Of a stretch of DNA of 44,565 nt, positions 1-44,565 are shown piece by piece (position 1 is the stretch's first letter; each line of letters opens with the position of its first letter). The notes beneath the pieces were generated by a model. The model did no database searches. It saw only the letters and a program-made list of their open reading frames with translations, and was not told where the DNA came from. Source of the DNA: Fibrobacterota bacterium (GTDB lineage: Bacteria > Fibrobacterota > Fibrobacteria > UBA11236); assembly GCA_023249635.1 (NCBI GenBank), contig JAHFCH010000026.1, forward strand, positions 1 to 44,565, given 5' to 3'. Position numbers and translations under genes: made by a program.

Positions 1-2
1 CC

Positions 3-419
3 CAAGCGGGAGGCGGCCTCAAGGTGGAGGCCGGCGGCCTGATGGGATTGGCCCTTCCGCTCACGCTCTCGGGAAGCTTCATCCGCTCCACGGCGGACAA
101 TGCGGGATTGGCGGGGGATTCCCTGCACGCGGCGACCAAGGTCACCAGCGATTTCATGAATGCGGGCGCGCAGTATTCCTTTTGGAAGCGGTTCTGCCTG
201 TTGGCCGGCTACCAGCAGATCGCGACGACGATTACCAAGGCCGGGGCGGATGCCAAGCAGGTACAGAGCCATACCTCAGGCGGTCTGGGCTATAAGGTGG
301 CTGCGGGCGCGCAGTTGCTATTCTCCCTGGGCCAGGTCAAGGTGGACCAGCCCGCCGGCGCGCAGGATACCGATTTTTCGCAATTGCAAACCGATCTGTT
401 CCTTACGGTCCGCTTCTGA
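3..419 (+). CDS. C-terminal part of an outer-membrane beta-barrel protein (5' end outside window)
   Basis: The frame is open from the window edge and stops with TGA at 417-419, so only the last ~138 residues are visible. They alternate polar and hydrophobic residues in short strands (for example AGAQYSFWKRFCLLAGYQQI) and end in LFLTVRF. A terminal aromatic residue after alternating hydrophobics is the usual signal recognised by the BAM machinery in Gram-negative outer-membrane barrels. No specific family is recognisable from this fragment. It ends 11 bases before the GH51 lipoprotein, so the two could be cotranscribed. A porin-like or surface-assembly role is only inferred. Confidence 0.6.
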   Translation, partial: QAGGGLKVEAGGLMGLALPLTLSGSFIRSTADNAGLAGDSLHAATKVTSDFMNAGAQYSFWKRFCLLAGYQQIATTITKAGADAKQVQSHTSGGLGYKVAAGAQLLFSLGQVKVDQPAGAQDTDFSQLQTDLFLTVRF

Positions 420-430
420 GCCCCGGGGAG

Positions 431-3400
431 ATGTCCGTTATGCAGCGCATCCGCAAATCGTCGCTTCCCCTCTGCGCCGGACTGGTCCTGTTGGCGGGTT
501 GCGGACTGCAGTTCAAGCCCTTGCAAACCGCCGCCGCCGGGACCGAGGGCGCGAAGAAATCCGACGCCCGCGTGGTCGCGCGCTTCTTTGGCGACGATTT
601 CGTTTCCGGGGGCTACCAATACACCTATCCCGACGCCGCCAAGGTTTTCATCCCCGAGGAATCGGGCCATGAAAGCGAAGTCTCCCTGCAATTCGATCTG
701 ACCGCCGACGATTATTCCGGCGGCTCGGTATGCCTTTACAACCTGATGTACGATTTGACGCCATACTATTCCAAGGGCGCCCTGCAATTCTGGATTAAGG
801 GCGCGCGCGGGGGTGAGATCGCGTGGGTGGCCTTGGTCGACGATGAGAATCGCGATGGCATGAAAACCGTGGTGCGCATTCCCCTGAACGACTTCGGCGG
901 CATCGGGAACGATTGGAAGCTGGTGAGCATACCCCTGGCCAAGTTCGGACGCAAGGGCGTCTTCTGGGACGCCAAGAAACGCGTGGAGATTTCCCAACCC
1001 TTCGATTGGACCGCGGTGACCGAGTTCCGGCTCGAGATCAAGAAAGGCGATAATCCCTCCTTCCGGGTATGGGCCGACGATATCGCCGTATTGCGTGACG
1101 TATTCGAACCCGCCGTCGAGAAGCCCAGCGAGGATTGGAACGATAAGCAGGAAACCGTGCCCATGCCCATGGTCGAGGCCAACCACGGCAAAGTGCTGCA
1201 TACCTTATTCGGTGAAGCATTGCCGGAAGGCGCCTTCACCTATGTCTACGGCGGCAAAACGGCGGCCAAGGTGCAGCCCGGACCCCAGGCTCCCCACGGG
1301 GCATTGGCCTCTTACATGGACCCGAACGAATACTCGGGCGTGACCTTGGCCTTGGGTGCGGGCAAGAATATCGATCTGCGGGGACCGCGGGCCGCGAAGG
1401 GAGCATTGGCTTTCTGGGGCAAGGCTTCTCCGGGCGTCAAGAGCATCTACCTGGGCATTCTGGACAGCCGCCCCGATGGCGTCAAAGCCCAGAGCAAGCA
1501 GGTGCTATCCGATTTCGGGCCCATCGACACGGCATGGAACTATTACCAGATCCCCTTGCGCAAGTTCGGCGGCAACGGGCTCTATTGGGACGCGGGCAAG
1601 CAGACGGAAGTCGCGACCGAGGTGAAATGGGATCAGATCAACGAGATCCGCTTCTCCGAAAACAAGGACGAGAACCGTACCCCGCCCAGCCAACCCATTG
1701 CCTTCTACGCCAAGGACATCACCATCAACGAGGACATTCCCGGATACGTGGATCCGGACGAATATTGGAACGCCTTCCATTCCGGCGAACCCGATCTGCT
1801 CTTGCATGATTTCGAAGCCGGGGACAAAGGCTGGGAAAGCGGCAAGGGACCCAAATCCGAAGTGGCCTTCGCCGTCAATGCGCTACCGGGCCATGCGGGG
1901 AAATCCCTTTCCGTAGACTACCATCTGGCCGATTGGTGCGATGTACTCTACCGCTACGACACCAATCATGGGCCCGCCAAGCTGCGGGATTGGACCCATC
2001 ATTACGGGCTGCATTTCCGCCTGTATACCGGCAAGGCCTTCCAAGGCGTGACCATCCAAGTGCATGACGCCGGCAATGAGGTATTCGTCGCCAATACAGG
2101 AGCCGTCCACGGCTGGAACGATATCGTTCTCCCCTTCCGATCCTTCATCAAGTTCCCCTACTACCAGCCGCCGGACGCCGTCCAGAACGGGAAATTCGAT
2201 CTGGGTGAAATCCGCGTGCTCGACTTCAAGCCCGCCGGGGACGGCACCAGCGGCGCCTTCCGGGTCGACGATGTATACCTGACCAACCTGCGGGAAGCCC
2301 CCAAGCAGAAGCTGGTGGCCAAGCGCGAGTTCAAAATCACCGGGGATCCCGCCAAGGTCCTCTCCGCCTCCATCCACGACGGGATTTTCGGGATCAATGC
2401 CGCCTTGTGGGACGGCGATTTGTTGGACGGCAAGACCGTGGACTACGTGAAAGCCGTGAACCATCGCGTGGTACGCTATCCCGGCGGACTGCGCGCCGAC
2501 GACGATCATTGGAAGCAGGTGCTGGACAAGAAGGACGGCATGGTGGATACCGACGAGTTCCTCGCTTGGCTCAAAGCCACGGGCAACGAGGGCATGTTCA
2601 CCGTGAATTTCGGCAAGGGCACCCCGCAGGAGGCGGCCGACTGGGTACGTTACGTGAACGTTACCCGCAAGGCCGGGGTCAAGCTGTGGGAAATCGGCAA
2701 TGAGCTGTACGGCGATTGGCATCCCCAACATACCGACGGCGCCGACTACGGTAAGCGCGCCGCCGATTTCATCAAGGCCATGAAGGCGGTCGATCCTTCC
2801 ATCCAGGTAGCGGTGATCTTCGTGCTCCAAGGGGAATGGAACAAGCAAGTCATGCAGGCCGCCAAGGAGCTGGCCGATGCGGTGATCATCCACCATTATC
2901 CCCAGCATAGCGGCGAGGAAAACGATCAGGCCCTGCTGGCCGCGCCCCAGAGCCTGGACGAGATCATCCCCGGGGTCAAAAGGCAGCTGAAGGAATACGG
3001 TAAGCCTGGCCGGGATTACGCCATCTGGCTTACGGAATGGAACTCCGTCGATTTCAAACCGGGTCCGCAGACCTTGGGAATCGTGAACGGCATTTTCGCG
3101 GCCGATTATCTGGGCATGCTGGCCCGGCACAACATAGAACATGCCGACTATTGGGACATCCACAACAACGTGACCGAGCAAGGCGGCGATTACGGGTACC
3201 TTTCGCGGACCGGTGCGGCGGACGGCGATCTGGTTCCGCGGCCTTCATACCATGGCTTCAAAATGGCATCAGAGGCCCTGCGCGGCAAACTCGTGGAATG
3301 CAAAGTCGGCACAGCTGATGCCGATGCGGAAAACGATGTGACCTGCTATCTCGCGGAACACCCGGACGGCAGCAAGGCCGCCCTGCTGATCAACAAACAC

Positions 3401-3580
3401 CCGGAGACGGAAGCCTCGGTAACCTTGGTGGTACCCGGTTGGAAGGGTTCGGGGATTTTGCGGAAGTTGGATAAGACCAATGCCAAAACCGGTCCGGGGC
3501 AAGGTGAAGCCATCATCCTCTCCGATTCCCGGAAAATCACGCTACCGCCGCGATCAGTGGTCTCGATCAGCCTGAAATAG
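431..3580 (+). CDS. Lipoprotein GH51-type endoglucanase/arabinofuranosidase with N-terminal CBM11-like modules
   Basis: The start at 431 follows GGGGAG; an in-frame ATG three codons later is possible. Residues 1-24 are a lipoprotein signal with lipobox LLAGC (C24), so the mature protein is probably anchored in the outer membrane. Three beta-sandwich modules resembling CBM11 or galactose-binding folds lie at about 45-215, 250-440 and 455-630. The catalytic domain at about 640-1049 has RYPGGLRADDDHW, then WEIGNELYG (E758, predicted acid/base) and WLTEWNSVDF (E869, predicted nucleophile), the clan GH-A pair typical of GH51. Fibrobacter is known to have a GH51 endoglucanase with CBM11, so cellulose or mixed-linkage glucan is a likely substrate, but arabinofuranosidase cannot be excluded. 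A GH9 cellulase follows 89 bases downstream. Confidence 0.82.
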   Translation: MSVMQRIRKSSLPLCAGLVLLAGCGLQFKPLQTAAAGTEGAKKSDARVVARFFGDDFVSGGYQYTYPDAAKVFIPEESGHESEVSLQFDLTADDYSGGSVCLYNLMYDLTPYYSKGALQFWIKGARGGEIAWVALVDDENRDGMKTVVRIPLNDFGGIGNDWKLVSIPLAKFGRKGVFWDAKKRVEISQPFDWTAVTEFRLEIKKGDNPSFRVWADDIAVLRDVFEPAVEKPSEDWNDKQETVPMPMVEANHGKVLHTLFGEALPEGAFTYVYGGKTAAKVQPGPQAPHGALASYMDPNEYSGVTLALGAGKNIDLRGPRAAKGALAFWGKASPGVKSIYLGILDSRPDGVKAQSKQVLSDFGPIDTAWNYYQIPLRKFGGNGLYWDAGKQTEVATEVKWDQINEIRFSENKDENRTPPSQPIAFYAKDITINEDIPGYVDPDEYWNAFHSGEPDLLLHDFEAGDKGWESGKGPKSEVAFAVNALPGHAGKSLSVDYHLADWCDVLYRYDTNHGPAKLRDWTHHYGLHFRLYTGKAFQGVTIQVHDAGNEVFVANTGAVHGWNDIVLPFRSFIKFPYYQPPDAVQNGKFDLGEIRVLDFKPAGDGTSGAFRVDDVYLTNLREAPKQKLVAKREFKITGDPAKVLSASIHDGIFGINAALWDGDLLDGKTVDYVKAVNHRVVRYPGGLRADDDHWKQVLDKKDGMVDTDEFLAWLKATGNEGMFTVNFGKGTPQEAADWVRYVNVTRKAGVKLWEIGNELYGDWHPQHTDGADYGKRAADFIKAMKAVDPSIQVAVIFVLQGEWNKQVMQAAKELADAVIIHHYPQHSGEENDQALLAAPQSLDEIIPGVKRQLKEYGKPGRDYAIWLTEWNSVDFKPGPQTLGIVNGIFAADYLGMLARHNIEHADYWDIHNNVTEQGGDYGYLSRTGAADGDLVPRPSYHGFKMASEALRGKLVECKVGTADADAENDVTCYLAEHPDGSKAALLINKHPETEASVTLVVPGWKGSGILRKLDKTNAKTGPGQGEAIILSDSRKITLPPRSVVSISLK

Positions 3581-3669
3581 CGCGTTGAACGCGCGGCCCT
3601 TCCCCATCCACTAAGTCGGAGGGGGGAGAAAGGCGCGGGAGCGATCCTGCGCCATAATGGTAGGGGCCG

Positions 3670-6600
3670 ATGGCGAATACGCGATCCGGATACGATTCGA
3701 CAGCATGGATTCGGAGAGGGCAATTGTTTTTGGCCCTGGCGGTATGGGCGGCAGCGCCGGTGCCGGCCCCGGCCCAAGTGGCGGTGGACAAGACCTGCGC
3801 GACCTGCTCGCGGCGGCAAAGCGATTCCCTGAACCTCCAGGTCCGGGCCATCCGGCTCAACCAGGCGGGCTACCTGCCCCAGGATCCGGACAAAGCCGCC
3901 TTCTTCGCGAACCCGGCCGGCTCCGCCTTCACCGTCGTGGACGATGCCACCCGCCGCGTGCTTTTCACCGGCACCCTCAAATCCCTGGGCCCATATAGCG
4001 GCGGAGCGATGACCATCCGCGGTGCCTACAATTCCATCACCGATCTCTATAACCTGTCGCGCCCGGCGCGGTCGGAAAATCTTTTCCGCGGGGACTTCTC
4101 GGCCTTCCAGGCTCCCGGTCGCTACCGTCTTGCCTGCGGCAAGGATACCTCGGCGGCCTTCCGCCTGGATGCCAAGATCTACAACGAGGTATTCGAGACC
4201 TCGCTGAAATTCTTCGGTTCCAACCGCTGCGGGGCGACGCATAGCTGGATCCACAAGGATTGCCATCTCAAGGACGGAGACGCCCTGGGCGCGGCCTTCG
4301 CCGGCAAGCTGGCCGGGGGCTGGCATGATTGCGGCGATCACGGCAAGTACAGCGAGACGGTGGCCTACGCGGCCGTTACCCTGGCCATGACCTATGCCTT
4401 CTGGCCGCAAAAAGGAGAAGACTTCTACGGCGCGTCCTATAACGATACCCTGCCGTTCGGCACCGACGGCATTCCCGACGTGCTGTTCGAAGCCAAGGTG
4501 GGCGCAGACTATATCCTCAACCTCTACCGGGCCTCCGTTGCCAACGGGCTGCTGGCCAAGGGAGACATGTACCACAGCGTGGGCATGGGCCCCGGCATGG
4601 ATCATTCCTACTGGGATGTGCCGGAACATCAAGATGTACAACCCACATCCAAAGGCGGTCCCGCGCGGCCCGTCACCGCCGGGATCGGCTCCAACGTGGC
4701 CGGCATGTTCGCGGCCACCTTGGCGTTCTTCGCATGGGGGTGGGAGCCGTTCGATCCCGCCTATGCCAAGGAATGCCTGCTGGCGGCCGAAGACATCTAC
4801 GCCAAGATCGTCGTGGCCAAACGCGGCACCACCACCATCATGCCCTGCTGCTACCCCGGCGGGGGCCAGAGCAAAGATGATGAAGGCCTGGCGGCCCTGG
4901 CGTTGTGGTTCGCTTCCAAGGATCCCAAGTACCGTTTCGATTTGCTGGATAATCCCGCGCTGGGCAGGAACGGGACGGCGGTATTCAACCAAGGGGAATT
5001 CCCCACCGGCATCCTGGCCAACTCCCCGTTCCACCATGGCGGCTGGACCACGGATTACGAGAACGTCCACGCCTTCGTCCTGTATGGCCTGCCGAAATTG
5101 ATCGCCGGAACCCCGGCTACGGCCGCAGCCTATGGGCTGACCCCCGCCGTCGCGGATTCGCTAAAGCGGGATTGTATCGCCGCGCTCTATAACAGCATCC
5201 GCATCGGATCGAACGGGAGCGGCGCCCCCGCGCCGGGCATCCACGCCGATGAACCCTACCACGGCGTTTTCACCTCGGTCGAATGGGGCTTCAACCGCTA
5301 TAACATGGGCATCGTCAGCGAGCTTTTCATGTACTGGGATCTCACCGCGGACCGGGCTTATTACGACATCGGCATGGACAACCTGAATTACAACCTGGGG
5401 ATGAATCCCTGGGACATCAGCTTCATCATGGGGGCGGGCGAGAAGAACCTGCAGCATCCGCATAACCGCGCCGCCAACCCCGAGGGATACAATGCCGGGG
5501 GACTCCCCTACGCCTACAAGAGCCCCAAGGGCGCATTGATGGGCGGCTGCAAACCGGGAGAAACCCTGATCGATGATTGGGAGAAGTACACTAATACGGA
5601 AACCTGCATCGATTTCTCCGCGCAATTGCTGATCCCGGCCCAGATGCTGGCCATGGATCTCCCCGAAGACAAGCAAGGGCCGCGCTTCCGCACCGTGAAC
5701 GTATTCCCCGAAGAAAAATCCGCCCTGGTCACCTGGACCACGGATGAGCTCTCCCGGGATACCCTGTTCCTGCTGGACGGGCCCGGAGGCAAGCTGCTGC
5801 AGGCCATCCCGGCCGCCGATCTCGCGCGCAACAAGCAAGTGGAGATCAAAGGCTTGCAGCCCAATACGAGCTACTGGTTCTGGCTGGAGGGCATGGACGT
5901 GCGCCGCAACGTGGCTTCCGATAAGAACGGCGGCGAGTACTACAAGTTCACCACCAAGGCGTCCGCGGCGGCCGTGATCAGCGGCGTGCGCGTCTGCAAC
6001 GAAACCCATGAATCCGCCTTGGTCACCTGGTGGACCCGCAACGGCCTCTACTCGAGCCAGGTGGATTACGGAAAGACCAAGACCCTGGGGACCTCGAAAA
6101 GCCCTGACGATGCCGGTCTGCCCGCCTACTTCCACCGCGTGACCTTGGAAGAACTGGAAGCCGCCACCCAGTACTGGTTCCAGGTGCGCTCGGGCGCGAC
6201 CCTGGACGACAACGGGGGCAAACTGTACAGCTTCGGCACCAGCCAGGTGCTGGTGGATTATACCGTGCGCATCAAACCCACCAACAAAGCCTCCTCGGGC
6301 AAGAGCGCGCACTTCTACATCGATGTCACCAACAACGAAGGGCAGCCCTATACCGGTCTCGAGTTGCGCTTCTACTTCTCCGCGGACGCCGCCACGGCCG
6401 GGGCGTTGGTGGCCAAAGGCTTCGACAACCAAATCTTCGACGTGGGCGGGATGACTTCCAAGTTGGACATCGCCTATGGCGCGCCCAAAGCGGTGCCGGG
6501 AATGGACGGAGTCTGGTATTTCCCCATCACCCTCAATTCCACCTTGCCGGTGGCGGGCCGCGCGCGCTTCGAATTGCAGATCAATTCCGGCGCCGGCGGC

Positions 6601-8607
6601 TGGGGCGATTTCCCCTTCGCCTCCCTGAAGGATGCCTGGTCCCTGCGCTCGCATGCCCGTCCTGCCGACCCCGTGGATTTCCCGGGCGTGGACCTCGCCA
6701 AAGGCGAGAGCGGGGCCTATACGGGACCGGAAATGGTCGAGACCGTGAACGGGGAAAAGGTCCTCTCCTATCTGGAAGACCGCTATATCACGGCGTACTA
6801 CAAAGGCGTACACGTATTCGGATACGCCCCCGACGCCCAGGCGGATCCTCTGAAGGTCAAGTACACGGCCTCGCTCGCGCTCACCGCGCCGGTGACAAGC
6901 CCGGTTGATCGCTATGACTTGCGCCAGGAGACCGGAACGATTACGCTCTCAGGTCTCGCTGCCATCGATCATGATGGCCGTATCGATGAGATCGTCATCA
7001 ACGGCGCCAGCCTGCCGGAATCCGAACTCTCCCGCGGCGCTGACGGCAAGGTCACCTTCACCCATCCCCTTAACGTAAGCGAAGGCACCAACGTTTTCGA
7101 TATCATCGCCTGGGATACGGTCCACTGCGCCGTGGACGCGAAGAAGATCGTGGTCAATTGGAAAAAGGGCCCCGCGATCCCGCCTGCGCAAGTGGAGAAG
7201 CCGGTCGCGAGCCCGGCTGGACGCAGCGTCCGCGATTCCCTGCTCGTCGGGTTAAGCTCGGCCACTCCCGGCGCGGCCATCTGGTACACCTTGGACGGAA
7301 AAGATCCCTCCCCGGGCGCGGCCGGTACCCTGGCGTATGCCGGGCCCATCGTTATCCGCGCGACGGCGACCCTCAAGGCCATCGCCGTCAAACCGGAATG
7401 GCTTCCCAGCGCCATCCTGACGGAGGAATATGAAGTCTCCAAATATGCCGTGGTCAATCCCCTGGAAGCCCGCTTCCTGGATGGCGACGCCGATGGCTAC
7501 GCCGACGCCGTGGCCCTCTTGCTCGACACGGCCGGCGCCAAACCCGACCCCAAGCTCGCCGCGGAACAATCCGCCGGCGCCGTCCTGACCTCGGGCCTGC
7601 AAGCCACAGGCTCACGTATCGCCGGGGATACCCTCTCCCTCGCCCTGAAGGCCAATATCGTTTTCGTTCGGGACGCGAAGGAATCGCTGACCCTCCCCCG
7701 ACCCGCGGCTGAGGGCGACGGTATGCTGCATGCCGGGACCTTTTCCATCCGCGACGGGGTCGCCCCCGTGCTTCGGCGCGCCATCCTGCGCGGGGGAACG
7801 GCTGGAACGCCCGATTCCCTGCAACTGGTCTTCTCCGAACCCATCCTCCCGGGATCACCGGGAGCGAACCTGTACCTGGCGAAAGCCCCGGGCGGCACGG
7901 ATTATGGGTTCTCCGTGGATGCGGGCCAAGCCATCGCCGGTTCCGCCCTGCAACCCGGCGAAGCAGCCTGGCAATACCTGATCAAGTCGACGGTTGCCCC
8001 CGGGAGTAGCGCGCCCGTTACCCCGCGCGCGGGGGATTCCGTGTGGATCAATCCCGCCGCGGGCCTCTCCGATGCCTTAGGCAACAGCCAAACGAACCCC
8101 GCGAACGTCCGCGTACCCTTGCGCATCTGGACTCCGCTCATCTACACCATCGACGGAGTCGCGCCCGGAGGCGTGGCCCACCTTCCCGCCGGTATGCAGG
8201 GACCCGCCTGGACCGTTTTCGCGGGACCCGGGGCCGGGCCATCCATCGGGACGGCGCCCTACGCCTTGCCCACCGCCGACGGCCTGCCCGATCGCTCGCG
8301 CGCTGGAGGTATCGTGCTGGAAACCACCCATCCCTTTTCCCTGGCCATGGGCGTTCACGACAACCTGGGCCAGTTCGTCTCGCGGGTGCGCCTGGACGTG
8401 GGCGCAGGGGATTTCGACAAGCTGCCTACAGGTAACACGCCCGGTACCCGCAGGGTGTACCTGCTCTGGAACGGAACATCCCTGCAAGGCGGCCCCGCGG
8501 CTACCGGGGCTTACGTACACGTGTGGCGCATCGCGTTCGCCCCGACCGAAGGCCCCGCGCAAATCGCCACCGGCAAACGCATCTTCGGTCTCTTGAGGAA
8601 TCCATGA
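3670..8607 (+). CDS. Secreted multimodular GH9 cellulase with FlgD-like C-terminal domain
   Basis: A 1645-residue protein with an N-terminal signal ending near APAPAQ. An Ig-like cellulase N-domain (IRLNQAGYLPQDPDKAAFF) precedes a GH9 catalytic domain at about 150-665. Its catalytic pair D220/D223 lies in GGWHDCGDHGKY, the substrate His in PHNRAANPEGYN, and the acid is E644 in NTETCIDFSAQ. Downstream are two fibronectin-III modules (about 672-765 and 769-855), a CBM3-like module (about 862-975), an Ig-like module near 1090-1165, a chitobiase/beta-hexosaminidase C-terminal-like module (about 1174-1258, IWYTLDGKDPSPG), a long linker, and a FlgD-like Ig domain (LLWNGTSLQGGPAATGAYVH) ending in IFGLLRNP. 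The same ending occurs in the 15977-20137 protein, suggesting a shared export or anchoring signal. It is probably an extracellular endo- or processive cellulase. Confidence 0.88.
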   Translation: MANTRSGYDSTAWIRRGQLFLALAVWAAAPVPAPAQVAVDKTCATCSRRQSDSLNLQVRAIRLNQAGYLPQDPDKAAFFANPAGSAFTVVDDATRRVLFTGTLKSLGPYSGGAMTIRGAYNSITDLYNLSRPARSENLFRGDFSAFQAPGRYRLACGKDTSAAFRLDAKIYNEVFETSLKFFGSNRCGATHSWIHKDCHLKDGDALGAAFAGKLAGGWHDCGDHGKYSETVAYAAVTLAMTYAFWPQKGEDFYGASYNDTLPFGTDGIPDVLFEAKVGADYILNLYRASVANGLLAKGDMYHSVGMGPGMDHSYWDVPEHQDVQPTSKGGPARPVTAGIGSNVAGMFAATLAFFAWGWEPFDPAYAKECLLAAEDIYAKIVVAKRGTTTIMPCCYPGGGQSKDDEGLAALALWFASKDPKYRFDLLDNPALGRNGTAVFNQGEFPTGILANSPFHHGGWTTDYENVHAFVLYGLPKLIAGTPATAAAYGLTPAVADSLKRDCIAALYNSIRIGSNGSGAPAPGIHADEPYHGVFTSVEWGFNRYNMGIVSELFMYWDLTADRAYYDIGMDNLNYNLGMNPWDISFIMGAGEKNLQHPHNRAANPEGYNAGGLPYAYKSPKGALMGGCKPGETLIDDWEKYTNTETCIDFSAQLLIPAQMLAMDLPEDKQGPRFRTVNVFPEEKSALVTWTTDELSRDTLFLLDGPGGKLLQAIPAADLARNKQVEIKGLQPNTSYWFWLEGMDVRRNVASDKNGGEYYKFTTKASAAAVISGVRVCNETHESALVTWWTRNGLYSSQVDYGKTKTLGTSKSPDDAGLPAYFHRVTLEELEAATQYWFQVRSGATLDDNGGKLYSFGTSQVLVDYTVRIKPTNKASSGKSAHFYIDVTNNEGQPYTGLELRFYFSADAATAGALVAKGFDNQIFDVGGMTSKLDIAYGAPKAVPGMDGVWYFPITLNSTLPVAGRARFELQINSGAGGWGDFPFASLKDAWSLRSHARPADPVDFPGVDLAKGESGAYTGPEMVETVNGEKVLSYLEDRYITAYYKGVHVFGYAPDAQADPLKVKYTASLALTAPVTSPVDRYDLRQETGTITLSGLAAIDHDGRIDEIVINGASLPESELSRGADGKVTFTHPLNVSEGTNVFDIIAWDTVHCAVDAKKIVVNWKKGPAIPPAQVEKPVASPAGRSVRDSLLVGLSSATPGAAIWYTLDGKDPSPGAAGTLAYAGPIVIRATATLKAIAVKPEWLPSAILTEEYEVSKYAVVNPLEARFLDGDADGYADAVALLLDTAGAKPDPKLAAEQSAGAVLTSGLQATGSRIAGDTLSLALKANIVFVRDAKESLTLPRPAAEGDGMLHAGTFSIRDGVAPVLRRAILRGGTAGTPDSLQLVFSEPILPGSPGANLYLAKAPGGTDYGFSVDAGQAIAGSALQPGEAAWQYLIKSTVAPGSSAPVTPRAGDSVWINPAAGLSDALGNSQTNPANVRVPLRIWTPLIYTIDGVAPGGVAHLPAGMQGPAWTVFAGPGAGPSIGTAPYALPTADGLPDRSRAGGIVLETTHPFSLAMGVHDNLGQFVSRVRLDVGAGDFDKLPTGNTPGTRRVYLLWNGTSLQGGPAATGAYVHVWRIAFAPTEGPAQIATGKRIFGLLRNP

Positions 8608-8816
8608 CCCCTGGAATGAGCTTCTCGTTCCCGGGACAGAGAACGCTTCCTGACCCGATGGACAGCGGGTTTCCGGGGTTCACGACCCCGAAAAATGACA
8701 ATTGGGGACATTTACGCCGGACCGGGGCCATTGACGACGCCCCTGGGCGAAAATTTGTTCCCATCAAAACCCCCCGTTGAATTAGGTTACTCAACGACGG
8801 TTACACAGGAGGACGC

Positions 8817-9008
8817 ATGGGCTCGACGACCGATAAATCACGGCAACAACTCCCCCTCTGGGAGATGCTGATCCTGTTGGCCTTTTTCGTAGGCTTGGCC
8901 CTCTTGGCCCGGGTTCCAGCGGAGCTGGGCAAGCATGGCATCGCCGCGAATGCGAACCATAGCCAGCCCGCGCAAAGCGCCCAGGCCCAGAACCCCGGAA
9001 ACGAATAA
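8817..9008 (+). CDS. Small single-pass membrane protein, function unknown
   Basis: A 63-residue ORF with a strong ribosome binding site (AGGAGG, 7 bases before ATG). Residues about 13-31 (LWEMLILLAFFVGLALLAR) form one hydrophobic helix after a short charged N-terminus; the tail is Gln/Ala/Asn-rich and probably disordered. No family is recognisable. The preceding 209 bases after the GH9 gene hold no other gene, and a short inverted repeat (CGTTGA/TCAACG, 8775-8796) lies just upstream. The strong ribosome binding site is the main reason to believe it is translated. Confidence 0.6.
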   Translation: MGSTTDKSRQQLPLWEMLILLAFFVGLALLARVPAELGKHGIAANANHSQPAQSAQAQNPGNE

Positions 9009-9168
9009 CCTTCCCCCACACGCCCGATTACCGGCCGTGTGGGCCGGTTCGGGTCCGGTCGCCGCGCTCCGCGCGCAGCTTCCCCACCGCCTTCCCAGTC
9101 CTGCTCCATTGTGGCCTTCCCAGGCCCCGAAGGAACGTTACCAGCGGGTTAAAATCTAAACTTCTCCC

Positions 9169-9831
9169 ATGGCTTTGAAAATCATCGTTACCGGCGCAAC
9201 CGGCCTCGCGGGATCCGAAGTGGTGCGCCAGGCGCTTCTTGATGATGGCATCGAGACGGTCACCGCCGTGGTGCGTCGCCCTCCCGCCATCCGGCATCCC
9301 AAGCTCCACATCGTCCTGCACGAGAATTACCGCGATTATTCCGCCCTGACGGAACTCTTCGCCGGGCAGGATGCCTGCCTATGGTGCCTGGGGATTTCCC
9401 AGACCCAAGTGCCCCAGGATGAATACATCCGGATCACCTACGATTACGTGGTGACCGCGGCCCAGGCCATGCTGGCCGCCAATCCGGCGCTGGCCTTCCT
9501 GTTCCTGAGCGGCATGGGCGCCGATTCCCAGGAGAAAAGCCGCACCCTGTTCGCCCGCATCAAAGGCAAGGCCGAGAACAACCTCAAGCGGCTGCCATTC
9601 AAGAAATTGTATATCGCGCGGCCCGGCGGCATCATCCCGGTGCATAAGAAGGAGAACGCGGCCTTCTTCGAAAAGCTCCTCATTCCCCTCTTTCCCGTCT
9701 TTAAGCTGTTGATGCCCGGGAAGATGATCACTTCGGTGGAATTGGCCAAGGCCATGCTCGATGTGGTCAAGCATGGCTCGGATAGAGTCATCCTCGAGAA
9801 TATGGACTTGAAGCGGCGCCTGGGAAAATAG
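9169..9831 (+). CDS. NAD(P)-binding Rossmann-fold protein (atypical short-chain/NmrA-like)
   Basis: A 220-residue cytosolic protein that opens with a dinucleotide-binding loop, VTGATGLAGSEV (G9, G12, G15), after the first beta strand. VVRRP at the end of the second strand, LWCLGIS at the fourth and FLFLSGMGA at the fifth follow the extended/atypical SDR layout. These proteins act as oxidoreductases or as redox-sensing epimerase-like proteins; the substrate cannot be read from sequence. Length fits the NAD(P)H-binding family of about 210-230 residues. It ends 5 bases before the stop of the convergent GH9 gene, so it marks the end of the plus-strand group. No signal peptide is seen. Confidence 0.75.
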   Translation: MALKIIVTGATGLAGSEVVRQALLDDGIETVTAVVRRPPAIRHPKLHIVLHENYRDYSALTELFAGQDACLWCLGISQTQVPQDEYIRITYDYVVTAAQAMLAANPALAFLFLSGMGADSQEKSRTLFARIKGKAENNLKRLPFKKLYIARPGGIIPVHKKENAAFFEKLLIPLFPVFKLLMPGKMITSVELAKAMLDVVKHGSDRVILENMDLKRRLGK

Positions 9832-9836
9832 CGCCC

Positions 9837-12401
9837 TCAGAAAATCCAGAAGGCCCGGGTGTAGTCTTTAGCCGAGGTCCGGTGCCTGAGCAGGTAACGC
9901 CCCGGTTCCAACCTGCAATCCTCCAGCGAAAAACGGCCCTCGGGGCCGACAGCGGCCGGGGAACGGGCGTAGCGGACCTTTCCGCTGACATCCGTGATCT
10001 CCACCCGCGACGCCGTGGCAGCCCCGATAATCCGATAGCCAATCCGTCCTTGTCCGATCTCTAATTCGGAAATCGATCCTTGCCCGGCCCTCATCGCGGG
10101 CCTCACGGCGGCCGGTCCCACCTTCATCCCTTCGATGCGCACATTATCCAGATCGAATCGGACCGTGCCTTCTCCGTAGAATGCGAAGCGCAACGCGGTG
10201 ACGGAGTTGGGATTGAGGCTATGGGCCTGGGTCTTCCATGCCGGTTGGGCGAAAGCGGAGAGCGGGATACGGATGCGGTTCCATAGATCGTTGCCTACCG
10301 CGACCTGGAATCCCGGATAGGCCGGCTCCGCGATATCCGGCTGTTCCAGCTCGACCCAGAAGCTGCTGCCTTTGGCCGATTTGGCGTCGAAGACCACGCT
10401 CTTGGCGGGCCCGATGCCCACGGCCGTGCCCGCCGCGTTGAACTGGGTGCGGATGCCGGCCATGGGCTTGGGCGCCCCGGCCGCGCCTACCAGGCGCACG
10501 GATATGTCCTTGGTCTTATCGTCGCCGACGGCGAAGATGGTTGGGCCGAATCCCGCGGGGTTGGCGTACGAGGTTCCCTTGAGCGCTTTGTCCGTGAACA
10601 CGGACCAGCTCCCTTTCAATGCGTTGAGGGAATCCCCGTCATCGAAATCATCGATGACGATGTCTTCGGCGCGGAAAGGCTCCTGCTTGAGGGCGGTAAT
10701 GAACAGGCTCCCTTTGGTCCGGCTCAGATGGTAGCTGGGCGCTGCCGGGCTTTCCAGCACCAGGTCAACGGTTTCTCCTGCCAGGAAGGATCCTTCGTCG
10801 GCTTCACCGGCCCATTTGGCGGAGCCGGCGGTCCCGGTTCCCGTAAAAGCCTTCTTGGCCTTGCTGTTGCGACCGGTCAGCAGCAGCTTCCAGGCCGACG
10901 CGGTTTCCAGTTCAAAGCTGATCGTCGTCGTTTGGGAATTGAAATCCACCGCATCCGGCGTGGCCTTGACTCCGACGGCGATGCGGACCAGGCCCGCGGG
11001 GGGATTGAGGTAATCGCGGATGAAGGCGCAGGCGCCGACGGCGGCGGCGTTGTAGTCCAAGGCCACTTCGGTATTTTTGTAGTTGCTGGCATCCGCCCCG
11101 TTGAAACTCCAGGCCGATGCGTCCGGCTTGGTATCGTTGAAGGCGCCCACGGGCGTGGGCCCGGAGACGATGCCGCCCTTCAGCCGGGTCACGCCGCTCA
11201 TGGCCACGTCGTTGCGGTGATGCGGGTTGGAGGGACCGTTGCCGTAGCCGACGATATAGGACTGCTTGGAAGGCGCGATGCCTGCCACCCATTTCATCTG
11301 GCTGATGGCGAAATCGCGGTAGGCGTTCTGCCCCGTGATCTGGAAGGCCAACCCTGCCGAGAACGCGGCCGCGGCGGCATGGCCCGCATTACCCCAATCG
11401 GAACGGATGAAAGCCCCCTTGATCAGCTCCGGGGCCGAAGCCGAAGCGATGACGCGGCTGAGGGAAAGATCCACATCGGTCATCCAAACCGATTGGTAGG
11501 TATCGAAGCCCAGCCGGGCAAGCTCGAAGGCCGAGAGATCGCCGGTATTGGCGTAGCCGAGCACGAAGAAATGCGAGGCCACCTTGGATTGGAAGGATTG
11601 CGCCTGGGTCAGGTAATCGGCTTCGCCGGTGGCCCGGTACAACTCCACCGCACCGCAAGCCATCTTGTCCACATAGGTCTTGGTCGAATAGTACGAGGCG
11701 TTCCCCTGCTGTTGGGAAAGGGAGGGATGCAGCAGGCCGAACTTGAAGGCTTCGCGGGCCTTTGCGAGGCAGAGAGCCGCGTAAGCGGAATCGTAAGGCT
11801 TGTACAGCTTGGCCATCAGCGCCAGGGAAGCCGCGTACAGGCCGGCGACGTCCGCGCCGGTGCTTACGGTGGCGGTGCGCGGACTGGTGCGTTGGGAATT
11901 GGCGTAGCCGCTTTCGCTCAATTGCTGGTGGTCCTGATTGGCATTTCCCACGTCGGTCACCACCGAGGCTTCGGATATGACCGCCTTGATGAGGAAGTCC
12001 GAGGCCAGCTTGGTCTCCCCCAGCAAGTCCGGGATGCCGTCCTTGGCGCCCTTGTAATCCCAGGAATCGAGATCGTCATAGGCCTTGGGGAATACATCAT
12101 AGCCTTTCAACAGGGTGTATACCGAATAGCCCAAGGGCAATCCGAACTTCACGAAATCGCCGGCATCGTACCAACCACCACCCAAATCCTTCCCGCCTTG
12201 GTTGTCCTGGGAATGCGGATAGGGGGAAGTCTTGTAGAAGGGGTTATGCGTATCTATGGTCTTGTCGCCCGCGCGTTGGTACCCGTAGAACTTGAGCAAA
12301 AGGTTCTGCATCGCTCCCCAGTCCTGGGCCCGGGTGGCGGAGGCGGCGAAGGCGATGGCCGTAGACAAGATGGCGGCGAAGGCTCGGGGGCGTATCGTCA
12401 T
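9837..12401 (-). CDS. Secreted GH9 endoglucanase with CBM11-like module and type-A-like sorting domain
   Basis: The start is placed at 12401 because it begins a clean signal peptide (MTIRPRAFAAILSTAIAFAA, cleavage near ATRAQ). The frame stays open upstream to 12560 but runs through a tandem repeat. The GH9 domain (about 30-540) has D79/D82 in GGWYDAGDFVKF, the His motif NPHHRND, and E445 in NTEVALDYNA, so all catalytic residues are present. A hydrophobic/Ser-rich Ig-like segment follows. Next comes a CBM11-like module beginning IDDFDDGDSLNALKGSW, and then a C-terminal domain (VEITDVSGKVRYA ... YLLRHRTSAKDY) resembling type-A sorting domains of the type IX secretion route. It lies downstream of, and is probably cotranscribed with, the CBM11-like protein at 12574-14304. 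Unlike the GH9 at 3670 it lacks an N-terminal Ig domain. Confidence 0.87.
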   Translation of the reverse strand: MTIRPRAFAAILSTAIAFAASATRAQDWGAMQNLLLKFYGYQRAGDKTIDTHNPFYKTSPYPHSQDNQGGKDLGGGWYDAGDFVKFGLPLGYSVYTLLKGYDVFPKAYDDLDSWDYKGAKDGIPDLLGETKLASDFLIKAVISEASVVTDVGNANQDHQQLSESGYANSQRTSPRTATVSTGADVAGLYAASLALMAKLYKPYDSAYAALCLAKAREAFKFGLLHPSLSQQQGNASYYSTKTYVDKMACGAVELYRATGEADYLTQAQSFQSKVASHFFVLGYANTGDLSAFELARLGFDTYQSVWMTDVDLSLSRVIASASAPELIKGAFIRSDWGNAGHAAAAAFSAGLAFQITGQNAYRDFAISQMKWVAGIAPSKQSYIVGYGNGPSNPHHRNDVAMSGVTRLKGGIVSGPTPVGAFNDTKPDASAWSFNGADASNYKNTEVALDYNAAAVGACAFIRDYLNPPAGLVRIAVGVKATPDAVDFNSQTTTISFELETASAWKLLLTGRNSKAKKAFTGTGTAGSAKWAGEADEGSFLAGETVDLVLESPAAPSYHLSRTKGSLFITALKQEPFRAEDIVIDDFDDGDSLNALKGSWSVFTDKALKGTSYANPAGFGPTIFAVGDDKTKDISVRLVGAAGAPKPMAGIRTQFNAAGTAVGIGPAKSVVFDAKSAKGSSFWVELEQPDIAEPAYPGFQVAVGNDLWNRIRIPLSAFAQPAWKTQAHSLNPNSVTALRFAFYGEGTVRFDLDNVRIEGMKVGPAAVRPAMRAGQGSISELEIGQGRIGYRIIGAATASRVEITDVSGKVRYARSPAAVGPEGRFSLEDCRLEPGRYLLRHRTSAKDYTRAFWIF

Positions 12402-12429
12402 GGGTCTCTCGTTGGTTTCGTGTAGTTGC

Positions 12430-12489
12430 GACCCCGCGGGGCCGATAAAAGAAGACCCCGCGGAGCCCCTAAAAGAAGACCCCGCCGCG
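12430..12489. repeat. 24-bp tandem repeat, 2.5 copies, in leader of GH9 gene
   Basis: Two full 24-bp units (12430-12453 and 12454-12477) and a half unit (12478-12489) all begin GACCCCGC; the full units end TAAAAGAA. The first unit carries the self-complementary core CCCCGCGGGG. The array lies between the CBM11-protein stop and the chosen GH9 start. Because 24 is divisible by three, it also reads as an SSFxGxAG-type peptide repeat if the upstream ATG (12560) were used. It could be an mRNA leader element or neutral expansion. Confidence 0.8.
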
Positions 12490-12573
12490 CTTTCCCTGGT
12501 GGGGATCGGGACAACGGGCGAGGTCGAAGGCCCCGCAGAGGGGATGGGGGCCTTTTTCATGCTTCGTTCCGGC

Positions 12574-14304
12574 TTAGTTGAGTACGGTCACGCGGCCCAA
12601 CGCCTCGACGGCGCGGCCCGCGTTGTCGGCCTTGATGCGGAGGAAATGCACGCCGCGGGAAATGCCGGTTACCGGCATGACCAGGCTACGGGCGCCGCCC
12701 TGCACGTCGAAAGGCATGCGCGCGGCCACTTGACCGCGGGAGTCGAGCAGCTCCACCGAGCCGATGGTACGGCCGGCCGGGAAGGCGTAGGCTACCTGCA
12801 ACCCGCGTGCGTCGGCAAAGGCGGTGAGGCCGCGGCTGCGGGACTTCGCGCGGGCCTGGATGCCCACCTTGCTGGTGTCGACGGCGGCCATGCCGACGAT
12901 CTTCACGTTGTCCACGTAGAACGCGCCGGTCTTCTTGGGCGAGCCCTGGAACTTCCATTGGATTTGCTCGAGGGATTTGATGTGCAGGGTCTTGTCGGCG
13001 AGGAGCTTGACCTCGTCGTAATCCGGCAATTGCAGGGAGGCCCAGGGAACCGTGGCGCTCTTCCATTCGCCCTTGGTCGAAGGCAGCAAGGTGAAGTGCA
13101 CGATGCCGGCGCCCAGGTTGCGCTCATCCTTGACCTCGAGGGTCAGGTAATCGATATCGGTGCCTGTGGTCTTGTAGTCGAAGGAGAGCCCGGTCGATCC
13201 GGTGGCGTTGAGGTGGGATACGTTAAGTTCATCGGAAAGGCGCGTGCCGACGCCGACGAAAGGCCGGATGGTGTTGGTCCCCTGCAGCCATGAGGGCCCG
13301 AGGGTGAATTCGATTCCGGCCGCGTCGCCGCCGCCAACGCCCTTGAGACCGGCGATGGTGATGTCCGGCTTGGTGGGCAGGAGGGGATTCGGGGTTACGC
13401 CCCCGAAAATCTCGGAGTAATCGGCTTGCGATGCCACGGTGCGGCCATCGGCGTCATTGTAGGCGTACCAGTAGAAGCCCGCCTTGTTCTGGTGCTTGGG
13501 GACGGTCTCGAAATCGGAGAGCAGGCCGCCGGTGCCGGCGCCTACCAGGCCCACGCAGCTCATGCAAGCGTAGGGGTTGGGCCACACGTAGCTCTTTACC
13601 ATGACACTGTCGATGAGGATGATGCCCTTGAGGGGATTGGTGGCCGCATCCATGGAGATCTTCCAGGAGATCTTCTCGCATTCCTTGGGATTGAAAGGCA
13701 CCGCGGGCTTTGCCCAACTCGGCTGCTTCAGGGCATCCTTGAGGGCGGTCTCGGAGAGAGCCACCTCATATGTCTTCCACGAGGTGCCGATGTTGTGGGT
13801 CACTTCATGCACGGCGAACTGCTGATCGCCGGTTTGGGTGGTGACGCTGGTGATGGCCACCTGGACCACGGCCACGGTAGGCGCGGCGGCCTTGGCCTTA
13901 TAGGTGATCTTGGTGGCCCCGGTCATGTCGAGCGCCTTCTTGGAAGGCGTGAAGTCGGTGCCGAACCCGATGAACTGGCCGAAAGTGCAGGTGCCGCCGC
14001 AGGAAAGCGGGGTCGGTCCCATTTCGTAATCGATTTTGGCGGCCTTACCGCCGCTCTCGTCCACGCCGATGGAGACCGAGGGATCAAAAAGCAGTTCCAC
14101 GCCGGTGCCGGGTTTCGAGCTGTTCACCTTGGAAGTGCCCTGGTTGGCCGCGTCGTTGTAGTAGTACCAGTAGGACATGAACTTGTTCTGGTTGCTGCCG
14201 CCTTCGAAATCATCCATCAAGGCGTCCTGCGCGCGCGCAGCGCCGGCGGACATGGACACCGCGGCGGCGCCCAACAACCATGCTCTCAACTTGCGTGATC
14301 CCAT
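12574..14304 (-). CDS. Secreted protein with two CBM11-like modules and a type-A-like C-terminal sorting domain
   Basis: The start at 14304 gives a signal peptide (MGSRKLRAWLLGAAAVSMSA, cleavage near AARAQ) and is preceded by GGGGAAAAGAAA; an upstream start at 14370 would bury the signal. Two related beta-sandwich modules follow: residues about 25-250 starting LMDDFEGGSNQNKFMSYWYY, and about 260-485 starting LLSDFETVPKHQNKAGFYWY. Both share the F-E-x(n)-W-Y-x-Y-N-D-A signature and an Asp-rich end (FYVDNVKI). The C-terminal ~80 residues (GSVELLDSRGQVAARMPF ... GVHFLRI) resemble type-A sorting domains. No catalytic domain is visible, so this is probably a cell-surface or released carbohydrate-binding protein. 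It precedes the GH9 gene by 172 bases and is divergent from GH8 across a 172-base spacer in which no convincing promoter could be assigned. Confidence 0.75.
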   Translation of the reverse strand: MGSRKLRAWLLGAAAVSMSAGAARAQDALMDDFEGGSNQNKFMSYWYYYNDAANQGTSKVNSSKPGTGVELLFDPSVSIGVDESGGKAAKIDYEMGPTPLSCGGTCTFGQFIGFGTDFTPSKKALDMTGATKITYKAKAAAPTVAVVQVAITSVTTQTGDQQFAVHEVTHNIGTSWKTYEVALSETALKDALKQPSWAKPAVPFNPKECEKISWKISMDAATNPLKGIILIDSVMVKSYVWPNPYACMSCVGLVGAGTGGLLSDFETVPKHQNKAGFYWYAYNDADGRTVASQADYSEIFGGVTPNPLLPTKPDITIAGLKGVGGGDAAGIEFTLGPSWLQGTNTIRPFVGVGTRLSDELNVSHLNATGSTGLSFDYKTTGTDIDYLTLEVKDERNLGAGIVHFTLLPSTKGEWKSATVPWASLQLPDYDEVKLLADKTLHIKSLEQIQWKFQGSPKKTGAFYVDNVKIVGMAAVDTSKVGIQARAKSRSRGLTAFADARGLQVAYAFPAGRTIGSVELLDSRGQVAARMPFDVQGGARSLVMPVTGISRGVHFLRIKADNAGRAVEALGRVTVLN

Positions 14305-14476
14305 TTTCTTTTCCCCGTTTGAAGTGACGGCCCGCCTGCCGCCTGCCGCGGCGGGAGCCCTGGTTCCCATCGCTTAGTGCCGGATCCGGTCGGAGCGGTT
14401 CACCGTACCGTACCTGAACCGGGCCGCCGCCGTTGCCTACCAAGATGAGGGGTAAAAAAAGGAAACCGGTGCGGAT

Positions 14477-15892
14477 ATGAAGATGATTGCGGCCGCCGGC
14501 CTGGCGGTTTTGGGGTTTTGCGCCGGAGCGCAGGCCCAATGGAACATGGGCTACGTGCGGCCCGCCAAATATGATTACACCGGCTATTATGCCGCCTCCC
14601 TGACGGCGGGGCTCAAGGACGATCCCGCTTTCCTAACGGGGGCCATGAAGAAGGGTTGGGGCTATTACAAGTCCACCTTCATCCTTGCCAACGGTCTGGT
14701 CTCGCACCGGCGCAAGGAGAACGGCCAAGTGGTTGGGACCAACGAAGCCGTTTCGGAGGGCCAAGGATACGGGATGCTGCTGGCCGTGATCATGAACGAC
14801 CAGGCCACCTTCAACCGCATCTTCGAAGCGGCCAACCAATTCCTGTGGCGGGACGATCGCAAATCCTACTTCATCTGGAACTGGCCTTCCATGCAGCAGG
14901 GCGCCGCCACCGACGCGGATCTGGATGTGGGCATGGCCCTCGTCTTCGCCGACGAATTGCAGAAGAAGAAACTGTGGCAAGCCTATTCCAAGGGCGGCGT
15001 GGACTACCACTCCCGCGCCATGGACGTCATCCGTTCCATCCGCAGCCATATGACGAGCCAGGACTTCCTGTTACCCGGGGACAATTGGGGCGGGGACGGC
15101 CTGAACAACCTTAACCCCAGCTATTTCGCCACCGCCAACCTCAAGGTGTTCGATGCCTATCAGAGCGAGGTGAACTTCGCGCCCGTGATCGCCAATTGCT
15201 ATGCGGTCATGAAGAAATGCTCCGGCCAGTGGCAGAAGGGCCAAGCGCCGGATTGGATCACCAAGGACGGCAACAAAGGGCCCAAGGGCAACGATATGCT
15301 GGACGACGGCATCCGCGCGCCTTACCGCATTGGACTGGACGCGCTCTGGTTCGGCGATGCGACCGCCATCGAATACTGCAAGAACTCGCGCAACAGCCTC
15401 ACCGAATACGCCAACGCCGACAGCCGTTTCGTACTCAACCAGATGGGCTTGTACAAGGCCGATGGCGGACTCATCGCCAATACCTCGGCCTTGGATCATA
15501 TGGCCATGTGGGCCACCGCCGTGCTGGCATCCGGGGATAAGACCTATGCGTCCAAGGTTCTCGGCCGCGACCTGATCCTCCGCCTGGTCGGCGACGGCAT
15601 TACCGATGCCTTCGGCTCCACGCAACTGGGTGAAATCGACTACTACTACAAGCAATCGCTGGGACTGCTGGGCTTCGCCGCCATCACCGGCCAATTCGCC
15701 AACGTGCTGGAAGACATGAAGGGGAACGTGGTCCCCGTGGGCCTGGCGCCCATGCGCGCTCCGGCCCGCTCCCCGCGCATGATAAGCCCGGGAAGGATGC
15801 TTTTCTCCTGGTTACCGAATGGGGCCGGCGACCATTTCGCCGCCGACGGTCGCGCATGGCCGGCGCGTCCCGCCTCCGCGACCGCGCGTTAG
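14477..15892 (+). CDS. Secreted GH8 endoglucanase
   Basis: A 471-residue protein with signal peptide MKMIAAAGLAVLGFCAGAQA. The GH8 (alpha/alpha)6-barrel runs from about 25 to 415. The acid E94 lies in VSEGQGYGMLLAV, the subsite Asp in TDADLDVGMAL, and the Asp-Arg-rich base region is DDGIRAPYRIGLD. These motifs define GH8 inverting enzymes acting on cellulose, mixed-linkage glucan, chitosan or xylan; the context of GH9 and CBM11 favours beta-1,4-glucan. The last ~50 residues are Pro/Arg/Ala-rich and do not form the sorting domain seen in its neighbours, so this enzyme may leave the cell differently or have lost that domain. The gene is divergent from the CBM11-like protein gene. Confidence 0.88.
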   Translation: MKMIAAAGLAVLGFCAGAQAQWNMGYVRPAKYDYTGYYAASLTAGLKDDPAFLTGAMKKGWGYYKSTFILANGLVSHRRKENGQVVGTNEAVSEGQGYGMLLAVIMNDQATFNRIFEAANQFLWRDDRKSYFIWNWPSMQQGAATDADLDVGMALVFADELQKKKLWQAYSKGGVDYHSRAMDVIRSIRSHMTSQDFLLPGDNWGGDGLNNLNPSYFATANLKVFDAYQSEVNFAPVIANCYAVMKKCSGQWQKGQAPDWITKDGNKGPKGNDMLDDGIRAPYRIGLDALWFGDATAIEYCKNSRNSLTEYANADSRFVLNQMGLYKADGGLIANTSALDHMAMWATAVLASGDKTYASKVLGRDLILRLVGDGITDAFGSTQLGEIDYYYKQSLGLLGFAAITGQFANVLEDMKGNVVPVGLAPMRAPARSPRMISPGRMLFSWLPNGAGDHFAADGRAWPARPASATAR

Positions 15893-15976
15893 CCTTGGAT
15901 GCGCCTTAGGGGTTTGGGCTCCGGGGTTGTGCCGGATAGGTCTTTATGAATACCGCGTGGGAGCGGAGGGGATAGC

Positions 15977-18900
15977 ATGTTGAATAGAATCGCAGCGGCC
16001 ATTTTGGGCCTGGCATTGGGTTGCGCGCAGGCCGCGACCTTCACGGTTTCCAAGGACGGCCGCGGAGCCTTCACCACCATCCAGGCCGCCGTGGATCGCG
16101 CCGGCAAGGGCGATATCGTGGAGGTCCTCGATCAGGCCGTCTATGCCGAACAGGTGACCATCGACAGCACCCATAGCGGTATGACCCTGCGCGCGAGCAA
16201 TCCCTCCGCCGTCAAGAAGCCCACCATCACCAACAAGGATGTGGTCCATCAGAATCCCAAGTCCTGCCAGGACGCGTTGAGCGCGGGGAAGATCGATTTC
16301 GATCAGAACGGCGCCTTGCGCATCTTGGGTGCGCATAACGTAATCGTCGACGGCCTGGGCGTGGACGCCGTGGGCGCAGCCCCCTTTTCCTGGCCCAATA
16401 TCTGGGGCGATGGCATCAGTTGCAACGGCCGCCTCTATCCCCTCTTCCACGGCAATGCCGGTATCGTCATCTACCTCTCCGGTACGGTGACCGTACGCAA
16501 TTGCGATATCGCCAACGCTTTCTTCGGTATCTCGGTGAAGGATCGCAACCAGGGCGGCGTGTTCGCCAATTTCAACCCCGCCGATCTGGAGAAGTTCAAC
16601 ATCGTTCCGCTTTCCGGGTTCGGGCGCACCGGCAACCACATGTTCGAGAAGAACCGCATCCATCATAACGTGTGGGCTTTCTTCTTCGAATCCGCCTGGG
16701 ACCTGGGATCCACGGCGCGCTACAACCTGGTTTACGAGAACCATCATGCCAGCGCCGCGGCCGCCGCGGCCGTAAAGGCCTTGGGAGACGGCGAGCATCA
16801 GCCCGGCGGGGGCTTTCTGTTCAAGGACGTGATGCTGACTCCCCTGGCCATCTACAACAATACCTTCTGGCACAACTTCACCAACTTCGCCGGCGGTTAC
16901 CGGCCCGGCGCCCAGCATCTGGTCTTCAACAATATCTTCGCCACCCCCAACGAGTACTACTCCCAAAGCGCCAGCTTCCCCAATCCCTTCCACATCCTGG
17001 ATCCCTTCTTCCAGTTCCGCATGCATAACTGCCTCTACGCGGCCCAGACCGAGCCGCCCAAGCTGGACAGCCAGAAAGTACAGGCCCAGAAATACGATGA
17101 TGGCACCAAGCAACAGGTGGTCAAGGATACCACCGTAAAGTTCTACCGCTCGGTGCGCATCATGAACGCAATGGGCACCGTGGTGCAGGAGAATTTCACC
17201 GTCGACATCGTCCTGCCCATGTCCACCGGGCCTTTGCCCATGCCGCAGACGATCAACGGCGCCAACCTTCCCGGCGGCCTCATCGGCGGGGCCGGGACCG
17301 ATCCCTTCTCCGCCGCGGCCAACGTGCGTTGGTACGAGATCAAATTCAAGTCCGTCGATCCCGCCAGCCCGGACTTCCTATCCCCCGACTGGGACGATCC
17401 GGTGGTGAAGAAGTACGTCATGAACGCGGGCTGGCCGGAGGCCGGGATATTCAACTCCGACGGCAAGGTCGCCGACCTGGGCGCGGTGCCTTCGGTGGCG
17501 CGCCATACGGCCGACGTAATCATCCGACCCCTGGGGCCGGCCATCATCAACGGCGCGTCCGCCACCTTGACGTTCGACATGCAGTCCATAGCCGGGGACC
17601 TCTCCGGGGCCAAGGTCAAATACATCCGCCTAGTCCACGCCATCCCCGTCCTGCTGGATGGCTTCGGAGGCACCAAAGCCCTGGTAGTGCCCGATCCCGC
17701 CACGGTCACCGTGGCCAACGGCAACGTAAAGATGGGCGCCAATACCCTGACCGTCACGGGTTTCCCCGCTTTGGGCGCCACTGAAAGTTTCGCCTTCTTC
17801 GAAATCGTAGTGGAAGGCATCGCGCCCAACGGCATGCCCGCCACCACCAATGTGGGTTTCATCCCCTACCGCAAACTGGACTACAAGTTCCTGGTCGAGG
17901 TGTTGGATGCCGCCGGCGCCAAGACCGCCTCGGTAAAGGTGGGCGAAACCGTACGCCTGCGCATCACCCCGCAGAAGTTGGACGGGACGCCTTTCAACAA
18001 CGCCATCGCGCCTGTGGAAGTGAACCTCAATTCCGGCGTCGACCTGTTCGCTCCCGGGACGCCTCCCGCCAAATTCGTGTTGGGCAAGGTGGAGGGCATC
18101 ACCACCTCCCCGGTCATGTTCACCAAGGTTCCGGGCGGGGGTATCGAGTACGTTACCGTATCCGGCATTTGGAAGAACGGTATCAATACCCTGGCCTTCT
18201 ACGGGGTTTCGGACGGCATCCGCATCCTGCCGGGTGATCCGGAGAAGGTGGTTTTCCAGGATCCGCCCTCCAAAATCCTGAATCCCGGCTCGGCACCCGT
18301 CATCGATCCCGGCGTGCTCTATCCCGTGAAAGTGGAAGTGCGGGATCGCTTCGACAATGCCATTTCCACCCCGGTGGCGGTCACCTTCAAGAGCAACCAG
18401 CCGGCCATCGGAGACATCGACGGAATCGCAACGGCCAACACCGATTCCTTGGGCATCGCGACGGTGCGGGCCAAGGTCACCAACGGGGACCTGAATCAGT
18501 TGTTCGAATTGGAAGCGACCATCGCGGGCAAAACGCCGGACAAGGCGGACCTGAAGGTGGGCAAGGCACGGGATAAGCTCTGGATATTGTATGCGGATAC
18601 CAAGGGCTATGATGCGGCGGCGGAATTGCGGGGAACGGCGGGCCAACGCCTGGCGGTTACCATCCGCGCCGGCCAGGACGCCAATGTTGCCCTTACCACG
18701 CGACTGACAGAATTCAAGCTGACCGCGACCTTGGGCTTGGCGGTATATGCCGGCCCCACGGATACGGCGCCCAGCTCGGTTTTCACCCTCAAGAACGGGG
18801 AGGTCGTTGTCTACGTGTCCGGTTTGCGGGCCGTCGAGAACGGATTCCTCTACGCCGACCCGACTACGGACAACACCATCTTGCCCGGCTCGCGGGCGAA

Positions 18901-20137
18901 GATCTATTTTTCCTTCACTCCCGGCGCTGTACTCGCGGCATCTTTCCACTCCGATAACGGCTTAGCCGCGGTGGATCGCGTGGAGATCGAATTCCGCGCC
19001 GACCTCAAGCGGGGACCCGATTCCATCGCCCTGGCCTGGCCTTCCGCAGGCGCGAATCCCAAGCTTATCAAAGCGGGAATCGTGCTGGATCCTGCGCGAC
19101 CCCGCCATCTCACCCTCAAGCTGGCCGAACCCTTCCCTGCCGGTCTATCCGCCGGCATCGGTGCCGGGACCGCCTTCCTGTTCGATCCCGCCACCCCGGA
19201 CATCCCGGTGCAGGCCGCCGTTTTCACGGGCGCCGATTCGGTGGGGCCCCTGCTCGACAGCGCGGTGGTACTGGAGAAGGAAGGTAACGGGGGCGATACC
19301 CTGTGGATAGGGACCAACGAGAAGATCAATCCTGCGGGACTGCCCGGACCTTCCCTGATCCTGATCAAGGCGGGCGGGACGGCGATAACCCTGTCGGTTC
19401 TCGGCGCGGTGGAAATTCCGGGCAAAGGGTGGCGCATCGCCATAGCCGACCTGGGACCCCAGGCCCCTGCGGCCGGCGATTCCCTGCGCATCAACGGCGC
19501 AGGTCCGCTGCTGGACCTCCCGGGCAATCATGCCCATGCCCTTAACCGGCCCGTGGTACTGCGTCTCAGGTTCAAGCCCAAGGCACCGGTGCTCAATCTG
19601 ACCATGGACCGGCCGTTCCTGGGCGTCAGGAATTCCGCACAGGAGCCGGGCTTCCTGATCCTCTCCGGCAATCCCGATTCCTCCTGGACGCCGGTGGCGG
19701 GCAGCACACCCGCCGGCCTCACCGCCGATTGCCATAGCGTGCGTTGCGGAGACGTCGTCCGGGGCGGTCCCGACGGGTCCATCGATCGCCCGGCCTTCAC
19801 GGTGGAAACCGATCGTGGCATCAAGTACAGCCTGATGCTGTTCTCCACCCTGGGGGAATTCCTGGACGGCTTCACGGGGGAGATCACCAACGCGCAATTG
19901 GGATTGGACTCCCGTAACCTTCCGGTTACCGGGGCGACCCCCTTGTTCCCGCGCAATGGCAAGGGCCGCTATTCCATCAAGATCAGCTGGAACGGCAAAT
20001 CCCATGACGGGAACCTGGCGGGAACGGGAGCCTATATCGCCAAGATCACGGCGGTAAGCCAAGCCGAGGACGCTGACGGAAAAGCCTTCCGCCTGGCCCA
20101 ATCCCGCGCCATCCGTTTCGGTCTGTTGAGGAATTGA
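15977..20137 (+). CDS. Large secreted beta-helix protein (pectin-lyase-like fold) with Ig-like and FlgD-like domains
   Basis: 1386 residues with signal peptide ending CAQAA. The mature start, TFTVSKDGRGAFTTIQAAVD, is the classical opening of right-handed beta-helix enzymes such as pectin methylesterases. The following ~350 residues show helix rungs (VTVRNCDIANAFFGISVKD, HLVFNNIFA). Catalytic residues of CE8 or PL families could not be confirmed, so the exact enzyme class is open. The middle carries Ig/invasin-like modules (for example VKVEVRDRFDNAISTPVAVT near residue 780). The C-terminus is a FlgD-like domain (ISWNGKSHDGNLAGTGAYIA) ending RFGLLRN, matching the GH9 at 3670. It probably acts on, or binds, plant polysaccharide outside the cell. 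Its stop lies 12 bases from that of the convergent lipoprotein. Confidence 0.7.
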   Translation: MLNRIAAAILGLALGCAQAATFTVSKDGRGAFTTIQAAVDRAGKGDIVEVLDQAVYAEQVTIDSTHSGMTLRASNPSAVKKPTITNKDVVHQNPKSCQDALSAGKIDFDQNGALRILGAHNVIVDGLGVDAVGAAPFSWPNIWGDGISCNGRLYPLFHGNAGIVIYLSGTVTVRNCDIANAFFGISVKDRNQGGVFANFNPADLEKFNIVPLSGFGRTGNHMFEKNRIHHNVWAFFFESAWDLGSTARYNLVYENHHASAAAAAAVKALGDGEHQPGGGFLFKDVMLTPLAIYNNTFWHNFTNFAGGYRPGAQHLVFNNIFATPNEYYSQSASFPNPFHILDPFFQFRMHNCLYAAQTEPPKLDSQKVQAQKYDDGTKQQVVKDTTVKFYRSVRIMNAMGTVVQENFTVDIVLPMSTGPLPMPQTINGANLPGGLIGGAGTDPFSAAANVRWYEIKFKSVDPASPDFLSPDWDDPVVKKYVMNAGWPEAGIFNSDGKVADLGAVPSVARHTADVIIRPLGPAIINGASATLTFDMQSIAGDLSGAKVKYIRLVHAIPVLLDGFGGTKALVVPDPATVTVANGNVKMGANTLTVTGFPALGATESFAFFEIVVEGIAPNGMPATTNVGFIPYRKLDYKFLVEVLDAAGAKTASVKVGETVRLRITPQKLDGTPFNNAIAPVEVNLNSGVDLFAPGTPPAKFVLGKVEGITTSPVMFTKVPGGGIEYVTVSGIWKNGINTLAFYGVSDGIRILPGDPEKVVFQDPPSKILNPGSAPVIDPGVLYPVKVEVRDRFDNAISTPVAVTFKSNQPAIGDIDGIATANTDSLGIATVRAKVTNGDLNQLFELEATIAGKTPDKADLKVGKARDKLWILYADTKGYDAAAELRGTAGQRLAVTIRAGQDANVALTTRLTEFKLTATLGLAVYAGPTDTAPSSVFTLKNGEVVVYVSGLRAVENGFLYADPTTDNTILPGSRAKIYFSFTPGAVLAASFHSDNGLAAVDRVEIEFRADLKRGPDSIALAWPSAGANPKLIKAGIVLDPARPRHLTLKLAEPFPAGLSAGIGAGTAFLFDPATPDIPVQAAVFTGADSVGPLLDSAVVLEKEGNGGDTLWIGTNEKINPAGLPGPSLILIKAGGTAITLSVLGAVEIPGKGWRIAIADLGPQAPAAGDSLRINGAGPLLDLPGNHAHALNRPVVLRLRFKPKAPVLNLTMDRPFLGVRNSAQEPGFLILSGNPDSSWTPVAGSTPAGLTADCHSVRCGDVVRGGPDGSIDRPAFTVETDRGIKYSLMLFSTLGEFLDGFTGEITNAQLGLDSRNLPVTGATPLFPRNGKGRYSIKISWNGKSHDGNLAGTGAYIAKITAVSQAEDADGKAFRLAQSRAIRFGLLRN

Positions 20138-20149
20138 GGCGGCCGGCCG

Positions 20150-21769
20150 TCAGGGACGGTAGCCGATGATGACGGGCAGGGGTTGCTTTTCGTATCCGGC
20201 CAGTAAGCTGGCGGGATTCAGGCCGTAGTCGAAGCGGGAGGCATCGTTGAAGACGGGATCCACATCCAAGGCGGCGTTCTTGAGGGCTTCGGCGCGGGTC
20301 GAATCCAAAGCCTGCAGACCCCAATTGATGCGGACCGTGCCGGTCAGGTTGTTGTTCCAGACATCGCTTTCCTTCACTTGGAACAAATCCTGGAAGCCAT
20401 TCTCCGCCTCTCGGAAAATCCCGATGCCGCCGTTGGAAGCCACGATGGTATTGGCGATGGTCAGGGCCCGGCGTGGCGAATTGACGCGTATCCCCTCTCC
20501 GTCATTATCGGCGATGGTCGTGTTCAGGATCTCTCCCCAGGGCGTGACGCACTCCAAGCCATGGCCCTTATTGCCCGCCACCAGGACGTTATAGAGATGG
20601 ACCCGGTAATCCATTTGCTCCTGACCCTGGAGGCGCGCCCCCTTGCCGTTGGCGAGCAGACGGCAATCAAGCAAATCCACATCACTGTCGATTACTTCCA
20701 GGCCGAACTGGGCGCTGCTGTCGAAGACGCAGCGGCGGAAGGCGATGTTGCGGCAACCGTTCTCGAGCTTGACCCCGCTGATGGCGCCGCCCCGGAATTC
20801 GAGATCCTCGAACCGGATATACGAGCGCCCGCTCAGGATCAGAGTGCTGTTGGAAGGCTTACCCGTGTTCTTGTCGATGGCAGGCACGAAGAGCGTACGC
20901 AGACCGGGATAACCGCGAACGACGATGGGGCTGTCCGGGGTTCCGGAATTGGTGAAGCGAAGGTCGACGGGGTACCTCCCGGCGCCGATCAGGAGGCTGT
21001 CCCCGGCCTTGGCCACGAAGGTGATGCCCTGCAGGGAATCGGGCTTGGTGATGATGTGCTGGTTTTGGGTGCGTTTCACGAAGTCGACGGAATCATTGTA
21101 AAGCTGGACAACGGCGTTGTCAGCCACGCGCAATGCATCGTAGGCGCGCACGGCCTTGTTGCTATCGGCCACGGCCGCATTTCCGCTGTCGATGCGTATC
21201 TGCAGTCGGAAGCATGCCAGGGTGTCCAGGGCGAAAGGCCGCAGGACCGAATCGGCATAGGCCGAGGGATAGGGAACCGTAGGCGTATGCTCGGCATTGG
21301 CATCCGCCATGAAACGCGCAAGATTGGCCGTCCGCACCTGGACGGAAGTGCGGACCGATTGGAACCCGGCGTAGGGGCCATAGGCCCTGAGCGTATCCAA
21401 CAGGGCCAAGGCTTCCTTATGCCGCAACGAATCGGGAACCGCCTTGGCGTTGGCGGTTTCCACCCCGGCATTGGCCGACCTGATCGCGGTATTGCGCCCT
21501 CTCAGCGCCGCGTTGGCCTTGACCCGCTCGGCGTTGGCGGACGAATCGGCCGCGAAGGAACCGGAGAAGCCGGATACCTGCGCGGCATAGGCGGCCTCCC
21601 CCGCCGTCAACGAATCCAGGCGCGCCTGTTTCTCCGCCCGGATATTCGCGCCGGCCTGCCCTCCCGCGTTAAGGGGATCGAATGGGTTGGAGCGATCGAT
21701 GCAGGAGGCGAGCAGGCTGGCCGCGACCAGACAGGTGAGGCTTAAATGGGGTATGCCGATGCGGAACAT
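20150..21769 (-). CDS. Lipoprotein with Ala-rich helical stalk and parallel beta-helix domain
   Basis: The start at 21769 gives a lipoprotein signal with lipobox LLASC (C23), followed by IDRSNPFDPLN, a sequence style common after the lipidated Cys in Fibrobacterota-like lipoproteins. Residues about 30-215 are rich in Ala, Asn, Asp and Ser with helix-favouring spacing (RLDSLTAGEAAYAAQVSG), suggesting a stalk. Residues about 240-500 are a right-handed beta-helix (FVAKAGDSLLIGAGRYPVDL, FEDLEFRGGAISGVKLENG, NIAFRRCVFDSSAQFGLEV, ANTIVASNGGIGI). No catalytic residues are evident, so polysaccharide binding or lyase activity is only a possibility. It is divergent from the PEGA protein with 73 bases between starts. 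Confidence 0.7.
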   Translation of the reverse strand: MFRIGIPHLSLTCLVAASLLASCIDRSNPFDPLNAGGQAGANIRAEKQARLDSLTAGEAAYAAQVSGFSGSFAADSSANAERVKANAALRGRNTAIRSANAGVETANAKAVPDSLRHKEALALLDTLRAYGPYAGFQSVRTSVQVRTANLARFMADANAEHTPTVPYPSAYADSVLRPFALDTLACFRLQIRIDSGNAAVADSNKAVRAYDALRVADNAVVQLYNDSVDFVKRTQNQHIITKPDSLQGITFVAKAGDSLLIGAGRYPVDLRFTNSGTPDSPIVVRGYPGLRTLFVPAIDKNTGKPSNSTLILSGRSYIRFEDLEFRGGAISGVKLENGCRNIAFRRCVFDSSAQFGLEVIDSDVDLLDCRLLANGKGARLQGQEQMDYRVHLYNVLVAGNKGHGLECVTPWGEILNTTIADNDGEGIRVNSPRRALTIANTIVASNGGIGIFREAENGFQDLFQVKESDVWNNNLTGTVRINWGLQALDSTRAEALKNAALDVDPVFNDASRFDYGLNPASLLAGYEKQPLPVIIGYRP

Positions 21770-21842
21770 GGGTATAATAATGTAATCCCTTCCCATTCCG
21801 GGCAGGTCAGGTATATTCTTGCCTACAATACGGAGGATGTCG

Positions 21843-22766
21843 ATGTTTTCCCGCCGGTTGCGCGCCTCGTTTAACGCCTTCGCCATCGCGGCTTTCCTGG
21901 CCATATCTGGCTTGGCTATAGGCGCCGAACCCTGCCGGCCAGGCAACCAGACCTTGTTCTTCGCGCCCCATCCCCTGCTGGAAGCCCGTATGCCCGCGGG
22001 GTTTTCCGACAGCCTGCTGGCGCAATTGCGGGACCCGGCGCGTGAGCTGGGGTATTGCGTGGAATCCGTAACCGACCCGCGGACCCTGCTGGACACCGCG
22101 AAATACGGCGACATGCTTTACCTGCAACCATCGGTCCGGGACGAAGGCGCGGGAGCGGCCTCCCTGATCGTGGCGACCCTGCGCGTCCGCGAATTGGCGC
22201 GCGGCAAGCTGGCCGAAGCGGTTTCGCGGCCGCTGGTCTCCCTGCGTTTCTCCCCCGCCGAAGCCTCCAGCCTGGCCAATGTGCTCGGCAAGAAGATCGC
22301 CGAGAACCTCCGCAGCCAATACGTCGCCGATCTGCTGCTCCGTTCCCATCCCGCCGGGGCCACGGTGCGCACCGCCTCGGGCCTGGAAGGCTCGACACCG
22401 GTGGAATGGGTGATGCCCATGGGTAGCTTCGAGGTTACCCTGGCGAAGCCCGGCTATCTGGATATCGTGCGCCAGGTCGAGCTCAATTCGCCCGGCCAGC
22501 ACACCTACGAGCTCCAGCTCGTTAAGCGACGCTTCTACCATTCCCGTTTCATCTATCCCGCCCTGGGCGCGGGCGTGATTTCCCTCGCCGCCTTCGCCCT
22601 GGAAAACCATTATTACTCCGCGTACCAGGGCCTGGGAGCCGCTGACGGCAAGGCGCACCCGGAAAAATTCGGGGACGAATTCCACGCCGCGAAAAACTAT
22701 GAGCGGCTTGGTTTCACCGCGCTGGGAATGGCCTGGCTTAACCTGGCGCTATGCTTCACCTTCTGA
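21843..22766 (+). CDS. Exported PEGA-domain protein with C-terminal membrane helices
   Basis: The start is 21843 because GGAGG (21832-21836) sits 6 bases upstream; an ATG at 21837 touches the GGAGG. Residues 1-28 form a signal peptide ending near GLAIGAE. Residues about 30-160 match no family I recognise. Residues 165-228 form a PEGA domain (SHPAGATVRTASG ... TLAKPGYLDIVRQVELN), a small surface beta domain often tied to cell-envelope proteins. Two hydrophobic segments follow, at about 237-253 and 290-306. Length is 307 residues. It precedes the ECF sigma factor by 140 bases and shares the PEGA type with the FecR protein, suggesting a common envelope process. Confidence 0.65.
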   Translation: MFSRRLRASFNAFAIAAFLAISGLAIGAEPCRPGNQTLFFAPHPLLEARMPAGFSDSLLAQLRDPARELGYCVESVTDPRTLLDTAKYGDMLYLQPSVRDEGAGAASLIVATLRVRELARGKLAEAVSRPLVSLRFSPAEASSLANVLGKKIAENLRSQYVADLLLRSHPAGATVRTASGLEGSTPVEWVMPMGSFEVTLAKPGYLDIVRQVELNSPGQHTYELQLVKRRFYHSRFIYPALGAGVISLAAFALENHYYSAYQGLGAADGKAHPEKFGDEFHAAKNYERLGFTALGMAWLNLALCFTF

Positions 22767-22906
22767 AGCGTTAGGGAAACTTGGGGATGCGCATGGCGCA
22801 AAAACAGGAAATCGGGCAATATACCGTCGCCGCGGAATCTTCGCTGGGGAATAATGAACCTTCTTCCCGGGCCTTACACTAATAGGGAAAGGGGGGATGT
22901 AAACGG

Positions 22907-23470
22907 ATGAGCAACCTGACGGAACCCAGTAAGGAACTCTTAAGCGAATGCAAGGCCGGCAACCCGGTCGCGTTCAAGGAAGTGTTCCACATGTACCGCG
23001 GCTACGCGTACAATCTCGTCTATAAGATCACCGGCCCGGAAGGCGAACACGAGGATTTGGTACAGGAAGCCTTCTTCCAAATGTACCTGTCCCTCAAGTC
23101 CTTCCAGGGGAACTCGTCCTTCAAGACCTGGTTCCACCGCATCATCATCAATACCTGCACGGCGCGTTGGCGCTTCCAGGAGGCCGGCAAACGGATCTCC
23201 GCCAAGAAGACCACCAGCCTCGAGAACATGGATTACGAGTTGCCCAGCCGGGATGAAGGCATCCACAAGGAACTGGAGCTGAAGAACCTGGTGGAACTCG
23301 CCCTCGCCCATTTGGACGAGAAGTTGCGCGTCCCGCTGGTGCTGAACATCTACAGCGATATGGATCTTTCCGAAATCGCCGTGGCCCTGGACATCCCCGA
23401 GGGAACGGTCAAATCGCGGCTCTTCACCGCCCGTCAGAAAATCAAGGAATACCTGGATACCCTGGAATAA
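22907..23470 (+). CDS. ECF-type RNA polymerase sigma factor
   Basis: 187 residues with the two-domain ECF layout. Sigma region 2 is at about 22-95 (FKEVFHMYRGYAYNLVYKIT, EDLVQEAFFQMYLSLKSF, TWFHRIIINTC), and sigma region 4 at about 125-182 contains the helix-turn-helix MDLSEIAVALDIPEGTVKSR. It directs RNA polymerase to specific promoters. A purine-rich AAAGGGGGG precedes the start by about 10 bases. Its stop is 5 bases before the FecR/PEGA/TPR protein, so translation is probably coupled and that membrane protein is the likely partner anti-sigma. Target promoters are unknown; the adjacent surface-protein genes are candidates. Confidence 0.92.
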   Translation: MSNLTEPSKELLSECKAGNPVAFKEVFHMYRGYAYNLVYKITGPEGEHEDLVQEAFFQMYLSLKSFQGNSSFKTWFHRIIINTCTARWRFQEAGKRISAKKTTSLENMDYELPSRDEGIHKELELKNLVELALAHLDEKLRVPLVLNIYSDMDLSEIAVALDIPEGTVKSRLFTARQKIKEYLDTLE

Positions 23471-23475
23471 TCTCT

Positions 23476-25524
23476 ATGAACGCCCCCAACCCCAAGCCCG
23501 CCCGCGATCCCGAGGATCGTATGCGCCTCTTCGAGAGCCTGCTCAAGCAGGACGTGGAAGCCCGGACCGCGGATGGCCGCGCTATCGACTTCGCGAAGAT
23601 GGAAAAGGCCTTGTTGGAACGCATCCAGAAGGCGGAAGCTTTGGGACCCTTGGCGGCGCTCAAAGCCGAGGTGACGCCCCCTGCCGGTTTCTTCGACAAG
23701 ATGGAAGGGGATCTGCTCGCGCGCATCCAGAACCATCGCGAATACGAACAGCCCGTCAACGACGTAATCGCCGGAGCGGTCAAGCCTTCCGGCATGGAAT
23801 TGCACCGCATCGAGAGCAAGCTGGATGATCGCATCGGGCACGCGGCGCAGCTCGCGCCTTGGGAAGCCTATCTCAAGTCGGAAGTCTCCTTGCCCATGGG
23901 CCGTTGGGAAGCCGTAGAGGAAAAACTCTTCTCCCGCATCGAGAAGCATCGCAAGATAGGCCTGGTCGCCCCCGCTTCCACCTGGCTTACCTTGGGATTC
24001 TTCCGCAATCCCGTCTTCCAAGGCGTCGCCGGCTTCGGCGCGGCCTGCCTAATTGCCGTCGCGGTCCTGTTCTTCCGCGAAAGCCCCGCTCCCGCCTTGG
24101 AAACCCTGGTATACCAGGCCCAGGGTACCGCCGCCCATGATTTGGATTCGGCCTTCAGCGGCCGTCCCGATCTGCGCGGCCATGCCGATATCCGCTCCCA
24201 GGACGATGGCGCCATGATCCTGGTCAACCAGCGCGGCTTCGTGGAAATGCATAACGGCTCACGCCTGCAAATCGAAGAAGCCGATCGTAAGAAGGTGCGC
24301 TATCGCGTGGCCTTCGCCGGGCACGGGCATACCGCGCGCGGCAACGTGACCTTCTTCGTGAACAAGCGCAAAGGCCAGGAGAAATACCAGGTGGCCACGC
24401 CGGATTACCGCATCGACGTGGTCGGCACCTACTTCCGCGTGCGTCCCGACCTGGGCGGCCGCGTCGCCACCTCGGTGCTGGAAGGCAAAGTCAAAATCCA
24501 TTCCGAAGCCTACGGTGATTTCGAAGTCGCCGCGGGCCAGAGCCTGGTCTATGACGCCGTCTACGAACGCTACCGCGTCCAGGACGGGGGCGCCAGCATC
24601 CGCCGTGAGGATATCGAAACCATCCCCGCCGTGGACGAGCTGAGCCATTACGGCGTGGTGACGGTGACCTCGGATGAACCCGGGGCCGAAGTGCGCATCG
24701 ACGACCGTTACAAGGGCGCTACCCCGCTGGTGGTGTTGCTGCCCCCGGGCCGGCATTCGCTCCAACTGAGTAAAGAAGGCCACGGCCGCCTGGATACTTC
24801 GGTGACGGTGGCCGGGAACGGTTCCCATCGCCTGGCCCTGGCCCTGCCGGATGCTCCCGCGCCCATCCGCGCGGCCAAAGCGGAAAAGGCCAAGCCCGGC
24901 AAGGTCAATGCGACTCCGAAGGCCGCCGCCGTTCCGGCGCAACTCTCGCGGTCCGAAGAAGCCGACCTTATTTACCGCAAAGCCGATGAGGCCCAGGCCA
25001 AGGATTGGCAGATCGCTGTGCAATTGTACCAGCGCGTGCTCGAGAATCCCGCCTCGCCCCCCTTACGCAAAGAAGCCGCCTTCTTCTCCGTCGCGCGCCT
25101 GCGCGCCGAGCATGAGCGGGAAAAGACCGGTGCCAAAGAGGATTTCCTCCGCTACCTGGCGCTCTATCCCGACGGCGCTTTCGCCGGGGAATCGTGGCTG
25201 CGCCTGGCCGAATTGGAAGTCGGCCGCAACCAGGACAAAGCCATCGAATACTACCTGCGCAGCATGGAGAAGATGCCCCATCATCCGCGCCTGTCCGAGA
25301 TGCAGCATCGAGTGGGACTGCTCTATCTACAGAACAAGCGCTATGACGAGGCGGTGGCCATGTTCCGCCAAAGCCTGGGGAACATCCTCTACGCCAACGA
25401 AACCGAGAAGCGCAAAATCTACCAGAGCCTATACCGGGCCCTCGTCGCCAAAGGCGACCTCAAGGCCGCCGAACAGATCGGCAAGGAATACCGGCCCCCG
25501 GACGACAGCATGGGCGGCAAATAG
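23476..25524 (+). CDS. Putative transmembrane anti-sigma regulator: four ~35-residue cytosolic repeats, TM, FecR, PEGA and TPR domains
   Basis: 682 residues. The cytosolic part contains four imperfect repeats with motif E-x-x-L(L)-x-R-I at residues 43-50, 77-84, 113-120 and 148-155 (spacing 34-36). It has no zinc-binding HxxxCxxC of ZAS anti-sigmas. A transmembrane helix spans about 177-200 (VFQGVAGFGAACLIAVAVLF). A FecR-type beta domain follows at about 230-375 (DVVGTYFRVRPDLGGRVATS), then a PEGA domain at about 393-455 (TSDEPGAEVRIDDRYKGATP), an Ala/Lys/Pro linker and TPR-like helices at about 490-675. FecR proteins transmit envelope signals to partner sigma factors. The gene starts 5 bases after the ECF sigma stop. 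I infer that the repeats hold the sigma factor and the periplasmic PEGA/TPR part senses or docks to an envelope complex. Confidence 0.75.
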   Translation: MNAPNPKPARDPEDRMRLFESLLKQDVEARTADGRAIDFAKMEKALLERIQKAEALGPLAALKAEVTPPAGFFDKMEGDLLARIQNHREYEQPVNDVIAGAVKPSGMELHRIESKLDDRIGHAAQLAPWEAYLKSEVSLPMGRWEAVEEKLFSRIEKHRKIGLVAPASTWLTLGFFRNPVFQGVAGFGAACLIAVAVLFFRESPAPALETLVYQAQGTAAHDLDSAFSGRPDLRGHADIRSQDDGAMILVNQRGFVEMHNGSRLQIEEADRKKVRYRVAFAGHGHTARGNVTFFVNKRKGQEKYQVATPDYRIDVVGTYFRVRPDLGGRVATSVLEGKVKIHSEAYGDFEVAAGQSLVYDAVYERYRVQDGGASIRREDIETIPAVDELSHYGVVTVTSDEPGAEVRIDDRYKGATPLVVLLPPGRHSLQLSKEGHGRLDTSVTVAGNGSHRLALALPDAPAPIRAAKAEKAKPGKVNATPKAAAVPAQLSRSEEADLIYRKADEAQAKDWQIAVQLYQRVLENPASPPLRKEAAFFSVARLRAEHEREKTGAKEDFLRYLALYPDGAFAGESWLRLAELEVGRNQDKAIEYYLRSMEKMPHHPRLSEMQHRVGLLYLQNKRYDEAVAMFRQSLGNILYANETEKRKIYQSLYRALVAKGDLKAAEQIGKEYRPPDDSMGGK

Positions 25525-25542
25525 CCGGTCTCCCCGACCGGC
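25524..25542 (+). terminator. Possible terminator hairpin after the sigma/FecR operon
   Basis: A 7-bp perfect stem GCCGGTC/GACCGGC with loop TCCCC begins at the stop codon of the FecR-type gene. No strong U-tract follows, so it could be a weak terminator or an RNA-stabilising hairpin. Confidence 0.4.
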
Positions 25543-25596
25543 TCAAAGTTCCATATACCCCTTGTATTCCGGGGGTTTCCTCATTACCCTTGCTGC

Positions 25597-26193
25597 ATGC
25601 GCTTCCTCGTGCTTCCCGGATACGGTTCTTCCGGACCGCAGCATTGGCAATCCCGATGGGAAAAGTCCGATCCGGCCTTCAAGCGCCTGGAGCAAAGGGA
25701 CTGGGATCATCCCGATTGCTCGGAATGGGTCGGCGTCCTCAAGCGAAGCCTTTCCGAAATACCCGGGGACGTCGTCCTCGTCGCCCATAGCCTCGCCTGC
25801 CTGATGGTCGCCCATTGGGCCCAGTCCACCCAGTCCCGCATGCGCGGACGCATCCTCGCAGCAATGCTGGTCGCTCCCGTCGATCCTTCCGGCCCCGAGT
25901 TTCCCGCGTCCGCCGTCGGCTTCGCTCCCATTCCCGTCGCCCCGTTCCCCTTCCCCACTCTTGTCGTAGCCAGCACCAATGATCCCTACGCTTCCATCAA
26001 CTTCGCGGTGAATCTCGCGCAAGCCTGGGGCAGCCGCTGCGAAATAGTCGGTGCCCGCGGGCATCTCAACGCCGAGAGCGAAATGGGGGAATGGCCGGAA
26101 GGTCTGGGACTATTGTACGGATTGATCCGCCAGGCCGAAGGCCTGCGTGACGATGGCGGCTCCGAGGATTGGAAAGTGGTTCCGCCCGCCTAA
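25597..26193 (+). CDS. RBBP9/YdeN-type alpha/beta serine hydrolase
   Basis: 198 residues without a signal peptide. The start LVLPGYGSSGPQHWQSRWE is the hallmark of the RBBP9/YdeN family (DUF1234-like small hydrolases). The predicted triad is S65 (VAHSLACLM), D129 (STNDPYAS) and H156 (RGHLNAES), so the enzyme should be active. Natural substrates of this family are poorly known; small esters or peptides are likely. It ends 14 bases from the convergent arsC stop and is separated from the sigma operon by a hairpin, so it is probably its own unit. Confidence 0.85.
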   Translation: MRFLVLPGYGSSGPQHWQSRWEKSDPAFKRLEQRDWDHPDCSEWVGVLKRSLSEIPGDVVLVAHSLACLMVAHWAQSTQSRMRGRILAAMLVAPVDPSGPEFPASAVGFAPIPVAPFPFPTLVVASTNDPYASINFAVNLAQAWGSRCEIVGARGHLNAESEMGEWPEGLGLLYGLIRQAEGLRDDGGSEDWKVVPPA

Positions 26194-26207
26194 GCCGGAC
26201 GCCGATT

Positions 26208-26600
26208 TCACAGCTCCGCGAGGAGCGCTTTCACCTTGCCTTCGATCAAATCCCGCACCTTCCGGAATTCCTCCGGTGGCATATGCTTGGGATCGGGGAT
26301 TGACCAAACTTCCCGCCGCTTGGCCCGCACGAACGGGCAGGCATCACCGCAGCCCATGGTCACAACCGCATCGTACTCAACATCGGGAATCTGATCCAAC
26401 GGCTTGGAGCCATGCTTCGCGAGGTCATACCAGAGTTCGGCCATGGCCGCGATGGCTTTGGGATTGACGATCCCGGAAGGCCGGGGACCGGAACGGTAAC
26501 TGCCGATTGCGGGCCCGCCGTGGATGCGCGCGAAAGCCTCGGCCATCCGGCTGCGGTTGGAATTCTCGATGCAGACGAAGAGGACGTTGCGGGAGGTCAT
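26208..26600 (-). CDS. arsC: Arsenate reductase, LMW phosphatase (thioredoxin-coupled) type
   Basis: The start at 26600 overlaps the channel-gene stop by ATGA and is preceded by GGAG; the longer open frame upstream is the other gene's shadow. 130 residues with the phosphatase loop C10-x5-R16 (VCIENSNRSRMAEAF), the redox cysteines C84 and C88 in MGCGDACPF, and the general-acid loop IPDPK (D103). The three-Cys relay reduces arsenate to arsenite, passing a disulfide to thioredoxin. Length and all catalytic residues match the family. It is the last gene of the arsR-like operon and, unlike two of its operon partners, looks intact. Confidence 0.92.
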   Translation of the reverse strand: MTSRNVLFVCIENSNRSRMAEAFARIHGGPAIGSYRSGPRPSGIVNPKAIAAMAELWYDLAKHGSKPLDQIPDVEYDAVVTMGCGDACPFVRAKRREVWSIPDPKHMPPEEFRKVRDLIEGKVKALLAEL

Positions 26601-27064
26601 ACGTGCTCCGGAGGAACTGGTTGGGGATGCAAAGCAGGTAGCGACGATGAGAGCGGTATCGGCATTGGCATCAACCACCGGAGGAAAAAGGAACCCAAGA
26701 TCCCGGTCACCAACTGTACTGCTATGAAAGCGGGGGCCTCGGCGGGGCGGATTCCCGCGAATGCCACTACGCATTGGGAGACGACATAGGCCGGCACCCA
26801 AGCCCAGGGGAAGGAGTCCTCCATCGCCAGATCAAGGGTCACGATCGGATTGAAATGCGCTCCGGATACAGGCGCAAGGCAGGCGATGAGGGCGATCAGG
26901 ACGCCGCCGGTGGCCAGGGCGTTCGCCAGCAAGGCCACACCCAGGTTACCCCCGCACAAACGCTCGGCCATGATTCCGGATCCCACCACCGCGGCCAGCA
27001 GGAAGGCCGTTCCCATGGCCTCCCCGGCCGGACCGCGGATACCGTATTTCAGCAACAGGCGCAC
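26597..27064 (-). CDS. MIP-family channel of the arsenic (AqpS-like) type, internally truncated
   Basis: A GTG start with no clear ribosome binding site; it overlaps the Cys-rich gene by 16 bases and arsC by 4. Residues 15-75 match the front half of arsenic-operon aquaglyceroporins (AMGTAFLLAAVVGSGIMAER, then SGAHFNP with the first NPx loop at 72-74). After the third helix begins (AYVVSQC, ~97) the sequence jumps to what in AqpS-like proteins is the last helix (AFAGIRPAEAPAFIAVQLV). Helices 4-5 and the second NPA loop are absent: 155 residues instead of about 230. In arsenic operons such channels release arsenite made by ArsC. Without the second half-pore this one is unlikely to conduct. It may be a decayed in-frame deletion or an assembly error. 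Confidence 0.75.
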   Translation of the reverse strand: MRLLLKYGIRGPAGEAMGTAFLLAAVVGSGIMAERLCGGNLGVALLANALATGGVLIALIACLAPVSGAHFNPIVTLDLAMEDSFPWAWVPAYVVSQCVVAFAGIRPAEAPAFIAVQLVTGILGSFFLRWLMPMPIPLSSSLPALHPQPVPPEHV

Positions 27065-27234
27065 CGGCAGTCGCGGTCGCCGACCTTGCGGTCCAAAGCG
27101 GCCAGGAAATCACGCACGGCATCTTTCAGCCTCCCGATTTCCGATTTCGTCTCCCGCACTTCTTCGCAGCATTCCGGAAGGCAGCATTCCACCTTCGCAT
27201 CCGCGCTTTTGCCGAATCCATTCTGGTTTTCCAT
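27049..27234 (-). CDS. Cysteine-rich 61-residue protein in the arsenic operon
   Basis: The start at 27234 has an excellent ribosome binding site (AAGGAGAG, 4 bases away). The protein carries eight cysteines among 61 residues: two vicinal pairs in VECCLPECCEE (C17, C18, C22, C23) and a C-terminal cluster DCRCACC (C56, C58, C60, C61). A charged helix lies between them (about 27-50, EIGRLKDAVRDFLAALDRK). It lies between the arsR remnant and the channel gene, and overlaps the channel start. The Cys clusters suggest binding of arsenite or soft metals, or a thiol chaperone role for ArsC; this is inference, as I recognise no named family. Confidence 0.65.
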   Translation of the reverse strand: MENQNGFGKSADAKVECCLPECCEEVRETKSEIGRLKDAVRDFLAALDRKVGDRDCRCACC

Positions 27235-27248
27235 TTGCTCTCCTTGGG

Positions 27249-27457
27249 TTAACAACATTTTGCATGGTCCTTTTCCAGGGCGGCGAAAACGCCGGTGAAA
27301 GCCACCATGGGGGTACGGAAGGCTTTCCAATCGATGCAGTACCGCGGCGGGCCAATTCCCGGAGGATGGCGACCCTGGCCGGATGGGACATGGCCCGTGC
27401 CACGTCCGCGATTTTCCTGTCCAGGCTGTCGAATTCGCTTTGCTTACTGTGGGCCAT
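27249..27457 (-). pseudogene. arsR: arsR-like repressor gene with internal deletion and frameshift
   Basis: From ATG 27457 the frame encodes LDRKIADVARAMSHPARVA and then ILRELARRG, the N-terminal helices of ArsR/SmtB repressors. In the shifted frame directly after it, YCIDWKAFRTPMVAFTGVFA continues to the normal-looking end DHAKCC and a TAA at 27249. Intact relatives have about 40 residues between these blocks: the metal-binding CxC loop, the recognition helix (typically SQxTVSQHLKxL) and part of the wing. They are missing here, and the remainder (209 bases) is out of frame. The encoded protein therefore could not bind DNA. The gap is precise at both sides, consistent with a single deletion, genuine or from assembly. 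Confidence 0.8.
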
Positions 27458-27463
27458 GGGATC

Positions 27464-27492
27464 AATATCGCACATATACGATTGTATGTCAA
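27464..27492 (-). promoter_or_regulatory. Sigma70-like promoter of the arsenic operon
   Basis: Reading the minus strand, TTGACA (27487-27492) is separated by 17 bases from GATATT (27464-27469). The expected transcription start falls at about 27457, the arsR ATG, which suggests a leaderless or very short-leader transcript. One operator palindrome lies inside the spacer and the other abuts the -35. Confidence 0.7.
27473..27488. promoter_or_regulatory. ArsR-type operator 1 (imperfect palindrome)
   Basis: CATATACGATTGTATG is an imperfect palindrome sharing the ATACGAT core with operator 2, and its centre is 21 bases (two helical turns) from it. It sits between the -35 and -10, where repressor binding would block polymerase. 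Confidence 0.6.
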
Positions 27493-27510
27493 CATCGTAT
27501 TTATACGATG
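27493..27510. promoter_or_regulatory. ArsR-type operator 2 (perfect palindrome)
   Basis: CATCGTATTTATACGATG has perfect 8-base arms around a 2-base centre, immediately upstream of the -35. The layout and A/T-rich core fit ArsR-family sites. Its perfection contrasts with the broken repressor gene beside it. Confidence 0.7.
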
Positions 27511-27522
27511 TTCCGGGACCAC

Positions 27523-27547
27523 AAAAAACCCCGGCCGGGAGCCGGGG
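27523..27547 (-). terminator. Rho-independent terminator of the AA5 oxidase gene
   Basis: On the minus strand a stem GCCCCGG-type (7 bp, loop 5) is followed by six U residues. It lies 36 bases after the stop of the 27583-30720 gene and insulates the arsenic promoter from that transcript. Confidence 0.85.
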
Positions 27548-27582
27548 CTTGGATTCGTCGTTGCGCGCTTCCCTTTTCCGGG

Positions 27583-30500
27583 CTAGGGCACGCCCGCCAG
27601 GGCGCGGATCTCCGCGGTGGTCAAGGCGCGGGTATACATCTTCACGTCGGCGATATTGCCATCGAAGTATTCCGGCGCACCGGGCTTATCCACCCCGATA
27701 TACAACGGCTCCGCATTGGTACCGAAAGTGATTCCGCTGGCGGGCTGGTAATCGCCCGGCACCCCGTCGATATAGAAGCGGATGTTGGTCCCGTCGTAGG
27801 TCACGGCCACGTGATGCCATGTGCCCTGGGTCAGCGAGGCCGCCGAGTTCCAGGCGCCGCTGATGACGGAGCCGGCGGGATTGCCCCAATTGGCGGTGAA
27901 TCGTAAGGAACGATTATCCCAAAGCGCGAGGCCGAAGGGTTCGTTGCTGCTCCCCTTCACCACGATGCCATCCCCAGGGCGGAATTGATCCGCCTTGATG
28001 CGGGCGGCCAGGGTCAGGGTCCGGGACGCGTTCATGGCGGCGGTATGCGGGGTTTGCTGGAATTGGGTGGAGCCATCCAGGGAAATGCCGCCGGTACCAT
28101 TGTTCCACGGATACAGATCGACCACGGCGCCGGCCGGCTGCGGCCCTTTCACGTAGGCGAGGGCCTGGATCTGCTCGACGGTGAGAGCGGCGTTGAATAA
28201 CTTGGCATCCGCGATTTTTCCGGAAAACCATTCCGCCGCGCCGGGATAATCGCAACCGATGATCAGGGGTTCGGCATTGCTCCCGAAAGTGATGTTGGCC
28301 GCGGGGCTATAGGTATCCTGCACTCCATCGATGAAGAAACGGATGCGCGCGCCGTCATAGGTCGCCGCGACATGCTGCCAGGTCCCGGTCTTCAGCTTCA
28401 GGGTCGAAAACCAGTCCCCACCGCCTACGGCGCCGGGTACGTTGCCCCAATTCACGTTGAAGCTTACGCGCCCGTCGGCCAGGACGCGCAGGGCATAAGG
28501 CGAAGCGGTGGTTCCCTTGGTGATGATGCCGTCGTAATTATCGAAGGCGGTTCCGTTTACCCGGGCGGCCAGGGTGATGCTCCGGGAAAGGTTCTGGTTC
28601 GCGTTGTGCGCGATGCTCCCGTATTGGTTGGTCCCGTTGAGGGTAAGCCCGCCGGTGCCCGCGTTCCACGCATAGGCGTTCACGACAGGTGCCGGAATGG
28701 GGTTCCCGATCTTGGAAATGGTCACGTCGTCGATGAGCATTCCGCAGCAGGCATTCCCGCCTTCGCTGTAGAAGTACAGGTTTTCGCTGGCCGAACGGGC
28801 GGTGAAAGCATAAGTCGCCTGCATCCAATTGGCGTTACCCAGGTTGGTGGCCGTGAAGCTTTTACGCATGGCCGCGATCTGGACCGCGGCATAGGCGCGT
28901 TCCCCGGCCATGTCATGCTTGGCGTAGTCGAAGGTGAGCGCATAGGTGGCGCCCGCGGTCAGCCCGCCGATGGCCTGCCAGGCCGCGCCGATGGTGTTGC
29001 CGTTCAAATCCATATGGTTCGCGCCCGAAGCGCCGCCGGCGCCCAGGTTGCGATGGGTATTGGATTGGACGGATACGGTCCCGGAATACACGGTCCAATT
29101 GCCGAAAGCCTGGTTGGCGGAGAAATCGACCGCTCCCCCGGCGCCTACCGCGACCGTTTCGAAACTCCCGTCGCGCACCAGGTTAACCGGCTGGGCGGTG
29201 GCCGGAGCCAAGTGCATGATCTTGCCGATTGAAGGCACGCCCTTGTCGTCGAGGACGAACAGCAGGTAGTAACCCGGCGTGGCCGAGTAGGTTGAGCCGG
29301 GTACCGTGGCGGTTACCGTATTCCCGCCGCGGGTGAAAGGAAGTTCCAGGAAACGCTGGTCGTTGTTGAAGGAGTGGGTGACCGCGCCGGTCTTCACCAA
29401 AGTAACGCGGGCGATGGGCCGGACGGAATTGACGGTGATGGCAACGGTACCGCCGTAGGCCAGGTTCGTTGAGGCCACCGACGTACCGGGGCGGACCGCC
29501 GCGGCCGTGCCGGAGTAGAGGTAAGGGGGCCGGAAGATCTGGCCGTTCTTGTTGACGACGGGCCCCGGGGCCCCGCCGCCGGCGGAAAGCACCGTGGCAT
29601 CGGGGAGCAGTACGGCGGTGCTGTGGTAAAGCCGGGGCTGGTTCTCGGCCGCCAGGGTCTTCCAGGTGTTGGTACCGGGGTCGTATAACTCCGCGCGCAG
29701 CGAGGGGCCCGCGCCGTCGAGGTTATTCTCGCCTTCCGAGCCTCCCGTCACGAGTACCTGACCGTTGGGCAATACCGTCGAGGTACCCCAATGACGCGGG
29801 TAGGCCATATTGGGCGCGGCGGAAAGCACGGGAGCGGCTCCGGTAACGTCGATGCGCGTAGCCGCCCTGGAACCCAGGGAGCGCGAGCCATCCGCATTGC
29901 GGCCGCCGCCTACTTGCAAGAGCTTGCCGGGCGAGTACATGACGGCCGTGGAGGTATTTCCGCGGTTACCGCCGGTAAAGGCGCCGGCGTTGGTTAGGAT
30001 GCCGTCCCCGGTCCAATTGAGGTAGTACATGGCATCTTCGGAAATCCCGAATACGTTCCCATTGGGCAACACCCAAGCGCGGGGATAGAACCATTTGCCT
30101 CCGCCGTAAGCATAATCGCTGCGGGCCCCGAACAGGCTGCGCCAGCCTTGGGCGGGGTTGAACACTTCCGGAGTCGTCATTTGCGGCGCGGGATTGCCGT
30201 CGCCACGACCGCCCTGGATGAGGATATTCCCATCGGGCAAAGTAAGCGCGGTGGGATACCAGCGCGGGAACGCCATGGTGAATCCGGCATTGGTCATGTT
30301 GTCGGTCGCGTCGTCGTAGAGCGTGGTTTTTGAGTTGGCCACATTGCCCACGTAGCCGTTGTCCCCGCCCATCACCAGGGCCTTGCCCGTGCCCGGCAAC
30401 AAAACCTGGGTGGCGCAAAAGATATCGGTGGAAGTCTGGTTGGCGAGCAGCTTGTGCGCGGCCGCGCCGGTGCCCAAGGCCGGGGACCAAACCGCGTAAT

Positions 30501-30720
30501 ACAGGCGTCCGCCCTGGCTGCCGTCCGCGTTGCTTCCGAAGCTGAGCACCTTGCCCGCGGGGGTGAGCACCGCATGGATGGGGATCAGGGGGAAATTGAA
30601 TTGGGGATCCCATACGCCGGTCTGGTCATTGGCTATTGCCGGGATTGAGAGGCCCAGGGACATGGAGAGGACCGCCGCGCTAAGCGCGTATCGCGGACGA
30701 TGCAAGCACGGTTGATACAT
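27583..30720 (-). CDS. Secreted AA5-type copper-radical oxidase with DUF642-like and two LamG modules
   Basis: 1045 residues with a signal peptide ending near SIPAIA. Residues about 35-500 form a kelch-type seven-bladed propeller plus the DUF1929-like cap of the galactose/glyoxal oxidase family. All copper-site residues align: C102 (DIFCATQ) and Y155 (PRWYPTALTLPDG) for the Cys-Tyr cofactor, Y365-H366 (RLYHSTAVLLPD) and H449 (VTHSFNNDQR). A DUF642/carbohydrate-binding-like module (about 515-675, NLVRDGSFETVAVGAGG) is followed by two LamG modules (about 678-860 and 864-1045, each with HVAVTYDG/HVAATYDG and FFIDGV/FYIDGV). It should oxidise a primary alcohol or aldehyde with O2, making H2O2; the substrate is unknown. 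A Sco-type copper chaperone gene lies upstream on the same strand, and a terminator follows. Confidence 0.87.
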   Translation of the reverse strand: MYQPCLHRPRYALSAAVLSMSLGLSIPAIANDQTGVWDPQFNFPLIPIHAVLTPAGKVLSFGSNADGSQGGRLYYAVWSPALGTGAAAHKLLANQTSTDIFCATQVLLPGTGKALVMGGDNGYVGNVANSKTTLYDDATDNMTNAGFTMAFPRWYPTALTLPDGNILIQGGRGDGNPAPQMTTPEVFNPAQGWRSLFGARSDYAYGGGKWFYPRAWVLPNGNVFGISEDAMYYLNWTGDGILTNAGAFTGGNRGNTSTAVMYSPGKLLQVGGGRNADGSRSLGSRAATRIDVTGAAPVLSAAPNMAYPRHWGTSTVLPNGQVLVTGGSEGENNLDGAGPSLRAELYDPGTNTWKTLAAENQPRLYHSTAVLLPDATVLSAGGGAPGPVVNKNGQIFRPPYLYSGTAAAVRPGTSVASTNLAYGGTVAITVNSVRPIARVTLVKTGAVTHSFNNDQRFLELPFTRGGNTVTATVPGSTYSATPGYYLLFVLDDKGVPSIGKIMHLAPATAQPVNLVRDGSFETVAVGAGGAVDFSANQAFGNWTVYSGTVSVQSNTHRNLGAGGASGANHMDLNGNTIGAAWQAIGGLTAGATYALTFDYAKHDMAGERAYAAVQIAAMRKSFTATNLGNANWMQATYAFTARSASENLYFYSEGGNACCGMLIDDVTISKIGNPIPAPVVNAYAWNAGTGGLTLNGTNQYGSIAHNANQNLSRSITLAARVNGTAFDNYDGIITKGTTASPYALRVLADGRVSFNVNWGNVPGAVGGGDWFSTLKLKTGTWQHVAATYDGARIRFFIDGVQDTYSPAANITFGSNAEPLIIGCDYPGAAEWFSGKIADAKLFNAALTVEQIQALAYVKGPQPAGAVVDLYPWNNGTGGISLDGSTQFQQTPHTAAMNASRTLTLAARIKADQFRPGDGIVVKGSSNEPFGLALWDNRSLRFTANWGNPAGSVISGAWNSAASLTQGTWHHVAVTYDGTNIRFYIDGVPGDYQPASGITFGTNAEPLYIGVDKPGAPEYFDGNIADVKMYTRALTTAEIRALAGVP

Positions 30721-30911
30721 TCGAAAAACCCACCTTTGGAACGTTTACGGATTATCAGCGGAACACGGCGCGGGAGAAACTCATAAAGAAGCGCGGCGAC
30801 GGGGGCCGTACGGCCTCCCACCAGGGCCGCACGGTTACGCCCGGCGCCGCTTCCGCCCGCTTAGGGCGAAGGCAGGGCACGGTAACAGGAATCACGCAGG
30901 TACCCCCGCGG

Positions 30912-31592
30912 TTACGGTTCCGCCTTCCCGAACAGGCGATCGACGTCGGCGATTTCGGCGGCCAGCCGGGACTCATCCAGCTTATCGCCCACGTAGCGCT
31001 GGGCCACCCGGCCCTGCGCGTCGATGAGGGTAACCGCCATGGCGTGGTCGGCGGCGCCGTTCTCGCCGGCCTTGATCCCGGCGCCCATGGCCGTCGCGAA
31101 ACGGTGCAGGGCCGCGGTATCTCGGGTGGCGGCGAATCGCCAATGCCGGGTATCCGCCCGGAATACGTCCGCGTAGTTGGCCAGGACCATGGAAGAATCA
31201 TGTTGCGGATCGATGGAGATGGATACGAACCGGGAGCGCTCCCGCAAGGAATCGGAAAGCAGGCGCTCGACCTTGACCAGACGCGAGGTCTGCATGGGGC
31301 AGGCGGATCCGCAGCTGGTGAAGAAGAACGAGACCACCAGGGTTTTGCCGCGCGCATCCGCGATGTCGAAGCGTTTACCGCGCTGGTCCGTGAGGGCAAG
31401 ATGCCAAGGATATGCCGCCGTCGCCGCCATCGCGGCTTTCCCGGGACCGGGCGCGGTTTTTTTTACGGTATGTGCGGGCTTGGACGGAACGCTGTGGCCA
31501 TGCGTCCGGCTACGCGGAGCCGCGTCCAGGGAAGCCCCCAGTTGGAGCATGAGCAATAGCGCCGACGCGGCCTGCGGGAAAATCCGGGGCAA
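30912..31592 (-). CDS. Sco1/SenC/PrrC-family copper chaperone
   Basis: The start is placed at TTG 31592, 7 bases after GAGGAG, which gives a signal peptide (MPRIFPQAASALLLMLQLGA). The same frame is open to 31727 but without a ribosome binding site. A His-containing linker (HGHSVPSKPAH) leads into a thioredoxin-like fold. The copper ligands are C94 and C98 in FTSCGSACPM and H183 in ADHAMAVTLID. Sco proteins deliver copper, or reduce thiols, for CuA of cytochrome oxidase. Here the next gene is a copper-radical oxidase and no oxidase genes are visible, so loading that enzyme is an attractive inference. The 191 bases between the two genes hold no convincing gene or terminator, so cotranscription is possible. 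Confidence 0.85.
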   Translation of the reverse strand: MPRIFPQAASALLLMLQLGASLDAAPRSRTHGHSVPSKPAHTVKKTAPGPGKAAMAATAAYPWHLALTDQRGKRFDIADARGKTLVVSFFFTSCGSACPMQTSRLVKVERLLSDSLRERSRFVSISIDPQHDSSMVLANYADVFRADTRHWRFAATRDTAALHRFATAMGAGIKAGENGAADHAMAVTLIDAQGRVAQRYVGDKLDESRLAAEIADVDRLFGKAEP

Positions 31593-31757
31593 GACAAGGC
31601 TCCTCGTTAGGGTAGCGTGTATGTTACGTCCGGGGCGGGTCCCGGCAGCACCTAAGGTAAGCGCCGGGATCGGATTGCGAAAGCGGTTCCGGGATTTTTC
31701 CTCCCGGTTTTTTTCCGCATAACCCAAACGGCCCTAATGATTACAGGGTCCGATGGG

Positions 31758-31781
31758 CCGGCCGGTTGGGAAACCGGCCGG
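31758..31781. terminator. Strong hairpin between the PQQ-protein stop and the Sco gene
   Basis: A perfect 10-bp stem CCGGCCGGTT/AACCGGCCGG with loop GGGA lies 29 bases after the 31811-36229 stop. No U-tract follows on the minus strand, so it may pause polymerase or protect the mRNA end rather than act as a classic terminator. Confidence 0.5.
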
Positions 31782-31810
31782 TTACGTCGGGATCTTTTAC
31801 ACTCCGCGCT

Positions 31811-34800
31811 TCATTGCGCTGAAAGGGCGAACTTCTCCCAGCCGGAGATGTTGGCGCGGTTCGCCTTCAGCGGGCCCGCTCCCCCGTTCTCGGAGACCAG
31901 GTGCCCGTTGGTCCCCAGGTTCTTGAACGAGGTCGTAGCGTCGGCATTGTCCACCTTGGTCCATTTCGCCGCCGTCGAGCTGACCGCGGCCGCATCGCAG
32001 GTCACGTCCGCCGCCGCTGCGATGGCCTGGCAATAGTTGCCGTTGCCTAAGGACCGGATATAGAACGTCGCATCGCCGTTCGAACCGACCTCGAATACCT
32101 GGTTCACGCCCGCAACGGTCGCGGAATTCGGGATCAGCTTCCCGTCGGCTTGCAGGCTCGCGAACTGATTGTTCACGGCCTTGAAGGCGAAGCGGGGAGC
32201 CAGGGGAGCATTCGGATCGACGGAGAAATGCGCCTCCACGCTGCCGGCGGCCCGCACATTGATCAATTGCGTATTCGCCTGGTCCGCATTGGCCAACGTG
32301 AGGCCGGCGGTGACATGCCAATGTTCGAACAGGTAGCCCGGCTTGGGTACCGCGCTCAGGGAAAGATTGGCGCCTTCCGGGACCTGGGTGACCGACCCTT
32401 CGGCCGGGGTCAGCGTCCCCTGCCCCATCTCGATGGACATGCTGATCGCGTACTGGGGTCCGGGAGGCGTTTGCGCCGAGAGGGTGAACTTTTCCCAGCC
32501 GCCGATGCCGCCGCGATTGGCTTTGAGGGGATTGGCTCCGCCGCCTTCGGCCACCAGGTAGCCATTGGTCCCCAGATTCTTGAGCGAGACCGTGGCATCG
32601 GCATTATCGGTGCGGGACCATTTGCCCGCCGCGGCCGTGACCGAAGCCAAGTCGCAGGTCACGTCATTGGCGCCTACGGCCTGGCAGAACAATCCCGATG
32701 ACGAAGCCTTGATGTATAGGCTGGCATCGGGGTTGGTCCCGATCTCGAAGATCTGTCCGTTCGCGGCCACGGTGGCCGAATTCGGTTGCAGGCGGTTATC
32801 CGTAAGCACGGTGACGTACTGGTTGTTGACCGCTTTCAAGGCGTACAGGCTGCCGGGCCCGGGAGGCGGAGGCGTGGGATCGGCCGTGAAGAATGCCGTA
32901 ACCGTCCCGTTGGCGGAAACATTGGTCGCCTGGGTGGAAGCCACGCCCGCATTGGCCAAGGTCAGGCCCGCCGAAGCAGTCCAATGATCGAAATGGTAGC
33001 CTGCGCCCGCCAGTGCCGTAACGTTCAGGCTACCCCCTTGGGCCACCTGGGTCGCGGTGCCGACCGTAGGCGTGGTCGTGCCGGTACCGGCGCCGATGGC
33101 CATGGTCACGGAGTATTGCGTCCCCTGGGGCGGCGGGTTGGATTGCGCGGTGAGGGTGAATTTCTCCCAACCGCCGATGCCGCCGCGATTGGCTTTGAGG
33201 GGATTGGCTCCGCCGCCTTCGGCCACCAGGTAGCCATTGGTCCCCAGATTCTTCAGCGAGACCGTGGCATCGGCATTATCGGTACGGGACCATTTGCCCG
33301 CCGCGGTCGTGACCGAAGCCAGATCGCAGGTGACATCGGCGGCGCCGACGGCCTGGCAATACAAGCCGTTCCCGACGGATTTTATGTAGAGGGAGGCATC
33401 CGCATTCGTGCCTATCTCTAGCAATTGAGGATTGCCGGCCACGGTAGCCGAGTTCGGCTGCAGACGGTTGTCGGCCAGCAAGCTGACGTATTGATTGTTG
33501 GTGGCCTTGAAGGCATAGCGGGTGCCTTGGGGCGGCGGGGTATTGTCCACGATGAAAAATGCCGTTACCGTCCCGGCGGAGTTCACGTTGGTCACCTGGG
33601 TCGCCGCCGACGCCGCGTTCGCCAGGGTCAGCCCGGAAGAAGCGGTCCAATGATCGAACAGGTAGCCGGATGCCGCCGTGGCAGTAACCGACAGGCTACC
33701 TCCCTGGGCCACCTGGGCCGAGGTGCCCGCCGCGGGGGAGGTGGTACCATTGCCGCCGCCTACCGACAGGCTCACCGCGTATTGCGGTCCAGGCTGCGAT
33801 TGCAGGAAGAGGCTGAAGCGTTCCCAACCGCCGATGCCGCCGCGATTGGCTTTGAGGGGATTGGCTCCGCCGCCTTCGGCCACCAGATAGCCATTGGTAC
33901 CCTGGTTCTTGAAGGAGAAGGTCCCGTCGCCGTTGTCCACCTTGGTCCACTTGCCTGCCGGAAGATCCGGCGTGGCCAGATCGCAGGTTACGTCCGCCGC
34001 GCCTACGGCCTGGCAGAACTTTCCATTACCGGGCGTCTTCAAGCTCAAGGTCCCGTCGCCATTGTCGCCCACTTCGATCAATTGGGCGTTCCCGGCCACC
34101 GTGGCGGAATTGGGTTGCAAGCGGGAATCGGCCAGTAAGCTAACGTATTGGTTGTTCACCGCCTTGAAGGCGTAGAGGGGATTGGCCGTGGCGCGGTAGT
34201 TCGCGATGAACCCGGCCGAACCCGCCGGCACCGTGAAGGTCTGGAATACGCTGGTCCCGTTCAATCCCGCCGGCTGCGTACCCGTGAAGGACCAATGATC
34301 GAAATCATAGCGCGTCCCGTTCAGGATCTGGGGCGTGTTTCCGTTGATGCGGCCATCGTTGCCGATCACGGCCTGGAAAGCCGTGTTGGTGGTGACCTGG
34401 TCCATGACCACGATCTTCAATCCCGGAGGCACCGATTGCGCGTCGAGGCTTACCATACGCGGATACAACAGCACGGTATCCTTATCGCTATTGCCGGCGT
34501 TGTCGTTCACGGTGAGGATGAGCAGCAACCAGACCTGCGGGCTGGGTTCGGCTTCCACCGTGCTGGCGAAATTACCCGACTTGACCGCATCGAAAGTGGT
34601 GACCGGATGGGTATGATACGCGGTTTGGGAGGTACGATGGCCGAGCTCCAGGGCCCAATGGAAGGCGCTGGCGGGCAGATCGCCCTGCTCGGGATCGGAG
34701 GCCGTGGCGGAGAAGGAAATCTGCTCCGGTACGGAAAACAGCGCGCCCTGCGCCGGCGATTGGATGGAGATGACCGGAGGCGCGTTGGGGGGATTGACCG

Positions 34801-36229
34801 TCAGTACCGCGGTATTGCTGTTAACCAAACCCGAAGTGTTGCTTACCTGGGAGCGGTATTGGCCTGCCTGGGTTTCCGTGGCATGGATGCTCAAGGAAGC
34901 GGTGTTTGCGCCCGTGAATACGGAATTGTCCGCGAGGGATGTGAACGAGGAAGAACCCGTTGACGCGTATTGCCATTGGTAGGAGAGGCCGGAACCGGTA
35001 GCGGCCACGGCCAGCGTGGCCATATTGCCGGAATTGACGGTGGTATTCTGGGGCTCGGCCGTGATCACGGGAGGCGTGGGCGCGCCGCCTTCCCATTTGA
35101 CCTGCCACAAGCCTCCCGCGCCGTTATAGCGGCAATAGTACAGGTTGCCGTCCACCTTGCCGAACATCAACCCCAAGGGCTGATGGCCCTGGGCGTCGAA
35201 GGTTGTACCGCCGTTCTGGCCGATGGGCGTGTACTTGATCCAATTGCCGTTATGATCGGAATAGAAAACCGTATTCAGGTATTCCGCGGGCCAATTGCCG
35301 GCGATGTTGCGCTTGACCGCCACGCCGGTGATGGCGCCGCCGCCGTAATAGACCATGGGGCATACGTAGGCCGCGTCCCCGCAATTGTAGGCGCCGGAGT
35401 TTCCGCCCGCGCCCCAACCGAACTTCTTGCCGCCATGCTGCGAAGGGATGATGCGATTGACTTCTTCGGTCCCGCCCACGTCGCCGATGTAAAGATCCTC
35501 GCTGGAAGGATCTTTCGTCATGGACCAGGGGTTGCGGAAGCCGGAAGCGAAGATCTCGGGCTTGGGAAGGCCCGCGTTCCCGGAAGGGATACCGTAATGG
35601 CCGTTCACGTTGTCGTTGCTGGCCGAGGTGGCATGCGGATCGATGCGGATGAGTTTTCCGAAGACGTTGGTGTAGTTTTCCGCCTGTTCCTGGTGCTCGC
35701 CTTCGCCTTTGGCGATGTACAAGTAGCCATCGTTACCGAAGACCAGTTGGCCGCCGTTATGGCGTGAAGCCCCGGTGGGCAGGTTGGGCAAACGGTAGAT
35801 GAGGTATTCGCTGCCGGCCACGTATTGCGGCGTGCCGCCCAGCGGGTTGGACAAGGTGAAGCGCATGATGACGTGGTAATCCTGGTCGCCGCCGTCCACG
35901 TACACGAAATAGTGGACGTACATCCAGCCATTGCTGGCGAAGCCGGGATCTTCCGCCAATCCGAACATGCCTTGTTCCGAGCGCGCGTTGCTGGTGGGGA
36001 AATGATGCAGGGTGGAAACGGTACCGTTCTTGTAGGTCTTGAGATCGCCGCCCAATTCGGCGATGAACAATCTGCCGTCCGCTGCCTGATCTATGGAGGT
36101 TCCGCGATCCACGGTGGGCGCGATATTTGTCAGGGAAAAATTGGCGGGAAGCGCCTGGAGCAGGGAGAAGAAAGCCAGCATAGGCAAGGCGAGTAGCGCC
36201 TGCATGCGGCCGCTAAGTTTCGTGCGCAT
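31811..36229 (-). CDS. Secreted PQQ sugar-dehydrogenase-like protein with four fascin-like modules
   Basis: 1472 residues; the ribosome binding site is AAGGAAA. A signal peptide ends near LLQALPA. Residues about 30-395 form a GSDH-type beta-propeller: ASRHNGGQLVFGNDGYLYIA (H157), VFGKLIRIDPHA, ASGFRNPWSM and YIGDVGGTEEVNRI, the motifs of soluble PQQ glucose/aldose dehydrogenases. Next come an Ig-like domain (about 395-475), a cadherin/Ig-like segment (about 480-610), and four fascin-like beta-trefoil modules (about 683-811, 901-1029, 1126-1249 and 1343-1472). The modules share AFKAVNNQY and ANPLKANRGGIGGWE-type motifs and are separated by three bacterial-repeat modules (FDHWTASSGLTLANA). Fascin/ricin-like trefoils commonly bind sugars or actin-like surfaces. 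It probably oxidises a sugar while anchored to polysaccharide. The ThuA-like gene upstream often accompanies this family. Confidence 0.85.
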   Translation of the reverse strand: MRTKLSGRMQALLALPMLAFFSLLQALPANFSLTNIAPTVDRGTSIDQAADGRLFIAELGGDLKTYKNGTVSTLHHFPTSNARSEQGMFGLAEDPGFASNGWMYVHYFVYVDGGDQDYHVIMRFTLSNPLGGTPQYVAGSEYLIYRLPNLPTGASRHNGGQLVFGNDGYLYIAKGEGEHQEQAENYTNVFGKLIRIDPHATSASNDNVNGHYGIPSGNAGLPKPEIFASGFRNPWSMTKDPSSEDLYIGDVGGTEEVNRIIPSQHGGKKFGWGAGGNSGAYNCGDAAYVCPMVYYGGGAITGVAVKRNIAGNWPAEYLNTVFYSDHNGNWIKYTPIGQNGGTTFDAQGHQPLGLMFGKVDGNLYYCRYNGAGGLWQVKWEGGAPTPPVITAEPQNTTVNSGNMATLAVAATGSGLSYQWQYASTGSSSFTSLADNSVFTGANTASLSIHATETQAGQYRSQVSNTSGLVNSNTAVLTVNPPNAPPVISIQSPAQGALFSVPEQISFSATASDPEQGDLPASAFHWALELGHRTSQTAYHTHPVTTFDAVKSGNFASTVEAEPSPQVWLLLILTVNDNAGNSDKDTVLLYPRMVSLDAQSVPPGLKIVVMDQVTTNTAFQAVIGNDGRINGNTPQILNGTRYDFDHWSFTGTQPAGLNGTSVFQTFTVPAGSAGFIANYRATANPLYAFKAVNNQYVSLLADSRLQPNSATVAGNAQLIEVGDNGDGTLSLKTPGNGKFCQAVGAADVTCDLATPDLPAGKWTKVDNGDGTFSFKNQGTNGYLVAEGGGANPLKANRGGIGGWERFSLFLQSQPGPQYAVSLSVGGGNGTTSPAAGTSAQVAQGGSLSVTATAASGYLFDHWTASSGLTLANAASAATQVTNVNSAGTVTAFFIVDNTPPPQGTRYAFKATNNQYVSLLADNRLQPNSATVAGNPQLLEIGTNADASLYIKSVGNGLYCQAVGAADVTCDLASVTTAAGKWSRTDNADATVSLKNLGTNGYLVAEGGGANPLKANRGGIGGWEKFTLTAQSNPPPQGTQYSVTMAIGAGTGTTTPTVGTATQVAQGGSLNVTALAGAGYHFDHWTASAGLTLANAGVASTQATNVSANGTVTAFFTADPTPPPPGPGSLYALKAVNNQYVTVLTDNRLQPNSATVAANGQIFEIGTNPDASLYIKASSSGLFCQAVGANDVTCDLASVTAAAGKWSRTDNADATVSLKNLGTNGYLVAEGGGANPLKANRGGIGGWEKFTLSAQTPPGPQYAISMSIEMGQGTLTPAEGSVTQVPEGANLSLSAVPKPGYLFEHWHVTAGLTLANADQANTQLINVRAAGSVEAHFSVDPNAPLAPRFAFKAVNNQFASLQADGKLIPNSATVAGVNQVFEVGSNGDATFYIRSLGNGNYCQAIAAAADVTCDAAAVSSTAAKWTKVDNADATTSFKNLGTNGHLVSENGGAGPLKANRANISGWEKFALSAQ
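32491..32665. repeat. Near-identical DNA repeat, copy A (fascin-like module 3)
   Basis: About 175 bases encoding the second half of fascin-like module 3 are almost identical to 33163-33333, with only a few base differences over the first ~165. This indicates recent duplication or gene conversion. Confidence 0.8.
33163..33333. repeat. Near-identical DNA repeat, copy B (fascin-like module 2)
   Basis: The counterpart of copy A, within fascin-like module 2 of the same gene. The pair is a site for in-frame homologous recombination that would remove one fascin-plus-repeat unit of about 670 bases. Confidence 0.8.
33821..33990. repeat. Related DNA repeat, copy C (fascin-like module 1)
   Basis: The first ~75 bases match copies A and B almost perfectly; the rest diverges. 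The gradient (A and B closest, C further, the 31840 region most diverged) suggests stepwise expansion of the module array. Confidence 0.7.
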
Positions 36230-36397
36230 ATCGTTTCCTTATCGGGTCATGTTTTTCCTCCCCCACTCCACACCGGAGTCGAAACTAAACGCCATGACGG
36301 TACGCCGATATCGTAATCGGATCGGATGGTGGGTCGGGTTTGACCCCGCCTCCCAAAAAAACCGAAGTAAAACGGATGCGCGCGCGGCGTCGCGCGA

Positions 36398-37393
36398 TCA
36401 GGGAACCGCGGGCAGTATGAAAATTGGCGTCAGAGTCCCGCGCATCCCAACCGACGCAAGCTCATGAACCCGGCCGCCGCGTACATCGAATCGGCGGTAA
36501 CCGGCGAGTTCCGGGAAGAGCGGGGCTGCGTAACCGGTTCCGCCCATCCATGTTCGCGCATCCCGTATCTTCGGATGCAATGCCGGCTTTTCCCCCACTG
36601 CGATTGGCCCATCCAGCTTGAGTACGTAGCGAAGCCCGCCCATGATGTGCTTGATGTACAACGAATCATGGAACAACCAGTTCTCATGGCCCAGGCCCGT
36701 ATACCAGGCCCGGCCGCCTTCGAATTCGTGGTACCAAGCCATGGCCCCGAGATCGGACGAATCCGCCTTGGCTCCCGCCGGCGGTTTGGTTTGCCCATTG
36801 CCCCAGGAAACGAAAGTCAGCAATACGTTGACCTTAGGCAATGCCGAGTTGGCTTTCCATGCGGGCGCGGGATCCTTCAGGAAAAAGTACAGCTCCTCTT
36901 TGGAAAGGTTCCAGGTGGTGCTCGTGAAATGGGCCGTGGAAGCATGCGTACGATCCTCGACCCGGAGCACTCCCGGCTGGGAACCATCGGTATGCTGCCG
37001 ATGCACCGCCCCTACCAGGTTGGTGTACCAGGACCAGCCGATGTCGATATCGATGGCGGCGGCGCAATGGGTGCCCGCCCATCCCCCGCCCTTATGGATG
37101 AAGCCTTCCAGGGCCGCGCGCTCCGGCAAAGTGAACATGCGGTTCTCGCGGCAATTGCAATTCATCATCACCGCCTGGTATTTCCCCAGGTTGGCTTCGG
37201 TGAAGACGGAATAATCCGTGGAGGTATCGTAGTTGAAGCCGGCCTTGGGCGCCAGCGTCTTCAACATCTCCAGCGCGTAGTCGATGCCATCATGATGGTA
37301 GACGCCCGCAGGTTGGCCGGAAAACACCAAGAGTCTGGGAGGATCCGGAAATCCCATCCCGATTGCCGCCAGGATCATGGCCGTGAACTTCAT
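36398..37393 (-). CDS. Secreted ThuA-like (glutamine-amidotransferase-fold) protein
   Basis: 331 residues; the ribosome binding site GAGGGGGG precedes ATG 37393. The N-terminus is a short hydrophobic signal (MKFTAMILAAIGMGF). Residues about 18-245 are the ThuA fold: RLLVFSGQPAGVYHHDGIDY, YQAVMMNCNC, GGGWAGTHCAAAIDI, RVEDRTHAST, AWYHEFEGGRAWYTGLGHEN and HIMGGLRYVLK. ThuA proteins are linked to trehalose or other sugar modification, and often sit next to PQQ sugar-dehydrogenase-like genes, as here (168 bases upstream on the same strand). The reaction is not established. A ~60-residue C-terminal extension (residues ~270-331, ending LTPIFILPAVP) is of unknown role. Confidence 0.85.
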   Translation of the reverse strand: MKFTAMILAAIGMGFPDPPRLLVFSGQPAGVYHHDGIDYALEMLKTLAPKAGFNYDTSTDYSVFTEANLGKYQAVMMNCNCRENRMFTLPERAALEGFIHKGGGWAGTHCAAAIDIDIGWSWYTNLVGAVHRQHTDGSQPGVLRVEDRTHASTAHFTSTTWNLSKEELYFFLKDPAPAWKANSALPKVNVLLTFVSWGNGQTKPPAGAKADSSDLGAMAWYHEFEGGRAWYTGLGHENWLFHDSLYIKHIMGGLRYVLKLDGPIAVGEKPALHPKIRDARTWMGGTGYAAPLFPELAGYRRFDVRGGRVHELASVGMRGTLTPIFILPAVP

Positions 37394-37520
37394 ACGCCCC
37401 CCTCAACCTTACGCCGCCAGTATGCAGCCGTATGGAATGGGAGAATAAGGTCTTTTCAGACCGGGTCCGCGCAGAAACCCCGGATGGATTTGGATTTATC
37501 CTGGATAAGCCGATGGTAGG

Positions 37521-37577
37521 AAAAAATCCCCCTCCATGCTTTCAGCTTGGCTTTCGCTTGATCCGGCATGGAGGGGG
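37521..37577 (-). terminator. Terminator downstream of the tRNA-Lys 3' end
   Basis: Perfect 12-base arms (37528-37539 and 37566-37577, CCCCCTCCATGC and its complement) enclose a 26-base loop, followed on the minus strand by six U residues. It lies directly after the tRNA CCA end and was probably the original terminator of the tRNA gene. Confidence 0.8.
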
Positions 37578-37581
37578 GGAA

Positions 37582-37626
37582 TGGTGGGTACCGATGGGAT
37601 TGAACCATCGACCCGCTGATTAAGAG
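37582..37626 (-). other. attL: 3' half of tRNA-Lys(CUU) at the left end of the integrated element
   Basis: On the minus strand the segment reads from the anticodon loop CTCTTAA (anticodon CUU) through the variable region. It then shows a perfect T-arm (GATGG/CCATC around TTCAATC), the acceptor strand GGTACCC, A and encoded CCA. The 5' half is absent: the bases beyond the loop do not pair with the 3' anticodon stem TCAGC. Only an integrated element that recombined within the tRNA leaves such a fragment on the chromosomal side. The restored full tRNA-Lys should lie at the other end, beyond the window. The integrase stop is only about 14 bases away. Confidence 0.8.
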
Positions 37627-37639
37627 ACAGGCGGGCATG

Positions 37640-38770
37640 CTATGAAACCGCCCTTTCCGCCTCGAAATCCTTGCCCGCGCTCTCTCTTTCCGTGAAAGTT
37701 GCCCTAACGTTGCCACCGGCAACGGCTGCTCCGGGCAGAAAGGTAGCACGTTTCGCGCTCTCCATCGAACTGGATCCCCAATACGTGGAAAGCATGTTCG
37801 TGGCCCAGCCGGCGATCTTCATCACGTCGCGCTCGGACATTCCCGCATTGACCAGGTTCGTAGCGGCGATGTGCCGGGTGTCATGGAACCGGAAATCCGT
37901 GATGCCCGCCGCCCGCTTGCAGGTCGCCCAGGCCTTTTTGAAATCGCCGATGGGCGAATATTGTTCCCCGACCTTCCGGTAGAACAGAGTAGGGCTTTCC
38001 GGGGGCACAGCGCGGAAATATTCGCGGAGCTCAGGCGGGATCGGTTTCCAGCAACCTTCATCGCTTTTCGTGGTGCCATTGGACACGCGGATCAGGTCAT
38101 TGAACAGGTCCAGGTCGTGGTGGCCCATCTTCACGAGCTCCGCCTTCCGGCAGGGCACCCGGAGCGCGTACCAGAACAGGGCGCCCAGATGGGGATTCAG
38201 CCGGTCCACGGCCGCCATCAGGCGCTGCGCTTCCATCGGGTCCAGGCGCCGGTCGCGGGGCGTTTCCTTCGCCTTGGGCCAGATAGCCTTCGTCAGCGGC
38301 GAGGGGGCCGGGATGTCCTTCGTGAGAATTCCGAGGTTCAGGGCCGCGCCGATCATCGCCCGGTACCGGTTCCGTGTGGCGCCGCTCAGCAGCTTGCCGG
38401 TGGTCTTGGACGGAAACCGCATCAGCAACACGGCGTATTGCCGCAGGGCCGCTTCCAGCTTGTCGTGGCCGGCATCGACGGAACCCATGTCCCGGACCAG
38501 GGCCTCGAAGATCGACCGCTGGGAGCGCGGGATCGTGCCGCCGCGGCTGGTCCGGTAGGCTTCCAGCAGGTGCCCGAAGGTACCGGCCTTTGCCCGCTCG
38601 CCCCGCAGTTCGGACTTGATTTCCAGATACCGGTCGTCGGCCTGGTGCTTGGTGCCCGCAAAACGTTCCTGCTTCCGGCGATCGTCCGTCGGAAGCCGCG
38701 GGTCCAGGCTGGGAACCTTTACACGCGCCTTGATAAAGAAAAGATTGGGGCCGATTTTTGAGATGCCCAT
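37640..38770 (-). CDS. int: Tyrosine-recombinase integrase
   Basis: The start is set at ATG 38770, which follows GGAAGG by about 10 bases; the frame is open further up. 376 residues with a core-binding domain (about 60-170) and the catalytic set: R208 (PCRKAEL), K235 (GTTKSDEG), H296-x-x-R299 (FHDTRHIAATNLV), W322 in the HxW-box position (MKIAGWAT), and nucleophile Y330 (STYWGSS). All are present, so it should be active. Location beside the tRNA-Lys fragment identifies its attachment site. It recombines attP with the tRNA gene to insert or, with the excisionase-like neighbour, release the element. Confidence 0.93.
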   Translation of the reverse strand: MGISKIGPNLFFIKARVKVPSLDPRLPTDDRRKQERFAGTKHQADDRYLEIKSELRGERAKAGTFGHLLEAYRTSRGGTIPRSQRSIFEALVRDMGSVDAGHDKLEAALRQYAVLLMRFPSKTTGKLLSGATRNRYRAMIGAALNLGILTKDIPAPSPLTKAIWPKAKETPRDRRLDPMEAQRLMAAVDRLNPHLGALFWYALRVPCRKAELVKMGHHDLDLFNDLIRVSNGTTKSDEGCWKPIPPELREYFRAVPPESPTLFYRKVGEQYSPIGDFKKAWATCKRAAGITDFRFHDTRHIAATNLVNAGMSERDVMKIAGWATNMLSTYWGSSSMESAKRATFLPGAAVAGGNVRATFTERESAGKDFEAERAVS

Positions 38771-38841
38771 AGGAAAGTGACCTTCCGCTATGGGCGCCAT
38801 GGGCTGGCGAGGGAGAAGATATGCAGATTCAGCCAGCACGT

Positions 38842-39135
38842 CTATCCCCTATTCCTGGTTGCCAGCAGCACCTGGCCTTTGTTCATGATCTGCAGTTCGA
38901 TGGCCGCTTTACGGTACCGCCATGCCCCCCCAGACTTGAACTGCCCGGGGAGCCGGCGCGCCTGGGTGTTCACTTCCACCCACTTCATGGACATGCCCAG
39001 GAAGCGGCGCAGGCCGTTCGGCGTGAGGATAGCGCGATCGGGAGAGTCGTAATCGTCCTCCGGACGCAAAACAGGGGGCGGCGCAGCGGGCACCGGCGCG
39101 TCTACTTCATTCGCTTCCTTTTTCGCACTCAACAC
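38842..39135 (-). CDS. Small HTH protein, excisionase-like
   Basis: The start is placed at GTG 39135, 6 bases after AAAGGGG; TTG starts at 39132 or 39153 are alternatives. About 97 residues: a Pro/Ala-rich N-terminus, then a winged-helix/MerR-type DNA-binding motif (AILTPNGLRRFLGMSMKWVE) and a wing with the usual aromatic RY end (GGAWRYRKAAIELQIM). Proteins of this kind next to a tyrosine recombinase direct excision or regulate int. The N-terminal 40 residues match nothing I recognise. Confidence 0.65.
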   Translation of the reverse strand: MLSAKKEANEVDAPVPAAPPPVLRPEDDYDSPDRAILTPNGLRRFLGMSMKWVEVNTQARRLPGQFKSGGAWRYRKAAIELQIMNKGQVLLATRNRG

Positions 39136-39221
39136 AACCCGCCCCTTTCCCAATTAAAGCCCGTTACCCTTGCAATCATTTTCCGGCCGCGCACGCCCCC
39201 GCCGGAAGGGGTGGCGATATT

Positions 39222-39536
39222 TTAACGATCGCCCGCGGTTGGAGCGGAACGACGACGATGCCCGGCCAATCCCTTAGCCTTCACGGGGTGTTCGTCGCCG
39301 CCCGCATGCTCTTCCTTCCCGAACCCGTTCACCGGCCGGTTCAGCCGGAAATCCTCGAGGCGCGCAAACTGCAGTTTCCCGTAGGCCTGCCTCAAGTCGC
39401 AGTGCTCGTCCACCAGAATGCAGTAGTTATCCGTCAGCCGCACCACGTCCGCGTGCTTGGCCTTCAGCTGGGCCTTGAGCGACACGATCTCTTTGCCCCG
39501 CAGGGCCGCCAATATCTTCGCCAGAAACTTCTTCAT
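39222..39536 (-). CDS. Phage protein with coiled coil, unknown function
   Basis: 104 residues; the ribosome binding site AGAAGGGG precedes ATG 39536. Residues 1-60 are a basic, heptad-like helix (AKILAALRGKEIVSLKAQLK, DLRQAYGKLQFARLED); the tail is Gly/His/Arg-rich. It overlaps the stop of the preceding gene (39533) by 4 bases, so it is in the leftward early operon. No family is recognised. Confidence 0.6.
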   Translation of the reverse strand: MKKFLAKILAALRGKEIVSLKAQLKAKHADVVRLTDNYCILVDEHCDLRQAYGKLQFARLEDFRLNRPVNGFGKEEHAGGDEHPVKAKGLAGHRRRSAPTAGDR

Positions 39537-39757
39537 ACCGTACCCCTTCTCTTTTCGATGTGAATCCGCCGAGCCCGGTTCGCGTCCGCCACCTTGCGGC
39601 GGGTTTTCTCCATGTCGAAATCCGTCAGCGCCGACGACTTGAAAAGCTTCAAGGCCGCGCGGCGCGCGTTATGGTTGGCCCGCGCCTCCATGACAATGCC
39701 CACGAACACGACGGCGCAGACCGCCAAGAACAGGAAAAGGACGATTTTACTTTCCAC
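39533..39757 (-). CDS. Small membrane protein of the element
   Basis: GTG start, 74 residues, preceded by AGAGGTGA. Residues 4-23 form one transmembrane helix (KIVLFLFLAVCAVVFVGIVM). The rest is a basic cytosolic tail (NHNARRAALKLF, RRKVADANRARRIHIEKRRG). It overlaps its neighbours on both sides, by 4 bases downstream and 11 upstream. Possibly a host-interaction or exclusion protein; this is only suggested by location. Confidence 0.55.
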   Translation of the reverse strand: MESKIVLFLFLAVCAVVFVGIVMEARANHNARRAALKLFKSSALTDFDMEKTRRKVADANRARRIHIEKRRGTV

Positions 39758-40088
39758 GGTTCACCTCTTCTTTCTCATCGCCTTCGGGCTGGTCCCAGGT
39801 ACCCGCGGCGTTCAGGGCGTTGGTCAGCAGGTCCAAGAGGCGCGGGCCTAGGATGGTTTCGGTGCGGATGTCCCCGGCGGCATTGAGGACTTGCAGACCC
39901 GCGGCGCGCAGTTCGATAGCGGCCCCGATGACGGGATATTGTTCCAGGAACTGCTCGACCAGGATCAGCGCGTTATCGCCACTGACTTCCACACTTTGAC
40001 CGCCCCACTTGCAGAGCAGAATTACCAAGGCCGCCGCGATAGGGTTTTCCTTGGTCTTTTCCGTGGGGGGCTTCGTTTTGTGATCCAT
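39747..40088 (-). CDS. Phage early protein of unknown function
   Basis: 113 residues; ATG 40088 follows AGGAAAAAGGGAA. A helix-rich core (NPIAAALVILLCKWGGQSVE, LILVEQFLEQYPVIGAAIEL) lies between charged ends. It overlaps the next gene by 11 bases and is the second gene of the leftward operon. No family is recognised. Confidence 0.6.
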   Translation of the reverse strand: MDHKTKPPTEKTKENPIAAALVILLCKWGGQSVEVSGDNALILVEQFLEQYPVIGAAIELRAAGLQVLNAAGDIRTETILGPRLLDLLTNALNAAGTWDQPEGDEKEEVNRGK

Positions 40089-40194
40089 TTCCCTTTTTCC
40101 TCTACTTCTTACTTGGTCTTGGGCTTCTTGCGAACCGGGAAGAATTGTGATCCCGGTTACGGCTTATTTTAATTGCGTCTGTTGCTATCCGTTA

Positions 40195-40398
40195 TTAGGT
40201 TATGGCCTGTGAAGCTTCAGCAGCAGCCGCGTCTATCTCCCGTACCCACGCGGATACCGCCATTTCCAAGGCCTCGGAATGGTTGGGCTTTATTTTGTTC
40301 TTTGATTGGTAAAACAACTCGGCGCGCCGAAGGTTCCGAACCGCCCTTTTCTGCAGGCGCATCGTGGTCAGGGGCAGCTTTTGGGGCTTATGGTTCAT
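40195..40398 (-). CDS. Small early protein, first gene of the leftward operon
   Basis: 67 residues; AAAGGTAG precedes ATG 40398. A basic N-terminal half (TMRLQKRAVRNLRRAELFYQ) is followed by a short acidic helix (EALEMAVSAWVREIDAAAAE). The position opposite the repressor, across two operators, is the usual place of a Cro-like or antirepressor gene, but no HTH motif is evident, so function is open. Confidence 0.5.
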   Translation of the reverse strand: MNHKPQKLPLTTMRLQKRAVRNLRRAELFYQSKNKIKPNHSEALEMAVSAWVREIDAAAAEASQAIT

Positions 40399-40443
40399 AA
40401 AGGCTACCTTTACTCAAGTATTAGTCAGATTGCCATCACAAGT

Positions 40444-40460
40444 TATCACGGTTCGTGATA
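40444..40460. promoter_or_regulatory. Repressor operator O1
   Basis: TATCAC-GGTTC-GTGATA is a 17-bp palindrome in the divergent region. It shares the TATCAC-N5-GTGATA layout with O2, and the two centres are 32 bases apart, about three helical turns. Confidence 0.75.
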
Positions 40461-40475
40461 CTCTGCAAGTCCAAA

Positions 40476-40492
40476 TATCACTTTTAGTGATA
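40476..40492. promoter_or_regulatory. Repressor operator O2
   Basis: TATCAC-TTTTA-GTGATA, extended to perfect 9-base arms (AATATCACT...AGTGATATT, 40474-40494). It lies 20 bases before the repressor start, so it probably autoregulates it while O1 controls the leftward genes. Confidence 0.75.
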
Positions 40493-40512
40493 TTTTCTAT
40501 GGGAACTCTAAT

Positions 40513-40917
40513 TTGCCTAAAAAATCTGTAGATTTAGACCTGATAAAACGCTTTTCGGCCGTTTTTAAGGATTCCGGATTGTCTCAGGCTGCTTTCGGAA
40601 AGCGGATAGGCCAAGAACAACACGCAATTTCCCAGGTCCTCAGTGGAACGCGGGAACCTTCGAAGGGGATGCTTCGCAGGGTTATCGAGGAATTCGACGT
40701 TTACCCGGAATGGATGCTTTCGAGCATTGGCTCCATGCGGAAGCCAGAGGAAAAGCCTACCGGATACGTTTCGCGGGAAGAATTGGCAGAGGTGCGCGGC
40801 GGCCTGCAGGCTGAGCTTCGAATACTGCGCGAGTCGATGGAGAAGATCGCCGAAGCCCTTCGCGCCCATTCCCTTCAAGGGCCGGGAGAATCGCACCTTC
40901 CCGGGCGCTCTCGATAA
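40513..40917 (+). CDS. Cro/C1-type (XRE) repressor
   Basis: A TTG start is inferred because no in-frame ATG precedes the domain; GGGA lies 9 bases upstream. 134 residues: HTH at about 15-62 (FKDSGLSQAAFGKRIGQEQH, ISQVLSGTREPSKGMLRRVI), then a predicted C-terminal coiled coil (EVRGGLQAELRILRESMEKI) for dimerisation. No S24-type peptidase domain is present, so induction by RecA cleavage is unlikely. It faces the leftward early genes, with two palindromic operators between, and is probably the lysogeny repressor. Confidence 0.82.
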   Translation: MPKKSVDLDLIKRFSAVFKDSGLSQAAFGKRIGQEQHAISQVLSGTREPSKGMLRRVIEEFDVYPEWMLSSIGSMRKPEEKPTGYVSREELAEVRGGLQAELRILRESMEKIAEALRAHSLQGPGESHLPGRSR

Positions 40918-41114
40918 TTTTCAATAGGGCAATGCCGCGGCGCGTCCTGTCCATCAATCCATCCTTTTTTATCACTGAGCGGATCCGGAATATACCGAAT
41001 TAATCCGGCTCGGAATTGGCTTTTCCTTGGCCTGTGAGAGCACGCACTTCCGTTCGGCTTTCCGGTTTACAAGGTTCATAGGGTAATGGGGATTCTCACA
41101 TATCGTGACGCGCA

Positions 41115-41142
41115 TTGCTAGCTAATATTTATCTGCTATAAA
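41115..41142 (+). promoter_or_regulatory. Possible promoter for the RHH/lipoprotein pair
   Basis: TTGCTA, a 16-base spacer and TATAAA lie about 30 bases before the RHH start. The 255-base region 40918-41172 around it is AT-rich and otherwise contains no gene I can support. Confidence 0.5.
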
Positions 41143-41172
41143 GCGGACATTGGGCGCCGAATAATCCATTAT

Positions 41173-41388
41173 TTGGCCGTGGAGCCACAAAAGACCCAAT
41201 TAAACGTCCGGATCCCATCCGACTTGCATCTACAAATGAAAGCAACTGCAAAACGGAAAGGGTTAAGCCTTGATGTATATTCCGAGCGCATTATTCGGGC
41301 AGCAGTTTCATCCGAAGGTGTGACCGCGCCAGGATTCTTAGAGGCCTGGGAGAAACTGCTTCAGAAATATCTACCTAAGAAGGCGTGA
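41173..41388 (+). CDS. Ribbon-helix-helix (Arc/HicB-like) DNA-binding protein
   Basis: A TTG start at 41173 or GTG at 41179; no clear ribosome binding site. 71 residues with the RHH signature: strand TQLNVRIPSDLHLQMKATAK, then helix-turn-helix GLSLDVYSERIIRAAVS. These proteins are small dimeric repressors or antitoxins. No toxin-like partner is adjacent; the next gene is a lipoprotein 25 bases downstream, so regulation of that gene is a reasonable guess. Confidence 0.7.
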   Translation: MAVEPQKTQLNVRIPSDLHLQMKATAKRKGLSLDVYSERIIRAAVSSEGVTAPGFLEAWEKLLQKYLPKKA

Positions 41389-41413
41389 TCTCTAATTCGA
41401 GGGGGATAAAAAG

Positions 41414-41890
41414 ATGAAGCGCACCATAGCTGGAACGGCGGTTCTTTACCTTGTCATTGCGACCATGGGATGCAATGAGCAAACCAAGCCTGAGCCTGAA
41501 ATCATTTCCCCCGCAGACACGGTATCCACGCTTCCCTTTTCCCAGGCGCCGCGCATCTACAGCATCGATCAAGAGAGCGGCCCTTCAAACGCATGCATTG
41601 GAAAGACTTGCCTCTGGAACAATTGGGTCACGGCGAAATGGAACCCTATTGAAACCACCATCGGGTATAATCTCTATGCTTCCCAATCGCCAGATTCAGG
41701 ATTCAAAAAGGTGACATCAGGAAAACTGGAGGGGGCTTCCAGGAAATATTTCTTTCTCGAAGTCGATGGCGGAAAAACCCCATCTGAAGGTGTATGGTAT
41801 TTGAAGGTTGAGGCCCTGGCCGCCGATGGGGCCAGCGGTCCACAGTCGGATGCGCGGGCCTTTTATTATGACAGGGTGGTGCAGCCTTAG
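41414..41890 (+). CDS. Lipoprotein with Fn3-like domain carried by the element
   Basis: 158 residues; GAGGGGG precedes ATG 41414. The lipobox is IATMGC (C20). The rest resembles one fibronectin-III-like sandwich (NWVTAKWNPIETTIGYNLYA, GVWYLKVEALAADGASGPQS). It is transcribed against the late genes, with its stop overlapping that of the holin-like gene by 3-4 bases. A separate, AT-richer, opposite-strand unit inside a prophage is typical of cargo expressed in the lysogen; superinfection exclusion or host-surface alteration is inferred. Confidence 0.65.
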   Translation: MKRTIAGTAVLYLVIATMGCNEQTKPEPEIISPADTVSTLPFSQAPRIYSIDQESGPSNACIGKTCLWNNWVTAKWNPIETTIGYNLYASQSPDSGFKKVTSGKLEGASRKYFFLEVDGGKTPSEGVWYLKVEALAADGASGPQSDARAFYYDRVVQP

Positions 41891-42081
41891 CCTTCCTTCT
41901 TCTCCTGCAAGGCCGCCAGAATCTTGGTCATGCGGTCGCTGCCCGTAATGGCCGCAAGGCCAAGCCCGCACAGCGTGACCCCCGTTTCCGTATGCCCCTG
42001 CGAGATAAGCGCGGCGCCCGCGATCACCTTCACGACTCCCACCCAAAACATTTTGCTCTGAAGCGTTTTCATGCTGAACAT
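41887..42081 (-). CDS. Holin-like small membrane protein
   Basis: The start at 42081 is chosen for GGAAG, about 5 bases upstream. 64 residues: an initial basic stretch, a first hydrophobic segment (MFWVGVVKVIAGAALIS), a short polar turn (QGHTETG) and a second (VTLCGLGLAAITG), then DRMTKILAALQEKKEG. This two-helix hairpin with a charged tail resembles small phage holins, and its place at the end of the late gene group agrees. No endolysin gene is visible beside it within the window. Confidence 0.55.
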   Translation of the reverse strand: MFSMKTLQSKMFWVGVVKVIAGAALISQGHTETGVTLCGLGLAAITGSDRMTKILAALQEKKEG

Positions 42082-42121
42082 GGTTCTTCCGTTCCCCCGC
42101 GCATCGGCCCGCGGGATGGCC

Positions 42122-42772
42122 TTACTTTCCAACCCCCAGCAGCAGGGAGCGGCCGGCGGCCGTGCTGCCCCCGCCACCCGCCAGGTCGTCGATATACCAG
42201 TTATCGCCGGTAGGATGCACCGCCCCGTCTATGCTTCCGAACATCCCATCAGAGCCGGAAGTGATCGGGGAGGAATTATCGCTGTAGGATATCCGTTCAA
42301 CACTGTTTTCATAGACCTTTAGGACCGTGGTGCTGGTGCCGGTGGCGCGAAGTGAAATGATATCCGTCGTGAGAATCGTCCCCGTATAGGTCGCCAGTAA
42401 GGAATAGGAATCGGAGGTCACTTTATATAACTCAAGCCGCGCAGCCTGGCCAAGCACGAAATAGCCCGTATTCGCGGCAATACTGACGCGCCTGGCCGGG
42501 CCCATTCCTTGCCCGGAGCTCACGGCCAATGTGACTAGCGTTAAACCAACCTCACCATCTTGGTCCGCTGTCCTTGCGTTATAGGCCATCAGGCCGGGGT
42601 CATCATTGGCTTCCACGGCATTTGAGACGATGCGTAAGTTGTGGTTATTCGGCGAAAGGGTCCAATTCGCGCCCAAGCTATTCGCGTCCGCCCGGTTGAA
42701 ATTGTCGGTTGCAACCTGCGTCGCAAAGACAGGAAAAACCAGAAGCAGGAAAATGAGGGCGACTGTTTTCAT
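42122..42772 (-). CDS. Secreted or virion beta-sandwich protein (LamG-like)
   Basis: The start at 42772 follows AGGAACGCT; the signal peptide is MKTVALIFLLLVFPVFA. 216 residues: a concanavalin/LamG-like sandwich opening TDNFNRADANSLGANWTLSP, continuing to GDNWYIDDLAGGG, a layout known from phage and bacterial carbohydrate-binding modules. A signal peptide on a phage late protein is unusual, and may mean host-surface display or a tail-fibre-like adhesin. Confidence 0.6.
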   Translation of the reverse strand: MKTVALIFLLLVFPVFATQVATDNFNRADANSLGANWTLSPNNHNLRIVSNAVEANDDPGLMAYNARTADQDGEVGLTLVTLAVSSGQGMGPARRVSIAANTGYFVLGQAARLELYKVTSDSYSLLATYTGTILTTDIISLRATGTSTTVLKVYENSVERISYSDNSSPITSGSDGMFGSIDGAVHPTGDNWYIDDLAGGGGSTAAGRSLLLGVGK

Positions 42773-42783
42773 AGCGTTCCTCA

Positions 42784-43725
42784 TTATGGGTACCATTGCG
42801 TCAGGGTGGCTTTATGCGAGGCGTCGACCCACTGGAACGCCCGCCCCGATCCATAGTCGTCGGTCAGGTCGTCCACAGTGCGCCAGTTGGTTTTCCCCCA
42901 CCAGATGTACGTTTGGCCTGCCGAGGTGACCAGGCGCGACATATCCCCGGATTCGCTCACTACGTCTGCTTCCGATAGCAGGTTGTTGAAAATCTTGATC
43001 CGGCCCAGGTCGCCGGCGAAACGCTCGTAATCCGAATCCCACCAGTAGGAATCCCCGAAGTTGATGCCGGCGGAGGGGGGATTGGAATTGCCGAAGGGAA
43101 TCGAATTCGCTTCGTTCCCTGCGATGGGCCCCTGAATAACATTCGAGTCCGCCATACTCGGTAGGGCGAGGTAGGCGTAGCCAATCTTCGTCCCGCTGCT
43201 GTAGGTGACGCGCAGGGCTTGAGTAAGAAGGCCGCCATGCACCACCACCTTGTTCGTGGCCGCCTTGGTGTCCAGGTTGTCCGTGCCGGCGGACATGCCC
43301 GAGAGCTCCCACCAATGGGTAGTACCTGAACCGGTATGGTCCTGCGGGTAAGGGCAGACGCCGTAGTAGGAGTTCGAGGCCCCGGCGTCCCAGAGGAAAA
43401 GGGAATCCGACCACCAGGGCGAAGCACCGTAATAACCCGTGTTCTGCCGGGTGATCCGCTCCCAGATGTAGGTAACGCCCCTATTACTCGGGCCCCATAT
43501 TGGCATGCCGTCGTTCTGTGGGTTCCGGTAGCGGATTGCATAGTACGCGCTGGCCGGCGCATCCCCGGAAGCCAGGAACCGGAGGCGGTTTTGCGGGACG
43601 ATGGCTGGCGGGGCGTATACGCCTAGGAGCTGGTTCCCGGCGGCATGGACCGGGATAGGCTCAAGCGGCGCACCTTGGAGAAGGAGCGCCAGGAATAAGG
43701 CGAGGCGCTTGATAAGCTTGATCAC
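42784..43725 (-). CDS. Secreted late protein of unknown function, possible adhesin
   Basis: GTG start, 313 residues, CGGAA upstream. A clear signal peptide (IKLIKRLALFLALLLQ ... VHAAG) leads to a Trp/Tyr/Gly-rich body (NTGYYGASPWWSDSLFLWDA, INFGDSYWWDSDYERFAGDL) suggesting a beta-rich surface-binding fold. RIKIFNNLLSEADVVSESGD resembles the end of LamG-like modules. It sits 3 bases after the stop of the structural-type gene and 11 before the LamG-like gene, so the three form an operon. Confidence 0.55.
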   Translation of the reverse strand: MIKLIKRLALFLALLLQGAPLEPIPVHAAGNQLLGVYAPPAIVPQNRLRFLASGDAPASAYYAIRYRNPQNDGMPIWGPSNRGVTYIWERITRQNTGYYGASPWWSDSLFLWDAGASNSYYGVCPYPQDHTGSGTTHWWELSGMSAGTDNLDTKAATNKVVVHGGLLTQALRVTYSSGTKIGYAYLALPSMADSNVIQGPIAGNEANSIPFGNSNPPSAGINFGDSYWWDSDYERFAGDLGRIKIFNNLLSEADVVSESGDMSRLVTSAGQTYIWWGKTNWRTVDDLTDDYGSGRAFQWVDASHKATLTQWYP

Positions 43726-43728
43726 GGT

Positions 43729-44565
43729 TTATTCCGCCGCGACGTAGCCTTCAGCATTCACGTAAATCGCCGATCCGGTGGTGATGGGAACCACTTCCAT
43801 CAGGGTATTGGCAGTTCCGCAAAGGGGCGTCGAAAATACCTTGGAGATACCGCCGCCGGCCGCTTGGGTCCAGAAGCGCTTGATCACCGTGCCGCCCGCG
43901 CCGTCCTTGATCACCACTTCCGTGGAAACGGTGGCGTGGCCATTCTCAATATCGATCGAGGTCAGGCAGACGCGGATACCGCTACCGGCTGCCGCCTTCA
44001 TCGTGGCGGCGGTCGTGTTCGTGATGCCACCCGAGGCCGCGGCATAAGACCACCTGGCCCCCTGGATCGCGAAGGGCATGAAGATTTGTTTCCCGTCCAC
44101 AGTGGCGACCGCGCGCTCGGCCTGGCCGTCGGTGACCGCGGTTGCGACGGTGCTGCGACCTTCAAGGCCCTGGAGGATGGGAGCGCCGGAAACCGAAGCC
44201 CCTTGGGCCGCTGCTCCAACGGTGGGCTGATTTACGGCCGAGTTATCGACCTTCCAGGCGGTGGTGTTCGCGGTATTGCCGGGCTGCACCGTCCAAGTCC
44301 CCGACTGCGCCGCGTTTACGGTAAAAGCGGTGTTATCGCTCGCGATGGTCACGCGCTGGGACCCGGTACCCGTCACGCCGTTGCCCATCAAGGTGGTAAC
44401 GCCGTTCACCTGGGCCACGTTCACGGATTGATTGGCGGTCAGGGCGCCGATGGTATTGGAGCCGGTCGGGAGCGCTGCGTCGATGGTGGCCGAGGCCCAA
44501 ACGCGGCCCGCGCTGATCTGCAGGGCTTCATAGTCGCCGTCCGTGCCGGACGTGTTCGCGGGGGG
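43729..44565 (-). CDS. Phage structural-type protein (5' end outside window)
   Basis: The minus-strand frame is open to the right edge, so the N-terminus is missing; 278 residues are visible. The visible start NTSGTDGDYEALQISAGRVW, followed by ASATIDAALPTGSNTIGALT and repeated V-x-N-A-x-SGTWTV-type segments, is characteristic of phage tail-associated or fibre-like structural proteins. Several GS/T-rich beta repeats follow. The last domain (SIDIENGHATVSTEVVIKDG) is a conserved C-terminal sandwich. The next two genes downstream are secreted beta proteins. Confidence 0.65.
   Translation of the reverse strand, partial: PPANTSGTDGDYEALQISAGRVWASATIDAALPTGSNTIGALTANQSVNVAQVNGVTTLMGNGVTGTGSQRVTIASDNTAFTVNAAQSGTWTVQPGNTANTTAWKVDNSAVNQPTVGAAAQGASVSGAPILQGLEGRSTVATAVTDGQAERAVATVDGKQIFMPFAIQGARWSYAAASGGITNTTAATMKAAAGSGIRVCLTSIDIENGHATVSTEVVIKDGAGGTVIKRFWTQAAGGGISKVFSTPLCGTANTLMEVVPITTGSAIYVNAEGYVAAE

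Follow-up and report, generated by a model that had tools for sequence, protein, structure and literature searches.

A putative membrane anti-sigma factor of the Fibrobacterota carries, ahead of its single transmembrane (TM) helix, four tandem units with an apparent origin in the arm that helix 4 forms in class I anti-sigma domains (ASDs). The interpretation that we favor, and regard as fairly likely, is that these amplified helix-4 units wrap one ECF sigma factor, which a signal at the cell envelope would then free for the expression of cellulose genes. The protein and its partner are encoded in a stretch of 44,565 nucleotides from a Fibrobacterota bacterium, referred to hereafter as the window, with the following features:

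22907..23470, plus strand: ECF sigma factor, 187 aa, Sigma70_r2 and Sigma70_r4_2, the cognate partner
23476..25524, plus strand: complete protein of 682 aa, a putative membrane anti-sigma factor whose units are in tandem
23533..23634, plus strand: repeat unit 1, residues 20-53, repeat HMM 20.1 bits
23635..23739, plus strand: repeat unit 2, residues 54-88, repeat HMM 32.2 bits
23743..23847, plus strand: repeat unit 3, residues 90-124, repeat HMM 27.5 bits
23848..23952, plus strand: repeat unit 4, residues 125-159, repeat HMM 48.8 bits
24019..24075, plus strand: TM helix, residues about 182-200, a hydrophobic stretch found by reading the sequence
24241..24495, plus strand: FecR domain, residues 256-340, predicted periplasmic, Pfam PF04773, 31.2 bits
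24652..24849, plus strand: PEGA domain, residues 393-458, Pfam PF08308, 53.4 bits
25192..25377, plus strand: TPR repeats, residues 573-634, Pfam TPR_12, 32.1 bits

The open reading frame, its coordinates and the order of units, TM helix, FecR, PEGA and TPR domains had been given in a preliminary description of this DNA and are correct by Pfam, and the TM helix is followed by a FecR domain in all 17 family members scanned. Cysteine is absent from residues 1-166 of the window protein, which bears out the earlier statement that no zinc site is present, and the listed matches of the 17 members and of the window protein include neither zf-HC2 nor any other ASD model. In addition, the N-terminal region has no sequence match in Pfam, NCBIfam or the PDB.

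The repetition itself is well marked. When residues 1-166 were compared with themselves, the best 30-residue ungapped score was 63 at an offset of 71, which equals two units, a score that none of 300 residue shuffles reached (mean 18, 99th percentile 35). Moreover, a repeat HMM trained on other families, with the window's genus left out, recovered four copies in the window protein, at residues 37-54, 57-87, 93-123 and 126-158 (11.3, 18.8, 8.6 and 44.3 bits); among 1000 shuffles the best single domain scored 7.6 bits, and in none did two domains exceed 5 bits. The four repeats proposed ahead of the TM helix are thus real. Each unit is about 35 aa long with the core (W/F)-x-x-(I/V/M)-E-x-x-L-x-x-R-I, and the cores begin at residues 42, 76, 112 and 147; the positions first reported (43, 77, 113 and 148) differ from these by no more than one residue. 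Unit 4 is nearest to the consensus, with W129, E148 and L151 invariant, and unit 3 is characterized by a conserved EYExPVN(D/E) in its first helix, in which P93 is invariant.

The sigma factor of the window fits ECF models best, and the anti-sigma reading frame starts 5 bp past its stop codon. Among 18 aligned pairs the gap between the two genes ranges from -4 to +25 bp, with overlaps of 1-4 bp in several relatives, and the translational coupling suggested earlier is therefore plausible. When the phylum was searched, 19 of 168 Fibrobacterota genomes proved to encode the N-terminal region, none of the 19 in more than one protein. The sigma gene lies directly upstream in 18/18 aligned pairs and in a nineteenth pair, that of G031, while sigma orthologues above 300 bits occur in exactly the 19 genomes with a repeat protein, the next ECF matches reaching 243 and 155 bits. 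G159, a 98% complete genome of the window's genus, has neither gene. Because of the upstream sigma gene in 19/19 pairs, the identical distribution across 168 genomes and the overlapping genes, the window protein very likely regulates the adjacent ECF sigma, as had been claimed. The family would be phylum-specific as far as the search of the 168 Fibrobacterota genomes reached; the relatives named are MAGs of Fibrobacteria, Chitinivibrionales and Chitinispirillaceae, from a scan that used patterns of the TPR part and not the repeat alone. One further candidate, G041 (E 4.8e-4), was rejected as a member, its locus holding no matching protein. Separately, a second sigma paralogue of 243 bits was observed at L121 (G020:C220); a repeat-type anti-sigma was not found directly downstream of it.

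The origin of the unit was traced through proteins encoded behind more distant ECF sigmas of the phylum. These are membrane proteins with short cytosolic parts, some of which contain a zinc ASD and, after it, a segment like PVPEKDDSYWQNMNLRICSEI, and others that segment alone, for example VPAKTDNEWQRLENDLFVRLD in L127; in L126 and L204, zf-HC2 scores above its cut-off. Further anti-sigma candidates encoded beside sigma genes in the phylum have one unit, next to the membrane. With intermediates chosen for their placement behind such sigmas, and comparison groups composed after the sequences had been seen, the unit profile matched the single-unit FecR anti-sigma candidates with a probability of 87, an E of 3.9e-6 and a score of 24.2 (column-shuffle maximum 9.5, 0/60), as well as the short single-unit candidates with an E of 3e-5 and a score of 19.6 (column-shuffle maximum 12.2, 0/60). 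The single-unit FecR group in turn matched the zinc ASDs (probability 94.7, E 5.7e-8, score 43; shuffle maximum 13.5, 0/50), the alignment falling on the segment after HxxxCxxC. A direct comparison of the unit with the zinc ASDs gave a weak match (score 12.3 versus a shuffle maximum of 9.8, E 0.019), and that with the non-zinc ASDI group did not rise above column shuffles (1/60).

The ASDI profile of the phylum matches the solved DdvA, RslA, RsrA and RsiW, and in RsiW the match spans helix 4, around EAPADFTANVMAKL. Helix 4 of class I ASDs is a sigma2-binding helix, as is the last helix of CnrY (PMC7406223). The alpha3'-L4'-alpha4' segment of RsiW sits in the groove of SigW, and CnrY is the counterpart of RsiW alpha3' and alpha4' alone (PMC5358783). 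By way of the single-unit candidates, these profile relationships suggest that the repeat descends from the arm containing helix 4 in class I ASDs. The preliminary description had placed the repeats outside any known ASD; several copies do stand where one known ASD would be expected, but the unit appears to be related to the class I helix-4 arm through the single-unit intermediates and then the zinc ASDs. A census of FecR proteins was left out, as most of those sampled start with a membrane or signal segment and are not sigma regulators.

Two further observations concern the small and the composite forms. At L207 (G000:C10:33000-37500, minus strand), which represents the short single-unit type within the window's own genome, and at L192, L193, L206 and L208, an ECF sigma gene is followed by one for a membrane protein of about 120 aa, whose cytosolic part of roughly 40 residues comprises little beyond one minimal unit, for example FREAERLQPSPALWRRIAAAS; such proteins are possibly the smallest anti-sigma factors of the single-unit kind. 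In the zinc-ASD protein L204 (G167:C73), two successive helix-4-like stretches can be seen by eye past the zinc site, LNDKEWDDLIQEAVKH and FSDAEWHELIETAWEKH, and the protein is perhaps an intermediate of unit amplification.

In AlphaFold models, most units consist of a short helix and then a long helix. The repeat region alone was predicted with a pTM of 0.35, its helices confident and their arrangement not, and the model had no fold match in the PDB. Sigma and repeats were modelled as one chain from L043, where the genes are in frame across a TAG and the read-through is contiguous; the matches of this model in the PDB are to the sigma half. For the complex predicted in this way, sigma2 is confident, but the relative placement of sigma and repeats is not (pTM 0.29) and no interface is supported. 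The low-confidence arrangement fits an extended arm that would become ordered on its partner.

On the favored interpretation, a single-pass membrane anti-sigma factor would control the product of the ECF sigma gene immediately upstream of its own. The cytosolic part is predicted to repeat a plan of short helix, often proline-bearing linker and long amphipathic helix, four times in the window protein. The ancestor of each unit would be the end-of-helix-3, linker and helix-4 element of class I ASDs, which shields sigma region 2 on the face that binds RNA polymerase and also follows the sigma2-sigma4 groove in RsiW and CnrY. The zinc bundle of helices 1-3 would have been lost and the leftover element amplified to 3-6 copies, and the position-specific units would most likely wrap one sigma and bar it from RNA polymerase. 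The FecR-PEGA-TPR region would act as the envelope sensor. A site-2 protease gene is present, which makes release of the sigma by regulated proteolysis possible, and such a route is probable; the freed sigma would then drive its own operon together with genes for cellulose breakdown and sugar uptake.

How many sigma molecules one protein might hold is addressed by the variation among relatives. Four units are found in the window's genus and in families f11 and f12, three in G155 and family f9, and six in family f7; in G155, about one unit is missing where units 1 and 2 meet, and hence not every unit is essential. It could be supposed that each unit docks one sigma, so that a protein stores 3-6 of them and sets a threshold or a burst of release. 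Such a store would agree with copy numbers that shift by whole units, and with the resemblance of the unit to a sigma2-binding element that is found alone in other anti-sigma candidates. However, units at the same position share 34% identity across families, as against 19-20% between units at different positions, whether in one protein or two, and the positions are thus old and specialised, unlike interchangeable docking sites, which favors the wrapping of one sigma. Moreover, the ASDs in the literature searched touch sigma4 too, which a lone unit might not. Storage of several sigmas is accordingly held to be unlikely, albeit the best placed of the alternatives to wrapping.

A less probable proposal, to which we would give little credence, starts from the FecR domain of the window protein and from the fact that the two genes are never apart in the phylum: the cytosolic part would bind the sigma and be needed for its activity, and the protein would be mainly an activator or chaperone of the pro-sigma type. 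In E. coli, sigma activity depends on the first 59 residues of FecR (PMC7406223), and Leptospira LIC12756 stabilises its sigma (PMC13118517). No FecR_N (DUF4880) match was obtained in the window protein or in any of the 17 members, though, and the units resemble the inhibitory helix 4 instead. Slightly more improbable still is that the repeats form a helical scaffold of a general kind, either a coiled-coil linker or a TPR-like alpha-solenoid, which binds no sigma and is adjacent to it merely through a shared operon. Two-helix units of 35 residues are sized like solenoid repeats, and the modest pLDDT and lack of a fold match would suit such a scaffold; by contrast, TPR models match residues about 573-668 of the window protein and none of the N-terminal units, the pairing with the sigma is strict, and single-unit versions occur beside other ECF sigmas, just before the membrane helix. 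The wrapping of one sigma by amplified helix-4 units remains our preferred reading. A wider formulation, in which a sigma2-gripping arm free of the zinc bundle was amplified to 3-6 units whose adjustable array either retains several sigmas or binds one with a strength that can be graded, and in which the protein serves throughout the Fibrobacterota as a master switch for cellulose degradation, is doubtful, at perhaps one chance among four.

The genes that the sigma may control were predicted from a promoter motif with the consensus GAACY-N15-17-CACTAA. It lies 50-80 bp before the sigma start codon, is exact in 10 of 18 loci, and is replaced by CTACTAA-like variants, seen by eye, in several Chitinispirillaceae-type loci. 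By chance, 0.01 matches per window would be expected. The relevant features of the window are:

22855..22882, plus strand: TGAACCTTCTTCCCGGGCCTTACACTAA, a putative ECF promoter for autoregulation, some 24 bp ahead of the sigma start codon
14374..14402, minus strand: second copy of the motif, directly before the CBM11 gene, the sole other match in the window
12574..14370, minus strand: CBM_11 protein, predicted regulon gene, Pfam PF03425
9837..12560, minus strand: glycosyl hydrolase family 9, predicted regulon gene behind CBM_11, PF00759, 244 bits
14477..15892, plus strand: glycosyl hydrolase family 8, divergent from the CBM11/GH9 pair, Pfam PF01270

The GH8 gene is preceded by only a degenerate motif in the window and by an exact one in its relatives in G156, G157 and G158, and likely belongs to the sigma regulon. 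The window's own genome has just two more matches, arranged divergently, one of them in front of a GH1 gene and the other in front of the gene of a MalK-type ABC ATPase. In the genus, the motif precedes GH5, GH8, GH9, GH1, CBM11-like, beta-helix and ABC genes; of the 36 matches there, about ten lie before other genes or within genes. Matches concentrate on the contig of the sigma (8/11 in G157, 6/6 in G158, 5/11 in G155 and 2/4 in the own genome), where a reversed control pattern placed 0/42 of its matches (G000, G156, G157 and G158). The raw count of motif matches is not above that control (4 vs 13 in the own genome), and the evidence for a regulon is therefore the placement of the motif, not its number. 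Families f9, f11 and f12 also have the motif before the sigma gene and before GH5, GH8, GH9, CBM11-like or SBP_bac_5 genes, and, in the loci that were read, before the gene just past the anti-sigma. Judged by motif placement, the sigma/anti-sigma pair is probably a cellulose-regulon switch, and a cellulose-degradation regulon is predicted to be conserved across four or more families of the phylum. In addition, a 1386-aa beta-helix-type protein is encoded in the window at 15977-20137 (plus strand); its relatives in G155 and G157 have the motif directly upstream, and it may be in the regulon.

Between these genes and the sigma lie two others:

20150-21766, minus strand: lipoprotein with a beta-helix domain
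21819..22766, plus strand: PEGA-domain gene, conserved as the immediate upstream neighbour of the sigma gene in 9 loci from 4 families

They are divergently transcribed, are kept around the sigma in about nine loci, and possibly take part in sensing.

In the literature searched, no regulator of cellulase genes is described for the Fibrobacterota. The conserved promoter predicts, in several families, one sigma regulon with uptake genes and genes of GH5, GH8, GH9 and GH1, and this prediction is directly testable. In function as predicted, and by that analogy only, a counterpart is SigI/RsgI of Clostridium thermocellum, which likewise combines a membrane anti-sigma factor with a polysaccharide-breakdown regulon; however, the window sigma is an ECF sigma and not a sigma-I, the window protein has FecR, PEGA and TPR domains rather than carbohydrate-binding modules, and no RsgI-type model matched the window anti-sigma in Pfam or NCBIfam scans. 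FecR-type regulators, such as E. coli FecR and Leptospira LIC12756, share the cytosolic N-terminus, single TM helix, periplasmic FecR domain and adjoining ECF sigma, but the window protein differs in having PEGA and TPR domains and a much longer, repetitive cytosolic part in place of FecR_N, and in that the predicted targets of its sigma are cellulases, not iron transport.

With the class I ASDs (RsiW, RslA, RsrA, ChrR and RseA), the window family has in common the ECF-sigma operon and the placement before a TM helix; its match to the sigma2-binding linker-helix 4 part runs through the intermediates and is weak in direct comparison. It differs from them in having no helix 1-3 bundle or zinc site and in presenting the helix-4 element 3-6 times. 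The class II ASD CnrY, compared by its description (PMC5358783), has no zinc bundle and resembles the single-unit candidates in plan, but contains one element, whereas the window family has a tandem array. Tandem, variable-number putative sigma-binding units were not found described in the open-licence literature searched, which agrees with the preliminary view that this layout is not known from the described anti-sigma classes. The ingredients, namely the helix-4 element, FecR and an ECF sigma, are ordinary, and it is their layout that would be new to that literature. The anti-sigma domains described in that literature have one sigma-binding module each, and the unit number that varies among the relatives of the window protein, together with its single-unit and zinc-type kin, offers a natural series for the evolution of anti-sigma strength and stoichiometry.
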